Positions 1 through 64,000 of a stretch of 64,000 nt of DNA are shown in pieces. The translations under genes and the position numbers were made by a program. The notes under the pieces were generated by a model, which saw only the letters and a list, made by a program, of their open reading frames with translations, was not told the DNA's origin and did no database searches. The first letter of the stretch is position 1; every line of letters begins with the position of its first letter. Origin of the DNA: Arthonia radiata (Eukaryota > Ascomycota > Arthoniomycetes > Arthoniales > Arthoniaceae); contig PSQN01000004.1 of assembly GCA_002989075.1 (NCBI GenBank), positions 124,001 through 188,000 on the forward strand, in the 5' to 3' direction.

Positions 1-1098
1 GCAAGCCGCGACAGTCTTACTGAGCTGGTCAAGCGCGTGGCAGATAGCCTTTCGGCCAAAGTACTGCACGTGACTCTCAAGTCGCTGATGTAGACTGGCT
101 ATCGTGGCCTTACACCAGGCTCTTGCCATTCTTGGAGGAAATTGGCGAAGAAGGTCTCGTAGAGTATGTGCTGCGTCGAAAGATGTCTCGCAGTCGGTCT
201 GCACTGGCCTGAGAAGATGGAGCAGTATATTGCCCGTCCATGCCGAAGGCTTGACTTGATTAAAGCGTGGAGCTAATGCCAGCATGTCGAGAAGCAAAGA
301 GTGGGAAGCGGTTGTAGGTGAGCGTGCAGCCGTGCGGTCCAGTAAGTAGCGGTATAGCTTGTAGTCACCTGCGTTCGGCGTAGGACTACGTCTTTTCAGC
401 CACTCCCATGTCACTCTGTAGGCTTTTATGTGTACGGGCACGGTGCTATGACTTCCCACAGAAATGGTCGGTGTTTCCACCAACCTGACTATCTGCGCTA
501 GTACGCCATCAAGCATTTTTATGTCGGTCCGGGAAGTATCGAGGAGCCCATATAACTCTTTAAACAACGGGCGAAAAGTCCGCTCTCGTCCTACCAGGCG
601 GCTCGCAGCGTCAAGCTCAGCTGTCTCGTTGAGACACGATGCTGCTTCTTCCTGTAATCGTCGAAGTGTCTCCAAATCATTTGGTACTTCGAAACTTGCT
701 GACGTGGACTCTGCAGTAAGATCATCTGATGCTTCTTCAAGCCATCGTGGTAAGGGTAAGATGTGCGTGGGCGCCGGCGGCTCGTAAGTCCACTGAGGAT
801 TGACATCGTGTTTCCATAGCTGGGACAGCCAGTCGACCTTGAACGAGGCACGCGGCGGTGGCGGAGGAGGAGGAGGGAGCTGACAGGCCAATTCTCCGGC
901 GCTGGAGATGTTGTTCAAGCGCCTTCTGGCCAGTCTTCGGCGACTCTCCAGAGGCCCCGGGACACTGCTGCCGTTCCGATGACGGGGAGCGCGGGCGTAC
1001 GTGAGAGCGAAGCGATGGAATACATCATGCAGAAGGTTATCTGAAATCCAGATGGGTGTGAAAGGAGTGGAGGGACATGCTTTAAGCGACGAAGGCAT
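1..1098 (-). CDS. Unknown protein, 3' end outside window
   Basis: A single reading frame stays open for 366 codons from the ATG at 1098 down to base 1 and has no stop, so the gene runs off the left edge. The protein starts MPSSLKACPS and has a basic stretch near residue 60 (SRRRLARRRL), then a run of eight prolines near residue 80. A mostly helical region follows that includes an acidic segment (EEASDDLTAES) and many Leu/Arg-rich helices. I recognise no domain. The later part (for example MARAWCKATIASLHQRLES) has the feel of a helical-repeat or organelle-type fungal protein, but that is only an impression. It is transcribed divergently from the reductase gene at 2128. A ten-codon upstream ORF overlaps the start. 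That the frame is real coding rests on its length and lack of stops. Confidence 0.75.
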   Translation of the reverse strand, partial: MPSSLKACPSTPFTPIWISDNLLHDVFHRFALTYARAPRHRNGSSVPGPLESRRRLARRRLNNISSAGELACQLPPPPPPPPRASFKVDWLSQLWKHDVNPQWTYEPPAPTHILPLPRWLEEASDDLTAESTSASFEVPNDLETLRRLQEEAASCLNETAELDAASRLVGRERTFRPLFKELYGLLDTSRTDIKMLDGVLAQIVRLVETPTISVGSHSTVPVHIKAYRVTWEWLKRRSPTPNAGDYKLYRYLLDRTAARSPTTASHSLLLDMLALAPRFNQVKPSAWTGNILLHLLRPVQTDCETSFDAAHTLRDLLRQFPPRMARAWCKATIASLHQRLESHVQYFGRKAICHALDQLSKTVAAC

Positions 1099-1111
1099 GT
1101 GTGGGCCTCAT
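1082..1111 (-). promoter_or_regulatory. Upstream ORF overlapping the start of the left-edge gene
   Basis: On the minus strand an ATG at 1111 opens a ten-codon frame (MRPTHAFVA, then TAA) that ends at 1082. It is in a different frame from the main start at 1098 and terminates after it. A scanning ribosome using it would pass the main ATG. Whether the transcript starts upstream of 1111 is unknown. Confidence 0.35.
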
Positions 1112-2127
1112 CGAGAGTGAAAAGAAAGCTCGAGTTTGGAGGAAGTAGGTACCTTAGCTGGCTTGAGGTCGGATGAGGTCGGACGAAAAGATTGTGACAC
1201 CAAAGGACAGCACTTTTGTCATCAACTCTCTCATTCCCTTTCCTCTCCTCTGCTCTTCTACTTTGCCGCCTTTGCGCGTGACCTGCAAATGTCTAACAGC
1301 ATCAATTTCAAAGAGGCCTCCCGAGGAGCGCACCCTTCGTGTACTTTGTGAGCGGGGCCATGTCGAAGCGATCTTCGCTCTGGCCGGCTTCAAGGGGGGT
1401 GTGAGTATGGTACACCACTCCATGATCTTTGCTTTGGAAGTCGTTGGCCAAGTAGGCTCGCCAGCCTCTTTCTCTCGACCAAGTCAGTCTTGAAGATGCA
1501 TCCTCAAGCGAACAGGGTGCGGCGTTGCAAGCTGCAGGTCGGCAAGCCACCAGTCAGGGTTTCATCTCCAAGCCGTCTTCAACCCCTCCTTCGCGCCTGC
1601 CAATGGCCGGTCTAGCTTCCTGTGCTGTCTTTTGCGGCTGACGGCCACTACTGCTTGCCATTTTCCCTCGTCTTGTTCTTCTACCAGCACGGAGTATCTC
1701 AAGCAGCCAGGTCTTGTGTTGCACGCGACTTCTGTAAGCTAAGCTCTAGCGACCTTTTGTGGAGCTTCCCGACGAACTCAGTGGGTCCGGCCCACGGCCC
1801 GTAGCGTTTCTTCCACGCACAGAACGCTCTTGTATAAGTTCTGACGGCAGTCTTCACGTGGTGTCGCACGGATGTGTCGACCGCTGGAGAACCTTGTATA
1901 ACACAGCGTCACGATTAAGATTGGTCTGCTTCGCGGTGGCTTACGGCGAGCTCGCGTGGAAACGACGCGCAAGTTTCGAACTAATTACAAGCTTTCTATG
2001 GCAGCGAACAATGAGGCAGGCTGAGCTTACCTGACATTTTTCGCCGTATGAAGAGCACCACCTGGTTATAGTAGCGAGGGCAGTGAAAACCAGCACTCGA
2101 GGATTCGCTCAACCCAACAACCGCGCC
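1112..2127. other. Divergent intergenic region
   Basis: About 1 kb separates the minus-strand left-edge gene from the plus-strand reductase gene and must hold both promoters. Frames here are short and overlap on both strands, with no recognisable protein. I see no repeat or RNA gene. Confidence 0.6.
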
Positions 2128-5100
2128 ATGGAGTATCCCACCCGGCAAACAAAAAGCTCGAGAACACTCGTCCAAGCCTTGGATCTGTGGGTCAAGGTCA
2201 AACCGGACAAGATCTGGGCTTGCTTGCCAGAGTCCTCGAACATTGCCGATGGACTGCGCTACGTCACCATGCGCGAGGTCGCTTGCGCTATTGACTCCTT
2301 CGCATGGGCGTTGAAGGAAGAATATGGGACTAGCAGTGACTTCGAGACTATCGCATATGCTGGTGTCAACGATTTGCGATATGCCGTAGTATTCTATGCA
2401 GCTATCAAATGTGGCTACAAGGTGCATCGACAGCTCTACGGACCGTCCGGATCTCTTCTTACGATAGCTGACTGGTGCTTAGACGCTCATGTTGTCACCG
2501 AAGAACACTCCGCAGCAGAACGCCATCTTGATGCAGACCACTAATTGTCGCAAATTCTTCTTGTCTCCGGAGCTCGCACCGATCGCGAAATCGGTCCAAT
2601 CTCAATTATCTGATATTACTGTGCAAATGGTCGAAGAGTTCGACCATTGGCTTGATAACTACACGCGGCACTTTCCGTTCGAGCGTACCATTGAAGAAGG
2701 TGCTTGGGATCCCATCTTAGTTTTACACAGTTCTGGTTCAACAGGTATGTGCTATTCAAACTGTACGACAATACGCCCATTCTGATGTTTTCAACTGCAA
2801 AGGCCCGCCCAAACCTGTCACCATCAACAATGGCTACTTCGCTTCGTCTCATGCATATATGCAGCCACCTCCTGGACGAGAGCTGTCTGGAATGCTGGCG
2901 TTTGACTTTGAGGGTGGTGGTCCCTTCTTTGCGCCTTTTCCGTGCTGTCACTTGGCGGGTTTTGCGGCCACATGTGTCCTTCCTGTTTACGCTGTTGAAT
3001 CGAGTGTGATATTTGCGCTTCCGGATAGACCAGCCACAGCACAACTGGCTAAGCAGATCATGGAGCAGATTGAGGTACGAGGGACGTATGCCCCACCCTC
3101 AATCATCGAACAAATATCGGCACTACCGGGAGGCATGGAACTACTCGGACAGCAAGAAGTGATGATATATGCAGGCGGGCCGTTGTCTCGAGCGTGTGGT
3201 GATCGGCTGGTCAAGCATGGCGTCAAAGTGGCCACAATATTCGGCTCGACCGAGACTGGTCCAAACAAGACGCTCATTCCTCACTCTGACGACTGGGCCT
3301 ATCTCGAGTTTCACCCCGATTGGGGCAACGACATGCAACTAATCATGGACGACGCTCACGAGCTTGTGTTTCACAACGATGAAGCGGATGCGCATAAACG
3401 TGGCATCTACTGGACGCATCCGCATCTCAAAGAGTACCGCACCAAAGACATGTTCAAGCGTCATCCGACGAAACCTGGTCTTTGGACATTCTTTGCACGC
3501 AATGACGACATCATAGTGCTCTCTAATGGGGAGAAATGGAACCCCTTGCACACCGAAGGCATTATCTTGAACCATCCCAAAGTATCTGGCGTTCTGGTTC
3601 TCGGTGATAGGAAGCAGCAGCCTGCGGCACTGATTGAGCCAAAAGAGGAAGTTGACAGTGCTGAGGCGTTCATTGAGGAGCTCTGGCCGCTTATCGATAC
3701 AGCGAACGTTCAGTCACAGAGACAAGGTCTCTTGATGCGGTCCAAGATAGCCATCGTAGAGCCCAGTGGGCTTGTCAGAGCGGCGAAGGGCACTGTGGTG
3801 AGGAGGCTCACTTTGGAGAAATACACCAACCTTATCGACCGGTTATACGGAGAAGGTATGAACGGCGACTACTTTTCCGGCCCCGCACTAGGAGATTTTG
3901 GCAGCCTTCGCGACAATCTTCAAGTCTTCGTTCGTGACTGCGCGAGAACGTTGTCACCTCTGTCACATGATGGCTTCAACGACGAGGATGACTTCTATGT
4001 CAACGGCCTGGATAGTGTCCAGACAGTCGAATTCACGCGCATGCTCAAAGCAGGCTTGAAGCCGAAATATGGTGAGCTTCGTTGGCTGACAGGGCAAACT
4101 ATCTTCGATTTCCCATGCGTCGCCAATCTCGCTGATGCTTTGGAGACCTTTATCACACAGGAAGAGCCCTCTAGTGGGGACACATCACACGCAGCTATTG
4201 CAGCGGTGGAAAGCATGATCAATAAATACACCTTGGCGTTGCTCCCTGCGCTGTTTGACATACAGCAGATAGCACCTCAGCCAGGCCAGATCACAGTCGC
4301 CCTGACTGGTGCGACTGGTTCGCTGGGCATCCGCTTACTTCAGTGTCTCCTTGTCTCACCGCAGATCCGCCACGTGTACTGTCTCGACCGAACTGACACG
4401 GCGCGGACACGCATTCAAGCCGCCATTCCTACCTTCGACATGCCGTCCTCCAAAGTTACCTTCCTGACCACCGCGTTTGGAGACGCTCAGTTCGGCTTCA
4501 CATCGCAGGATTACAGCGGGCTCCTTCAAGAAGTTGATGTTATCATTCACAACGCCTGGAAAGTCGACTTCAATCACTCACTTGCCTCTTTTGAACCTGT
4601 GCATATTCGAGGCGTTGCGAACTTCATTCGCTTCTCTCAGCTATCAGCCAGGAGACCGCGCATCATGTTCGTCTCGTCGATCGCGTCTGTGGGAAACTAT
4701 CATGAGCCGCGCAACCAGTGGGAGCCTGTGCCTGAGGAAATCCTTGTCAACCCCAACGTCGCTCAGCAGATGGGTTACGGGCAATCAAAGTATGTCGCGG
4801 AGCGTGTGCTCGCCGCAGCGCCGGTCAAGGCAGGCGTACCTGTCACCATACTACGCTCGGGGCAGATCGCAGGCCCCATCGGCTTGTTCCCTGATGCTAT
4901 GGGTCCGGCGTGGAACAAGAGCGAATGGCTACCGTCCATCATTGAGACGTCGCGCAACCTAGGCTGTATCCCTGGGGACATGAGCGAAGTCGACTGGTTC
5001 CCCGTTGATGTATTAGGCAAAGTCATCGTGGATGATCTCCTCACCTACGATCTTCTTGGCGATCCAGCACACACCCAGAAGCAGGAAGCCACCGTCTACA

Positions 5101-5447
5101 ATCTTACAAACCCCCGTCTCGCACCCTGGAGTGGGCTGATGCAAACCGTACAATCACGGTTTGGTGGGTCGAAAGCATATCCAATCGTGCCTTGGGAATA
5201 TTGGATCAATGGTGTGAAGCAGTTCGACGTGAATAATGAGATGGCACTGACGAGATATCCCGTGCTGAAGATGCTACGATTCTTTGAGGTGGTGGAAAGG
5301 CATGACGGCAAGAGCAGGTTGGCGACGAGGAAGACAACTGCTGCGAGTCGTACGATGCAGGCGTTGGATCCGGTGAGGCCCGAGTGGATGCAGCTGTGGA
5401 TGGATCAGTGGGGCTACGGGAGGGACGCAGGAATGAGTATGATCTGA
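2128..5447 (+). CDS. NRPS-like adenylation-thiolation-reductase enzyme
   Basis: Exons 2128-2421, 2483-2744 and 2803-5447 keep phase and give 1066 residues. The introns are 61 and 58 nt, and the first has the less usual donor GTGCAT. The adenylation domain shows SSGSTG (about residue 182), IFGSTETGP (331), YRTKD (397), NGEKWNP (about 427) and the A10-like AAKGTVVRR with its lysine near 514. A carrier domain follows with GLDSVQ; Ser590 is the expected phosphopantetheine site. The C-terminal third is a thioester reductase (NAD_binding_4 type) with the nucleotide loop GATGSLG (688) and the YxxxK pair at Tyr844/Lys848. Such enzymes activate a carboxylic acid, tether it and release it reductively as aldehyde or alcohol. 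There is no condensation domain. The substrate cannot be told from sequence, and no other biosynthetic gene sits beside it. Confidence 0.93.
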
Positions 5448-5892
5448 TGTAGAGAAGGATGGCAACTGTTCTCCTTTGGAAAGGTGCTCGACATACCAAG
5501 GACAATCTCATAGCTGAGAGACGGCTATACATTGGACTGTTAGTTCTAGAGCAAATCAACGATCTTATATCCATGGAAACCAATGACTTGCGAAACGCGG
5601 TGCAAGGTTGTGGTATGATGTCGACGATGTGGGAACTATATTATCATGTATATACTCTTAGCAACCACGCCTGCAACCGTGTACCCACATGCCACACTCA
5701 GCTTGTCATCCTTAACCTCCATCTCGCACTCCGCTGGCCGCTTTTAGACACAGCCACGCTAGTCCTTAGTACATTTACGACGTCCAGACACAATCCTTCT
5801 GCCAACAGTGTCAGCAATGTTAAGACTGTAATTAAGCAATGTAACCGCCACACCTCCACACAAATCACCTCTCACCCCACAACAAACAAGTC
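5448..5892. other. Intergenic region before the kelch gene
   Basis: A 445-base gap between two plus-strand genes. It should hold the terminator of the reductase and the promoter of the kelch gene. The last 60 bases before the ATG are rich in C and A. A frame starting at 5459 crosses it but is a shadow running into the kelch gene. Confidence 0.5.
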
Positions 5893-7899
5893 ATGCCCAA
5901 AAAAGACCTCAAAGCCAAAGCCGCCGAAAAGAAAGCCCGCACAGCCGCCAAGCAAGAAAAGAAGACCAAGAAATCCACTTCCAAGATCTCAAAGAAAAGC
6001 AAAGCAGACGACTCCGACTCCGACGAATCCGCCGATCTCGACGCGCTCCTCTCTTCCTACGCCGCGCAGCAGGCGCAGTACCTCGCCGTCACTGAGACAC
6101 CTTGCTCGCCGCCATCCGCGCGCTCGTCTGCAACACTACTGGCGAACCCGCAGAATGAGCGCGAGCTCCTGCTGTTCGGGGGTGAGTTCTTCAACGGCAG
6201 CTTGGCAAGGTTCTATAATGATCTGTTCGTGTACAACACAAGGCGGGATGCCTGGTCCCTCGTGACATCGCCCAACTCGCCGTTACCCCGGAGCGGCCAT
6301 GCATGGTGCGTCCATCCCAACTCGAAGCTCGTATATCTCTTCGGCGGTGAGTTCTCGAGCCCGAAGCAGGGCACGTTCTACCACTACTCCGATTTCTGGT
6401 GCTTGCACCCCTCCTCCAGGGAATGGACGAAGATCGAGCCGCGGGGCAAGCCGCCGAGTGCACGGAGCGGGCACAGGATGGTAGGGTGGAAGGGGTACGT
6501 GATCCTGTTTGGAGGCTTCAGGGACACGAGCGGCGGGACGAGCTATCTGAACGATGTGTACGTGTTTGACACATCAAGTGGGGTGTGGTATAACCCTGTG
6601 CCGCAAGCGGGGAATCAGCGCCCTGATGCGAGGAGCTCGTTTAGCTTCCTGCCGCATGAGCAGGGCGCGGTGGTGTTTGGGGGTTATAGCAGAGTGAAGA
6701 CGACGACGCGTGCGAAGAGCGGGGCGAGTAAGGTGGTGGAGAGGCCGGTCGTGCATCAGGATGCGTGGTTTCTGCGCTTGACGCTGGCGACTGCTGCGTC
6801 AGAGAAGGAGGGGCCGGGCATACGATGGGAGAAGCGTAAGCGTCCGGCTAATGCACCGAACCCACCGCGCGCAGGTGCGACGATGGCGAGTCACAAGGGG
6901 AGGGGCATAGCTTTTGGCGGTGTGTGGGATACTGAGGGCAGCGAAGAAGGGATTGAGAGCGAGTTCTTCAATACGCTGTCTGTGTGGAACGTGGAGAGGA
7001 ACCGCTTCTTCAATCTGACACTGAGGCGACCGAGATCGAAGAAGACGGTGGAAGGTGCGGAGAAAGGTGGAAGGAGTGCGAGGAGCAAGCAAGGTGAGGA
7101 GGAGCTGTTGGCACGGCTAAGAGAGCTGGAAGCGAGGGACAAGGATCCCGTTGAGGATGTCGAGATGACGGATCCTGAAGCAGGAGGAGAGGAAGACGAC
7201 GAGCAGGTGATCGACAAGCCGTTGATGTGGGAGATGCCGCATCCGCGCTTCAACGCGCAGCTTGCTGTGCAGGATGATACTGTGTATATCTATGGCGGCA
7301 CTTATGAGAAAGCCGACAGGGAGTATACGTTCGATGAGACGTACGCGATTGATCTGGGCAAGCTGGATGGGTGCAAAGAGATCTTCCGAAGAGAGCTGCC
7401 AGACTGGACAGCGGAGGCATCTGATGAAGAGGAGGACGAGGATGACGAAGAAGATGATGACGACGAAGGCGAAGAAGATAAAGAGACGCCTAGTGAAGCT
7501 CCAACGATGGTCACGGATACGACAGCGTCGGTCGACGTGCCTATGTCGCCAGCCTCTGCGACGTTTGAGTTGGAGGAGCAGAAAGAAGACGCGCCATTAC
7601 AGGATACGCTACCTCATCCACGACCATTTGAGTCGTTGCGCGCATTCTATGCAAGAACGTCAGAAGCATGGCAGACGCTATTCTTGAGCGAGCTAGAGCA
7701 GTATGGCGAAGTGGCAGGCAAGTCTATCAAGGGAGTACGCAAAGGTGCATTCGAGCGAGCAGAGGGGAAGTGGTGGGACTCCCGCGAAGAGATCCAAATG
7801 CTTGAGGATGAGCAAGAAGAGGCTGGCATTGGTGAAGTGGTGAACCTTAAGGAAAAGCAGGCGGGCGCCGGCGGCGGCGGCGCAGGAAGAAGACGATGA
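5893..7899 (+). CDS. KEL3: Kelch-repeat protein, Kel3/KLHDC4 type
   Basis: One exon, 668 residues, starting MPKKDLKAK. The first 45 residues are Lys-rich, followed by an acidic patch (DDSDSDESADLD). Kelch blades run from about residue 85 to 390 and then resume in one C-terminal blade: LLLFGGEFFNG, YLFGGEFSSP, ILFGGFRDTSGG, VVFGGYSR, AFGGVWD and later YIYGGTYEK. Two acidic stretches follow (EDVEMTDPEAGGEEDDEQ and a run of more than 20 acidic residues near 510). The end, starting near PFESLRAFYARTSEAW, matches the DUF4110 region found in this family. The domain order is that of yeast Kel3 and human KLHDC4. The molecular role is poorly known, so the symbol marks orthology only. The stop lies 150 bases from the convergent glucanase stop at 8050. 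Confidence 0.93.
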   Translation: MPKKDLKAKAAEKKARTAAKQEKKTKKSTSKISKKSKADDSDSDESADLDALLSSYAAQQAQYLAVTETPCSPPSARSSATLLANPQNERELLLFGGEFFNGSLARFYNDLFVYNTRRDAWSLVTSPNSPLPRSGHAWCVHPNSKLVYLFGGEFSSPKQGTFYHYSDFWCLHPSSREWTKIEPRGKPPSARSGHRMVGWKGYVILFGGFRDTSGGTSYLNDVYVFDTSSGVWYNPVPQAGNQRPDARSSFSFLPHEQGAVVFGGYSRVKTTTRAKSGASKVVERPVVHQDAWFLRLTLATAASEKEGPGIRWEKRKRPANAPNPPRAGATMASHKGRGIAFGGVWDTEGSEEGIESEFFNTLSVWNVERNRFFNLTLRRPRSKKTVEGAEKGGRSARSKQGEEELLARLRELEARDKDPVEDVEMTDPEAGGEEDDEQVIDKPLMWEMPHPRFNAQLAVQDDTVYIYGGTYEKADREYTFDETYAIDLGKLDGCKEIFRRELPDWTAEASDEEEDEDDEEDDDDEGEEDKETPSEAPTMVTDTTASVDVPMSPASATFELEEQKEDAPLQDTLPHPRPFESLRAFYARTSEAWQTLFLSELEQYGEVAGKSIKGVRKGAFERAEGKWWDSREEIQMLEDEQEEAGIGEVVNLKEKQAGAGGGGAGRRR

Positions 7900-8049
7900 A
7901 AAAGACCTGAAGTCGTAAGCTGTTTAACTATGTTTGTCCCAATCTGTATGGTGCTGCCTGGTAGGTACCGATACACAAGTATGCCGCGCGACCTCTGGGT
8001 CTCGCAGCTCGCGCCCTTCTGGACGCTCGCCAACTCTTATGCGCAGGCC

Positions 8050-9432
8050 TCAAGCACACTGGCCTGGAAACTGCCTATCAGTCAAGGGGCTCGGGAACAA
8101 CCCGCCGGCGACCTGCGCCTTCATGTCCCACTCCGGCGCGCTTTCAGTCTTCCACGTCCACCAGATCCAGCCGCCCGCAAGCTCATACGCATCCAGCTGC
8201 GCCTCGTTGAACTGGCGAATGTTCCTCTTCTCGTCATCATACAAACCAGCCACAGTACCCACGCTCTTGCGTGCACAGTCGCCGATGTACGAGCTCCCTT
8301 GACCGTCAACGTTGTACGTCCCATCGTAGCGAGCACCGGTGCCCAGGCCGTTGAGCCACTTTGCGCAGTCCGTCTGCGCACCGGTCCATTCACCGGCGAT
8401 GGTGATTTTGTCGGTGTTTGCCATCTGCTTGCCGAAGCCGCAAGCGCTCCCGACGTGACCTGTGGAGCTGAGCTGAAGCTGACCGGCGTCGAAGACTTCG
8501 TAGTGATGTGTATCCTCGATCAGGTTGGCGAGGTCTGTTCCGAAACTTTTCCAATAACCTTGGCCGAGGAAAGCATCATGGAAGGTGACCGCGACATCAG
8601 GCGCCGCGTTGACGGTGTTGCCGTAACCATCGTAGTAGAACTGCTGGATGACGTTCTGGTCGAGCGTGGGGCCCATGGGCTCATTGAGGAGCTCAATCGA
8701 CGCGACCGCCGGATGGTTGCCGAAGTCTGTTGACACTTTTTGCAATGCGTTGAGAGTCTGTTGGACAGTGTCGCCTTGTGTCCAGCCGATGGCGCCCTTT
8801 CTGCCGGAGTTGTCGAAGCCATTTTGTGAGCCAGGTGCGCCGTGCAGGTCAATGATAACCTTGAGACCGGCCGTCTGCGCCCAGGTGAGCGACCCTCTGA
8901 GGACGTCGTATGCGCCTTGGACGTACGGGTCGCCGTCGAGCGGCGTGATGGACCAGTAGCCAATGGGGATGCGGACGTGGTTGAGACCAAGAACGGCTAT
9001 GTCGTTGAAGTCGTCTTGGGTGATCCAGGAGGCCCAGTGCTGGCTCAGCCGTTTGTAGGCCTCGTCCTTCCCAAGCGTCTGTGTGAGTGTGTACTCATCG
9101 ACCGCAGCTTGCGAGTCTGCGAACTCCTGGAAGATGGATGGGGTGATCCAAGGCTCAAGGACTATCCACAGAGATTAGTACAAGTCCTCACGAGTTGTTT
9201 AGCCAAAATACGCACCGAACCAGCCGCCCAGGTTCACACCCTGCACTTTCTGGGAGCCGTACGGAAACCTGGGTGCTCTCTTGTTTTGGGCGCTGCATGG
9301 ATCATTTAGCTAAGGCCGTTCGAGGCATGCTCCTCGCGCGGGTTTCCGATATTCTACTCACGCTGGAGCTGCATTCGAGCTGGTCGAGCACAGGGTTAGA
9401 GCCGCCAGGAGGGCGGTAAAAGTGGTCTTCAT
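8050..9432 (-). CDS. EXG1: Secreted GH5 exo-beta-1,3-glucanase
   Basis: Exons 9432-9362, 9292-9216 and 9161-8050 keep phase and give 419 residues. Exon 1 encodes a signal peptide (MKTTFTALLAALTLCSTSS). Exon 2 carries a Kex2-like Lys-Arg site (QNKR before APRFPYG), then the family motif VQGVNLGGWFVLEPWITPS. The active-site region DLHGAPGSQNG precedes the acid/base Glu210 in LLNEP, and the nucleophile is Glu307 in IAGEWTGA; spacing matches yeast Exg1. Aromatic motifs such as GWIWWTWKTE near the end are typical. The enzyme releases glucose from beta-1,3-glucan ends in the cell wall or medium. Introns are 69 and 54 nt with normal GT-AG ends. Confidence 0.96.
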
Positions 9433-10117
9433 GTTGGAGACAGTCAAAGAGAGGATGTGTACGGTAGGATAGGTACGAAACACGTCAAGTATCGACGGGC
9501 AAGTGACCCAAGTGGAGAGCAAGGACGAGTATACAGCAAGAAAAAAGAGAGAACATTCAAAGGAAGGGTGTCGTCAGCACCTCGTTTAGAGGCAAAGCGT
9601 CTTACCAGGTCGCTCTTTCTCTTGCGTTACACGCCACAGACATAGAAGTAAGGAGGCATCATCGCTACTTCAGCGCTTGTTGAGCTGCTATGATCAGCTG
9701 CGCATCCCCGCAAATCTAAAGGTCAAATTCTGCGACAGCCGAAGTTGCAATCAGTTCAGCATTGCATACTGCGTCAGGTGGCTTGCGAACAGCTGCGATC
9801 CACTTTGATCATTTCTGTGTACTGTCGCCAAGCTTTCTCTTAGTGCCAGGGTCATTTCTCCCATTGGTCATGATCTCGCCCTATGCCCAATCCAGTCGTC
9901 CGAGGTGCGGGGCGGCGTTACCGGCGTCGACGTTAAATGTGGGGTCGTGCATATTGCGAATTCCAGAGGATATTCGATACTGTGCAGCCTAGGTGATGAT
10001 TGTCTCGCCAAGCTGGGCGCGGTGGACGTAGAAAAAGAGAGACATTTCCTACCTCCTACCTTGCACGGTCGTCCAACTCCTCTCAATAGCCACTGTGCTC
10101 TGTGGGCGGCCGAATCT
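9433..10117. other. Promoter region of the glucanase gene
   Basis: A gap of 685 bases between the glucanase start (minus strand) and the permease stop (minus strand). It should hold the glucanase promoter and the permease terminator. Only short overlapping frames occur. No repeat or RNA gene seen. Confidence 0.5.
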
Positions 10118-11683
10118 CTATCGACCGCATCTCTTCAGCTCCAAGTACCGTAGTGGGGGAAAAATCAATGCCGCAAACGTGAATCCGATGTAGTTCCCCA
10201 TATCCGCTCCGTAGTCGCCCACAAGCTTCGCAATAGGTCCCACGTACCACACTTGGGCCATCGAGATGATAGCTCCAGCCCAACCCACGAGGAAGGCCAC
10301 AAGCGCTGCGGCACCGACAGGTAGTGCGTTCGGGGTACTCCAAGCCGTCCAGTCAAAGCCCCGGCGTCGTCTGAATATAAGATGCTCTTCGAGTGTGATT
10401 GCAATAAATATCGATAGCCAGTAACCCATAATGGCCAGGAAGTTCGTGAAGATCTCCGCAAGGTGGTCACGACCTGCAAGAGCGCAGACGGTGAAGATGA
10501 TTACTCCGACTAGATTCCATACTACGCGTGGGATGCGTGCAAATAGCCTTCCGAGTATCTGGAAGTCGATCCCAGAGGAATATGTGGGCGGCATCATATT
10601 AGCGACAAGACCAAGCGCCATGACCACACTGCAGAAGTTGCCGAAAGTACCGAGAGGTGCGAATCCCTCGACGATCAAAGCACCTTGGGAGACCTCGTAA
10701 GCGCCGCTCCAAGCCGGGTCTGCTGTGATGCCTGAACCGAGTCCGATGCCCAGCAGAAATGCATAAGTGAAGCTAAAGGTGAGTCCAATCATGGTAGCTG
10801 TGAAGACCTTCCACCGAGGTGTATTTTCCGGATAGTATACAAAGTAATCGGCGCCTGCGCCAGAGTATGTGATGGCTGCTGAAAGGCATATACCAAAGAA
10901 AGATAGTCGATCGCCAACGCGTGTCTCTCCATTGCCGTCTGTGGGCGTGTCGAGATTGAAATTAGGACCAGCAACGCCTGCTAAAATGCTGAATACGATG
11001 ATCTGAGGTAGCCAAGCGTAGCGCTCATAAAGATGAAAGATTCGGTATCCGAATGTTGTGATTGCCAATGTAACCACAGCGGTAATGATAATGCCTACCA
11101 CAACGGATAAGCTGCCATTGGGTGAGACCGCAGACAAGATCTGCCCAGCCACTACTGCATCAATGAGTGCGTAGCCCAACAGGACGATCAGATTAAGAAT
11201 GACGATTAGCTTGGCGGGCCAGTAGCCCATAATGTATCTCGCGAAGATCAAGGTACGATGACCAGACCTTGGACCGAAGCTTGCCATGTAAGCAACTGGT
11301 AAGCATCCGATGAGCATGCCAAAGACAGCGCAGAGGGCAGCATCCCTAAAGCTGAGATAAAACACGACCGGTCCTAGCATGCCGAGAGTGATGTTGTTGG
11401 CGGCTAGATTGATCGAGAACCAGAGCACAGATATTTGTGAGTAGCCGAGCGATTTCGTCGGATGACGCTCGCCTGGCTCTACCCGACGTATCCCTCGAGT
11501 TTCAAGATTTGCAGCGATCAAATGGTGCTCATACTTCTGGAGCCAGGACTTACTTCGTGAGTCAATTGCCAAATCATCAGCAGCGGACAAGGGTGTTTTC
11601 TGCTCCGGTCCATTTTGATGGGTAGAATCGACTCCTGCTTCGAGGTCTCCAGGAGCTGTTATTTTTGCGTTGGATTGAGACAT
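10118..11683 (-). CDS. NCS1 purine/cytosine-type permease
   Basis: One exon, 521 residues from the ATG at 11683, which has A at -3. The frame is open further upstream to a GTG, but no ATG lies there. A hydrophilic N-terminal tail of about 100 residues carries the motif NLETRGIRRVEPGERH, usual for fungal Fcy2-type transporters. About twelve membrane segments follow, including FSINLAANNITLGMLGPVVF (TM1, substrate-binding region), FGPRSGHRTLIFARYIMGYW and SAAITYSGAGADYFVYYP. The family moves cytosine, purines or related nucleobases with protons across the plasma membrane. The exact substrate cannot be assigned from what I see. The end of the protein (PPLRYLELKRCGR) is short and basic. Confidence 0.93.
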   Translation of the reverse strand: MSQSNAKITAPGDLEAGVDSTHQNGPEQKTPLSAADDLAIDSRSKSWLQKYEHHLIAANLETRGIRRVEPGERHPTKSLGYSQISVLWFSINLAANNITLGMLGPVVFYLSFRDAALCAVFGMLIGCLPVAYMASFGPRSGHRTLIFARYIMGYWPAKLIVILNLIVLLGYALIDAVVAGQILSAVSPNGSLSVVVGIIITAVVTLAITTFGYRIFHLYERYAWLPQIIVFSILAGVAGPNFNLDTPTDGNGETRVGDRLSFFGICLSAAITYSGAGADYFVYYPENTPRWKVFTATMIGLTFSFTYAFLLGIGLGSGITADPAWSGAYEVSQGALIVEGFAPLGTFGNFCSVVMALGLVANMMPPTYSSGIDFQILGRLFARIPRVVWNLVGVIIFTVCALAGRDHLAEIFTNFLAIMGYWLSIFIAITLEEHLIFRRRRGFDWTAWSTPNALPVGAAALVAFLVGWAGAIISMAQVWYVGPIAKLVGDYGADMGNYIGFTFAALIFPPLRYLELKRCGR

Positions 11684-12230
11684 TGTTGAAGGTGGCAACG
11701 AGTCCTTATCGCTAGTATTACCTAGGTCAAGTTCAACCGTATTTCTCAGATCGTCGTGCTGGTGATCAACGACGAACACCGGTCCGTTGCACTCCTTTCA
11801 AAGACGAATGTTCCAACTGCTCACAGAAGTGAAGAAGAATCATCGGTCTGGAAAATCTTTGCTAGGTCGCAAGGGTATTTCCAGAAAGAGTAAAACAGGA
11901 CGGATAGCGCACGTGCGAGTCACGGGCGCACCCAACGCACGTGCAGGCGGGTGTAAACGACGGGAATAATGGAATGCTCAACTCATGAAGCCCGGATTAT
12001 TCAGGTGAAATTGACACTGCAGAGGACTACGCATCGCAATATAAAACACGATCATATCTCATTTGGCTTTCAATGTGATCAATCTAAGCTAGTCGATACA
12101 GGAGGGGAGAGAAGTGAAGTCGCAGTCTGTGGCTGCCGGCGCACATGGCTCATGGCCCAGTGGTCGTTGCTATTTGATAGAACTGTAAGATGACACGTCC
12201 GAGAAGTTCGATAAGCTCTGTCAAGTGTGC
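11684..12230. other. Intergenic region upstream of the permease
   Basis: A gap of 547 bases. It holds the permease promoter and the 3' end of the Bax-inhibitor-family gene, both on the minus strand. It contains the paired motif GCACGTGCGAGTC and CGCACGTGCAGG at about 11910-11945, two CACGTG (E-box) cores some 30 bases apart, candidates for bHLH factor binding. No coding frame is convincing. Confidence 0.4.
11908..11945. promoter_or_regulatory. Two CACGTG cores upstream of the permease
   Basis: The stretch reads cgcacgtgcgagtc, then twenty-odd bases later cgcacgtgcagg. CACGTG is the core bound by fungal bHLH regulators such as Pho4/Cbf1 types. The pair lies about 230-270 bases upstream of the permease ATG. 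Function is inferred only from motif and position. Confidence 0.35.
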
Positions 12231-13327
12231 TCATTTCCTCCTGTTGCCACTCATCCCCAAGATCTGGACCATCCGGATAAAAATGTTAATGAAGTCCAAT
12301 TCGAGGCTGATACTCTCATTGACGACGTCCTTCTTCATCATGCCTCGCTCGGCATACCTGGCGTGAGCAAGGATCTTCTGAATGTCATAAAGCGTGAAGC
12401 CACCAAACACCGCCAGGCCTCCGTATAGCCAGATGTTCTCCGTCCACATAAGCGTCCGAGCGGCAGTAGCTGGAATGATAAGAGGCGCAAGGCCAGATAG
12501 CGCAACGATGGCCACACCGCCCAGCAGTGGCGCGCCGAGATACAGGTATTTCTCTTGCTTAGCGGTTGCTCCAACGAATGCAATGCTGCCCATCATGCCA
12601 ACGGTGTAGAGTCCAGCGCGTGCGAGAAGTGCAGGCTGCATGAAGAGTAGTGGGCTCAAAACCGCAGCCTGAGTGACGTTGAAAGCTGCCCAAAGAGCGT
12701 ACTTTGGGACGTAGTTGTCCGGACTGGTGTAAAACGTCCCCATCATTGTTCCGATCGACGCAGCAATGCCGCCACCCATCACTAGCCATGGATTGGCGGC
12801 CATCAGACGGACAGACCATCCGCTCGTATGAAGAGCGCGTGCAGCGACTGCGATAATACCAAGGCCGAGTCCAGTATGCAGGAAGGTCTGATTGAGGTAG
12901 CTTCGTTCGAAAGGTGGCATGCCACCATCCTCACGGGTCTCGCGGTTGAAAATTCTGGAGAGTGATTGTCAGCTCAAAACAGAAATCAAATTCTACGAAC
13001 GTCGACTTACAAGTTGATGGCAAGGAGCGTGCCACCAAAGATGGCGCCGCCATATATGAGCCTTTGTCGCAAGTCGCCACTATTTGCCTGGAAGCCTGGA
13101 GCCTGCTGGGTGATAGTTCGCCGCGATCCTTGTTGTGCAGTGCGGCGGGAAGCATTTTGGAAGACGGAGTTGCGAGCCTTGGAGAGCGTGAAAGTATCTG
13201 ATGCTGGTGATGATCTGAAAGCTGTTTTTGATGTGTTGTGGAATGCGCGTGCAAGCGTGCTCGATGGATGTGGTAGCTGCTTGACGCCTGCTGTGACCGC
13301 GAAGGGCCGCCGCAAAAGTGTTGCCAT
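12231..13327 (-). CDS. Mitochondrial Bax-inhibitor-family protein (GHITM-like)
   Basis: Exons 13327-13011 and 12954-12231 keep phase (56-nt intron, donor GTAAGT) and give 346 residues. The start MATLLRRPFAVTAG opens a basic, Ser/Thr-rich stretch without acidic residues (AFHNTSKTAFRSS), a good mitochondrial presequence. The frame is open upstream to 13432 but the ATG at 13327 gives the sensible presequence. After the junction comes the fungal signature FNRETREDGGMPPFERSYLN, then seven or so hydrophobic segments (for example LGIIAVAARALHTSGW, AALLARAGLYTVGMMG-like regions, ENIWLYGGLAVFGGFTLYD). Animal relatives (GHITM/TMBIM5) sit in the inner mitochondrial membrane and affect cristae and ion balance. 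By family this is an inner-membrane protein; its role here is inferred. Confidence 0.9.
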
Positions 13328-13984
13328 GTTGATAGGTGAGTCTATGTAGAAGGGGATACGTGATGGCGCAGAGAGAGAGATGCACTGAACTGGTCGATGA
13401 CGAAGTGCCACCACCACTCTCGAGCTTTCCAAAGCTCAGACCACGTTATCTCCTCACCCTAACCCTCCGCTCTCTGACTGCCCCAGATCTCCAGGGTTCA
13501 AACTCAACTAAATTTAGAGATAGTCTTGACGTCCCCATTGCGACTGCTCAACCACCCTTTCCCTACCACACCTTTCCGCACTTTTGTACATAGCCTAAAC
13601 GCCCATCCATCTCCCAACTCGTCCTCGGGAAGTGCGAAGACAGGTACCGGATTCACACATGCCGCTGGCCTTCCGGTAATCCCACGCCAAGGCGACTGCG
13701 GCATTATCCCTCCCCAGGCTCCGCGCTTCTGCAACTTGAGATCTTTCCCAACAGCTGTTCCAGCGCCTCCTTAACAATCTCACATTGGAGACAACTTCCC
13801 AGATGTCCACCCTCTGCATGAGTATCCCAGTCACTCCTTTGCTCATGAGGTATAGAGCTTCTGCCGCTCATTTAAAGGAAGCAAGCAAGCCGTTAAGCTG
13901 CTTGCCGATCAGCGAGTAATGGATGTGACAACTCAGCCTATCTACCTTCACAACCTCTTCATTTTCCGCTAGATCATTTCAGTC
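13328..13984. other. Divergent promoter region
   Basis: A gap of 657 bases between the minus-strand Bax-inhibitor-family gene and the plus-strand F-box-like gene. Both promoters must lie here. The right half contains pyrimidine-rich runs. No gene or repeat recognised. Confidence 0.5.
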
Positions 13985-16900
13985 ATGACTGCGACGATCA
14001 CGCAGCTACCAAAACCCTTATCGGCAATGTTCACGTCTCTGGCGGACGAAGTATTACGGCTGCGCTCACATCGAACGTCAGAGGAGCCTGAGTTTCACGA
14101 TGCGCCGGAAATACTCTCTGAATTTGCAACGCCTACATTCGACGGACTACCGTCGTCCTTCCAGGAGTTGTGAGCGAGCGAGTCGCAACGTGCTCACCTG
14201 AAGCAAGCTGACAAGCCAATAGACTTCTACTCTCGGTCGATCCAGAGACCTTCGCCTCACTTTCTGTGCTCAACAGACGCTGGCGAACAACAACCAGCAC
14301 AACCCTTTTCTACTCCTACCACCTCGCAAAGTGCACCGCCAGCGCCGATGAGCATCAGAAACGAAGATGGTCGGACTACAAGGACCTCGAACTGGCAGCG
14401 CTGAAGACACTTTTTGCAAGAGAGGCAAAGCGGAATCTGTTCTCAATATACAGGCAACGGCACACCACATATCGTCTGAATGCGCCGCCAGATGTGTCTG
14501 CATCTGCAGTTCCACATGGCGAAGCTTTCTCCTACGCATTTTCGTCGAAGGGTTCGAAGTTGGTCGTCAGCAGCAGCTCGAAGATGTTCGTGGTGAATCT
14601 CGCGATCGGCCAGCCTGAGGTGACCGCAGCCTTCGTGCTACAACGCCGACCGACTGCAGTGGCAATTTCTGACGATGGCCGGACGCTCGCTATGCTTGCA
14701 CCCGAATGGCGTATCAACACTTTCAACATACATCAGAAGGCCGCACATCTATTTCACACTTTCCTCTTAGACGAGCCTGCAACTGCACTGGCCCTCAGCC
14801 CAGATGAGTCGCTACTGGTCGCAGCTCAATCGCGCGGCGTCGAGTTCTTTGCGCTTGATGAAGTGCGAGGCACAGCACCTCGCCGCAAGCTGGCCTGCGA
14901 GCCTGTATCGCATCTGCGATTTGCTGGCAATGGCAGCTTCCTACTAGGCACCAACATCCGTTCTGTCGATGCAACGACTACGGTTATTAACGCACCTTCT
15001 CACATGCCCACTCAATTTGGTGACGAGGACGATGAGATCACATCTGCAAACGTCTGGCTCTCGCAGCCTCTGTTTCCCTCGTCCTTCGGCAAGACCACTC
15101 ATGCGACGCCAGTCCCGGGGGATGACTCGTCGATTTTCGCATACGATGCGCCAGCTGAGACGTATGGTCTGCTGGACTTCCAGAAAATGAAATTCGTCAA
15201 TAGCGTTGTAAAAGCTGGCGGAGACATTGTAGGCTCCGCAGCCAGCGTGCCCAGCGTAACATCAGATGCATGCCTCGTAGCATTACCTATATCTGGTCAA
15301 GGTCTACAAGTTGCTTCATTGCCTCTGGACCGATTTTCTTCAGGGCATCAGCGGACACCAAGCGCGCCTCCACTATACCAATCTGAGGGTCAAGGTGACA
15401 CCCATAGCAGACATCATCAGCGATGGATTGCACTCACAGAAAAGGGTCTTGCGGCTCATTGGACGCTGGTATCAGAGAGTAAAGGTGCCTCAATGAAACA
15501 ACGACTGACTATTGTTGGATCTGACGATGTCAATGGCAAACGTCGTGAGTCTGCCATTGAAGAGCCTAAAGACAGTGGAGTCATTCACTTCCTCGACTTT
15601 GGATTTGGCAACGAGTCTTCTGAGCGTCAAGAGGTCAATCTGGACTTGTCCGACATCCCAACGATCTTGCTAGAGGAGGGCTCGACCGCGAATGATGCTG
15701 AAAGTGCTCTAGCTCGGCAATCGTTAGGAAGTCGCGCCAGTGACAATCCGCGCAATGCACCACTCGTGCGTACAGTGACCTCAGCGAGGAAGAAGGACCG
15801 TCGCCGAAGTTTAGAGAAGATTGCACCTCCAGATTCGAAAGAACCTGATGACAGTATTTCACCAGAAGAACGGCACTTAGATGCGCCGTATCATCCGTCC
15901 GACCCCCGACCGCAGGGATTCCTCCAAAGGCAAAGTACAGCTGCCCGAGCGCGCGGTAGTCGTCCACGCTCAATGCCCATGGATCCCCGTGAGCAAATGC
16001 GCAATCCGTCTGGAAGAGGTGAGGTCCCCGACGAGAGCGATGCAGATGGATGGGTTCCCCCACCGCCTGAATACGTCAAGGAAACCGACCAACAACTACC
16101 GGACGAACTTCAACGCACGTTGAGCCCGCCTAGAGTCCCCGAGAGAAGTCCGGCACGAAAGTCCGCTTCTACACCAAATTTGCTCCTTATCGAGTCGCGA
16201 GACAACACTTCACAACCCGTTTCATCACCAGACGATTTCGTTCCACCAGCGCAGCCACGCCCGGAACGGAAGCGCACATTTGTAGAGAAAGCACGGAGAT
16301 CTATTTTCGGGTTACCCGGGTTGCGCAAAGAGAAGAGTAGCACCCTAGAAACAACCGAAGCACAAACTCGCAAGAAACCAGACAGCACTTCCACTGGGAC
16401 ACCGAAGGAGTCTTCTGACTCGCGTCCCTCAGACAACAACATACCCGCCGCGGTACCTCGAGCGGCAAATTCGCGCCGAAACTCCATCTTCGACCGTCCG
16501 CTTTCACTCTACACGCAGCTACGCCCTGCGAACACCCGTTCTGTGTCTTCTCCGCTTGAGAATCGGCCCCAAACACCACCATCCTCATTTCCGGCTCTTC
16601 CTCAGTCGCAGCCAGAGTCACCAACCCCACCGTCGCCCTCGCAAGTTGAGCGCCTCCATCGCCGCCAAGCCTCGGGCTCAATCTCCTCTGTTCGCTCGGA
16701 CTACTCCTCGGTACCGCGCGGGGCTGTCGGCGCCCACAGAAGAGGCACCAACACAATGCCAAGTCCTTGGGCGAGCAGCCTGATGCTGAACACCGTCGAC
16801 GAAGACACGCCGGGCGCGACGCGAAGTCGACCTGTCAGTAGTTACAACATGAACGGTATGTACGGCTCGCCCGGGCCAAGTCGGCCGTTGAGCATCAATC

Positions 16901-17322
16901 TAAACGGACCTGGTCCAAGCGGAATGAACGGGTCCAGCCCTAGCGGAACGAAAGCGCCTCAACAGGAGACCATCAGGGAGAGTCGGCCTCCGACAAGGCT
17001 CCAAGAGGCGAGTTTGGAGAGCAGCAGAAGTCCAACGTCACCGAGGCCGAATACTGCGGACCCCGTCAGCAAGCGGCGAAGCTTCATGCCTGGCTCTCGA
17101 CTGGCCAGTATACCGTCTGTCGGCAACATGCTGAGTCCGATTAAGAGTCGGGATCGCTCTGGCAAGAGTCCGGCAGCGGGCGTGCAGGGAAGTGGGTCAA
17201 AGAGGCTGCAGAGCAACGGCAGCGTGAGAAAGATGGGTGGAGATGTGAAGGAGAAGGAGGGCTTCAAGAAGAAGCTGGCGAGGTTCAAGAAGAGCGTGAT
17301 CAAGAATTTGGAGAGTGTTTGA
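13985..17322 (+). CDS. F-box-like protein with beta-propeller-like region and long disordered tail
   Basis: Exons 13985-14169 and 14223-17322 (53-nt intron, branch GCTGAC) give 1094 residues. Around residues 50-82 the segment GLPSSFQELLLLSVDP, then FASLSVLNRRWR, resembles an F-box, the part that docks on Skp1 in SCF ubiquitin ligases. Residues 150-450 contain repeated beta-type units such as AFSYAFSSKGSKLVVSSSS, PTAVAISDDGRTLAMLAP and ATALALSPDESLLVAAQSRG, like degenerate WD40 blades. From about residue 500 the protein is Ser/Pro/Arg-rich and looks disordered, with many SP and RRxS sites. The last 40 residues are strongly basic (KKKLARFKKSVIKNL). A SCF adaptor role is inference from the F-box-like segment alone; a membrane- or septum-associated scaffold is also possible. 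Confidence 0.85.
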
Positions 17323-17887
17323 ATAACGGCAACTGTGTGGCAGAGTATATTGGCTAGCAGCATTTGTATCGCGTAATAGGTGTGAGGCAGGTTTGGATCA
17401 TGAACAGCATGGAGGCGGCTTGGATAGCATTGAGTATACTGCATAGCGATGGCGTTCGCTTGTATAGTGTATTCAGATATGAAGATGTGGTAACGTTGGA
17501 TAGATAATAGATAATACTGAGCTCGACAAACACAAATGAAACCCAGGTCGTGCTCTCAAACTCGTAGTTCCTACGTTGTCATCACTGGAAATGCTTTCTT
17601 GGGCAGTGGACTGAGGCCATCAGGTCGATGAACGCAAGTTCACGTGATGCTCATGCACGCATGAGGCACAGCACATTGGTATTCCCGCCAAGACGCTCTC
17701 ACTTGACCGTACTCTGCAGTCTACTTTTCCCGACTTTTGGCAACATTCTTCCAGCTAGTACAAAGGTCAGCACGGCGATCGCGGCCATAGCTTGAAGTAC
17801 GGCGAGGGTGCACTCTACCTGGGTATCCGCGATCTCTTTGAGCTCGCAGCGCATCCATCGCTCTCCGCAACTTAGCTGTCAGAGAAA
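17323..17887. other. Intergenic region
   Basis: A gap of 565 bases between the F-box-like gene and the first TenA-like gene, both on the plus strand. It should hold a terminator and a promoter. I see no repeat, RNA gene or convincing small ORF. Confidence 0.45.
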
Positions 17888-18916
17888 ATGAGCTCTGCTA
17901 ACGACGCCCTTGGAAAGCGGAAGCGTGCGGAGACTGGAGGCCCAGATGCCAACAGTGGTACAGTGCCGAACGCGCTGCAAACTGCTTCCATCGAAGTTGT
18001 AACTGAGCAAACCCCCAAAAGCGACGAGCATGCAAGAGCTCACGCAAATGCCGACATGGAAGCCCAGGGCAGGACTCCCGGCACGATGACAGGCAACTCG
18101 CATTCCCCACTGATTCAGCGTTTCACTCGCACGAACGTTCTCCTCCAGCATCGCGCCATCAATTCCTCCTTCCTATTCCTCGTAGGCAAAGGCACTTTAA
18201 CACGGGGTACAATCTCTCGCTGGCTAGTCCAGTACATACATTACACCCGGGTGTATATCACCTTCATTGCCGGACTTATAGCTCGACTAATACTTCCTTT
18301 CACGCTCACCTGTGACGACGCCAGTGGCAACGGAAAAATGCGGCAAACGCTCTCCACCACGACGTATGTATGCTTGGTTAATACACTCCGCCACGCAAGC
18401 AATAATGCCCTACTACTCGACCAGCTGGCAGTCAAGTTCGGCATCCACAATCTCACGGACACTCCCGTAGCTGAACCCTCGGCAGCGATAGAATCTCTCG
18501 CGAATCTCATGACCAAGACGTCCGCAGAAGCGTGGCAGTCGGATACTGAGATGCCGCAAGGTCTCGTTCTTGTATGGGCGCACGAATTTCTCAGCTATAG
18601 TGGCTGGCTCTATGCCGAATCTGTAATGCCACGCTGTTGTAGAGTGGATAGCAAAGGAAGACTCTGTGCAGTCCATCAGTGCTGTGCGGAAGCTGAGGCT
18701 CTATGTGAGCAGATCTTTCCGATGGCGTTGACGGAGCTTGCGCGGAAATCTATGTTGGACTGGAGTGCGGTGGTGGACACTTGGGCTGACCGTCTCGGTG
18801 TCATGGAGGATCAGGCTAAGCTGAAGGAGGCGGAACAACTATGGGAACAGATGTTGAAGATCCAAGCAGACCTATGGCCGAACCCCGAGGAAACTACTGT
18901 GAGTACATCGGCTTGA
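17888..18916 (+). CDS. TenA/THI-4-like protein with N-terminal extension (copy 1)
   Basis: One exon, 342 residues. The first ~75 residues are a polar extension holding a basic cluster (GKRKRAE) that could be a nuclear signal. The rest fits the all-helical TenA/heme-oxygenase fold: FLFLVGKGTLTRGTISRWL, then YIHYTRVYITFIAGLIARL, VLVWAHEFLSYSGWLYA and a C-terminal helix QMLKIQADLWPN. The family includes thiaminase II enzymes that salvage the thiamine pyrimidine, but fungal members of this divergent type are not known to share that activity. The next gene (19423) is a paralog in the same orientation, with the same motif order, so the two arose by tandem duplication. Sequence alone does not show a catalytic cysteine at a position I can assign. 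Confidence 0.8.
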   Translation: MSSANDALGKRKRAETGGPDANSGTVPNALQTASIEVVTEQTPKSDEHARAHANADMEAQGRTPGTMTGNSHSPLIQRFTRTNVLLQHRAINSSFLFLVGKGTLTRGTISRWLVQYIHYTRVYITFIAGLIARLILPFTLTCDDASGNGKMRQTLSTTTYVCLVNTLRHASNNALLLDQLAVKFGIHNLTDTPVAEPSAAIESLANLMTKTSAEAWQSDTEMPQGLVLVWAHEFLSYSGWLYAESVMPRCCRVDSKGRLCAVHQCCAEAEALCEQIFPMALTELARKSMLDWSAVVDTWADRLGVMEDQAKLKEAEQLWEQMLKIQADLWPNPEETTVSTSA

Positions 18917-19422
18917 AGTTAGAGGAGTATTGCAGCGACAAGGTCTCGTGCGTGAAGAAGGAAGTCAACTGGTGGGAGCCACGCATTCGATCGGGGAGTG
19001 CTCCCACATTATTACAAGCGCGGATCGCTGAATTCTCACGACTGTGATCTCCAAAAATTTGTGTATCGAGGTTGTCTTTGGAGCTTGTAGGCGTATTAAG
19101 GCAAGGCGCAATGATCTCTTATGGGTCAGTATAAAGCCATATTCACGTTTAAGGGGCGATAGTGATATCCAAAGCGAGTTAATGAGTCCCAAGGAGAAGT
19201 AGATACAGGCCGGGAAATAGCGTTCTAGGATGACGTCAGAGCACTGACATTACACCCATGCTCATGACAGCATTGGCATTTCAGGGAGGACCGTAGTCAG
19301 CTTGCAGTCTCGCTGATGTGATGCGTAGTAGTGATTTTAAGCTCGCGAGCTGGATACCGTATGCAGGTTCAACAAACCACTTTTGAGTCCGTTCCGCATC
19401 AGAGCTCAAGAAGGTATCGCAT
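18917..19422. other. Intergenic region between the tandem TenA-like genes
   Basis: A gap of 506 bases between two paralogous plus-strand genes, holding the terminator of one and the promoter of the other. A TGACGTCA palindrome (CRE-like) occurs at about 19233-19240 (gatgacgtcaga). No other feature seen. Confidence 0.45.
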
Positions 19423-20292
19423 ATGCCAATGATACAAACCCTCTCTGAATTCCTCCTTCGTCGCCCATCTAACCTCGAGCATACACCACCCAAGCTCATA
19501 ATATCCGCCACACAAGCACCCTTTCTCCTGCATGCCGGCCGTGGCACTCTGTCCGCCCAGACATTGACCCACTGGCTGGCACAAGACACGCACTACACAC
19601 GCGCCTACGTCAAGTTTCTGGGTAAAGTTCTCGCGGCCTTACCTCTCCCCTTCTCAAGCGAGGCCAAGCATGCAAATGGAGCCGATGATTTTGGGGAGGG
19701 TGTGGGAAGCGAGGGCCGATGTCTTGAGTTCCGCATCTTTGATCTGGTGACGGGCGCGCTGGTGAATATACAGCGGGAGATGGCGTTCTTCGAGGATACG
19801 GCTAATACGTATGGGTTGCATGTGGAGGAAGCTAAGCCGAGTACGGCGACAGAGCAGTATGGGCAGCTGCTTCGAAGGGTGGGTGAGGATGCCAAGGAGG
19901 GGTGAGTTGCCGTGGAAGTGGCTTGTCGATTAACCATAGGGGCGGTGCTGACAGTTCATGATAGTGTAGAGAACTTGCTGTTGGCATTGGTAATGCTGTG
20001 GGCGACTGAGCATGTGTATTTGACGGCGTGGCAATACGCAAAGAGCAACATGCCGTCGGAAGAAGTGGCTAATGGGGGTGCTGCGACAAAAGCGCTGCGT
20101 GAGCGTTTTATCCCCAACTGGACTTCTCCTGAGTTTGAGCGGTTCGTGGAAGAATGTCGACGCTTGATGGATGAGCTTGGTACCATAGCGGGGATCAACG
20201 TGATTGGGCAGGCGCGGGAGAAGTGTTCGGGCGTTTGGCGGCAAGTGCTGGAAGTCGAAGCGGACTTCTGGCCTACCATGGCTGAGTCGTAG
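19423..20292 (+). CDS. TenA/THI-4-like protein (copy 2)
   Basis: Exons 19423-19901 and 19965-20292 (63-nt intron, donor GTGAGT, branch GCTGAC) give 268 residues. The core mirrors copy 1: FLLHAGRGTLSAQTLTHWL for FLFLVGKGTLTRGTISRWL, HYTRAYVKFLGKVLAALPLPF for HYTRVYITFIAG, LVMLWATEHVYLTAWQYA for LVLVWAHEFLSYSGWLYA and WRQVLEVEADFWPT for WEQMLKIQADLWPN. Unlike copy 1 it lacks the long polar N-terminal extension and carries an intron in the second half. The intron falls in the helical core, so either copy 1 lost it or copy 2 gained it. The start could also be the Met two codons downstream. Its stop lies 76 bases from the convergent CorA-like gene. Confidence 0.82.
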
Positions 20293-20368
20293 ATATGTGC
20301 GCCGGTCGACCGTTGAGACTGAGTGTTGCACAATCTCATTCAGCGTCCCCTTAGATCGGAGGTCTCAC

Positions 20369-23300
20369 TCAGTCGTACGCTCGTCTTCGAGCGTAGGTTG
20401 GCCGACGTCGCACGCTGTACGGGTCTGGGATGTGAACGTCGACTTCGTGTTCTGCTTCACCCATGGGCACATAACGCCGAACATGCGAGCTGCTCGACTT
20501 AGCCAACGTCTCTTCCTTAAGCAATCCGCGACCTCTGAAGACGAAGTTGAAGAGGCTCGTCGACACGTTCTTCAGCTCCTCTGCCCATGTCAAAACCAGC
20601 AGCAGTAAAATGACTGTCAGCGGCATTGCGATGGCCCAGAAAAGCCATTGCATACTGCCGACGTCCTGGTAGTTGAGCGGTACGATCGCAAGGAACTGTG
20701 CGACGAATGTTGAGGGAAGAAAGATGACTGTGAAGACTGTGAAGATCAGGATCGCGGCTTCTTGACGGTCCTTATTCGTTTCGATGCTGATGAGATTCTG
20801 TTGGAGGTCAGTATCTTTCGCACCTTAACCGCCAGTCACAGACTCGGAGGGAAAGGGGAAGTGAACAACAGCACTCACGCGTTGGGCTAAATCACTGCAA
20901 TTGACCTTGAGAGTTTCAAAGCGGCCGCGGCGTCCGTCAATGAAGAGCTTGGCGTGATCAACGAGCGCGATAGCTCGCTCATGCAGCCACTCTTCCTCCC
21001 AAATAGTCTTGTTGGTCAACGTTCCTTGAAACTGCTCAAGAACATTGTGCTGCAAGCTAAGGATGTCCGTGATGACATCGACTTCCTGCTCAAGCTTGTG
21101 AATGGTCTGCTGGTGGCTTCGGTCGTATGCTTGCTGGTCCACTTTGTCATCCTGCGCGGTGTCAGTGCAGTGTTGAAATGGTCGTGGCGTAATCACTTAC
21201 CAAAGCGTTGAAGTAGTCCTCGTATATGCGGGCGATATCGGGGTCGTCAAGCGTCAAATCTTCAGAAAGTCGACGACATAGCAAAGCCACTATGCTTTGG
21301 GGTTTGACGACTTCTCTATGATGTCTTCATCAGCATTGGGGTCTCGTGCCTCGCGGTACTTGGAAGAACGGCTATGCGGGGAAAGGTGACGTCCTCGGCT
21401 TGCCTGCAATAGCGAATGCAGAGCCCCCCAGTGCCAATCTAGCGATCTCACAACAAGTTTGAGGACCTTTCACGTACCGTTCTCGTAGGTCTATCGGCGT
21501 CGTCATGGACTCAACCAAACTGTTCATCGCTTTGCTCAGCCATTCATCCCACACGGGCAGTAATACAAGCTCTGAAACCTTTTCATGACAGAACCCAATG
21601 AACAGAGACAAGACGGCAACCCAAAGCTTCACGAATTCGTCGGGACATTTGAACTTTCCCAGTATGTGGTCTTTTGCGGAGGCCAAGACCCACGTAGTCA
21701 TCATGAACGATTTCACAATATGTGGTGAGAGTCCGATAGGCTGCGACGATCGTCAGTTTCGAAAAAGAATACAGTGAGCCCGCTAGTTGCTCTGGGGACA
21801 TACGTTGGGATCATGTTGTCGCAAAGTTGCATCAATGCGCGCGTCGACTGCGCCCCAGAATTTCCGTACGACCAATACATCGGCGTTTGGATCAATGAAG
21901 AAATGGCAAATGACCTTTGCGCAAATGAAAAGCTCGGTGATGTCCTTAACGATCTCCGCGGCCAATTCGATGCCAGAACGGAGCATGTCCTTCCTGACTC
22001 CAGTTTTCATGCTGCCGGGTCCCACAGACGAGATGTCTGAAGCGGGCTCCTTGGATCTGGACGGGTAGCTGCGCTGTCGATCGTCTCTCTGTTCCATAGT
22101 ATCGAGGTTACTAGCCGGTGGAAACTCCTTCCAGAACTCCCTTATGATTGACAGAGCTTCTTCGTCGTCAATCTCATCGGCGCTTGACGCCGAGTGATCG
22201 ATGACGTCGCTGATCTGGAGCAGCTTGGTGCACTTGAAGGACACACGTTGCTGAACACTTTGATATGAGCTAGTCGCACAAGACTGGTACTTCGCGCGTG
22301 CACTTTTAGATAGTGCGTGTTTTGCAAGGCTTGCGTGACAATTTGATAACAATTCTTGACACCACGGACTGATCGTAGACGGAGAGGTTTTCGTAGCGGC
22401 TGGAGTGGACGATTCCTCGTAAGATAGCCAATCAAATATAGTGAAACGAGATGCTCCAGGGTCCAGACTATCTTTGCTTGCTCCGAGAGTCTGTGCGACC
22501 TTGTCGTAGAACGAGGTCATGGGAGAGACATAACTTCTACACCAGTCAAGTGGCTTTTCCAATGACGCCGGAGTAAACTCGGGTACTCTTCGAGCATGTT
22601 CAGCATCATGCATGTTTCAAATACCATCTTCGTGCACTCACCGGTCGACAAGACTTAGTGACGAGACTCTTCCTTTGTTATCATCAAGGTAGCTCCGCCA
22701 CATGTGTGGATGAATCGTTTTCTCGCCGTCTTGAAACCTCATGCGTGTCCAGAACAGGTCGTTACGGTCTGCTTCGCGCCTGAAATGACTGGCCAGAGAC
22801 TATCATCTCACGATTAGGACATTTCGAGTGATACGGATAGCTTGCCCGAAGAACACTTACAACCCATGTTCGACAATGCTCCAGGGGAAAATGCCTAGAT
22901 GTTAAACTATGAGCACAGTACAACTACACAGGATGGCCGCTCCAAGTGCAAAGGCGCGAAGCGGCTGTCTTCAGGAAGCGCCAAAGAATGAATTGTTGCA
23001 CTGCTAGTGAAGACTCGTTGACCTCGACGATAAACGCTTTGAACTCACCACGTCGTAAGGCGACGATACGATACTGATAGAAAGTCTGGTCGTTGGCTTT
23101 TGATTGATGGATTACTCGGTGATACAAGCAGTACACCACAATCGTGAAGAGAAGTGCGCTTTTGCAAGGCGGGAACGCAAGTGAGAAGAAGCTCTGGGCG
23201 CGGAGTGAGCGGACTGGGTAATTGGTCGGTATAGACATGCCATCACTTACTGTCAGCGACGATTAAGCACCACATTTGAGAAACAATAGTACACTTCTCT

Positions 23301-24574
23301 TGCTTTAGAAGCGCTGCCGCAGCTTGCTCTAGGTCTCTTTTGCGTGAGGTTTTCCCATACCGTGACTGAAGCAACGTGAGGTCGGGGCAGAAACTAGGCA
23401 ATGGGGAGCTAGATGATCGTTCGAAGTAGGGTGCCAAGGCAAAGTATGGCATACATATCCACGTAATTGGCAAGCTTCCTTTGCGATTGACATCTGCTGC
23501 TTGCTCGTGAAAACCTGGCCGAATGTAGCGAGCTTTGAGCCCCTGGGCATCGGTCTTGGAGCTCGCTCGATTCTTTGAAGCTGAAAATCGGTCGTGAATG
23601 GTGACTTCCTGTTCGAAGTTTTTACGCACGATGCGTAGGAAGCGCTCTACATCATGCCGCTCAGACTGATTAAGCTGAATCGAGTTCACTCCGCGCGACT
23701 GCAACTGTCAGTATATTGCGCTGCTTTCCTCAGGATACTTAAGATCACCTGGAAGTTCTCGAAGGTGGGTTGCCTGTCCTCAATGTGCCTATCATGGGGG
23801 TTTAGCTTGACTCGAACAATCCGCGATAGATGTTCTGCATACATACTCCCAAGTGAACGATCCAGGCACTCGTCCCGGCTTACCTTCTAATCGCGTCAGC
23901 TGTGCCCTGAGCTCAACTGTGTCCCTCGGCAATCCTGGGTAGTTCGACGTCACAATGTGATCTGAAAACCCATTTTCTTCAGGCAGCCCAGACTTCTGTG
24001 CAGCTAAAGTAGGCTTGGCGGCACTGTTAGGCCCAGTGGTCTTCTCTCCTACCTGCGAAAACTGCTGTGAGCTGATCGAGAGAGATTCAGATGTCGAAGA
24101 ATCTGAGTATCTGATCTGGCTGCCACCTGGGGGGATCCTGACATCGATTTCGACTACACCTGCAACGCTCAAGCTTCGAGAAGGTTCTGAACGCCGACTC
24201 CGCGATCTTACCGGCATGATTGGTTCGACGTCCATGTAGTGAGTGGGCTCATCTGACATGCCTTCGTGTCTCCCGCGCATTCGACGCCTCCTGATAGCTT
24301 CCTCATGCGATGAGTCGTCAGAGTAAGACGCACGTCTTGCTCGGGAGCGTCGACGCCTGACATGAGAGATACGCCGCGGCGAGCGCACCCTGTTTTCGTA
24401 AAGCGGTTGAGAGATCACCTCTGTATCTCTAATCTTTTGGGCATCATAGCTGAGCTTCCCCCCAGTCGCTTGCCTACGCGACAGTCCTGGTTGCCGAATC
24501 CTCTCGACGTATGGCGGAGGGCCATGATCTGCCTCGAAGTAAGAGCTGCCGCCTCGCTCTGTATATCTACGCAT
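20369..24574 (-). CDS. CorA-like membrane protein, 12 exons
   Basis: Twelve exons keep phase and give 1158 residues: 24574-23884, 23834-23749, 23698-23251, 23193-23049, 23000-22930, 22894-22861, 22779-22642, 22587-21804, 21740-21478, 21315-21201, 21151-20879, 20797-20369. The N-terminal 230 residues are Arg/Ser-rich and polar. A soluble fungal domain follows (SRGVNSIQLNQSERHDVE, RYIRPGFHEQ, TWICMPYFALAPYF, FPWSIVEHG, FWTRMRFQDGEKTIHPHMW). Near the end a coiled region (LSEDLTLDDPDIARIYEDYF) leads into two membrane helices, ILIFTVFTVIFLPSTFVAQF and WLFWAIAMPLTVILLLLVL, the CorA layout. The GMN motif that CorA magnesium channels carry after the first helix is absent (QFLAIVPLNYQD instead), so magnesium transport is doubtful. 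The intron 22929-22895 would be only 35 nt, so the 22.86-23.05 kb part may be misjoined; the 21477-21316 intron is unusually long. Confidence 0.75.
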
Positions 24575-25208
24575 GGTCAATAATTAAAACATGTCGTTTC
24601 TTGAGATTGGCGATGAGATTCGGAGCTGAGACTGGGTGCCTCCTCTACCTAACGCTCATGCAAGGCAACGGCGCTAGACCCGATTTGGCATCGCAGCAAC
24701 CGCACGAAAGCAGCGGCCAGCGATAATATAAGGCATGTGATCATTCTCGACTTGCCGTGAGAAAGAGTGGAGCGCCGATGCTTCCTACGACACATCAGCA
24801 ACTCCGAGATCGCATTACTTTTCATGTCTGACACTTCATTACCTCATTAAGCGCGGTGTCACGTGCTAAACTAATCTGAGCGTTGCCTCACACCTTCTTC
24901 CATCATTACTCATTGATGCGTTTGAATGAATTCGTCAGTCGACATACTATTGGCCCCAACTGCAAGACTCATACCACCTCGGACAGCCATCTTCCGCGGT
25001 TTGAAACATGACCCTGGCTTACTACGCGAACATAGGTCATGTTCGCACCTCTGTTAGTACTCCTCCAAGCCATCTTGTCAAACGATGACTGCCGCAGTCA
25101 TCTATCCTCCAACGCTCTAGCTAAGCAATGTTATGCCAGCTGCTCATACCGCAGGAAGTGGTGGCAGTATCAGACCATTGACGGACTTCCGACCTCTTTC
25201 CAATAACT
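24575..25208. other. Intergenic region
   Basis: A gap of 634 bases between the CorA-like gene start and the stop of the helical-domain gene, both on the minus strand. It should hold the CorA-like promoter. No repeat, RNA gene or convincing ORF seen. Confidence 0.45.
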
Positions 25209-27917
25209 CTACACATGCGGATAATTGTTAGATGGCGGCGGAAGCCGTCGCCTATAATGGTTGTGGGGTCCATCCGCCCAACTCTGTGATGCATACGAGC
25301 TGGCTTCCGGCCTAACAATGCTCTGCATGTGCGACTGCGTATTCCAGTTGTTGCTGGTCGGATGGGAGGGCGCGGGCTTGTAATTGTCGTTTCCGCTCGG
25401 AGAGTGCAGATGCTCGCGCCAGTACTTCGCCCATGCATCATACGGCAGCTGCCAGCGGCCCTTCAAAGTGTTGATGAGCTTCTGCGCGGCAGGCTCGAGA
25501 TCGGGGCGGGTGATCACGGCTCGATTATGGTCACTCTTGAGATCTCGAAGCTCTTTATCTTGCATCCTGCCGGGAAGATCACGGGCTGCAGCGAGCTTGG
25601 CTCTATACTCGTGGATTCTGACCAATTCCGCACGGCGGCCGGTAGCTCCTGTGCTTGTACCCTGTGGTGCACCTCGCTGATGAGTAGCTTCTATCGGGTC
25701 AACTTCCATCTCGTGCGGTCGCTCATTTCCTTCCCTGGGACTATTTGATGGCTCCTGGAAATTGGAAGGTAGCGGGAAAAGCTCTCTGGTCAAGAACCGC
25801 TGCTCCTCTTGCAATGCCCTTAGAGTACGCTGCAGTCTTTCCATGTTTCCCGTCTCGAGCTGACTCAGCATCTTTTGGAATCCTTTGTTAGCAGTTATCG
25901 AAGGGGAAACATTGTAGGTCCTGATTGCTTTGGCGACTTGTTCGCGAACCTCGTCGAGACTCCTCTCCACTTCTTTCAGGTTTCTGTACTTTTGCTCTAA
26001 TACCATCAATTTGCGAACCTGCAGATCGATCCATGTGACAGCGCGCTCTCGATCCCCAACCTGCTCGTTACGTGAGAGATGGTGGGCAGTGTCTTTGATA
26101 TCTTGTCGTAGCTTCATAATCATCGGTGGAGTGTTCGTGTCTTCGCCGTCAGTGATGTTTGCAATGAAGTCTTGCAACACCGCTTGAAACGGAGCCGAAG
26201 AGCTGTCATTGGTGGTATCTTTGTCGGCTTTAGTGACGAAGATCACCACGTTAGGCTTTGTGCGGATGCCTAGTACACGCCGCCACTTGGGGTGTTCACC
26301 CTTGGTTTGTAGCTGAACAATATTCGAACGATGTTTTGTCAAATGCTCTTCGAGCACTTTAGTGACGCCATGATCCAGCTGCAACATAGCACTGAGCGAG
26401 TCTTGATGTTCCAAAAGAGCGCCTTGATTCTGCAGTCCCATGTTTAGCTGTGAAATGTGCCAGTGACTGCGGAGAACAGACGATCTCCGAACCGCCGACC
26501 ACACCTCCACACCTTCGACATCTTTGTCTTGAATCAGCCCTCCAGGATCACGGATCTTCGACCTCAGTCGATCTTCGCCCGGTTGGTTGGGGTTTGCCTG
26601 CTCGATGGAGTAGGGCCTCAGGTGGTTTCGTGGCGCACTATATATGTATGGATCTGAAGCGTAGCCGTAAGGTGGTGTGTGACTGTGCGGTTGAGCGTAA
26701 GTGTACGGCTGGAAGTAACCATGAGGCTGGGCGTAATGAAGCGGCTGGTGATAATGTTGTGGCTGGAAGTGGTTATTAGCATGGAGATAGTTGAATGGCT
26801 GAGTGTACATGTTTGGTTGAGCATAGCCGTGATGATGGTCGGGATATGGTCCAGGAACGGATGCCCTGAAAGGATTACTATGTGCAGCAGAATGTTCCGG
26901 ATCGGTGTTGGAAACCCAAGTCCAAGCATCACCTTCATCTTGATCCTTACCAGTGAAGGACTGCACCTCGTATTGCATGGCCTCGGACGAACCTGCTCCA
27001 GAAAACTGGTAAGTCGATTCGACTCTACGGGCAGACTGCTGAGAGGCGTCTCCGCCATCGTCACTACTCGCGGATCGGACCGAAGCAGGACGTGGAGCTG
27101 CTGAAGCAGCCGACCGTGGCGTGTGTACTGTAGGATCCGAAGGTTCGTGCTCGGTGGGTTTGAACGTGGGCGAAGACGGCTCCGAGAGAAGCGACCTCGG
27201 AGATGGAGGTTCGGAGATGGATGGCTCGGGTGATGATGGTCCCAGTGAAGCCGGCTTTGGAGATGGAGGCTCGGGGGCAACTGAGGCTGGGGAAGGCGGC
27301 TCGGCCTGGTTGCTTTCGACTCTCTTGCCTCCCTTCAGATGGCCTGTACCCTGATGAAGCAGAGCGACTGGAGGATAGTAGATGTTGATGGCCTTGGATA
27401 TACTGGGTACTTTGGTGCTGCGCAGCTCCTGCTCATGATATTTGAGCTGTGCCATGACCTCTCGATGCATTCTGGCGGCATCACACTGCCATGCAACGGT
27501 AATGATGAAGTTCGCTTCGATTTGGCAACGACCGAGCTCTTCATACAAGCGATCGATGTCGTCTTTTTGGAAAAGTGAGTACTTGACTTTGCGAAGGATC
27601 TGTGGCATGCTGGTCTTTGCATGGGCTTTGTCGCACGCGGCCTTGATCTCGTCTACCACTTCTCGAAAGCCATCGATTGCGATGGTCAGATCTACTTGGA
27701 AGATTGGCGTCAACTGCAATCCAAGATTTTCATCTGAACGGATCAAAGCTTCAAGGCGCCGTAGTATTCTAGCATTGGACTCGAGGCGGCGCGCGACTTT
27801 TGTCAAGAGCTTGCTATGCCTTTTGATGTTCTTCACCAGCTTGCGCACCTCTTGTGCAGCTTTCACACCGACCTGCGCCAGCTGGACGACTCCTGCCGCC
27901 AGGCCGACGGCCTCCAT
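25209..27917 (-). CDS. Protein with fungal helical N-terminal domain and low-complexity repeats
   Basis: One exon, 902 residues from the ATG at 27917 (the frame upstream has only a TTG). Residues 1-160 (MEAVGLAAGVVQLAQVGVKA, KLLTKVARRLESNARILRRL) match the helical N-terminal domain type seen on fungal NLR-like and related proteins. A Pro/Ser repeat follows (EPPSPKPA, GPSSPEPS, EPPSPRS, EPSSPT), then a His/Tyr/Gln/Pro-rich tract (QPHGYFQPYTYAQPH) near residues 370-450. The second half is helical with a likely coiled coil (MVLEQKYRNLKEVERSLDEV). VVIFVTKADKD near residue 570 recalls a GTPase TKxD motif, but no P-loop is visible, so nucleotide binding is unsupported. No NACHT or NB-ARC domain is present. 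The function is unknown; a signalling or scaffold role is possible. Confidence 0.78.
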   Translation of the reverse strand: MEAVGLAAGVVQLAQVGVKAAQEVRKLVKNIKRHSKLLTKVARRLESNARILRRLEALIRSDENLGLQLTPIFQVDLTIAIDGFREVVDEIKAACDKAHAKTSMPQILRKVKYSLFQKDDIDRLYEELGRCQIEANFIITVAWQCDAARMHREVMAQLKYHEQELRSTKVPSISKAINIYYPPVALLHQGTGHLKGGKRVESNQAEPPSPASVAPEPPSPKPASLGPSSPEPSISEPPSPRSLLSEPSSPTFKPTEHEPSDPTVHTPRSAASAAPRPASVRSASSDDGGDASQQSARRVESTYQFSGAGSSEAMQYEVQSFTGKDQDEGDAWTWVSNTDPEHSAAHSNPFRASVPGPYPDHHHGYAQPNMYTQPFNYLHANNHFQPQHYHQPLHYAQPHGYFQPYTYAQPHSHTPPYGYASDPYIYSAPRNHLRPYSIEQANPNQPGEDRLRSKIRDPGGLIQDKDVEGVEVWSAVRRSSVLRSHWHISQLNMGLQNQGALLEHQDSLSAMLQLDHGVTKVLEEHLTKHRSNIVQLQTKGEHPKWRRVLGIRTKPNVVIFVTKADKDTTNDSSSAPFQAVLQDFIANITDGEDTNTPPMIMKLRQDIKDTAHHLSRNEQVGDRERAVTWIDLQVRKLMVLEQKYRNLKEVERSLDEVREQVAKAIRTYNVSPSITANKGFQKMLSQLETGNMERLQRTLRALQEEQRFLTRELFPLPSNFQEPSNSPREGNERPHEMEVDPIEATHQRGAPQGTSTGATGRRAELVRIHEYRAKLAAARDLPGRMQDKELRDLKSDHNRAVITRPDLEPAAQKLINTLKGRWQLPYDAWAKYWREHLHSPSGNDNYKPAPSHPTSNNWNTQSHMQSIVRPEASSYASQSWADGPHNHYRRRLPPPSNNYPHV

Positions 27918-29695
27918 GTCGTATCCGTTGCTCTGCAACGACGCCCATCATATTACCACCATGCACAGTGCAGAGCTTTCGAGACCCATCACAGACTGAG
28001 TTTATGAGCCCTTTTCAGGACGGTTCAATTATTCCGAGCTTTAAGGCAGGTAGGAAAGCATCTGAAGAACGGCATATGTCAAATGGGATTTCTTTTGAAA
28101 ATGCGCACCGCCAGAAAGGTGGCTTATACTCAAGCGTCAGGCACGGGATGGTCGTCCCAGTCCATAGTTTGCATTGGTCGAGGGGTCCACCGGCCAGCGG
28201 CGAATGTACAGCGCGAGGCAGATGCGGCGCAGCAGGCCAGGCCTAATTACTTGGTACATTACCTGAGAGCGAGACTCGCAAAGGAGACAGTCCGTTAAAG
28301 ATAAGGTTCCTAGGAAGAAGCATTGGCGATAGATCTCGAGCTCAGATAAAGGAGTGTCGATGATACGCAAGAAGAGCTCTATCGTGCGGTGTCTTCCAGT
28401 GTCTGGTCATGGTAGAAGACTTCGGTTTGGATAGTCTCAGTACCTCAGACCTGAACGTGGCACCCGCATGCGTATATGCCTAAAAAGGAAATTAGCTCAA
28501 GCTTCGATTCAGCTTCCGTTCAGGGTCTAAGCCTAACTTGCAGTACTTTGGTAGTCGGCACTTTTAGCTTTAATAAGGGATAAAAAAGCTTCGTTCTGCC
28601 TCTCCTCTTAGTATTTTGCTAAGAAATTTAGCAGAGCTATACTTTCGGCTACCCTTTACAAGCTAACGCTTTTTATTTTTTAAGTATTCTATAAGGGGCT
28701 CAGGACCGTAGAGTTAAACTAGAAGAATTAGATAGGGTTGTATAACTTTAAGGGCTTAGTAAGCTTTATTCTAGCTTTCTAAAAACTCGACAAGACTGTT
28801 TTTTTCTTCCTTTTTAGCGCCTATTATACCTATTATAATTTTAAAAGATTGTGTAGATAGCTCTTCTTTCTATAAAAAATATAATGTTGCTCTTTTTTTA
28901 GAAAGCTTCTATGTTGCAATATAGTTTCTAAGAGTACTACGTATTCTAATTTCTTAGCGCTAGTGTTATGTTGCGTAAAACCTTTATTTATAGCTTTCTA
29001 AAAAAAGAAAAAAAATCTAAAAAGTGCAATTAAATTGTAAATACTAAACGTAGAGCGTAACGTTAGCCGATAAGCGATCTAAGACAGCCGATATATCGCC
29101 TAGTAAAGAGTAAAAGTGTCGACTGTTAGCGATTTACTAACAAAATTTAGGCTGATTACTAAAAATGCTGTAATTTGGGCTTAGGCACTCCGCTATTTAA
29201 TTGTTGTCCTTCCTGTTTTGGTAGTTTCTAGCTATATTTGGCCGTGCGCAGGGTCCTGTGTACCGTGCTTTTTGGCCTTGGCGCGCTGGTAGGAATATTT
29301 GCGATTGCTGGAGCGTCTGAGGCCACTGAGACTAGGTTTGGAGTGCGACATAAAAAGTAAAAAGTAGGTAAGATGTCGATGCGATCGGGTCCAGATTGGC
29401 GAGCCGCGGATTGGTTCCGCTGTTGGGCGTCAGCCTTGAGGTTTCGCGCATTCAGTCCCCCCTTCGTACCCCAAACATGGACACATCGGGGCCCAATATC
29501 AAGGCCAAACTCCCCCAAATAATAGCCAATTAGGTTCGCCGTTTGCATTGGAACCGAGGTAACAGCTCACAGAAATACGTGCATAGTCAAGCTGTACAAA
29601 TCGATTTCTCACCTGTGCAGACAACAGAGATTCGCGCTGCTGGCAGCGTGACTTTCACCAAATATATGGAATGATCAAAGGCACGATAGACCACA
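27918..29695. other. Gene-free region with an AT-rich island
   Basis: A gap of about 1.8 kb between divergently oriented genes. It holds the promoter of the helical-domain gene at its left, an AT-rich island (listed separately), and at the right about 470 bases of normal composition leading to the carboxyltransferase gene. Short frames at 28083-28298 and 29228-29548 are not convincing. Confidence 0.6.
28480..29225. repeat. AT-rich, probably RIP-degraded repeat remnant
   Basis: Base composition shifts sharply here: runs such as tttttattttttaagtatt and aaaaaaagaaaaaaaatc, many TA steps, and almost no open frame on either strand. Flanks on both sides are of ordinary composition. This is what repeat-induced point mutation (C to T change in duplicated DNA, a Pezizomycotina process) leaves behind. 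No terminal repeats, domain or family can be recognised, so the original element is unnamed and the remnant is old. Confidence 0.65.
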
Positions 29696-31474
29696 ATGAG
29701 CGATGCCGATCCTCCCCAGCCCACTCCCAATGGCACAACCACCCGCGCCAATGATCGCCTAACCCAGCTCTCCTCCCACATCCAGCCCCATGCGCCGCGG
29801 CGCCGTCACAGGAAATCGTCAAACGACGACCCGCCAGCAGACTACAGCGATGTCCTCTCCCAGCTATCCACCCTCCGCAATCTCGCTAGCACCCCAGACC
29901 CTCACCACCGCGGCTACGCCCGCCACAAGGCCGCCGGAAAGCTCTGGGTCCGCGAGCGCGTTGACGGCCTCCTCGACGCGGGCAGCCTGCGCGAAGTCGG
30001 CAGCGTCGCCGGCGATGTTACTTGGGAAGAGCAGAACCACATAACAAAAGACGGGCAAGAGGTGAAGCGCGACGTTCCCACGTCCTTCACGCCCAGCAAC
30101 AGCGTCCAAGGCTTCGGCGCACTCCATGGTCGGAAGATCCTCTTCACAGCCGACGACTACAGCCTGCGGGCTGGCCATGCCGATGGCGCGCTCGCGGAGA
30201 AGACGCTGTACGTGGAGAAGCTCGCGCTGTCCCTCCGCTTGCCCATTGTCAAGCTCGTGGATGGCTCTTCGGGCGGCGGCTCCGTCACGACGATTCGCAA
30301 GCAGGGCTTCAGCTATGTCCCTCCGCTGCCAGCCTTCGACACCGTAGTCAAACAGCTCAACGCCGGCATCCCCAACCTCGGCGCTGTCCTCGGTCCGGCC
30401 ATCGGCCTAGGCGCCGCACGCGTCACGATCTGCCACTTCTCCGTCATGGCCGGCGACATCGCCGCGCTGTTCAACGCGGGCCCAAAGGTCGTGAAAGACG
30501 CCACATTCGAAGAGGACCTGACACTGCAAGAGCTCGGAGGGCCAGATATGCATTGCCGCAACGGGACGATTGATAATTACGCGCCCAACGAGCACGCGGC
30601 CTTCGAGCAGCTCCGCACCGTACTCTCTTACCTCCCGAACTCAGGACTCTCAGCACCGCCCATGCTCCCCTCCTCCGATCCACCCACGCGTAAAGACACA
30701 TCCCTCCGAACGGCCATCCCCCGCAACAAATCCCGCATGTACAGCATGCGCCACATCATCACCACCATCACCGACGTCTCCTCCTTCTTCGAAATCGGCA
30801 GCCTCTGGGGCACGACCGTCATCACCGGCCTCGCGCGGCTCTCCGGCCAGCCTGTAGGTATCATAGCCAACAACCCCGAGTCGTCCACGGGTGGCGCGCT
30901 CGACGCCGCGGGTTCGCAGAAGATCACAAAACATCTCAAGTTCCTGGATGTGTTCAACATACCGTTGCTGCAGTTTGTGGATGTACCGGGATATGCGGTA
31001 GGGACCGTGGCAGAGCGGTCCGCGACGATGAAGTTTGGTGTGGAAACGGCGCTGGCATATTATACGACGAGTATGCCCGTGTACAATGTACTCGTGCGGC
31101 GGTGCTATGGTGTGGCGGGAGGTGTGATGATGGACTGTCGAGACCCTAGGATGCGGGTGGCGTGGCCGTCTGGAGACTGGGGAAGTCTGCCGTTGGCGGG
31201 TGGGATTGAGGCGAGCCATGCGCATGAATTGAGGGAAGCTGCGAAGGAAGGCGGGGAGGAGGCGGGAAAGAGGAGGTATGAGGAGTTGAGGTTGGAGTAC
31301 GAGCGGCTGATGAACCCGGTGCGGACGGCGAATGCGTTTGGGATTGAAGAGGTGGTGGATCCGGCGGATACGAGAGGGTTGGTGTGTGAGTGGGCGGAGG
31401 AGTGTTACGTGGAAGCGATGCAGATACGATTAGCGGAAAGGGTGAGTGGTAAAGTGAGGCCCCAGTTTGCATGA
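29696..31474 (+). CDS. Acyl-CoA carboxylase, carboxyltransferase subunit
   Basis: One exon, 592 residues. The fold of biotin-dependent carboxyltransferases is clear: ARHKAAGKLWVRERVDGLLD (75-94), GGPDMHCRNGTIDNYAP (281-297), the CoA-side motif SGQPVGIIANNPESSTGGAL (383-402) and LLQFVDVPGYAVGT (424-437), then VRRCYGVAGGVMMDCRDPR, where other members have YGGAY. This subunit moves the carboxyl group from biotin to an acyl-CoA. It differs from methylcrotonyl-CoA carboxylase beta in the region KLVDGSSGGGSVTTIRKQGF. The N-terminus is acidic and polar (MSDADPPQPT), not a mitochondrial presequence. Residues 21-29, RLTQLSSHI, come within one residue of the PTS2 consensus. The biotin subunit gene follows 450 bases downstream on the same strand. 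The acyl substrate is unknown. Confidence 0.93.
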   Translation: MSDADPPQPTPNGTTTRANDRLTQLSSHIQPHAPRRRHRKSSNDDPPADYSDVLSQLSTLRNLASTPDPHHRGYARHKAAGKLWVRERVDGLLDAGSLREVGSVAGDVTWEEQNHITKDGQEVKRDVPTSFTPSNSVQGFGALHGRKILFTADDYSLRAGHADGALAEKTLYVEKLALSLRLPIVKLVDGSSGGGSVTTIRKQGFSYVPPLPAFDTVVKQLNAGIPNLGAVLGPAIGLGAARVTICHFSVMAGDIAALFNAGPKVVKDATFEEDLTLQELGGPDMHCRNGTIDNYAPNEHAAFEQLRTVLSYLPNSGLSAPPMLPSSDPPTRKDTSLRTAIPRNKSRMYSMRHIITTITDVSSFFEIGSLWGTTVITGLARLSGQPVGIIANNPESSTGGALDAAGSQKITKHLKFLDVFNIPLLQFVDVPGYAVGTVAERSATMKFGVETALAYYTTSMPVYNVLVRRCYGVAGGVMMDCRDPRMRVAWPSGDWGSLPLAGGIEASHAHELREAAKEGGEEAGKRRYEELRLEYERLMNPVRTANAFGIEEVVDPADTRGLVCEWAEECYVEAMQIRLAERVSGKVRPQFA

Positions 31475-31924
31475 TGATATGTGTTTATGATGTAATGATT
31501 TACGTGTACAGCTAGAAAGGTTATGGCATTGTGTATATCCATAAGTATATAGGCGAAGTAGCTCTTGAAGAGCACGAGACCAGTTCATGAGCCTGCGAGG
31601 ATGTGCAGAATGTAGACTACGCGGTAGGAGTGTCAAGCTTCATAGTGTTCCTGAAAGGGCTGAGACTTGTCTGTGACTACACAATAGCCAGCCTATTGCG
31701 AACCAGACCTTGTACTGGAGATCACGCATCATACGTGAGACATTGTAATTATCCTTCACCAGCTGATGGGGTGCCATGAGCCCCTCGTCGACAGCTCCAA
31801 AAGTTGTCCGAGGTTGACTGCACCTCAATGAACACTTCCAGATGCAAACCAGGGCCACGCCCAAACATCTGCCCGTCGGCTTTGAGAAGCAACAGTACAT
31901 GTGCTCGCCAAAAGCTCACCCACA
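31475..31924. other. Spacer between the two carboxylase genes
   Basis: A gap of 450 bases holding the terminator of the carboxyltransferase gene and the promoter of the biotin carboxylase gene. The two genes run head to tail, so they do not share a promoter. No coding frame is convincing. Confidence 0.45.
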
Positions 31925-34112
31925 ATGTCACAACCCACCCAACGGCCGTTCAAGACCCTCCTCGTCGCCAATCGCGGCGAAATCGCGGTCCGCATAATAA
32001 ACGCAGCCCGCGAACAAAAACAGCCCATTCAAGTCTTCGCCGTCGCGTCACCAAATGACACAGCGCATACACTTGCTTTACCACCAAGCCAAGTCCTGCA
32101 GCTTCCCAGTGCGAGCGACCATCTGAACATCGATCTGCTCATCTCGCTCGTGAAGAAGCACCAGATTGAAGCAGTGCACCCCGGCTATGGCTTCCTCTCC
32201 GAGTCGGCGGAGTTTGCACGGCGCATGTGGAGTGAAGCTGGTGCTGTGGTCGTTGGACCGGGACCTGAGATATTGGAGCGGACTGGGGACAAGCTTGCGG
32301 CGAGGCGGTTGGCTGAGGAGTGTGGTGTCCCTGTGTTGCCGGCGATGGTGGAACCAACTGGTGAGGTACAAGATGTGAGAGCTTTTGTGGAGGCTGTTAG
32401 CTTGCCGGTCATGATCAAGGCGGTTGATGGTGGCGGAGGCCGTGGCATAAGATTGGTGCGTGGTTGCATGCCCCTGCTGTTGCGAGTCGCTTGCGCCGCC
32501 CCAAGTGCTGGCGTTATCTCAAATGAGCTGACCTTGAGTCAACGCCTCGCGAGACTCAGTGCTATTCTCTGGACGTAATGCTGACGTGTCGTCGCAGGTC
32601 AAGGATGCTGCTGATCTTGAGAGCTCGTTCAGAAGAGCGGTCGCAGAGAGTCCTTCCCGACAGGTATTTGTGGAGAAAGCCGCGCTTGATGGCTTCCGTC
32701 ATATCGAGGTCCAAATCATCGGCGACGGGACAGGTGAAATAGCACACCTATGGGAGCGTGAGTGCTCCATTCAGCGGCGGTATCAGAAGATCGTTGAGAT
32801 AGCGCCGAGCCCAGCGCTCCGTCAAGGCAGTGGTAGTGAGCCCGTTGCCAATATCATTGACGCCGCCGTGCGCATGGCGAAACACATCAAATACCGGAGC
32901 CTAGGAACTTTCGAGTTCCTCGTCAACCCAGACATGCAGGAGTTCTTCTTTCTTGAAGTCAATCCGCGGTTACAAGTGGAACATACCATTACCGAGGAAG
33001 TTTCATCAGTCGATCTTGTGACGCTTCAGCTCTGCATCGCTCGAGGAACATCTTTGCCCTCGTATCATGCCTCCAGCATCCAGCAAACGCTACAAGGCGC
33101 TACTAGAGAAACAGCACTCAAGCCTCCTCATGTGTACTCAGTGCAATTTCGCATTACAGCAGAGAACCCGCAACAAGCATTCTCCTTGAGCATCGGCAAG
33201 ATCCGGAGCTTTTCGATGCCCAGTGGCCACGGTGTTCGCGTAGAAACGAACCTCGTGTCGGGCCACGACTGCTCGGTGTCCGCAGACTTCGACAGTCTTC
33301 TGGCAAAGATCATTGTTACTGCGGGTGACTGGCCTAGTGTGATTACCAAAGCTCGCCGCGCCCTAGAGGACACCAGGATAGACGGCGTAAAGACGAACAT
33401 AGACGTGCTGAGAGCCGTTGCCGCAAGTGAGGACTTCGCACGATCTACTTACGATACTCAGTGGTTGAAGCAGAATCTAGACCGTCTGATCATGGATGGC
33501 GAGCAGAGCTCGAGAACACTCTCTCAGCGTCCAATAGCGCGGGCCAGATCTTCTGGTACAACGTCCGAGTTGTCCGGCATGTCCAGCTCGTCCGCGCTGC
33601 TTCGTAAAGGCGACGCATGGAATATCACCCTGGCGCCAGCTGCGAGGCAGCGTGAGCAAGCTGGACCTGAAGCTCGTCACCTGCTGAGGTTGACACGAGT
33701 ATTAAGGAACGAATTCCCGTCATTGCTGGCAGCCGAAGTCGAGTATACTACACCCGGATCGCGGCAACCGCAGCAATATCGCATGACTGCAGGTACCACT
33801 TCTGCATCCGCTCTAGCTGGATCGAATTCTTCGATCCGTCGAGGGGACCCATCGAATCAAGGACACGTCATTGTGCCGTTTGCTGGCAAGCTTGTTGAAG
33901 TTCTAGTGGACGAAGGCGACTATGTCGAGCCTGGTCGAGTGGTCTGTGTGATCAAGCAGATGAAGATGGAACTTGAGGTTAGAGCTAAGGATCAGCAGAG
34001 AGGCCTTGTCAAATGGGTGACAGAAGTCGAAGACGGCGCCGAAATTGACGAGGGAACGTTAATTGCAGAATTGGACTTCAACATTAATCAACAGGTTCCT
34101 GCTAAGCTCTGA
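31925..34112 (+). CDS. Acyl-CoA carboxylase, biotin carboxylase and biotin carrier subunit
   Basis: Exons 31925-32455 and 32598-34112 (142-nt intron, donor GTGCGT, branch GCTGAC) give 681 residues. The biotin carboxylase core shows LLVANRGEIAVRII at the start, HPGYGFLSESAEFARR, the ATP-grasp loop DGGGGRGIRLV across the intron, FRHIEVQIIGDGTGEIAHL, ECSIQRRYQKIVEIAPSP and FLEVNPRLQVEHT. The C-terminal carrier domain has QMKM with the biotin lysine at Lys633; most carriers have AMKM. There is no mitochondrial presequence (MSQPTQRPFK starts right at the core). The last three residues are Ala-Lys-Leu, a canonical PTS1 peroxisomal signal. The stop lies nine bases from the convergent Erd2-like stop. 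With the neighbouring carboxyltransferase it should form a heteromeric acyl-CoA carboxylase; substrate unknown. Confidence 0.94.
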
Positions 34113-34121
34113 TCTATACGC

Positions 34122-35260
34122 TCACCGCTCGTCGCCTTCACGCCATGCAGTCTCGGCTTCTGAAGATTTGACATCAGGCTCAGGTTGAGGCTCGGGCTCG
34201 GGCTCGTCCTCGAAAGCGTGCGGGTGTGCCAATGGCTCGCGATCATCTGCGCCGTCAGCGTCATCGAGCCCATGGTCTGCGCTCACCGATATTCCGCGAG
34301 CACCCCAACCGCGACGGTCTTGCTGGCCGCGCTCGGCATTCGCAAACTCATCGTCATGATCGTCCTCATCGGGCACGCTACCTTTGCGGCCAATGAACCT
34401 CTTGACGAGCCAGCTTTGACTCAGGTCGTCACCATCTACGACCTTCCCGCCCCTCAGCTTCACTCTTTGTCGCGTCCAGTATACCCAGAAGAAGTCAAAG
34501 TACAGTATTGTCTGGATGCTGCCGAATATGACCGACACTGGGTCAACACCAGGGCGCTCCGAGAACGGATCGGTAAGCTTTTGGGCGCCCTGTACGATCC
34601 AATTGAGAAGATAAAAGAAGCGGTATGAGCCGAGCACAGCTAGGTAAAAGGAGTCAATCACGGTCGGAACGGTTGTTTGTCGTAGGAGGAGGAGCTGCGG
34701 CAAGACGCAGACGGATTCGAGGATGATCGAAAAGATCCAGCACATCTGAAAACCTTAGCACAGCACTAGCGACGTAGACGAACAACGTACTTCTCGAAAG
34801 TTCCAGCGTTCGAGCTTCCTACTCCTGAAGATGAGCATGACAAATGGGGAGGACAACGCGGAGCCTAGCAGGACGGCAGCACCGAGCTTCCATGACTTCT
34901 CCCGTTCTCTTGTGCGCGCGAAGACCTTTGTCATGAGGACGATTGTGTAGATAGAGGAGAAGATGTAGAACAGCTTGAGGGTGACATTCCATATGACGTG
35001 GAAGTCCGGCGTGTCCAGGATGAGGCCGAAGGGATATGGCAGATAGCGCGCGAGGAAAACGACGAGATATAAACCCTGGAATATGAAGGAGATGCCTTCG
35101 GCACTTCTGTTGGAATGTATAGCGAAGATGAGGATGCATTTCGAGACGGTATGGCAGATGTCCGCGAGGATTCGAAAGACCTAGAGCTCTTCTCGTCAGA
35201 TCGTATTTCGCAAACTGTGAGCTATGACCGTCTACGAACATTCCAATGGAACTCAACCAT
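34122..35260 (-). CDS. ERD2: ER lumen protein retaining receptor, Erd2/KDELR-like
   Basis: Exons 35260-35240, 35180-34791 and 34745-34122 keep phase and give 344 residues. Exon 1 codes for only seven residues (MVEFHWN) and uses the uncommon donor GTTCGT; the intron has a CTGAC branch site. The body matches the family: VFRILADICHTVSKCILIF, then NRSAEGISFIFQGLYLVVFL, ARYLPYPFG and FYIFSSIYTIVLMTKVF, with later helices YLAVLGSYRFFYLLNWIVQG and ILYFDFFWVYW. Such receptors cycle between Golgi and ER and retrieve soluble ER proteins with HDEL/KDEL tails. The C-terminus carries an extra acidic, Glu/Pro-rich tail of about 100 residues (EDEPEPEPQPEPDVK), longer than in yeast Erd2 and seen in the larger Erd2-like fungal proteins. 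It ends tail-to-tail with the biotin carboxylase gene. Confidence 0.92.
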
Positions 35261-35689
35261 GATTGATAGCCTCTTTGATGCCGGTACAGAACGCGAGAGG
35301 GTGTCTCGTTATATGAAAACTTCTGACAGCGCAGATTGAGAATTCGACATCGAAAGGTGCGGCTCAGCTTGCCCGTCGTGTTTCAGACGGAAGCGACAGG
35401 TGATGTAAGACAATATCTCGCTGTGGGTCGGCGCAGGAATGTTCAGTCTCTTGATAAGGCCTTCACAGCCGCAACGAAGGAATAGAAATTGACGGCAGCA
35501 GGTTACCAGAACGCGCAACTCGTCAGACGACGCATTCACATGTTGACGAGAAGAACGACAAGCCAGGTCCATTTCACAGATCGTGGCACGCTCTATAGAT
35601 CAGATACCCAGGCCAGATGTGTCACAATATTCTTTTCAAATGCCTGCCCATTTACGCGCTCTCGACGCGTTTGTAGGGTACTATAAATT

Positions 35690-35724
35690 ACGTAAATAAT
35701 CCTCCATCTCAAGTAAAATACAGT
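35690..35724 (+). repeat. Direct repeat module A
   Basis: The 11-mer acgtaaataat is followed by cctcc and the 13-mer agtaaaatacagt. All three parts recur in the same order about 285 bases further right. Flanking sequence is locally AT-rich. Could be the edge of an old insertion or a dispersed short repeat. Confidence 0.55.
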
Positions 35725-35975
35725 AGAAAAGGGGCTGGAACCCAATACACATTGCTTACACCCTCTCGTGACTACACGGGCCTTTTCTGCCAAGAATCTG
35801 GCAGGGTAGGCTTAATTCCGCTCAAACCCGGTCCCACAATTCGAGTAATAAGAAGTAAAGTTAAAGACACTTTTGTAAATCAAAACGTATACTATTATAC
35901 TTCCGCTTTAGGCATTTTGTCGTGCCGTTAGTCGTGCACAGACTCAAATTTGGGCAGCCCAATACCGTCTTTTTG

Positions 35976-36025
35976 ACGTAAATAATAGGCCCTCCGTTAC
36001 AGTAAAATACAGTGTAAAATACAGT
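35976..36025 (+). repeat. Direct repeat module B
   Basis: Contains acgtaaataat, then cctcc and agtaaaatacagt as in module A, and then repeats gtaaaatacagt once more without a gap. The internal tandem copy is absent in module A. Same orientation as module A. Confidence 0.55.
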
Positions 36026-36213
36026 TTTTCTCCCTACGCGTTTGGCCATTTTCTTTCTCTGACTCGCAAACACATGCCAGTAGATTCAGAGTGAGCCCTC
36101 TCACTGCTTGACGCTGTTGCAGATAAGCTCATCGATCGACATTGCGTGCTCAAGAAGTCATGCTCGATCGCATGCGCTCCACAAAAAAGCGTCCAGAAGC
36201 CTGAACCATAGAC

Positions 36214-39200
36214 ATGGCCACTCCAAGCGCTGATATAGTGCTGCGAGTGCTCGAAGCTGCTGCCTTCCAGAGGACTCAGTCGAAAGATCACGCTGCAATC
36301 GCCGCAAGACAGTTGGATGATTGGCAGACACAGCCGGGCTATCATGCCGTCTTGCTGTCCATTTCACAGAACAAAGCGTTCACCCCGGCAACTCGGATTC
36401 TCGGATTGACTCAGCTGAAAAATGGCATCGACAAGCATTGGCGCGCGGGGTCGGCGATCATACTCGAGGAGCAGACCAACATCCGGAGAGGTCTTCAGCA
36501 GACGGATCTAGATGAGACCGACGGTCGTATCGTAGCGTTGACTGCCGTAATATTCGCTTCTATTGCTCGAAGAGACTTCCCCGGTAAGTGGCCGAGTCTC
36601 TTTGACGACCTCATCAGACTTCATCAGTCTGCCGACTCAACTCGACAACATCAGTTTGCCTTTGCACTCAAGATCATACAGAAGACTATCACCGAGTTCC
36701 AAACCCTCAGGCTAGCCCTTCCACGTAAAGCATACTTCGATGCTGCTCCTAAGCTGTTGCAGGTACTAGCAAGCGATCCTCATCTCCGAACCATACTTAC
36801 CGTGTCCAACACTCCTGGCAGCGATGCAAGACCATCGGTGTTCCATAGTGTTCTAGTCTTCAAATGTGTCCGCAGGTTGGCTGTAGGAGCTTACGAATGT
36901 CCACATTACGATGAAGCCGTCGTATCAATGTGGCGGGCATCTCAACATTGCCTACAGGTGGGTATGGCAGACCAACATTTTGATGATCAATGGTGGATGG
37001 CTCTCATGAGACAGCTCGTAAAGTTTCATTTGGCAATGGCACAAGGTCACCCTGTCACGTTCGCACTCCTTGAGCCGGCTCCTCTCGTCCATTTCTACTG
37101 GAACACTGCCACGTCCTTGCGCAAGCGGCAGCTAGGCGAGATAGATGAGCTTGATGAAGCCTTGGAAGATGGCTTAGCGCCCTTCTTCATCTTGCGAGCC
37201 TTAATGCTTCTGCGCGCTTCTTTCAAGGCTGCACACAACACAGTACACACAATGAAGTTTGCCAAGAATCGTGATCCTGAAGAGCCCTCAAGAGCTAAAG
37301 AGCAGATGAAGATGCAGGTCTTGTCTGAAGATTTCATAGCCAAGATGTTTGAAGGGCTTATCGGCACCTACATGATTTACTCGCCTGGAGACGTGGAAGA
37401 ATGGACAGACGAAGCAGAGGAGTGGGAAATTCGAGAATACGATGCTGAGGATGCTTTTGAACAATCTGTCAGACCTTGTGCTGAGAGGTTGTTCCTTGAC
37501 ATCACTTTGTGGTATAAAGATCTAATACTACAACCTCTCTTGCAGCTTGTTGATCGCCATGCATCTTCAGACAATGTGTTTATCAAGGATGCCGTATATT
37601 CTGCACTAGGTATTTCAGCTTCGAGGGTTTATGAGCACTTCAACTTCAACCACTTCCTGGAAACGCAGATCGCCCAAGACATGGCCAGCTCAGCATCCAA
37701 CTACAACATCATTCGACGGCGCATTGGCATCCTCCTTGCACAGTGGTCGCCCATCACTGAGGCGATCTCCAAAGACAATAAGGGGAAGATCTACGCTATC
37801 TATCGTACTTTGCTGGACCCGTCTGACACTCGCAATGATCAAGTGGTGAGAGTGACGGCCGGCAAGCGCTTCAAAGAAGCTGGCGAAGACTTCGGATTCG
37901 AGCCAGAAAGTTTCCGACCCTACGCATCGGACATTCTTAGATGCATAGTGGAGCTGATGATCGAAATTCAATTACCTGAGAACAAGCTCGCGTTGCTAGA
38001 CACACTACGCTGCGTCATAGAACGAATGGACAGTTCCGTCTTGCAATTCGCGGATCAGATCGTTGGCTTGCTGCAGCGGCTGTGGGGCGAAGTCGAAAAG
38101 GAGCAGCTTATGAAAAAGGCCATCGTCACCGTCCTCGCCAAGTTGACGGGTTCCCTCCGTGGAGCGTCAGCACCGTTGCAAACCTTCGTAATACCACTAC
38201 TTCGCCAAGTCTTAGACCCAACCTCTCAGGAAAACCTCTACCTTTGGGAAGATAGCCTCGATCTTCTACACGAACTCATCCAACAGAGCAAAGGTCCGGC
38301 CAGTGCAGACCTCATAAGTGTGACGCTCGATTACATGCAGTACCTTGATCGCACAGATGGGCAGAACCTTGAAAACTTACTGTCAATTCTGGAAAGCTTG
38401 CTCATCCTGGCAGCAGACGAGATCATGCAAGCCGAGACCGCCCGCGCAGCACTCTGTCGAATGATTGTCCCACTCATGGCTATCAAAAACACGACCGCCG
38501 TAGCAGCAGTCGCATCCTGTCTCGAGCTTCTGATCCGAGCGGCCGCTGATCTTGGTGGTGAAGCAGGCGTTCAGGCCCTCGTCAACAACCTGGCACCGGC
38601 TGGTTTCTCCAAAAGCGCCATGGATTGCATAATCGGCTGCTGGTCCGCTCACCAGACACATGGTCCGAGTCGTAAGGACCCGCCAAGTTCAGCACGAAGC
38701 GAGACCTACTTCTTCATTGTCCTCGGCCGCGTTCTGCTAAACAGCCCGCAGGCATTCATCAGTATTGTGCATTCTGCGGCACAAGAGCGTGGCGCAGAGG
38801 TGCAGGGGATCATAAAGCGCATTTTGGGGGAGTGGTTCAGCCATCTCGACAACATCGGCAACATCGCGCACACGAAGATGATGGTCATGGCGCTGACGCG
38901 ATTGCTGGACTCACACGAGCCTTGGATTTTAGGAAAGCTACAGGACTACATGTCGACATGGACGAGCATGTTGGTGGAGCTGCGAGATGGCGAAGAGGAC
39001 AAAGGCGGCGACACCTTAGTGAGGCCGCCTTACGAACCGCCGACAGGCGTCGTCGCGGAGACGATGATTCCTGAGGAGGACAGGAGAATGCGGCTTACAC
39101 ATCAGGATCCCGTGCACACGGTGAATTTGAGCCAGTTTGTGAAGGCGAGAGTCGATGCCATGGTCGAGCAAAGCGGCGGCTTTGAGAGGTTCCAAGCCGA

Positions 39201-39255
39201 GTATCTGGCGAACGTCGACCAAGATGTTGTTCAGCAATTTATGAGCCTTTTCTGA
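36214..39255 (+). CDS. KAP120: Importin-beta-family karyopherin, Kap120/importin-11 type
   Basis: One exon, 1013 residues, near the length of yeast Kap120 (about 1030). The importin-beta N-terminal (Ran-binding) region is visible at residues 20-75: AARQLDDWQTQPGYHAVLLS, then TRILGLTQLKNGIDKHW, where karyopherins typically have LKN. Helical HEAT-type repeats continue to the end, for example RDFPGKWPSLFDDLIRLH (a hallmark segment), an acidic loop EEWTDEAEEWEIREYDAEDA near 390-410, and the C-terminal NLSQFVKARVDAMVEQSGGF. Members of this branch carry cargo (including ribosome assembly factors in yeast) through nuclear pores in a Ran-GTP-dependent way. Assignment to Kap120 rather than another importin rests on the N-terminal signature and length. 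Confidence 0.9.
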   Translation: MATPSADIVLRVLEAAAFQRTQSKDHAAIAARQLDDWQTQPGYHAVLLSISQNKAFTPATRILGLTQLKNGIDKHWRAGSAIILEEQTNIRRGLQQTDLDETDGRIVALTAVIFASIARRDFPGKWPSLFDDLIRLHQSADSTRQHQFAFALKIIQKTITEFQTLRLALPRKAYFDAAPKLLQVLASDPHLRTILTVSNTPGSDARPSVFHSVLVFKCVRRLAVGAYECPHYDEAVVSMWRASQHCLQVGMADQHFDDQWWMALMRQLVKFHLAMAQGHPVTFALLEPAPLVHFYWNTATSLRKRQLGEIDELDEALEDGLAPFFILRALMLLRASFKAAHNTVHTMKFAKNRDPEEPSRAKEQMKMQVLSEDFIAKMFEGLIGTYMIYSPGDVEEWTDEAEEWEIREYDAEDAFEQSVRPCAERLFLDITLWYKDLILQPLLQLVDRHASSDNVFIKDAVYSALGISASRVYEHFNFNHFLETQIAQDMASSASNYNIIRRRIGILLAQWSPITEAISKDNKGKIYAIYRTLLDPSDTRNDQVVRVTAGKRFKEAGEDFGFEPESFRPYASDILRCIVELMIEIQLPENKLALLDTLRCVIERMDSSVLQFADQIVGLLQRLWGEVEKEQLMKKAIVTVLAKLTGSLRGASAPLQTFVIPLLRQVLDPTSQENLYLWEDSLDLLHELIQQSKGPASADLISVTLDYMQYLDRTDGQNLENLLSILESLLILAADEIMQAETARAALCRMIVPLMAIKNTTAVAAVASCLELLIRAAADLGGEAGVQALVNNLAPAGFSKSAMDCIIGCWSAHQTHGPSRKDPPSSARSETYFFIVLGRVLLNSPQAFISIVHSAAQERGAEVQGIIKRILGEWFSHLDNIGNIAHTKMMVMALTRLLDSHEPWILGKLQDYMSTWTSMLVELRDGEEDKGGDTLVRPPYEPPTGVVAETMIPEEDRRMRLTHQDPVHTVNLSQFVKARVDAMVEQSGGFERFQAEYLANVDQDVVQQFMSLF

Positions 39256-39617
39256 GGGATGCGCCATCAAGGCCTAGAACGATGATGAGAAGTCAAAACC
39301 ATAGAATGATACCCCTGCTCTGCGCCGTGGCATAAGCGAAACATACCGAGTATTCCTTTGTCTCACCCAGCCGAACTCCCTGATAGTTCGCTACTCAGAA
39401 ATACCAACTTGAGATAAAGAATACCTCGCTTCCTGACTGAAGATGCCATCGTCATTAGAACGCGCAAGCAGCACGCTGAAGGTCGCCCCAGGTACGCGCT
39501 CAGACATCTCATATTGACTCACTAACACTCATCACCACTCATCCCCTTCAGTCCCTACTTTGAACCTAGTCAAGATATACATACGTTGTAATTAGTTGAG
39601 CATACCCCACAAGCAAA
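39256..39617. other. Intergenic region before the tRNA gene
   Basis: A gap of 362 bases holding the 3' end of the Kap120 gene and the upstream flank of the tRNA gene. Nothing further recognised. Confidence 0.4.
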
Positions 39618-39691
39618 ACCTCGGTGGTCTAGCGGTCTAAGACGTGAGGCTCATAACCTCAAGAGCAGTGGTTCAAATCCACTTCGAGGTC
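39618..39691 (+). tRNA. tRNA-Met (anticodon CAU), probably elongator
   Basis: A full cloverleaf can be drawn without an intron. The acceptor stem pairs ACCTCGG with TCGAGGT (one G-U), the anticodon stem TGAGG/CCTCA encloses the loop CTCATAA with anticodon CAT, and the T arm is AGTGG-TTCAAAT-CCACT. The A box (TGGTCTAGCGG) and B box (GGTTCAAATCC) fit the Pol III consensus. The standard TTCAAAT T loop argues against an initiator tRNA. The discriminator base appears to be C, which is unusual. A T-run follows within 15 bases. Confidence 0.93.
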
Positions 39692-39698
39692 AACTTCT

Positions 39699-39705
39699 TT
39701 TTGCC
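39699..39705 (+). terminator. Pol III terminator of the tRNA gene
   Basis: A run of T residues (cttctttttgcc) lies about eight bases after the mature 3' end, as expected for RNA polymerase III termination. Confidence 0.7.
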
Positions 39706-41693
39706 TTTTTTATGCATGTAGCCCACGTCCTCTAAATTTGTCAACAGTTTCCAATCTGAGGCGATGGCAGCTTGTGAACGTGACAGTAGCTGTGATACTT
39801 CAGCTTCTGTTACTGCGTACTCCGCAACGTACTTTCTGGTTTGGTCGGTATCGCTCTTTGCGGTATCGCTCCGTATCATGGCTCTGATTCTGTTTCAGCA
39901 TACTGTCCTCGACGACTGCGTAGCGGCCTCTTCGTATGACAGATCTTACTACAATACAAACGATTCTTGATGATCTTCTCAAGGTGAGTGCCTGCCCATG
40001 GGCAGTACGCCTTCCAAGTTTACGTTGCAAAGGCCCAAGAAAGCCTTTCTACTCGCACGCTTTCGCTCACTCACAACGTACATACGACATAGCAGCAGCT
40101 GGCGCTTCCAGCGCATCTGCAAACGTTCCATAACATACCACTACGCCGTCTACGTTCCACTCACCAACCCCCTCTCTTTCCTGCCATCTTCGCCGGCGTC
40201 CTCCCCTTCTGCAGTCCTGCGTGTGGCGTAAATTACAATTGTAGATGGCTCGGACGAACAAAGGTGCCTGTGCAAATCCCACTCCTGTACACATTCCCAA
40301 ATACATAGCCATCTCCAAAGATTGGAAGAAGTATGTTGGCTCCCACGACGCCGCGTGACACACAAAGCAAAAGCAAATGGGTGTACCTGCTACTCACACC
40401 TGGTGAAGACAGCATAACAGCACACACGGCACGCTGGCGACTGAACAGCAAATGAAATCAGCCATTCAAGTGTCCAGCTATTAAAACACAAAAGCTGCCG
40501 CCAACAATAGCACCCTGAACGTCCGAAACTCTGAGTCAGCATGTGACGCCCTCACTCCTGGCCAACGTTGCCCAGCGAGTAGTGTTCCCCGCATATGATC
40601 GTGGTTCCACTGATCGTCATGGCATCGATTAACGGCCGAACACGTACCAACCACCTGGCCTCCACGCCCTTATCACAAATAGCATCATGACGATAGGGAC
40701 TGCTTGCTGCACCCATGAAGATGATTACCTCGGGTCACAGGCTGGAGGATGAGGTTTTGGTGGGGTTCAACAGCCGCAAATTGTACAGATTCGTCTGTTC
40801 ACCGTCACAGGAGATTTCAAGGGATGCATCCGGCCTCGTCGCAACACTGAACGTCACCTGTTGAAGGAGCCACCTCCGCTCCGTGCCCAAGCGTCAGCTA
40901 CGACATGAGACCTTTAGACGACTGTCAGACAACCACGTTGCGGAACAACACCAATGCGTGCGTTTCACTCCGTTCTTGACAGCTGGATGGTAAGAGCCTG
41001 TTGAATTTCGGATTCATTGATCCAAATCTACTTGCGAGACTCCTATAGCGTGGGTCAGTACCGAGGAAAGGTGGGTAGTCAAAACGCAAGTGGGCTTGAG
41101 AAATCCCGTTCGACGGAATATCAGGCATCAGCATCTTAGGATTTTCCGTAAGCAGCAACTAGGGAACGGATCGTAAGAGAGTCTGTGCACAGGCTTAGCG
41201 TTATCTCCCGCTATTTGTTATCGAAACAGTTATATTGCATACACTTCCTAAAACTATCAGTTGACAGACTATGAGCGTGCTCAAGGTATATTCAGGGCCC
41301 AGCCCAATGCCAATCGTCAATGGGGGCCTAGCGAACTCAATTGCATGTTGAAACGCCATTGGGGATTTATAAGTAAACAGACTCAAATACGTGGCCAGGC
41401 TTCCGACACACTGCGGCCGACCAGCTAACTCAAGTGGCTCTCAGAGCGCTATCAAGATTCATGACGTGCCCTTTTGGCCAGCGAACCATCGGCGCCAACT
41501 GTCCCTGACCCCACCCTTTGTGAGTAGGTAGTAAACAGTATGCATATTAAAACCCCTCGCTCGCTCTCTCTTGTCTCTCTATTATAACAGCAGTTTCCAA
41601 TCTTACACATCACCCAAAGCCTTTTCATTTCTTACAGCCCCTTCATAACGCTCGCCCAAAACACCAAAAACCCCTGACAGCTCATCGCTCACC
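39706..41693. other. Long gene-free stretch
   Basis: About 2 kb without a convincing gene. Frames are short (under 100 codons), overlap on several strands and show no known domain. The right end must hold the promoter of the small lysine-rich gene; a CT-rich initiator zone there is listed separately. Untranslated RNA genes cannot be excluded. Confidence 0.5.
41543..41600 (+). promoter_or_regulatory. Core promoter: TATA-like and CT-rich zone
   Basis: The stretch has atgcatattaaaacccct (AT-rich core plus a CCCCT stress-element-like motif), then about 35 bases of almost pure C/T (cgctcgctctctcttgtctctc), then attataacag. Such pyrimidine blocks sit just before the transcription start of strongly expressed fungal genes. 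It lies about 100-150 bases upstream of the ATG at 41694. Confidence 0.45.
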
Positions 41694-42194
41694 ATGCCTG
41701 GAGAAGAGCAGAACAAGGCGCCAAAAAACTGGCACACCGCTTTTGAGGCCGTCAAGAAAGTCGCGCCCTTCGGCAAGGGAAAACCCGAGGAACCGCTCAA
41801 TATGAACAATGCATACCGGGACGATGAACTTGTACGGGCGAGCGAGCGCGAAGAACCGCCACCAAAGACCTGGAAGCAACTAAAGGCGGAAGAGGAAAAA
41901 AGAGGGGGCAAGACCGCAGGACCAGCATTCAAGAGTAGATTAGGGGAGATGGGGGACAAAGTAGGGCTACACGGGCCCAAAGCACCAGCGGACAAGGGAA
42001 AAGCACCAGCGGCCAGGGGAAATCCACCGGCGGATAAGACCAAAGCAGAGCCAAAATGGATCGAAGGAGCAGCTGCCGGCGAGACGTCACTTGACCAGAC
42101 CACAAAACAGGCGGCCGAGAGCGGCGACCTCAAAAAGAGGAATTTCGTCCAACACGAGAGCAAACTCTCCCCGAAGGATCCCCGCAAGAAATGA
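41694..42194 (+). CDS. Small lysine-rich hydrophilic protein
   Basis: One exon, 166 residues, starting MPGEEQNKAPKNWHTAF. It has no hydrophobic segment, signal peptide or cysteine. It is rich in Lys, Glu, Ala, Pro and Gly, with an imperfect central repeat (KAPADKGKAPAARGNPPADKTK) and a basic end (ESKLSPKDPRKK). It is probably disordered, in the manner of hydrophilins, but I cannot assign a family. A promoter-like CT-rich block lies just upstream, and the in-context ATG (CACCATGCC) is favourable, so I take it as a real, perhaps strongly expressed gene. A longer minus-strand frame (41603-42514) overlaps it fully and is judged a shadow. Confidence 0.65.
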   Translation: MPGEEQNKAPKNWHTAFEAVKKVAPFGKGKPEEPLNMNNAYRDDELVRASEREEPPPKTWKQLKAEEEKRGGKTAGPAFKSRLGEMGDKVGLHGPKAPADKGKAPAARGNPPADKTKAEPKWIEGAAAGETSLDQTTKQAAESGDLKKRNFVQHESKLSPKDPRKK

Positions 42195-42936
42195 GCCCGG
42201 CATACGCGGCGGCGCGAAGAGGGAAGATGAGAAGCATGTTTGGTGATAGCAAGGCATGCGCAGGCCGTGTGCCAGACCAGCCACTCATTTACCAAAGCAA
42301 TCACTTGTGTGAGACCCCCTACGTGGCCTTTCAGCCGCATTGCTTCATGTGCTTGTTGTCCTTGCGAGCGCTCTACACCAAGACCCAAGCCAACAACACC
42401 CCCAACGCATCCCCCAACTCGTCCCCCTTTCGCACATGAGAGGTCCCAAGGATTGGAAATCTCCATCAAAATTGAAATCTGTCTGCTGAACCGTCTGTCC
42501 AAATTAGCGTTCACATTACAATCCCCTCGGGACTGTCAGTTTCTGTATTCGCTCGGGATCTCGAGACGTGGTTCGTAGATTTTTGTCTTCACAATCACTA
42601 CTCATGATGCTGTTGTGGACTACTCAATGATGGTAGGTGAGTATTGCCTGTTCAACCTACTTCCCAATATGCTATAAATCAACATGTTACTGCTCAGTCT
42701 CTGCCAACTACGTATGACACAGCTGCTAGGCCCCACGTAGCCGCTCTGCCTCAGTCAATCTAATATCAGCACAGCAACGATTTGTCACACATAAACACTT
42801 TCCACTCTGAATGGTGTGACGAATAATATCCTCGCTGCAGCTTCATTCAGTCATGCTTATCATAAGGCTTATGTAGGTGGGCATCAGAAACCGTTCCCCC
42901 TTTGATCCCACCTCAAATACACACCGACCATCCAAT
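42195..42936. other. Intergenic region
   Basis: A gap of 742 bases between convergent genes (small lysine-rich gene, plus; glycine-rich-domain gene, minus). Larger than needed for two terminators. Only short frames; no repeat noticed. Confidence 0.45.
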
Positions 42937-45469
42937 CTAACCACCACCGCCACCTCCTCCACAACCACCGCCTCCCCCTCCACCGCAGCCACCTCCTCCA
43001 CCTCCACCGCCGCCTCCACAAGCCCCCACTCCGGCGCCTGATCCACCTCCGCAGGCCCCAAGTTGCCCAGCTCCACACATCGCCCCACCTCCCGCCGCCG
43101 TCCCCGCGCCGCACGTGCCGGCCGCGCAGTTCCCAGCAGCTCCAGTCACGGCTGTAGCGCACCCAGGCTGTCCAGCATACATACCCGGGCAGTAACTCGC
43201 GTCCGCATAGTACGGCGCAGGCACGTATCCGACGGGGTACGGGTACATCCACAGGCCATAATACAAGGCCGCGTCATTTGAGGCGTTCTTGTTCCGGTCT
43301 TTCTCGCCGCGCTTAGATTGCTCAGCGAGACCTTTGGGAGCAACAGGTTCAGGCCGCCCGTCTTTGCGCGCGCGCTTGCACGCTTTCTCGTATGCTGCTC
43401 GTAGTTTCTTCTGGTACTGCTCCATCTGCGTGTCGTAAGAGCGTTTGGTGCTAGGATCCATGTTCGGCCTTATCACGCCGTGTGAGCTCAGGTGAATACC
43501 GTCGTCGGGCGCAGCGTGCAACTGCTCGTCAATACTCCGTGTACTCGACTTTTTGAAGGTTCGCGCGAGAGACGACGTGTGTTCGGCGCGGATTGCCTCG
43601 CAATACCAACATGTGCACTGACTGTATGGTTCTTGAAACATCTTTTGATACCGCTCAGAGGTCTTCGTGAAACTATCGGAGAGCTTGAGCTCAGAGACCT
43701 TGTCGTCGTGGTCGATGAAGCGCCCGTTGCACTTGTCCATGCAGTAGACGTAGTAGGATAATGGGGACAGCTGATGAGTGTGCCAAGCGAGATCGACGTC
43801 CAGGGTGGGGACGGCCATGTCTTTGGGCCAGGTTCCCATGATGGAGATGAAGCGCGTATATTTCTGGATAAGACGGGACATGGTGGATGCAACGGCCGGG
43901 GAGTGCAGCCAGTCGATGTCGGACATCTTGTCGATGAATGAGCCTTGGCGGATGACGGCGGCCGCTAGATCCGTGCAGAAGGGCGAACTGTTGGTCCAGT
44001 AATGGCTCATCATTTTGCGGATGGCAACTCTGTACGTGCGTGGGACGACGAGGCGCTTGGAAGAAGTCTGAAGCGCCCAGCGCAGGTAAGTCTGGTCCTT
44101 GAGCGCGAGCTGGATCTCGTCGCGGACGCGCAGCATGTCCGGCCACAGGCGCGACGGCGAGTCATACGACGTGATGGCAGACAACAGTTTGTTCGGGAAC
44201 GAGCGGCCAGACAAATCGCTGCCACGGACGCAGTAATCACCTGCTGGGATGCCTCTATCGTTCAAAAGCGTGCCTTTGAGCGGCACCGCGGACGTCATGT
44301 CTTTCCATTTCATCTCCGCGTCGAGGGTGTGACTGCCGCGTAGTTTCCACGTCATTGCGTCGCGCATGAAGGTCCCTGTACGGAGCGCGTCGTGGGTGAT
44401 GTTGTCCGTGCAGCGCGGACAGGTGGCAGTGAAGTGCGCGTCTGCGTACCCCACGCCTGATCCTGCTGTTCTGTCGATGAGAGCGGCATCACATTCCTGG
44501 CAATTTTTATTTCGAGGAGGCTCGCCTTGGAAGCGAGTGAGATCCGCAGCCACAGCAGCGAACGCGGTACCGGCGGTGGTCCAAGGAACACGGATACGAT
44601 CGGGACTGCTATAGGCACTGTACTGACAAGACGGGCAGTCGACAGTCTTTTCGGGGCCATCATCGAGATTGTCCCAAAGCGTTGGGTTACCCTTGCCAGT
44701 GGCGATGACGACGAAATCTTCGAAAGCGTGTTGCTCGCCAGTAGGAACGTTGTAGGCGCCGGTTTCCGTGTCAATGACGACGTCGATAATATGCCAGGGC
44801 ATGCCAAGTTGCCAGATGGAGATCAAGTTGTGGCGGAGACAGTCCTCGAGATAGTCATGTGGGTTGAGTTGAAAGGCGTGCCAAACCATGAGGATGTCTT
44901 ACATGTATGTTAGCAGGGCAATGGCATATCAGAGTTGTGAGTTGCAGGAAATCAAACTGACCTAGAGGCGGAAGCTTTCCCGTGATCCAGTCCGGCCCTT
45001 CGCTCGACTCTGCGGTGACACTATGCAAGACGTAGCTTTTGTCGTCGATGAGGTCGCCTACCTTTAGCATGGCGCCTCCACTCTTCCATTGTCGCAGGGC
45101 AGCCCACCAATTGGCGAAACGGTCGGCGGCTCGCTGCACATACACGGCCCATCGCTTCTCCTTGATACGATGACGAAGCAGTGCTCGTGTATGTTTTAAG
45201 TCGTCAAACTCATCGCTGGACTCATTGTCAGGCAGGTCGAAAAGCCCGAAAAGCCCGTCGGTGTTTGTAACTTCTTGCCTGAGCTTAGCGATAGCGTTGA
45301 GGAGCTTGAGATGACAGATAGTCTGGGATACATTGGGCACTTTGCTGCGAACTTGTAACTCCGAAATACGTGTGCCCGCGAGCTGTGATGAGAGAAGCTG
45401 TGTAGGCTCGGGGCCATTGTAGTCAGGTGGCGGCTCGTTGAGAGGGGCTTCCAGCTTCGATGGAGCCAT
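42937..45469 (-). CDS. Glycine-rich domain-containing protein (DUF1399/GRDP type)
   Basis: Exons 45469-44962 and 44897-42937 (64-nt intron with branch TGCTAAC) give 822 residues. The junction rebuilds LPPLDILMVWHAFQLNPHDYLEDCLR, a signature of the GRDP/DUF1399 family, and a second family block reads LDVDLAWHTHQLSPLSYY near residue 530. Several CxxC pairs (VDCPSCQYSA, CQECDA, CPRC, CTCWYC) suggest metal binding. The last 90 residues become Gly/Ala/Cys-rich and finish in long glycine runs broken by single cysteines (ACGGGG, GCGGGG). Related proteins in plants and fungi are linked to stress responses, but the biochemical role is unknown. There is no signal peptide, so the Gly tail is likely intracellular. 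Start chosen at MAPSKLEAPLN. Confidence 0.9.
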
Positions 45470-46192
45470 GATAGGCAAAGGGAAGAGAAGCAAAGAGATG
45501 GTCTGGTGCTTTCACATGCGTCTTCTGTTTACTCGAGGTGTGCAGCACGGTCAATGGTGAATCTGAAGGAAAGAATAGGTCAATGGACAAGGATGGGTAG
45601 ATACGCGTTGTTGAACGTGGAAGGGGGCTATACAAGGATCAGAACGTTGATGCAATGTGACTCTAAGCACTCGAGGGGCTAATTCGAGGGTGGAGGCTGT
45701 GACGAGGTTGCAAGGTCGTCGCATAAGGCACGGTGGTAGTCAGCGAGCGATGCAAAGAGTGTCGTCATTGGTCGTTGATGGAGGCATTGTATCCATAAAC
45801 GAAAGCTTCGAGAAGGCTGTGCTAAACACGGCTCAGCGCCATCGGTACGGAGTCCTCAGGGTCCTTCCACGTGGTATGGCGCTAGTCTGGATCGGGTAGC
45901 TTTTGAAGATTGGAGGGCCTTGGAAATTGATTGGCGCAACTGCTTACGATGGTGACCTCAGATTGACACCACCGAGAAGCCGGAGACGCTGCATTAATGG
46001 CCCGTGGCTGGAGCTGCCTCAAGGATCATACGAATATCTTGCTGTCGAGGGAACTCACGCTGAAATTTCTCGGAGGCGGCATGTTCACCTGTAAGCTTGG
46101 GGCTGAGACTGATTGGTACTGCTTCCACGACGCCGCTGTCACTCCACCATTGCCATGATCAGCACTCCTCATGACGTCCCAAATACCTCAGC
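45470..46192. other. Divergent promoter region
   Basis: A gap of 723 bases between the GRDP-type gene (minus) and the HD phosphohydrolase gene (plus). Both promoters must lie here. No convincing gene, repeat or RNA found. Confidence 0.45.
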
Positions 46193-46900
46193 ATGGCTCA
46201 AGAATTGCGACCCATTTCCGACATTCTACAGGCAACCGAAGTGTTCGTGAAACGTTACATGCGCCAGTACGACAGCTCACATGACTGGACCCACATTGAG
46301 AGAGTTCTCCGACTTGCAGAACATATTGCCAGGTCAGAGCAGCCTCAGAATAGCAAGGGCTACGACTTGAACGTCGTCAAGCTCGCAGCATTGCTGCATG
46401 ATGTGGGCGATGCGAAGTATGCCAAGTCAGATGATCCTCCAGATCCTGTAAGGCGTTTTCTGCTTACTGCGGGTGCGTCAGATGGTTTGGCCGACACCGT
46501 GCAGACGATTACGGACCGCGTATCCTTCTCAAAGGAGAAGAATGATCCTGGCGGAGTGCTGCAGGTGTTTATAGTCCATCCGGAGCTTGGCGCCGTGCAG
46601 GACGCGGACCGCTTGGATGCCATCGGAGCCATCGGCATAGGCAGGTGCTTTACCTTCGGTGCAGCCGCGCAGGAGCGGAGGCGGAATATAAATCAGAAGA
46701 GTAATGAGCCGGCCGAGCCTCGATCTAGCGTCGAATGTGTCAACGGAATGGACAAAGCCGTGGATCACTTTGATGAAAAGCTGGTGCGCCTAGAGGGGAT
46801 GATGAAAACCGGCATGGGCAAAAGCATCGCGAGGAAGCGCACCGAGAGACTCACTTTATTTCGAGAATGGTGGCAAGATGAGCAAGGAGGATGCTCCTGA
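46193..46900 (+). CDS. HD-domain metal-dependent phosphohydrolase
   Basis: One exon, 235 residues. The HD fold is marked by SHDWTHIERVLRLAEHIA (His30-Asp31 and His34), LAALLHDVGDAKY (His-Asp pair near 69-70) and, further on, VQDADRLDAIGAIGIGR with the final metal-binding Asp. This combination is typical of the small YedJ-like group of HD proteins that occur in bacteria and fungi. They hydrolyse phosphate esters, probably of nucleotides, but the natural substrate is not settled. There are no membrane segments or targeting signals that I can see. It ends about 110 bases from the convergent 1311-residue gene. Confidence 0.92.
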   Translation: MAQELRPISDILQATEVFVKRYMRQYDSSHDWTHIERVLRLAEHIARSEQPQNSKGYDLNVVKLAALLHDVGDAKYAKSDDPPDPVRRFLLTAGASDGLADTVQTITDRVSFSKEKNDPGGVLQVFIVHPELGAVQDADRLDAIGAIGIGRCFTFGAAAQERRRNINQKSNEPAEPRSSVECVNGMDKAVDHFDEKLVRLEGMMKTGMGKSIARKRTERLTLFREWWQDEQGGCS

Positions 46901-47010
46901 GTCAGAGCGTCTGCCTGCATGCATGGGGTATATTCCAACTAAACACTGATGACGTTGCCTGTGTGTAAGCCTCGCACCGGCGAAGAGTGGCAGTGAGTGG
47001 TCTCATGAAA

Positions 47011-50000
47011 TCATATACGTCGTCGAAGCGTAAACTTTTTGTTGCCCGCGGACACAGGCGCCGGTAACGCCTCCGCAAAGGCGTCTCGCTCTGCAAAGGC
47101 TGTCAGTTAGGATCGATAAAAAAGAGATCAGGGTCTGCATACCTTGCTCGGTGCGAAAAGAGACAGTAATGTCATCATCTGCGGCACTGTCAGTTTGTGA
47201 AATCCGCGTCGACGTGCTAGCACGGCTACTGACGCTCTTGATTGTAGTTTTCAGTCTCGAACGTTGTATACTTCGCACCGGCGTCCCGCACCGCCCCATC
47301 TTTGACAGGGTCGTCCTTACCAGATCCAGGTAGCACAAACTTGGCGTCAACCAGCTTGACACCCGGACCCAGCGACTTGCTGTCTGTCTGATCGAATCTA
47401 TCAGTAGCGCGTAACTCAAAGTTAATGCCATCGGCCAGAATGTAGTCATTGAAGAAGGCAATAAGCTGCGTAACACGCTCTCGCTCGACGATCTGCACGC
47501 GCGCTTCTTTGGACTCCAAACTCTTTGCGATGACAGAGCCGGGCTTCCGACGAGGGATCGAAAAGCTGGCAGCGATTCCGTCATACTTGACAGCGAAACC
47601 TGTCACAACTCTTTGAAACGTATGGAGGTCTTTCAGGTTAGCGAAGCTGTACACCGAAACGTGCGGGCCCGAAGAAGCAATATCGAACATCTGTCGAAGT
47701 TCGTTAGATGCCGATGGGTCGGGACCAACAGCGATGGTGAGGTCTTGACGTCCGGTGCTTCGGTAAATGTGCAGTTGCTCTTTTTGCGACATCTCTACCC
47801 TAATCTTGAAATCGACCACAGCGTCGTTCAGTCGATCGACGATACTCCCGGTCCGATCATACATCATGACTCTAAGATTCTGAGAAGCATCTGCAGACGA
47901 GGTGAGATGGAGTGGATCCGCGGGGTCGTCTTCGTCGATGACTTGAATGCTGCTCCACCTGACAATGGCTGGTGCTAGGTTCGTTGCGGTCGCTCTGCTA
48001 AGCGCTAGGCTTTTGATCGGCAATTGGCATAAGACGCTTTCTTGATTGCCCAGCACAGTCCCAGACAGTAGATCGCGAAACATGTCCCTTTGCGATATGT
48101 CCTCAAACACCATATGTGCACTCCTGCGCCGCCCAACCTCATTCAATTGAAATTGTAGACTCGGCTGGCTACTCGAGACATTGTATTCGAAAGGGGCGGT
48201 TTTACCGAGACTTACATTGACGTTACGAACGGTCTTCTCCAAGTTGACGACGGCGAAGCGATAACCCGCATGTACAGTTCGAGGGTTGCGGCCAGACTTG
48301 ATCAGCTGCTCGAAGAGTGCGGCTCGACACACGCCCACGGGATCGGAGGGGAATTCGTCAGGATGCGCTGTGTCCCTGTATTGAAAGCTACGTAATCTCA
48401 GGGTCTGGAGTAGCTGCTCATTCTTCTTCGGCATGAGAGACTGCGAGATCCTCTGCGAATTATCGAAGAAGTTCCATAAGAAGTTGTAGTCCCTGTGGGA
48501 GCAGAACAGCTTCAGTCGTAGCTTTTGAGGTAATTTGATTCGAAATGATCTTTCCTCTTCTTCGAACTTTGTGTGCTCCCAATGGACCCCTTGCTCACCA
48601 GCTGCGCGAATATAAACATTCAAGTCACTGGATTGTGAGCTGATCACGACCTCAGCTTCTGCGGACGACTTCCCTCGAACAAATGACAAGACACACTCGA
48701 ATGGCTCGACAGTGGGCTTCTCCTCCCCGAGCGCGACGGTTGCGGACACAAATACTCTGCCATAACAGTAGCTCGATCGTGTATCTTGCAAAGGTATCGC
48801 AGTCATAGGCTCCATATCGGGCGTCTGTCGTGGAGGTGCGAACACCTTGCCGCTCAACACCCACTGCCAGTCAGCCGGTAACTTCTCAAAGGTCTGCGGG
48901 ACCCAGATACTCGAGTCTAGCCCTTGTATGAACTTCTCCTGCGGCGGTGGTAAAATGTCGTGCCTCCGCATTAGAAGACATAGAATCTTGAAGGCATCGT
49001 CCAAAGTACCGCAGGCCGCATCCACACTACTCAAGCTTTGAGAGGGCGGACATGATTTGGGATCCGATGGGGTATTGTTCAGCAAGTGCGGAATGATCTC
49101 GGTTAGCATCCAGTACGATTTAGCGAGGTTCAGGTGATGTTGCCGCAACGAATCCGGGGCGAGTGTTTCATTAGAGTGACGAGGTGACGCTCTTTGCGAG
49201 GCTTGGAATCTAACATGACCTTCGATACCCTCTCGCCCTTTGAGGAACCACCACAAAGCGCAGCGCGTCCAATCGTAGACTGTCACATGAAAGCCCGCGC
49301 TCTCCGCAGCAAGCCTGAAGATCGAGCCTGATCCGGACACCGCGGACGCGAAGTGTGTGTAGGCTTCCTCGGCACTGGGATCCTTAGCTATTGATAATGG
49401 CCTTCCATCGCCAGGAGGCTTATTTGATTGCTGCCGGATGTTGAGAGGTTGGGGCCGTTCGAAGGAAGCTGGGTTGGGAGCACGTGATCCGTGTGCCACA
49501 GAAGTCTCATTTGCAGTTGGCTTATCGTGAAAAGATGGTGGCAAAGACTCCTGTGACCCAACAGCCTTCCTCTGAAGCGGATTGGGTCTTTGTTGTTGTC
49601 CATGTGAGCTTGCGGGTGGCGTTAGGAAGTTAGCGCTTTCAACAGACGCTACAGAGAATCGATGGTGCGGAGGTAACGAGGCTGGCTCAGGCGAGTGGGA
49701 GTATCGCGAGCGCTCCGAGTCTCCACTGCGAATGGAGTCAAAACTCGAGCGTGCCTGCGTAGAGTACGGCGGTGGAGCCTCAAGACCGGAAGAGAGCTTC
49801 GACAGGGCTGTGGCTACCGAATCGTTGCCACCTGAGATGCTATGAACACCTTGTACGCTTGAACGATGGACGAGACCTTCTTCAGCTCTCATCTTCTTCA
49901 TACTGCCGCTGTCAATAGGTGACCGCATCTCTGGTGGCTGCTGCATGCGCGATTGAAGCTGTCTCTCCGGACGTCTATTCGGCGAGGCACTATGGGTACG

Positions 50001-51044
50001 AAGCGAAGGACGAGCATGTTGGTCTCGAGGGAGGTCTCGATCGGGTGCTGCTTCAGCCACTATCTGAGGTGGCGCCTTCTCTGCGCCGGATAGCGGCTGT
50101 TCACCTGGTGCGGGGTGGGAGTACGTGTTCGTCAGGATCTGCTGCATTTGCTGCTCATAGGAGGCTTGCTGCTGACGAGAGCTGGGGGGAGACTCTGGAC
50201 TAGCCAAATGAAGCTCTGAGGACAGATCCGCTCCCTGCTGCTGATTGTCTTGCGCCTCGTGAAACCTAGTGGGAGCTCGCCGCAAAGGTTTTATGATTTC
50301 TTCCTCGTCGCGAAGGCGATCGTCTTGAGTTCGTCCTACCACGAGGCCGGGTGATGGATAAGGTACTAACGAAGGCTTTCTTCGATGTGGCGAGACGGCA
50401 GGCGGAGTCGGTTGTACATCATACCTTGGTATAGTGTCGGAGGGCGGAATGGGTGAGTCCTCCGCCATGCCAGTGGGCGCTCGTCGTAAGTGTGGTGGAA
50501 CAGGTGGTTCTTCCAGAGAAGGACGGTGATAGGAAGTTTTACCAGCAGCTTGGCGCCTCATAGACTGGTTCAGTGCACGTCGTTTCCCAATCGTAGCAGG
50601 CAACTCTTCTGATTCGTCCCCACCCTCGCCGATAACATCGGCTGGACCATCGAAGAACCCAACTGACAGACCTGGTTGTCTCGACGGCTTGTGAGGCGTC
50701 CACTTACCAGACATCATGTCCTCTCGAGTGGGTGCGTAGGACGGGATGGCACCCTCGCCGCCCACTCGCGCTGACGTGCTGTTCAAGAAGCCGCCCTCGC
50801 TTGCTGTGAGTGCACTATGCGCTTTTGCGGCGGAGATGTCCAGCTTAGGGCCCGAGGGACTGGACAAGCTCGTGGAAGATCCATTGCTAGGACGCAGAAA
50901 CTCATCAACATCAGAGTCGTTTGAGTGTTGACGCTTGAATTTCGAGAGCATCATCTCTTTGTCGAATATCTTGCCCCTCAATTTATTCCATCCCTTGGAC
51001 TTTGAACCTTCGTTCTCCTCCGATCGAGGGAGTTCGTCTGCCAT
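47011..51044 (-). CDS. Large unknown protein, disordered N-terminal half
   Basis: Exons 51044-47234, 47178-47143 and 47099-47011 keep phase (55- and 43-nt introns) and give 1311 residues. The 36-nt middle exon adds HDDITVSFRTEQ and the last exon ends NKKFTLRRRI. The first ~600 residues are Ser/Pro/Gln-rich and look disordered. From about residue 610 (SAEEAYTHFASAVSGSGSIF) to the end the protein is folded, with helical then beta-rich segments; two stretches such as LHIYRSTGRQDLTIAVGPDP and VSVYSFANLKDLHTFQRVV look PH-like. The family is conserved in filamentous fungi in my recollection, but I cannot name a function. The frame stays open upstream of the chosen ATG for about 230 bases, so an extra 5' exon is possible. 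Confidence 0.8.
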
Positions 51045-53461
51045 GTTGAAATGTTGAAGGATCACTCTTTGCAGCGACTCAAGCCACTGTTCACACAATT
51101 CGTCCTCAGAGACGTCTTGCTTCGGCCGAAAGTCCTGCTGGGCACGTGCTCTCCCGATTTCTTCCCAATTGCAATTGCCCCAGGCGCCCAGATCAATCAC
51201 GGTTCCAGAGGGATGCTGACGCTCATCTCGACTCTCGAGACGCTTTCCGCGAACTTACTGCAACGTCTAACGCTCTTCTGGCCTTATCGAGTCATCGGCG
51301 TCTCCTTGTGCAGGACCAACGTCATTTCTGTTGCGATTCGAAGGCCACCGAGATCTCAATTCGAGTCAGTCGACTTTCCTATGGTACCTCGATCACGTGG
51401 CGAATAGTATCTAGGGCGCGCAGGCGTTGATTGATCGCAATACGAGGCGTTGCGCGTTTGACACGTTTCAGGCGTCTTGGCATTGACCCTAGGAGAGAGC
51501 AGGGTAGGCGGCGACTTGGTCAAAATTCGTGCTCTGCCGACGTCGTCGAGGTGTTTGTCAATGAAAGGGTATTCCACAAAGCACGTTAACTGCTCGAACT
51601 ATGTCGAGATATTCAGACTGTCAAAAGCATGTATTTCCATTGAATAGGCATGTAAACCGAAGGGTATGCCCGCTCTGATAGTGACATTGTAAGCACGCTA
51701 TGCGCAACGATCGCCCATTTACCGAAAGAAAGAAACCATCAACTATGAAACTAGCACAGGCTCACAACAGTGTCGATACCTTCAGCGAAGTAGGTGCGTG
51801 CTTCGAGGTGACTCGCAAGAGGTTTGTTTGAAAGCTCGAATCTGGCCCCAACAGCCAGTTGTCCTCTGCAAGGATTGCTCTCGGTAGAAGGATGCGCAGG
51901 ATCTCTTTCAGCTCGTACACCAGTGGGAGCTGCAATTTGCATGAGGAAGTCCTTATTAAACGGAATGTGTATCTGATTCGGTGATGAAGCTAGATCTGAG
52001 ACGCCCCATTGAAGTTGTGATACACGTTTGTACTTCCGTTTGCGGCGGGGGCGAGTTCGGGCAACGTTCTTCATCGCCAGCACCCCAGCGGAACATGATT
52101 GCACTCCACGGGGTTCGACCGCACACAATGGCTCTGCGCTTCTTGCTTACGGAAATGTGGCTATGCCCCCGTGGAAGCGAAGGCAATATACTTGCTGTTG
52201 GTCGGAACTTGGAAACGGGCAACTCCGCCTGCGGAACGGAGACCCCAACGGTGCTGCACCAAGGCGCCTAATCTCCCGTTTCCCGAAATCCCCAATAGCT
52301 GATTTGGTCTAAAGATTAACCGTAGTACCATAAACATCTGCTCTATCACGAATCCCTCGGCATGCTGGGAGGATCCCGTTTCAAACGCCGTGACTGTAGT
52401 GGAGAGTATTGACTAGATCGAGTGTGCTGTTGTTCGGCCATCCTCCACTTTCGGAGCAATTTGATAGGTGTATGCCTATGGGAGGATCTGTCGCTCGGAA
52501 GATGAAGACATGAAAGCCCACAGCTGGTAACAAAATGTCATATATCCCCAAGAGCCACGATGGGATGGAGCAGAGCAGAGCAGTACATCTGAAGCAGTAT
52601 GTCTCAAATCGAATTGTATGGTCGCGTTGCTGTTTTCGTGGCGAGCAGGAACATCACCAGCCAGGTACATACCTGACTTGTGTTGCTTTCCGCGGCGTTT
52701 GATCTGACACGGGCAGCAGCACATTGATGCAATGCTCATGAAAGCCTCAAATCAGCTCAGAGCTACCGCCGGCACAACGGATACGAGTATCTTCTGGTTA
52801 GTCCCGGCGTTGAACGATCCGGGGACCAGGATACCAAAGAACGTCAACGGAGGGACGTCGGCGCCTGTGAACCCATCATTCAGGTAACTCCACTACCTCT
52901 CAATCCTCAACCATATCGCATGTTAGTCACGCCCTCATGGCGTTGCCGGCAAAGAGCTGCTTTGGACCTCTGCTGTTTCGAGATTGCTACATGCAGAACA
53001 CGATGTGCTGACACTTTAACTGATAAGATCTCCATGGACTGGACACACCGTCGAAGGGATGCGAGATGTGCTGAAAGGTGACTTGCCACGCTTGGACGCA
53101 TTCGTCAAGCCAGGAACGTTCGTATGCCTGGATGACAGAACAGTCTCCGACGGCACGATTTGCTGGGTCGACTGCCAGACAGAAAGCTGCGACAAGGTCC
53201 GTGCCAGTGCTAGAGCCACAGCGCGTCATCTGTCTGTGGGTACAAGCTGGCAGTTGGTGCGGATTGCATGGGAGGAGACGAAGGAGAAAAACGGAGACGT
53301 ACTTGACGACGTTCGGACTTTCTAAGATTAGCATTTGACGCCCTGTAAGGCTGATGGCATAAATGCTTGGCATTGCGTTCAGGGATACGTGCCGTCTGTC
53401 CTTGGACCTTCCCGTCGGATTGTACGATTAGAAGATGTAGCTGGCGCCAGACAGTCACAGC
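51045..53461. other. Long region without a confident gene
   Basis: About 2.4 kb between the start of the large minus-strand gene and the Gup1 gene. It should hold both promoters. Many frames of 60-130 codons overlap on both strands; the longest is minus strand 51751-52128 (125 codons), with a basic start but no known domain. I see no repeat or tRNA. A small or multi-exon gene here cannot be excluded. Confidence 0.45.
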
Positions 53462-55440
53462 ATGTCTCTGTGGCGATATGTTCAACGTATTTACTCCCTT
53501 GACACTCTTGACCCGCGACTGGCCACCATGGCACAGGCTCCAGCTACCGCCTCAGGGGACGCACCCGACACCAAAGAGAAGCGCGATGTCGCATCCAAGG
53601 CACATGCATCGCTGTGGAACACGCCAGAATACTATTTCTATTACTTCGTCTTTCTTGTGGCCGTGCCATTGATGTTCTATGTGCCTTTCAGCGTTTCTAG
53701 ACGTGAGCATGTCGTTGAATTTCTTGAGGTCTTCAGCTCAGCTTCCCGTAGCTTCAAACCCCCAGTATGACCATTACGAGCATCTTCTCTCACCAGGATG
53801 GATTCTCGGTCGTAAAGTGGTATGTCGATTTGTTCTTCCTCGCCATTTCTGCCATTCACACCAGAGCAGGACAACTCGGATCAGCAGTATGCATCGTTTC
53901 GGGACAACATTCCAGCCATGACGGCTGTTGTAATGCTACATCCCATCCTAAGACGTCTGTTCGATGCTGCCTATCAGTCATTGTCACCATCGAAAGGGAA
54001 CAACCAGCAACAGCTTGGCGAATACAGATTGCGAATGCGTGTCTCCTACGACCTGGTGTTTGCAGCCATATTTCTATTTGTGCTGCATGGATTCTCGGCG
54101 TTCAAAGTCCTTGCCATTCTCTCCATCAATTTTCAACTGGCAATGCGTCTGCCCCGTAACCTGATCCCACCCGCTACCTGGATCTTCAATATGTTCATTT
54201 TGTTTGCAAACGAGCTGTGCCACGGCTACCAGTACGCGCGCGTCGCTGAGTTCGTCCTGCCCGCCCCTTTTGCGCAGGGCGAGGCATCCTGGGGCGCTTG
54301 GTTCGATTCATACGGCGGATTGATCCCGCGCTGGGAGATTCTCTTCAACATCACAGTCCTCCGTCTGATCAGCTTCAATATGGATTACTATTGGAGTCAT
54401 GGTCACACAAGAGAGAGTGTCGCAGAGGTAAGCTGCAGCATTCGGAATGGCGATGAAATGCTTACGATGATAAGAAGAAGCAGCTCGATCCGGCTCTTCT
54501 CTCCGAGCACGATCGTGTTGCTGTACCTGCGACGCCGACCGATTTCAACTTTGTCTACTACCTGGCCTACGTCTTATACTCACCGCTGTATCTTGCAGGT
54601 CCGATCATCAATTTCAATGACTACATGGCCCAGGTCCGCTTTCAGCCTACCTCGATCACCGCATCACGCACCGCAGCCTATGTTGTTCGCTTCCTTCTCT
54701 GCTTGCTAAGCATGGAAGTCATCCTTCACTACATCTACGCGGTCGCTATCTCCAAGGGCAATCCGGATTGGTCCCAATACACGCCTTTCCAACTCAGCAT
54801 GCTAGGCTTTTTCAACCTACATATCATCTGGCTCAAATTGCTCCTTCCTTGGCGCTTCTTCCGGCTGTGGGCCCTTCTCGATGGCACTGACCCTCCAGAG
54901 AACATGGTGCGATGCATGAGCAACAATTACTCGGCGCTTGCCTTCTGGCGCGGGTGGCACCGATCGTACAACCGCTTCGTAGTCCGCTACATATACGTGC
55001 CACTGGGTGGCTCGGGGAGACAAACAAGTCCGCTACGAAGCATCATCAACATGCTGGTCGTATTTACGTTTGTTGCGCTTTGGCATGACATCAGCGCGAG
55101 ATTGCTCGCATGGTCATGGCTTATAATTCTGTTTTTACTACCGGAAATGCTTTGCAGGACTGCGCTGTTTCCAGCGAGCAAGTATAAGGATAGACCGACG
55201 ACGTACAGAATGCTCGGTGGCATTGGGGCGGTAGGTAACATTCTGATGATGATGGCAGCAAATCTTGTCGGATTCGCCTTAGGTCTAGATGGACTCGAGA
55301 GCATGATCAGTAGCATAGTGAGCGGATGGCAAGGCTGGGTTTTCTTGGGCACGGCGGCATCAGTGTTATTCGTGGGGTCGATGGTAATGTTTGAGTGGCG
55401 TGAAGACGAGAAGAGGGGAGGGATTGATTTGAAGTACTAG
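53462..55440 (+). CDS. GUP1: MBOAT O-acyltransferase, Gup1-like
   Basis: Exons 53462-53702, 53752-53819, 53870-54427 and 54475-55440 keep phase and give 610 residues; introns are 47-50 nt. Family signatures are strong: SLDTLDPRL near the start, SLWNTPEYYFYYFVFLVAVP, NPQYDHYEHLLSPGWILGRKV across two junctions, QYASFRDNIPAM, and YYLAYVLYSPLYLAGPIINF. The MBOAT active region gives WHRSYNRFVVRYIYVPLGG and FTFVALWHDI with the conserved His493. About ten membrane segments are visible. Yeast Gup1 is an ER enzyme that remodels GPI-anchor lipids, affecting wall integrity and raft order. There is no sign of damage. Total length is close to yeast Gup1 (about 560). Confidence 0.96.
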
Positions 55441-55622
55441 AGGCTGTCGCGATGACCGTTCGGCTTGTCTGACCCTTCAATCCGCGAGAGATTGCTCCAG
55501 AGTCTCTCGCGACCACGATCAATCAATTCCGCCTGATTGACATTGTTGTATTTGCCACCGAGGAGTGTTTGAGGCTGAGAGAAGCTCCTGTTTGGTGCGA
55601 GCTTGCCTGAAATTTGAGGCAA

Positions 55623-55700
55623 GTTTGTTTTCCCTCTCCGCCTTCTTTTCCCGCAAGCTCCGTCGCTCCATTCACCTCACTCATTCTGCACGCAGCAACG
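55623..55700 (+). promoter_or_regulatory. Pyrimidine-rich 5' region of the KH gene
   Basis: The stretch ttttccctctccgccttcttttcccgc and its continuation are dominated by C and T and sit 60-140 bases before the start at 55761. Such blocks mark the transcription start zone or 5' UTR of well-expressed fungal genes. Within it an in-frame ATG at 55614 could give a 49-residue longer protein. Confidence 0.4.
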
Positions 55701-55760
55701 CGCTGGTTTCTCTCGTGTTCTTCTCAACGCTTTCTCCTAGCTCTTCATACCGCGCACAGC

Positions 55761-57390
55761 ATGTCTTCCCAGCCCACCGCGGCTGGCGCTATTGCTCAAC
55801 CACAGAAGCGCCCCCTCGAAGATCCTTCGTCTGATGCTGATCCCAACGATCAGCCAGAGGCAAAGCGTCAAGCTCTCATCAAGGAGGGTAGGAACTCGCT
55901 CCTCCCATTCCATGAGACCTGTGGTCTCCCAGTGCTGAATCTCACCTTTGCAGAGCCAGAGAATGGTCAGTCTATCGCCCCGGCACCCGACGCCCCTTCC
56001 GACATTTCACCCGACACAAAGTACAAGCCTGAAGGGACCGATGACCTGATGGCCAAGGGCGCACAGACTTCCAATGGAACCATCCTTCAAGATAATGACC
56101 ACAACGGTGACACTGAGCGCGCCACCATCGACGTGAAACAGGAAGAAACTCAACCCATCGAGAGCGTGAGCTCGAACCTCCCGACCCAGACCGTGCCACA
56201 GTACACCCCTCCCCAAACAACGGACGAGGCCAACTGGCTTCACGTTCGCGCCATCATTTCCAGTGCGGAGGCTGCGACGATCATCGGCAAGGGCGGCGAG
56301 AACGTCAGCGTCATTCGCCAGAAAGCGGGTGCAAAGTGTACTGTCAGCGAGTATACGCGTGGAGCAGTCGAGAGAGTGTTGACTGTAAGTGGCATGGCCG
56401 ACGCTGTGGCCAAAGCGTTTGGTTTGATCATCCGCACCCTGAACAACGAGGCCCTCGAAGCCCCTTCCGACACACAGTCAAAGACCTACCCCCTGCGCCT
56501 CCTGATCCCACACATTCTCATTGGGTCGATCATTGGACAGAAAGGTGTTCGCATTCGAGAGATTCAGGAGGCATCCGGTGCACGCCTGAACGCTTCTGAT
56601 TCGTGCCTTCCCCTCAGCACCGAGCGTTCCCTCATCGTCCTTGGCGTTGCCGATTCCGTTCACATCGCCACCTACTACGTCGGTCGCACACTTGTTGAAC
56701 AGCTGACAGAGAGATTCGGAGGGCCGGCAGCTTCGGCCTATGCCACCCGTCACGGCGGACCCGCGAACGCGGTCCCTGGAGGCCTCCAGGTCATCCCGTA
56801 TGCTCCCCAGCCCGCCGGTGGCCAGTGGGGTCATCCAAACAACTACAACCGCCGCCAGCCACACGCATCGCAACCGCCACCAAACCAGTACGGACCCCCA
56901 CAACTCGGCGCTCAGGGCCAGCACTATGCCCCACAGCAATCGGCTGCCTCGCACTACGGCGGCCAAGCCCGTGGCTACCATGGTGCCGGACCTCAAGCCC
57001 CTCAAGCTGGTGGATATGGTCAACAATCTGCTATGCCAGCTCAAGGCCAGCAGGCTTCTTACGGCCAACAAGGTGGGCAGCACTTCCCCGGCCAGCCTCT
57101 CACCCAGCAGATCTACATCCCGAACGACATGGTCGGCGCTATCATCGGAAAAGGAGGAGCCAAAATCAACGAGATTCGTTCACTTTCTGGCAGCGTCATC
57201 AAGATCAACGAGCCCCAGGACAACAGCAATGAGCGTCTGGTGACCATCACAGGAACCGAGACCTGCAACCAGATGGCACTGTATCTGCTGTACCAGCGCC
57301 TCGGTGAGTTCAGACCCAATTGCAAATCCCATGTTCCCTTCGGAATCAGTAGCTAACAAACTATCAGAGTCGGAGAAGCATCGCGCTTGA
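55761..57390 (+). CDS. Triple-KH RNA-binding protein (Pbp2/Hek2/Rnc1 type)
   Basis: Exons 55761-55887, 55954-57303 and 57368-57390 give 499 residues. The start is the ATG at 55761; an in-frame ATG at 55614 is less likely because the added residues look like translated UTR. The first intron (66 nt, donor GTAGGA, branch GCTGA) is a multiple of three without a stop, so a retained form would add 22 residues. The last intron is well supported: it replaces a poor tail with LESEKHRA. Three KH domains carry GxxG loops: IIGKGG (about 152), IIGQKG (235) and IIGKGG (439). Between KH2 and KH3 lies a Gln/Gly/Tyr-rich linker (AQGQQASYGQQGGQ). Relatives bind mRNAs and control their stability, localisation or translation. 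Which yeast ortholog it matches is unresolved. Confidence 0.92.
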
Positions 57391-58404
57391 GCGTCATGCT
57401 GACTGCAAGAGCGCCGTAAGCGCTTCTAGAGTCGTCGTCTTCACAGGCGCACGTAAGGCGTCGCGGCCAAGTTCAATGTTTGACTAAGGTATTGACCGCA
57501 CTCGCCGTTGGCGTTTCATGACCGCAGATATCGTCCACGAGACATCGCGAGAAGGGAGAAACGATTGTAGAATGTCCTTCGTGGTCAAGATGTTTGTAAA
57601 TTCCCACTACACAATTCGTTTCCACGCACAACCCTTCTTCCTCTCTTGCACAGTGACAGCCCGCCCTATCTCTCCCATCTCCCGTCCAATCGTCTCAACA
57701 CTCACTTTCAAACCCCTGCATCGCAATCATTCTAGGTACGCTGATGAAGTTTTCCGCGCAGGTCGCCGATTGTCGAGCCGCCACACCCCGCAGGGATCGC
57801 CTGCTCCACTTCGAGTACCAGGTTGAGCTTCTGCCGCAGTTCGCATAAAAGCTCCTCCAATTGGCTCCGAATCGAGGATCCCATCGGCGCGACCGACACC
57901 CAAGATCCACATCACAGACGACGGCCAGGCAACAGGGGGATCACGGGGGAGCAGGAGGCTCATTTGAAATGTTATCAATCTGAGGTACGCACGGCCTTCC
58001 GCCTTCTTTATACGCACGGTCTTCCACCCTTGTTACACGGACGATGCCGTCTCGGTACGGCCGAGAGGCGGCAGTCGCGGGTGGCGATCCTGATCCCACA
58101 TACGTGGGGCCGATGGTGGCGCGTAGGAGTAGGAAGCAGAGCGGTATGCACGCGGCCCGCGTCGAGTCCGCGGAGGTCGCCCATTGGAGATGTGCTGCCT
58201 GATGGGGTGCCATGGACTTGCGGTAGCTGCTTTGGGTGGCTGGTCGCATGCAGGGAAGGATGATGAGGTATTTTGTCCTAGTGCTGTAGGCTGCGAAGAG
58301 GAGATACGTGTTCGAATCTGTGTTGATCATTCATGTGTCTATGAACCGTGCCTCGGCCATGCCGGTGTGACTGCCTCATCACAGCGTTAATGCCCTGAGA
58401 ACGC
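57391..58404. other. Intergenic region between convergent genes
   Basis: A 1.0-kb gap between the KH gene (plus) and the Mnl1-like gene (minus), larger than two terminators need. Short frames overlap on both strands (longest 129-146 codons) without known domains. No RNA gene or repeat noticed. Confidence 0.45.
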
Positions 58405-61400
58405 CTACCCGACAAACAGATTCGCAATCCGCAATCCTTGACTGCTGAAGTAGTACTTCCTTCTCACGCCCACGCCCTTGGCCCGCCTCAGCATATCCCA
58501 AGTTCCCTGATCCCCCTCCACCATTACCACCGGAATCGGATGTGGCCGCACAACGCCACTCGCCGTCGCCTGGCTCTCGTCCAACAACGGCCGTACCAAA
58601 CCTCCCTCGTGCGCGTCGCCGACATCCGAGAAGATGATAACAAGCTGCAGACTCGAACCACTCGGCGCGAACGAAGGAATGCTCTTGAGCTTCTGGGAGA
58701 AGGAGCAGCCGCCGCGTCTGATAACCACGATTTGATGTTCTTTGGGGACCGAGGCGGGCAGTTTGCCACTGCAGGACTCGTCGGTGATGAAGACGGTGCT
58801 GAAGGGGAGCGTGGCATTGCCACTCGTGGATGCATCGGGGATGTCCGGCACGGGTGCAGCGCCTACGCCTGTGGCGACTGAAGCCTGCAGGACTGGGCGG
58901 ACGAATTGAGCTTGGTTTAAGACGTTGGCGGACGCGACGACATCGTCGATTGTCAGACTCGACTGAAAGGCCGAGTTGAGCTGAGCGAGGAGGTTGCTCA
59001 GCATGGTGCTGTTCGGCAGTGTGACGACGCCGTCGTCAGCCTGGAAGTTGGCGAGGAGTTGCTGCGTCGGGTCGGCTTGCGTCGCGTTGGCGTCTTCGAG
59101 GTCGAGGATAAGATCGATGGAGGTGATGTCACGGTGGCGGGTGAAGTAGGGGTCTACGGGGTTGAGGTTGGCGATGGCTTCAGTGCTGAGGACGACACGC
59201 TCGTCGCGGCCGAGGGAGAGGTGGGAGACGGCGTGGACGCGGAAGACGTTGGCGACTGTGATGCGGCCGTCGGGTTCCTCGATCGGTTGAGGCTCTTTGA
59301 TCATGCTCATTTTGAGGCCGGAGACTGAGTTGACGGAGATGCCCTCGGGTATGCGTTTGGCCGTGAGGATGCCGTTGACAGTGTTAGGAAGCGCAGGAAA
59401 GGAAAGGTCAAAGGTCAAACGAGTCTGCATCTTCGCACTAGTGCCATTGTGCGGAAGATTCTCAGTAGGGAGAGTCCACGGATAGAAGTTATCGTGATTG
59501 CGAGATATCCGAGAGCTGACATTGTACTTGCGATCGAGATGGGAAGACTCGACTGAGGCGTTGATGTCGCGGCCGAATGCAGGCGTGAAATGCAGCTTCG
59601 CCAGACTGGCAGCATGGAAATAATTTGGCCGTGACACAACCAAAGACTCTACGAATGGGCTCGTGGTTGGAACGGCCTGACAGATCTCAGCGTAAGGAGG
59701 TACATGGTCGGGAGCCACAATTGTAGCAGGTTCGCTTCGTGTAGTAGTCCTTGGAAGGATCAATGGATGTCCTTCCGTATTCATCACCCAAGGCGCCTCA
59801 ATCGTATTCAGCGGGTGGGTATTGTCGAACAGCAAGAATAGGTACTTCGCGGTCTCGCCCAGGAAGAAGCTTTCCATGCGGTCTTTGAGCTCACCCGTTC
59901 GAACGTCCTCGAGGCCTGCCCAGCCGCACTCTGTCCAGCAGCGCTTCTTGATATCTTCAATGATCATCTCGCCGACTCGTAAGTACCAGGTATCTTTTGT
60001 AGCGTGGTAAAGGTACCAGGTGGACTCGATGAATTCAGGCCGCCCTCCCCACCACCGAAGACCGCTGTCGATGGCGCCTCCGGCGGCGTTCCAGCGCTCC
60101 GGTAGAGACGAGTATCTTGTCCACAGTGCTGCAAAGAGCAGGTGAATGTCAATTGCTTCATCAACGTCACCACTGAGGGTGAGGAGGCCTGGGTAGTATG
60201 CGCTGAGACTGTCGATCCAAAACGCGCGCACAGCACCAGTGTAAAGGTCCCCTTGAACATAATGCGGATGCTGAAAAGCTGGCCCACGCATCAAATGATG
60301 CTTGTTGTTGTCATGGGCAATCTGCCAGACGGATAGATAGTAGTCGCTGAGGGTTGTGAAGTTGCTCTTTCGTTGACCTGTTGTGCCCGAGAAAAGAATG
60401 TGTGCTTTCATGGCGTATTCGAAGAAGCTGTCGACGCCAGCGCCAATCTTGTGAATTTGTCAGTGTACATTCAAAACATTTTGAAGACGAGGCAGCACTC
60501 ACACCCGTAAAGGGAGACACCCATTCACCGGACTCGGCATCAATTCCAGCTCCGATCAATCCCACCTCGCTTCGTCTCTTCCATATCGCGTCGAACGCCT
60601 TCGTAGCCCGTTCATGGAACTGCATGTCACCCGTCAATCCGCTCAAAACAGAGAATTCCATCACCAAGCTGCCAGCACCAGCACTGCAGGTCTCCGTGAT
60701 CTCACGATGCGCGCTCGGCTCCAGTTGACATTGTCCGTTCTCAGGATCCAAGTTGTATGGGGAATTGGGATAGAAGGGAACGCCGTGTCGTAGATTGACT
60801 CGAGGGTATGGCAAATCGGTCGGTGTGTTGAACGCAGGTAGGAGTCGAGTCGCGAGGTCCGTAGCCAGCCGGAGAAGCTGCCCGTCGTAGACGAACCCAT
60901 TTGACCATTTGATCTTGCTTCCAGCAGTGCCTGGGGTGTAATCTCGTATTGGTAGGTCTCCCACGGCGAAAAGGTGCGCGCTCAGAAGGCCGCCAACACC
61001 ACGTATGACCGTCTCAAACACCTGAACCTTTGAGTTGAGATCGAAGCCGCGCGCTCGTGAGCCTTGTCCTTTGGGGCCTGAAGTTCCATCCCCGTAGAGT
61101 TTCACGATAGCTTTTATGCCGTCTTGAAAGTCTCGCAGGGGTTTTCGTCGACTCTTGAGGTCTGACTGTGATGAAGCGAAGATTGCCAACGTGGAGAGAC
61201 TGTCCACGAGCGTGAGAGTGTAGTTGCCCAAGACGTCGTTGAGCTCAAAGTGGCCTTCATTTTCCGAGTCACGAGTTAAAGGTAAACAGGAGATGGGCTT
61301 CAGCTCGTCTTCTGGGAAAGCATGCTTCATATAGCTATCATAGCCATGGTAGAATAGATCGACCGTGTCATCTCTGGGATCGTAGAATTAGCTGGCGCAA

Positions 61401-61583
61401 ATGCATTCGGAATTCTTAGTCAACATACCTCAATGACCGAGTCTCGCTCTTTGTCATGCATAAAACGCATGTCGTGAGCCATATCAACACGAAGCAACGC
61501 AGCAGCGTCCGCTGGCCCGCTTTGAGGCTTGATGGTCGTATTGGTTGTATGGCCGCAAATGTGGGCCAAGGTAGAGGGTGCAT
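58405..61583 (-). CDS. MNL1: ER alpha-mannosidase-like protein with PA domain (EDEM/Mnl1)
   Basis: Exons 61583-61429, 61373-60503 and 60447-58405 keep phase and give 1022 residues; introns are 55 nt each. Exon 1 holds a hydrophobic signal or anchor (LLRCFVLIWLTTCVLCM). The GH47 domain follows: FYHGYDSYMKHAFPEDELKP, LTLVDSLSTLAIF, VFETVIRGVGGLLSAHL, SAGAGSLVMEFSVLSGLTGD, GAGVDSFFEYAMKAHILF and RPEFIESTWYLYHAT, closed by the calcium-site threonine in MNTEGHPLIL. From about residue 840 a PA (protease-associated) domain is visible (VVIRRGGCSFSQKL). The domain order is that of Htm1/Mnl1 and EDEM, which trim mannose on misfolded glycoproteins to mark them for ER-associated degradation. The key acidic residues of GH47 are present, so it should be catalytically competent. 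Confidence 0.95.
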
Positions 61584-61885
61584 GCCAGCAGGCGGGTCTG
61601 ACTACCGACATCGCAGCGAATTTTACAAGAGGCTCAGGTTCAGGACGTGCACCGATCCGAGACGTGACGGCACTCCTAAGGTATTACCAGTGTCGCATGC
61701 GACTGCGAAGAGGTTTGCTGCTATTTCGATGTGACCTATACCCGAAGCGGAAATTAGCATTTTTACGATACTCGAGAGGCAGGGTCTCCTCGGGCAATCA
61801 ACAATCCAATGATCCGAAGACCTTGAATTCAAGTTTGACGACACTCTTGAGAATCATCTACTCATTGAGCAGCCATAGTACCATT
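61584..61885. other. Divergent promoter region
   Basis: A gap of 302 bases between the Mnl1-like gene (minus) and a small plus-strand gene. It must hold both promoters. A frame open from 61529 through it belongs to the upstream part of the small gene's frame. Confidence 0.4.
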
Positions 61886-62209
61886 ATGCTCTTCGTCGTC
61901 CCGACGACTCGCCGAGTCCTAATACATTCCACGATCCCTGCAACTGCTTTCCGAATACCGACGTCCCTGCGACGCTTCAAGCACGACCTGCAAAAGAAGC
62001 CTTGGAAACAAGCTTCTGCTCAAACAGGACCATCGTTCCTCCAGCCATCATATCTGCGAGGCGCAGAACCTGCAAATGGCCCGGTGAAGAATGAGACATG
62101 GGCGCCAGCAAAGACATTGACGGATGGTACCTCGAAGGGCTCCGGCGAGAAGAGCTCGGAAGTCAATATCGAGTCGAATGAGCCGGAGGTTTCGAAGGCT
62201 GGAAGATGA
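61886..62209 (+). CDS. Small protein with mitochondrial-type N-terminus
   Basis: One exon, 107 residues, starting MLFVVPTTRRVLIHST. The first 35 residues lack acidic residues and hold several Arg with Ser/Thr (TSLRRFKHDLQKKPW), which is typical of a mitochondrial presequence. The rest is polar (SYLRGAEPANGPVKNET). I recognise no domain. The reading frame is open upstream to 61529, but those residues look like promoter DNA, and the ATG at 61886 gives a sensible targeting sequence. It could be one of the small lineage-specific mitochondrial proteins of filamentous fungi. The stop is 160 bases from the convergent F-box/LRR-type gene. Evidence for expression is absent. Confidence 0.55.
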   Translation: MLFVVPTTRRVLIHSTIPATAFRIPTSLRRFKHDLQKKPWKQASAQTGPSFLQPSYLRGAEPANGPVKNETWAPAKTLTDGTSKGSGEKSSEVNIESNEPEVSKAGR

Positions 62210-62369
62210 ACAAATAGAGCGAGACTGGCGTCCCCAAATCATACACATGCGGCCAATACGACGGCAGCAGCAGCGCGTCCCCCCTACTTCAAGCCCAGAG
62301 CCCTCTCACGTGTAGCCTTGCGCCGCTCCTTCAGCCATGAAGTGATCTGATTTCCTAGACGCGCATCGA

Positions 62370-64000
62370 CTACTCTCGCATGGTTGGGGGCACGAGGCGA
62401 CATCGAACTTCCACTTCCTGCAAAGCCGGCATTCTCGCCGCAATGAAGACATGTATCTCTTCCATGGACGCGTGCAGTTGTTTTCGATCTCGCGGAAGTT
62501 CCAAGCTTCCAAAGCCACGACGACAGCCTAGGATACTGAGGTTGTGAAGGCCCTCAAAACGAACGTGCTCCGGTGTTGATCCTGGATCTGCAAGGTTGAT
62601 TGTGGCATAGAATTGCAGTGTTTCAAGCTTGGGACAATGCGTTGCAATTCTCATGATTTGGGTTTGAGTCATTGTTGTTGAGCAGTCCACCGTTAGCGAC
62701 TCGAGTTGAGGCCAGCATGCCACGACGGAAAGAAAGAGCTCTGGGTCAATGTACTGGTTGTCACTGCTATCTTGTTAGCATCTGATACCAATAGCCAGGT
62801 TCAGACTTACGATCGCATTTCAGATTCGCACTCCAGGACCAGACGCTTCATGCTTGGAGCGCACAAAGACAGCTTGGGCAGCATTAGCTCTGCCATACGA
62901 AACTCCATCCAGGGTCCCCGGATCTCCAAGCGTTCCAGATTTGAGCAATGTGGTATGGCCTCATCGAGACTCGAGCCGTCTTGATTGAAAAACCTTCTCC
63001 CTCTTTGGGCCCACGTAACATCTCTGAGATAAGGCATGCTGCTTAAAATCATACCAAAGTGACCGATGTCTGACGTTTCGTATCGTAGCTCCTTCATGTG
63101 CATGGAGAGTGGAGGCAACTCGGCGTCGAGGTGCTGCTGGTTCGAGAAGGTTAGCACGAAACGTGGTCTTGCGCCGGCTGACTCTGCACCTTTAATGTTC
63201 CTAGTCTGAGTGAAAGTATTGCGTAGATGGGTAGCTTAGGCAGGCCAACCGAGACTGCGGTGAACTTTCAGAGGGGTCCGACGTACCAAGAGTGTCACAT
63301 AGTGCGTGTCCAGCTGAACACAGTACATCTCGAGCGCTTCAAGAGGCTGCGACCAGATCAACGCCGTAAGTTCGCTCCCGAGATGCAAGACCCCCCCCTC
63401 GGGTTCTACGCACCAACAAAGCCGCCTTGATAAGACGTCAGCACGGCCTCTTTTGAAGTTCCGGTTCAAATAAAGTGTCCTGGGGCGACGCCAGGGTGCT
63501 AGTTGCCTGAGGATACTTCCGAAGCTGCATCATAGAATGTGTGGATGCTCTTCGGCTTGCATAGGGGATGAATCCCAGCACAGCTTCTCCCGAAGTTCGT
63601 CCGGGTCTCGAACAAAGCGCTTTGGGGCAGCGCCGGCGCCCTGGCTGTCAGGCTGCGGTGTTTAGGCAGCAGAAGAAAAAGCGTGGCCACTCTGAGACTT
63701 ACCGGAGACTTTTAGCGTGTTGTAATAGATAACACCAGTCTGAAGAGGTAAACTCTTCCTTGTAGACGTGTGTGACACCCAAGGACACGAGAGCTGGGCA
63801 AGTATGCTGCTCAAATGTCAGTCACGTTTACCGTAGTGCACACTCAGGTAGTGCGACTTCTTCATACAGGTAGCGACCGCAAGAGTGGACCCAATCTCTT
63901 TGCTTCCACATAAACTTCCCTGGTTGTTGCGTGTAGAAGGAGGTCGTGGCAGGCCTGCGGTAGCTCCATATCGTGGAAATACAATACGACACTTTGCAAA
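62370..64000 (-). CDS. Leucine-rich-repeat (F-box-type) protein, 5' end outside window
   Basis: Exons running from the right edge: 64000-63868, 63806-63703, 63425-63287, 63205-62811 and 62763-62370. All keep phase. The frame is open at base 64000, so the start lies beyond the window. The protein reads as alternating helix-strand units typical of LRRs: CPALVSLGVTHVYKEEF, LTALIWSQPLEALEMYCVQL, MKELRYETSDIGHFGMILSS, CSNLERLEIRGPWMEF, APSMKRLVLECES, WPQLESLTVDCSTTMTQTQI and CPKLETLQFYATINL. The order and spacing match fungal F-box/LRR proteins, but the F-box itself would be in the missing part, so that label is inference. The 63426-63702 intron is long (277 nt) and may hide another exon. Confidence 0.72.

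What the first reader, a model, noticed from the sequence alone, without database searches (positions are those of the whole stretch)
29696..34112. Two-gene acyl-CoA carboxylase, head to tail, distinct from Acc1 and methylcrotonyl-CoA carboxylase
Seen directly: a carboxyltransferase gene and a biotin carboxylase plus carrier gene lie 450 bases apart on the same strand, with all core motifs intact. Known: most ascomycetes make malonyl-CoA with the single-chain Acc1, use mitochondrial MCC for leucine breakdown, and clear propionyl-CoA by the methylcitrate cycle. Inference: this pair is a third, heteromeric carboxylase whose acyl substrate is unknown. The carboxyltransferase departs from MCC beta around KLVDGSSGGGSVTTI, and neither protein starts with a mitochondrial presequence.
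Basis: partly seen in the sequence, partly recalled or inferred. Interest (0 to 1): 0.75.

Follow-up and report, generated by a model that had tools for sequence, protein, structure and literature searches.

The report
Fungal two-part acyl-CoA carboxylase, likely peroxisomal
This fungal DNA carries two neighbouring genes for a CO2-adding enzyme whose halves come from two different bacterial enzyme lineages, and both proteins carry what look like address tags for the peroxisome, the compartment where fungi break down fats.

Summary
In detail: a 592-aa carboxyltransferase (CT) gene and, 450 bp on, a 681-aa biotin carboxylase/carrier (BC) gene with one intron. Trees and AU tests place neither subunit with MCC or PCC. 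The CT nests in a large bacterial CT family (signature LVDGxGGGGSV) for which I found no characterised member; [quoted passage not shown] The fungal enzyme thus pairs two bacterial lineages. Among 80 bacterial genome loci of the CT family only 3 hold a full-length BC gene nearby, though 8 of 9 plasmid loci do.

New here: the BC ends in -AKL, a common fungal PTS1, and the CT has an N-terminal extension with RLTQLSSHI, close to a working Histoplasma PTS2 (RLSQVTSHL), though its last residue departs from the strict consensus. Best reading: a peroxisomal enzyme that carboxylates the alpha carbon of saturated acyl-CoAs. Localisation, substrate and assembly are inferred. No fungal relative or host genome was available, so conservation of the tags and presence of Acc1 and MCC were not tested.

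The parts
29696..31474 (+). Carboxyltransferase (CT, beta-type) gene, 592 aa, intronless
   Evidence: tree; fold
29696..29839 (+). about 48-aa N-terminal extension of CT, not shared with the bacterial relatives aligned; residues 1-34 predicted disordered
   Evidence: alignments; pLDDT < 50 for residues 1-34
29756..29782 (+). PTS2-like nonapeptide RLTQLSSHI (CT residues 21-29)
   Evidence: compared with Histoplasma Pot1 PTS2 RLSQVTSHL, PMC13343957 passage
30251..30295 (+). KLVDGSSGGGSVTTI motif, shared as LVDGxGGGGSV with the bacterial CT family
31925..32455 (+). BC-BCCP gene, exon 1
32456..32597 (+). intron of the BC-BCCP gene, GT..AG, 142 bp (inferred)
32598..34112 (+). BC-BCCP gene, exon 2 (681 aa in all)
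   Evidence: tree
33477..33836 (+). BC residues about 471-590: segment between BC and BCCP, in the position of a BT domain, no relative found
   Evidence: low-confidence model
33960..33968 (+). MKM biotinylation motif (Lys633)
34101..34109 (+). C-terminal -AKL, PTS1-type tripeptide
   Evidence: AKL is one of the three preferred PTS1 tripeptides in Histoplasma

Best explanation
The two genes encode the two subunits of one biotin-dependent acyl-CoA carboxylase. The BC-BCCP subunit uses ATP and bicarbonate to carboxylate biotin on its own carrier domain. [quoted passage not shown] The subunits come from two bacterial lineages: a CT family without a characterised member found here, and the LCC-type biotin carboxylase. 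Both are most likely imported into peroxisomes, the BC by its C-terminal AKL (PTS1) and the CT by its N-terminal RLTQLSSHI (PTS2-like). The enzyme would act on acyl-CoAs of peroxisomal beta-oxidation; the chain length is not known. Shown: genes, domains, motifs, phylogeny. Inferred: splicing, complex formation, alpha-carbon chemistry, localisation, substrate.
For: Genes and domains. CT tree: window CT inside the bacterial family (100/100), sister to L022 (an Acidimicrobiaceae MAG) and L039 (an unclassified bacterium) at 99/98; AU rejects joining it to the MCC rows (p 1.7e-63) or the PCC rows (p 6.7e-54). BC tree: sister to 11 single-chain LCC-type proteins at 100/99; one of these, L160, matches PDB 4rcn LCC at 1082 bits; AU rejects MCC-alpha (p 4.4e-5), PCC-alpha (p 0.002) and pyruvate-carboxylase-like placement (p 0.0025). 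The 50 best PDB folds listed for the CT are ACC, PCC, transcarboxylase and other alpha-carbon-type CTs; the alpha/gamma split is described in PMC4673880 (passages). AKL and RLTQLSSHI sit at the correct protein ends, in stretches not shared with the bacterial relatives aligned; AKL, SKL and ARL are the preferred PTS1 in Histoplasma, whose Pot1 PTS2 is RLSQVTSHL. The CT gene is directly followed by an LCC-type gene on two Cupriavidus plasmids. In 120 Pseudomonadota genomes LCC-type CTs are in 10, and in 3 of the 5 that have the window's CT type.
Against: One fungal genome only: no fungal relative could be fetched, so conservation of the signals is untested. The PTS2 last position is I, outside the strict consensus (recalled), and the relaxed pattern was written after seeing the motif. 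BC residues 471-590 show no recognisable BT domain, so docking to this CT is not shown. Co-occurrence numbers are small and uncorrected for kinship; without the centre genome, chosen for carrying the CT, they are 2 of 4 (p 0.03); and in the 15 CT-bearing genomes first searched I recognised an LCC-type protein in 7, not in the other 8. On plasmids the CT family's BC neighbours are mostly of other BC types (6 of 8 loci with a BC). Histoplasma lysates consistently showed two native biotinylated proteins, pyruvate carboxylase and MCC (PMC13343957 passages), so no such enzyme was seen there. Both window proteins lie on long branches.
Confidence: 0.6

Rival explanations
1. It is the same two-subunit carboxylase but cytosolic; the AKL and PTS2-like stretches are fortuitous.
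For: Only one fungal sequence; the strict PTS2 consensus (recalled) is not met.
Against: Chance of a C-terminal [SACP][KRH]L is about 0.3% by composition, and of the relaxed PTS2 in 50 random residues about 0.2% (2.8% for the very loose form); both signals sit in stretches not shared with the bacterial relatives aligned.
Confidence: 0.25
2. The pair is a diverged mitochondrial MCC or PCC of the fungus.
For: Two-subunit BC-BCCP plus CT layout as in MCC and PCC.
Against: AU tests reject it for CT and BC. By phmmer the window CT scores up to 431 bits against the bacterial family, 211 or less against PCC rows and 142 or less against MCC rows; in the PDB up to 213 bits against ACC/PCC-type and 154 or less against MCC.
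Confidence: 0.03
3. The CT and BC are neighbours but not partners: the CT works with another carrier protein, or as a decarboxylase or transcarboxylase subunit, and the BC with another CT.
For: In bacterial genomes this CT often lacks a BC neighbour (full-length BC in 3 of 80 loci); the BC's nearest relatives carry their own fused CT.
Against: The fungal BC has no fused CT and keeps the carrier; same strand, 450 bp apart; both carry peroxisome-type signals; 8 of 9 plasmid loci of the CT family do hold a BC gene; none of the 10 further window ORFs scanned has a carboxyltransferase domain.
Confidence: 0.12

Closest known systems
[quoted passage not shown]
   Same: BC domain of the fungal BC-BCCP protein is sister to this family (100/99); BC precedes BCCP in the chain.
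   Different: LCC carries its own CT on the same chain, and that CT clade is separate from the window CT; the fungal protein lacks it and has about 120 unassigned residues between BC and BCCP.
Bacterial carboxyltransferase family annotated 'carboxyl transferase domain-containing protein' (e.g. Tistrella, Cupriavidus and Diaphorobacter plasmids, the Acidimicrobiaceae MAG L022)
   Same: Window CT nests inside it (100/100), 37-45% identity, shares LVDGxGGGGSV and a near-C-terminal RP.
   Different: The aligned bacterial members lack the 48-aa extension with the PTS2-like motif; in 80 genome loci only 3 have a full-length BC gene nearby; substrate unknown to me.
Propionyl-/acetyl-CoA carboxylase beta subunits (PccB, AccB, AccD5)
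   Same: Same fold and alpha-carbon type; best Foldseek hits.
   Different: Separate clade, AU rejects membership; the position aligned with the Asp of PCC's YGGAYDVM (PccB Asp422 by recall) is Gly476 in the window and Ala in 26 of 30 bacterial relatives.
Methylcrotonyl- and geranyl-CoA carboxylases
   Same: Two-subunit alpha/beta layout.
   Different: Different clades for both subunits (trees); MCC also rejected by AU.

Membership tests
Biotin-dependent acyl-CoA carboxylases (two subunits) | BC and BCCP domains on one subunit | tested here: met
   PF00289, PF02786, PF02785, PF00364; MKM at 632-634
Biotin-dependent acyl-CoA carboxylases (two subunits) | CoA-type carboxyltransferase on the other subunit | tested here: met
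   PF01039 E 3.9e-79; fold
Biotin-dependent acyl-CoA carboxylases (two subunits) | BT domain that docks alpha to beta | tested here: inconclusive
   Segment 471-590 present, no sequence relative, low-confidence model with one long helix at its start
Biotin-dependent acyl-CoA carboxylases (two subunits) | Subunits form a complex and carboxylate an acyl-CoA | not testable with these tools
   needs protein chemistry
MCC | CT and BC fall in the MCC clades | tested here: not met
   AU p 1.7e-63 (CT) and 4.4e-5 (BC); no fungal MCC row available
PCC | CT and BC fall in the PCC clades | tested here: not met
   AU p 6.7e-54 (CT) and 0.002 (BC)
GCC | CT groups with P. aeruginosa GCC beta | tested here: not met
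   tree; no AU test made for GCC
LCC (single-chain) | BC of the LCC lineage | tested here: met
   sister group, 100/99; label
LCC (single-chain) | CT fused on the same chain | tested here: not met
   BC protein ends after BCCP
Acc1 (eukaryotic single-chain ACC) | one chain of over 2000 aa with central domain | tested here: not met
   two genes of 592 and 681 aa
Peroxisomal matrix proteins | PTS1 on BC | tested here: met
   AKL at the C terminus; localisation itself not tested
Peroxisomal matrix proteins | PTS2 on CT | tested here: inconclusive
   RLTQLSSHI, last residue outside the strict consensus

The most novel reading that the evidence does not exclude
A peroxisome-resident, biotin-dependent acyl-CoA carboxylase of ascomycetes, put together from a bacterial carboxyltransferase of an uncharacterised family and a bacterial LCC-type biotin carboxylase that shed its own CT, with its two subunits imported by the two separate pathways (PTS1 and PTS2). 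It would make (alkyl)malonyl-CoA inside the organelle that breaks fatty acids down.
Probability: 0.45. Interest if true: 0.78.

Novelty: new variant of a known kind. Interest (0 to 1): 0.6.

Why it matters
Lombard and Moreira (PMC3199775; [quoted passage not shown] the parts I read give the acyl-CoA carboxylases no function or location. This pair gives one such enzyme a bacterial ancestry and a testable home. A carboxylase in the peroxisome would mean that fungi make malonyl-type CoA esters next to beta-oxidation, and the pairing suggests LCC-type biotin carboxylases as candidate partners for bacterial carboxyltransferases of this family that have no BC gene beside them.

Tried and rejected
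Whole-genome check for Acc1, MCC and other carboxylases: no genome is held. Viral contigs for CT relatives: 26 pattern hits, none a relative. Neighbour genes of bacterial CTs as a guide to substrate: 113 flanking ORFs scanned of the 114 listed (one was left out of the alignment; ORFs over 900 or under 90 aa or more than 600 bp away were not listed); AMP-binding ligases lead with 9 of 113 and no constant partner appears. BT domain in the BC subunit: blastp, phmmer and a PDB search of the segment found nothing significant, and the model has pLDDT mostly under 50 there; the Foldseek hits of that low-confidence exon-2 model are not used as evidence. Literature: ten searches; one search found no paper, and no title or abstract start listed by the others reports a peroxisomal acyl-CoA carboxylase of fungi; the library holds open-licence papers only. 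Acremonium (PMC4131913, passages) lists an up-regulated 'acyl-CoA carboxylase' and Fusarium (PMC6804420, passages) a 'PCC alpha' gene; the passages give no sequences, so identity with this pair is unknown. Rows dropped: CT tree 134 to 61 sequences at 70% identity; BC tree 57 rows, with 17 loci left out by hand as copies or truncated, and pieces under 380 aa left out. Labels: PCC, MCC and GCC beta rows rest on one PDB search each and the tree; alpha rows on lying next to those beta genes; the pyruvate carboxylase rows on length and lack of a CoA-type CT only.
Full report
What is there. The window holds a 592-codon carboxyltransferase gene, 29696-31474, and 450 bp further on, same strand, a biotin carboxylase/biotin carrier gene, 31925-34112, with one 142-bp GT..AG intron. 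Pfam finds one Carboxyl_trans domain in the first, and the three biotin carboxylase domains and a biotinyl domain in the second. The intron is inferred from frame and alignment, not from a transcript. Of the 10 other window ORFs scanned, the nearest are a partial ER lumen receptor ORF just downstream on the other strand and an importin-11-like gene; none looks like part of an acyl-CoA pathway beside the pair.

The carboxyltransferase. Among solved structures its best sequence matches are ACC/PCC-type beta subunits (up to 213 bits), then MCC (154 and less) and GCC (118). A much closer family exists in bacteria. In 72,556 plasmid records the best relatives are 34-41% identical over most of the chain. 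They come from Acidobacteriota, Chloroflexota, Bacillota, Actinomycetota, Pseudomonadota and others. In a tree of 61 CT rows (134 before thinning at 70% identity), with human MCC-beta and P. aeruginosa GCC-beta as anchors, the window CT lies inside this family (100/100 on the family branch, 100/99 on two inner ones) and is sister to L022, an Acidimicrobiaceae MAG, and L039, an unclassified bacterium (99/98). Its end branch is long (1.51). AU tests reject the window CT joined to the MCC rows (p 1.7e-63) or the PCC rows (p 6.7e-54). The predicted structure (mean pLDDT 84) matches ACC and PCC beta subunits best. [quoted passage not shown] The position aligned with the Asp of PCC's YGGAYDVM (PccB Asp422 and its role in specificity are recalled; D422 variants appear in PDB titles) is Gly476 in the window, and Ala in 26 of 30 bacterial rows, so the pocket is not that of PCC.

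The biotin carboxylase. In a tree of 57 BC domains the window BC is sister to 11 single-chain BC-BCCP-CT proteins (100/99), outside the MCC-alpha, PCC-alpha and pyruvate-carboxylase-like rows; AU rejects joining it to any of these three (p 4.4e-5, 0.002, 0.0025). Its end branch is also long (1.26). [quoted passage not shown] An LCC is reported to accept C2 to C16 acyl-CoAs (PMC6491548, passages). The CT domains of the eight single-chain proteins in the CT tree form their own clade (100/100), apart from the window CT. So the two fungal subunits go back to two different bacterial proteins.

Do the two belong together? In the fungus they are neighbours on one strand. In bacteria the picture is mixed. 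Of 80 genome loci (many shorter than the 8 kb flanks asked for), 3 hold a full-length BC gene (L054, L064, L069; of another BC type), one (L082) a 102-aa BC-like piece, and three (L036, L043, L079) a small carrier ORF. Of the 9 plasmid loci fetched, 8 hold a BC gene within the flanks; in 6 it is of other BC types, and in the two Cupriavidus loci L003 and L004 the CT is followed at once by an LCC-type gene. In 15 CT-bearing genomes an LCC-type protein was recognised in 7. In 120 Pseudomonadota genomes the CT is in 5 (E below 1e-140) and an LCC-type CT in 10 (E below 1e-160; 8 of them in open frames of over 1100 aa), both in 3: hypergeometric p 0.004, or 0.03 without the centre genome that was chosen for carrying the CT. 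These numbers are small and not corrected for kinship. About 120 residues between BC and carrier stand where a BT docking domain would be, but show no relative and no confident fold.

Where it works. The BC protein ends in -QQVPAKL. In Histoplasma capsulatum AKL, SKL and ARL are the preferred PTS1 tripeptides (PMC13343957, passages). The CT begins with about 48 residues not shared with the bacterial relatives aligned (the open frame of L022 runs further upstream, but its start is uncertain). They are predicted disordered up to residue 34 and hold RLTQLSSHI at 21-29. The Histoplasma Pot1 PTS2, whose first 40 residues drove TurboID into peroxisomes there, is RLSQVTSHL; five of nine residues are identical and the rest similar. 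The strict PTS2 consensus (recalled) wants L, A or F last, and it is not met. By composition a C-terminal [SACP][KRH]L has a chance of 0.29%; the relaxed PTS2 pattern, written after seeing the motif, 0.22% in 50 random residues and 0.04% on shuffling the extension; the very loose form 2.8% and 1.1%. Two signals on two partners, each at the proper end and in stretches not shared with bacterial relatives, make a peroxisomal enzyme the likeliest reading, but one genome cannot prove it. In Histoplasma two proteins, taken as pyruvate carboxylase and MCC, were consistently seen as natively biotinylated, so such an enzyme was not seen there.

What is known. Lombard and Moreira (PMC3199775; [quoted passage not shown] the parts read give the acyl-CoA carboxylases no function or compartment. 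In ten literature searches I saw no title or abstract start reporting a peroxisomal acyl-CoA carboxylase in fungi (listed in Tried and rejected). I therefore rate this as a new variant of a known kind: mechanism ordinary for the superfamily, combination of lineages and likely compartment unusual.

Noticed in passing
window 31925-34112, Lys633: The residue before the MKM biotinylation motif is Gln (QMKM); the 32 bacterial ORFs in which the motif was found (some copies of one gene) have Ala (29) or Ser (3).
   Followed up: partly
L003 9971-14960 and L004 9866-14837: On two Cupriavidus plasmids a CT gene of the window's family is followed directly by a single-chain LCC-type gene, near ORFs that by eye look like a CoA-transferase and a tricarboxylate-transporter binding protein: a possible bacterial form of the same partnership.
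   Followed up: partly
window 28001-29240: Stretch of low G+C (0.469 over 28001-30000 against 0.533 for the window) with A-rich runs just upstream of the CT gene; may be a decayed repeat.
   Followed up: no
window 2859-5447: ORF with AMP-binding C-terminal and NAD_binding_4 reductase domains, an adenylate-forming reductase type; not linked to the carboxylase.
   Followed up: no
window 47226-51200: Large ORF carrying four domains of unknown function in a row, DUF7611 to DUF7614.
   Followed up: no
L166 190-9773: Achromobacter plasmid operon with a CT gene (type not tested), an acyl-CoA dehydrogenase, a BC gene and an AtuA-like acyclic terpene utilization gene.
   Followed up: no
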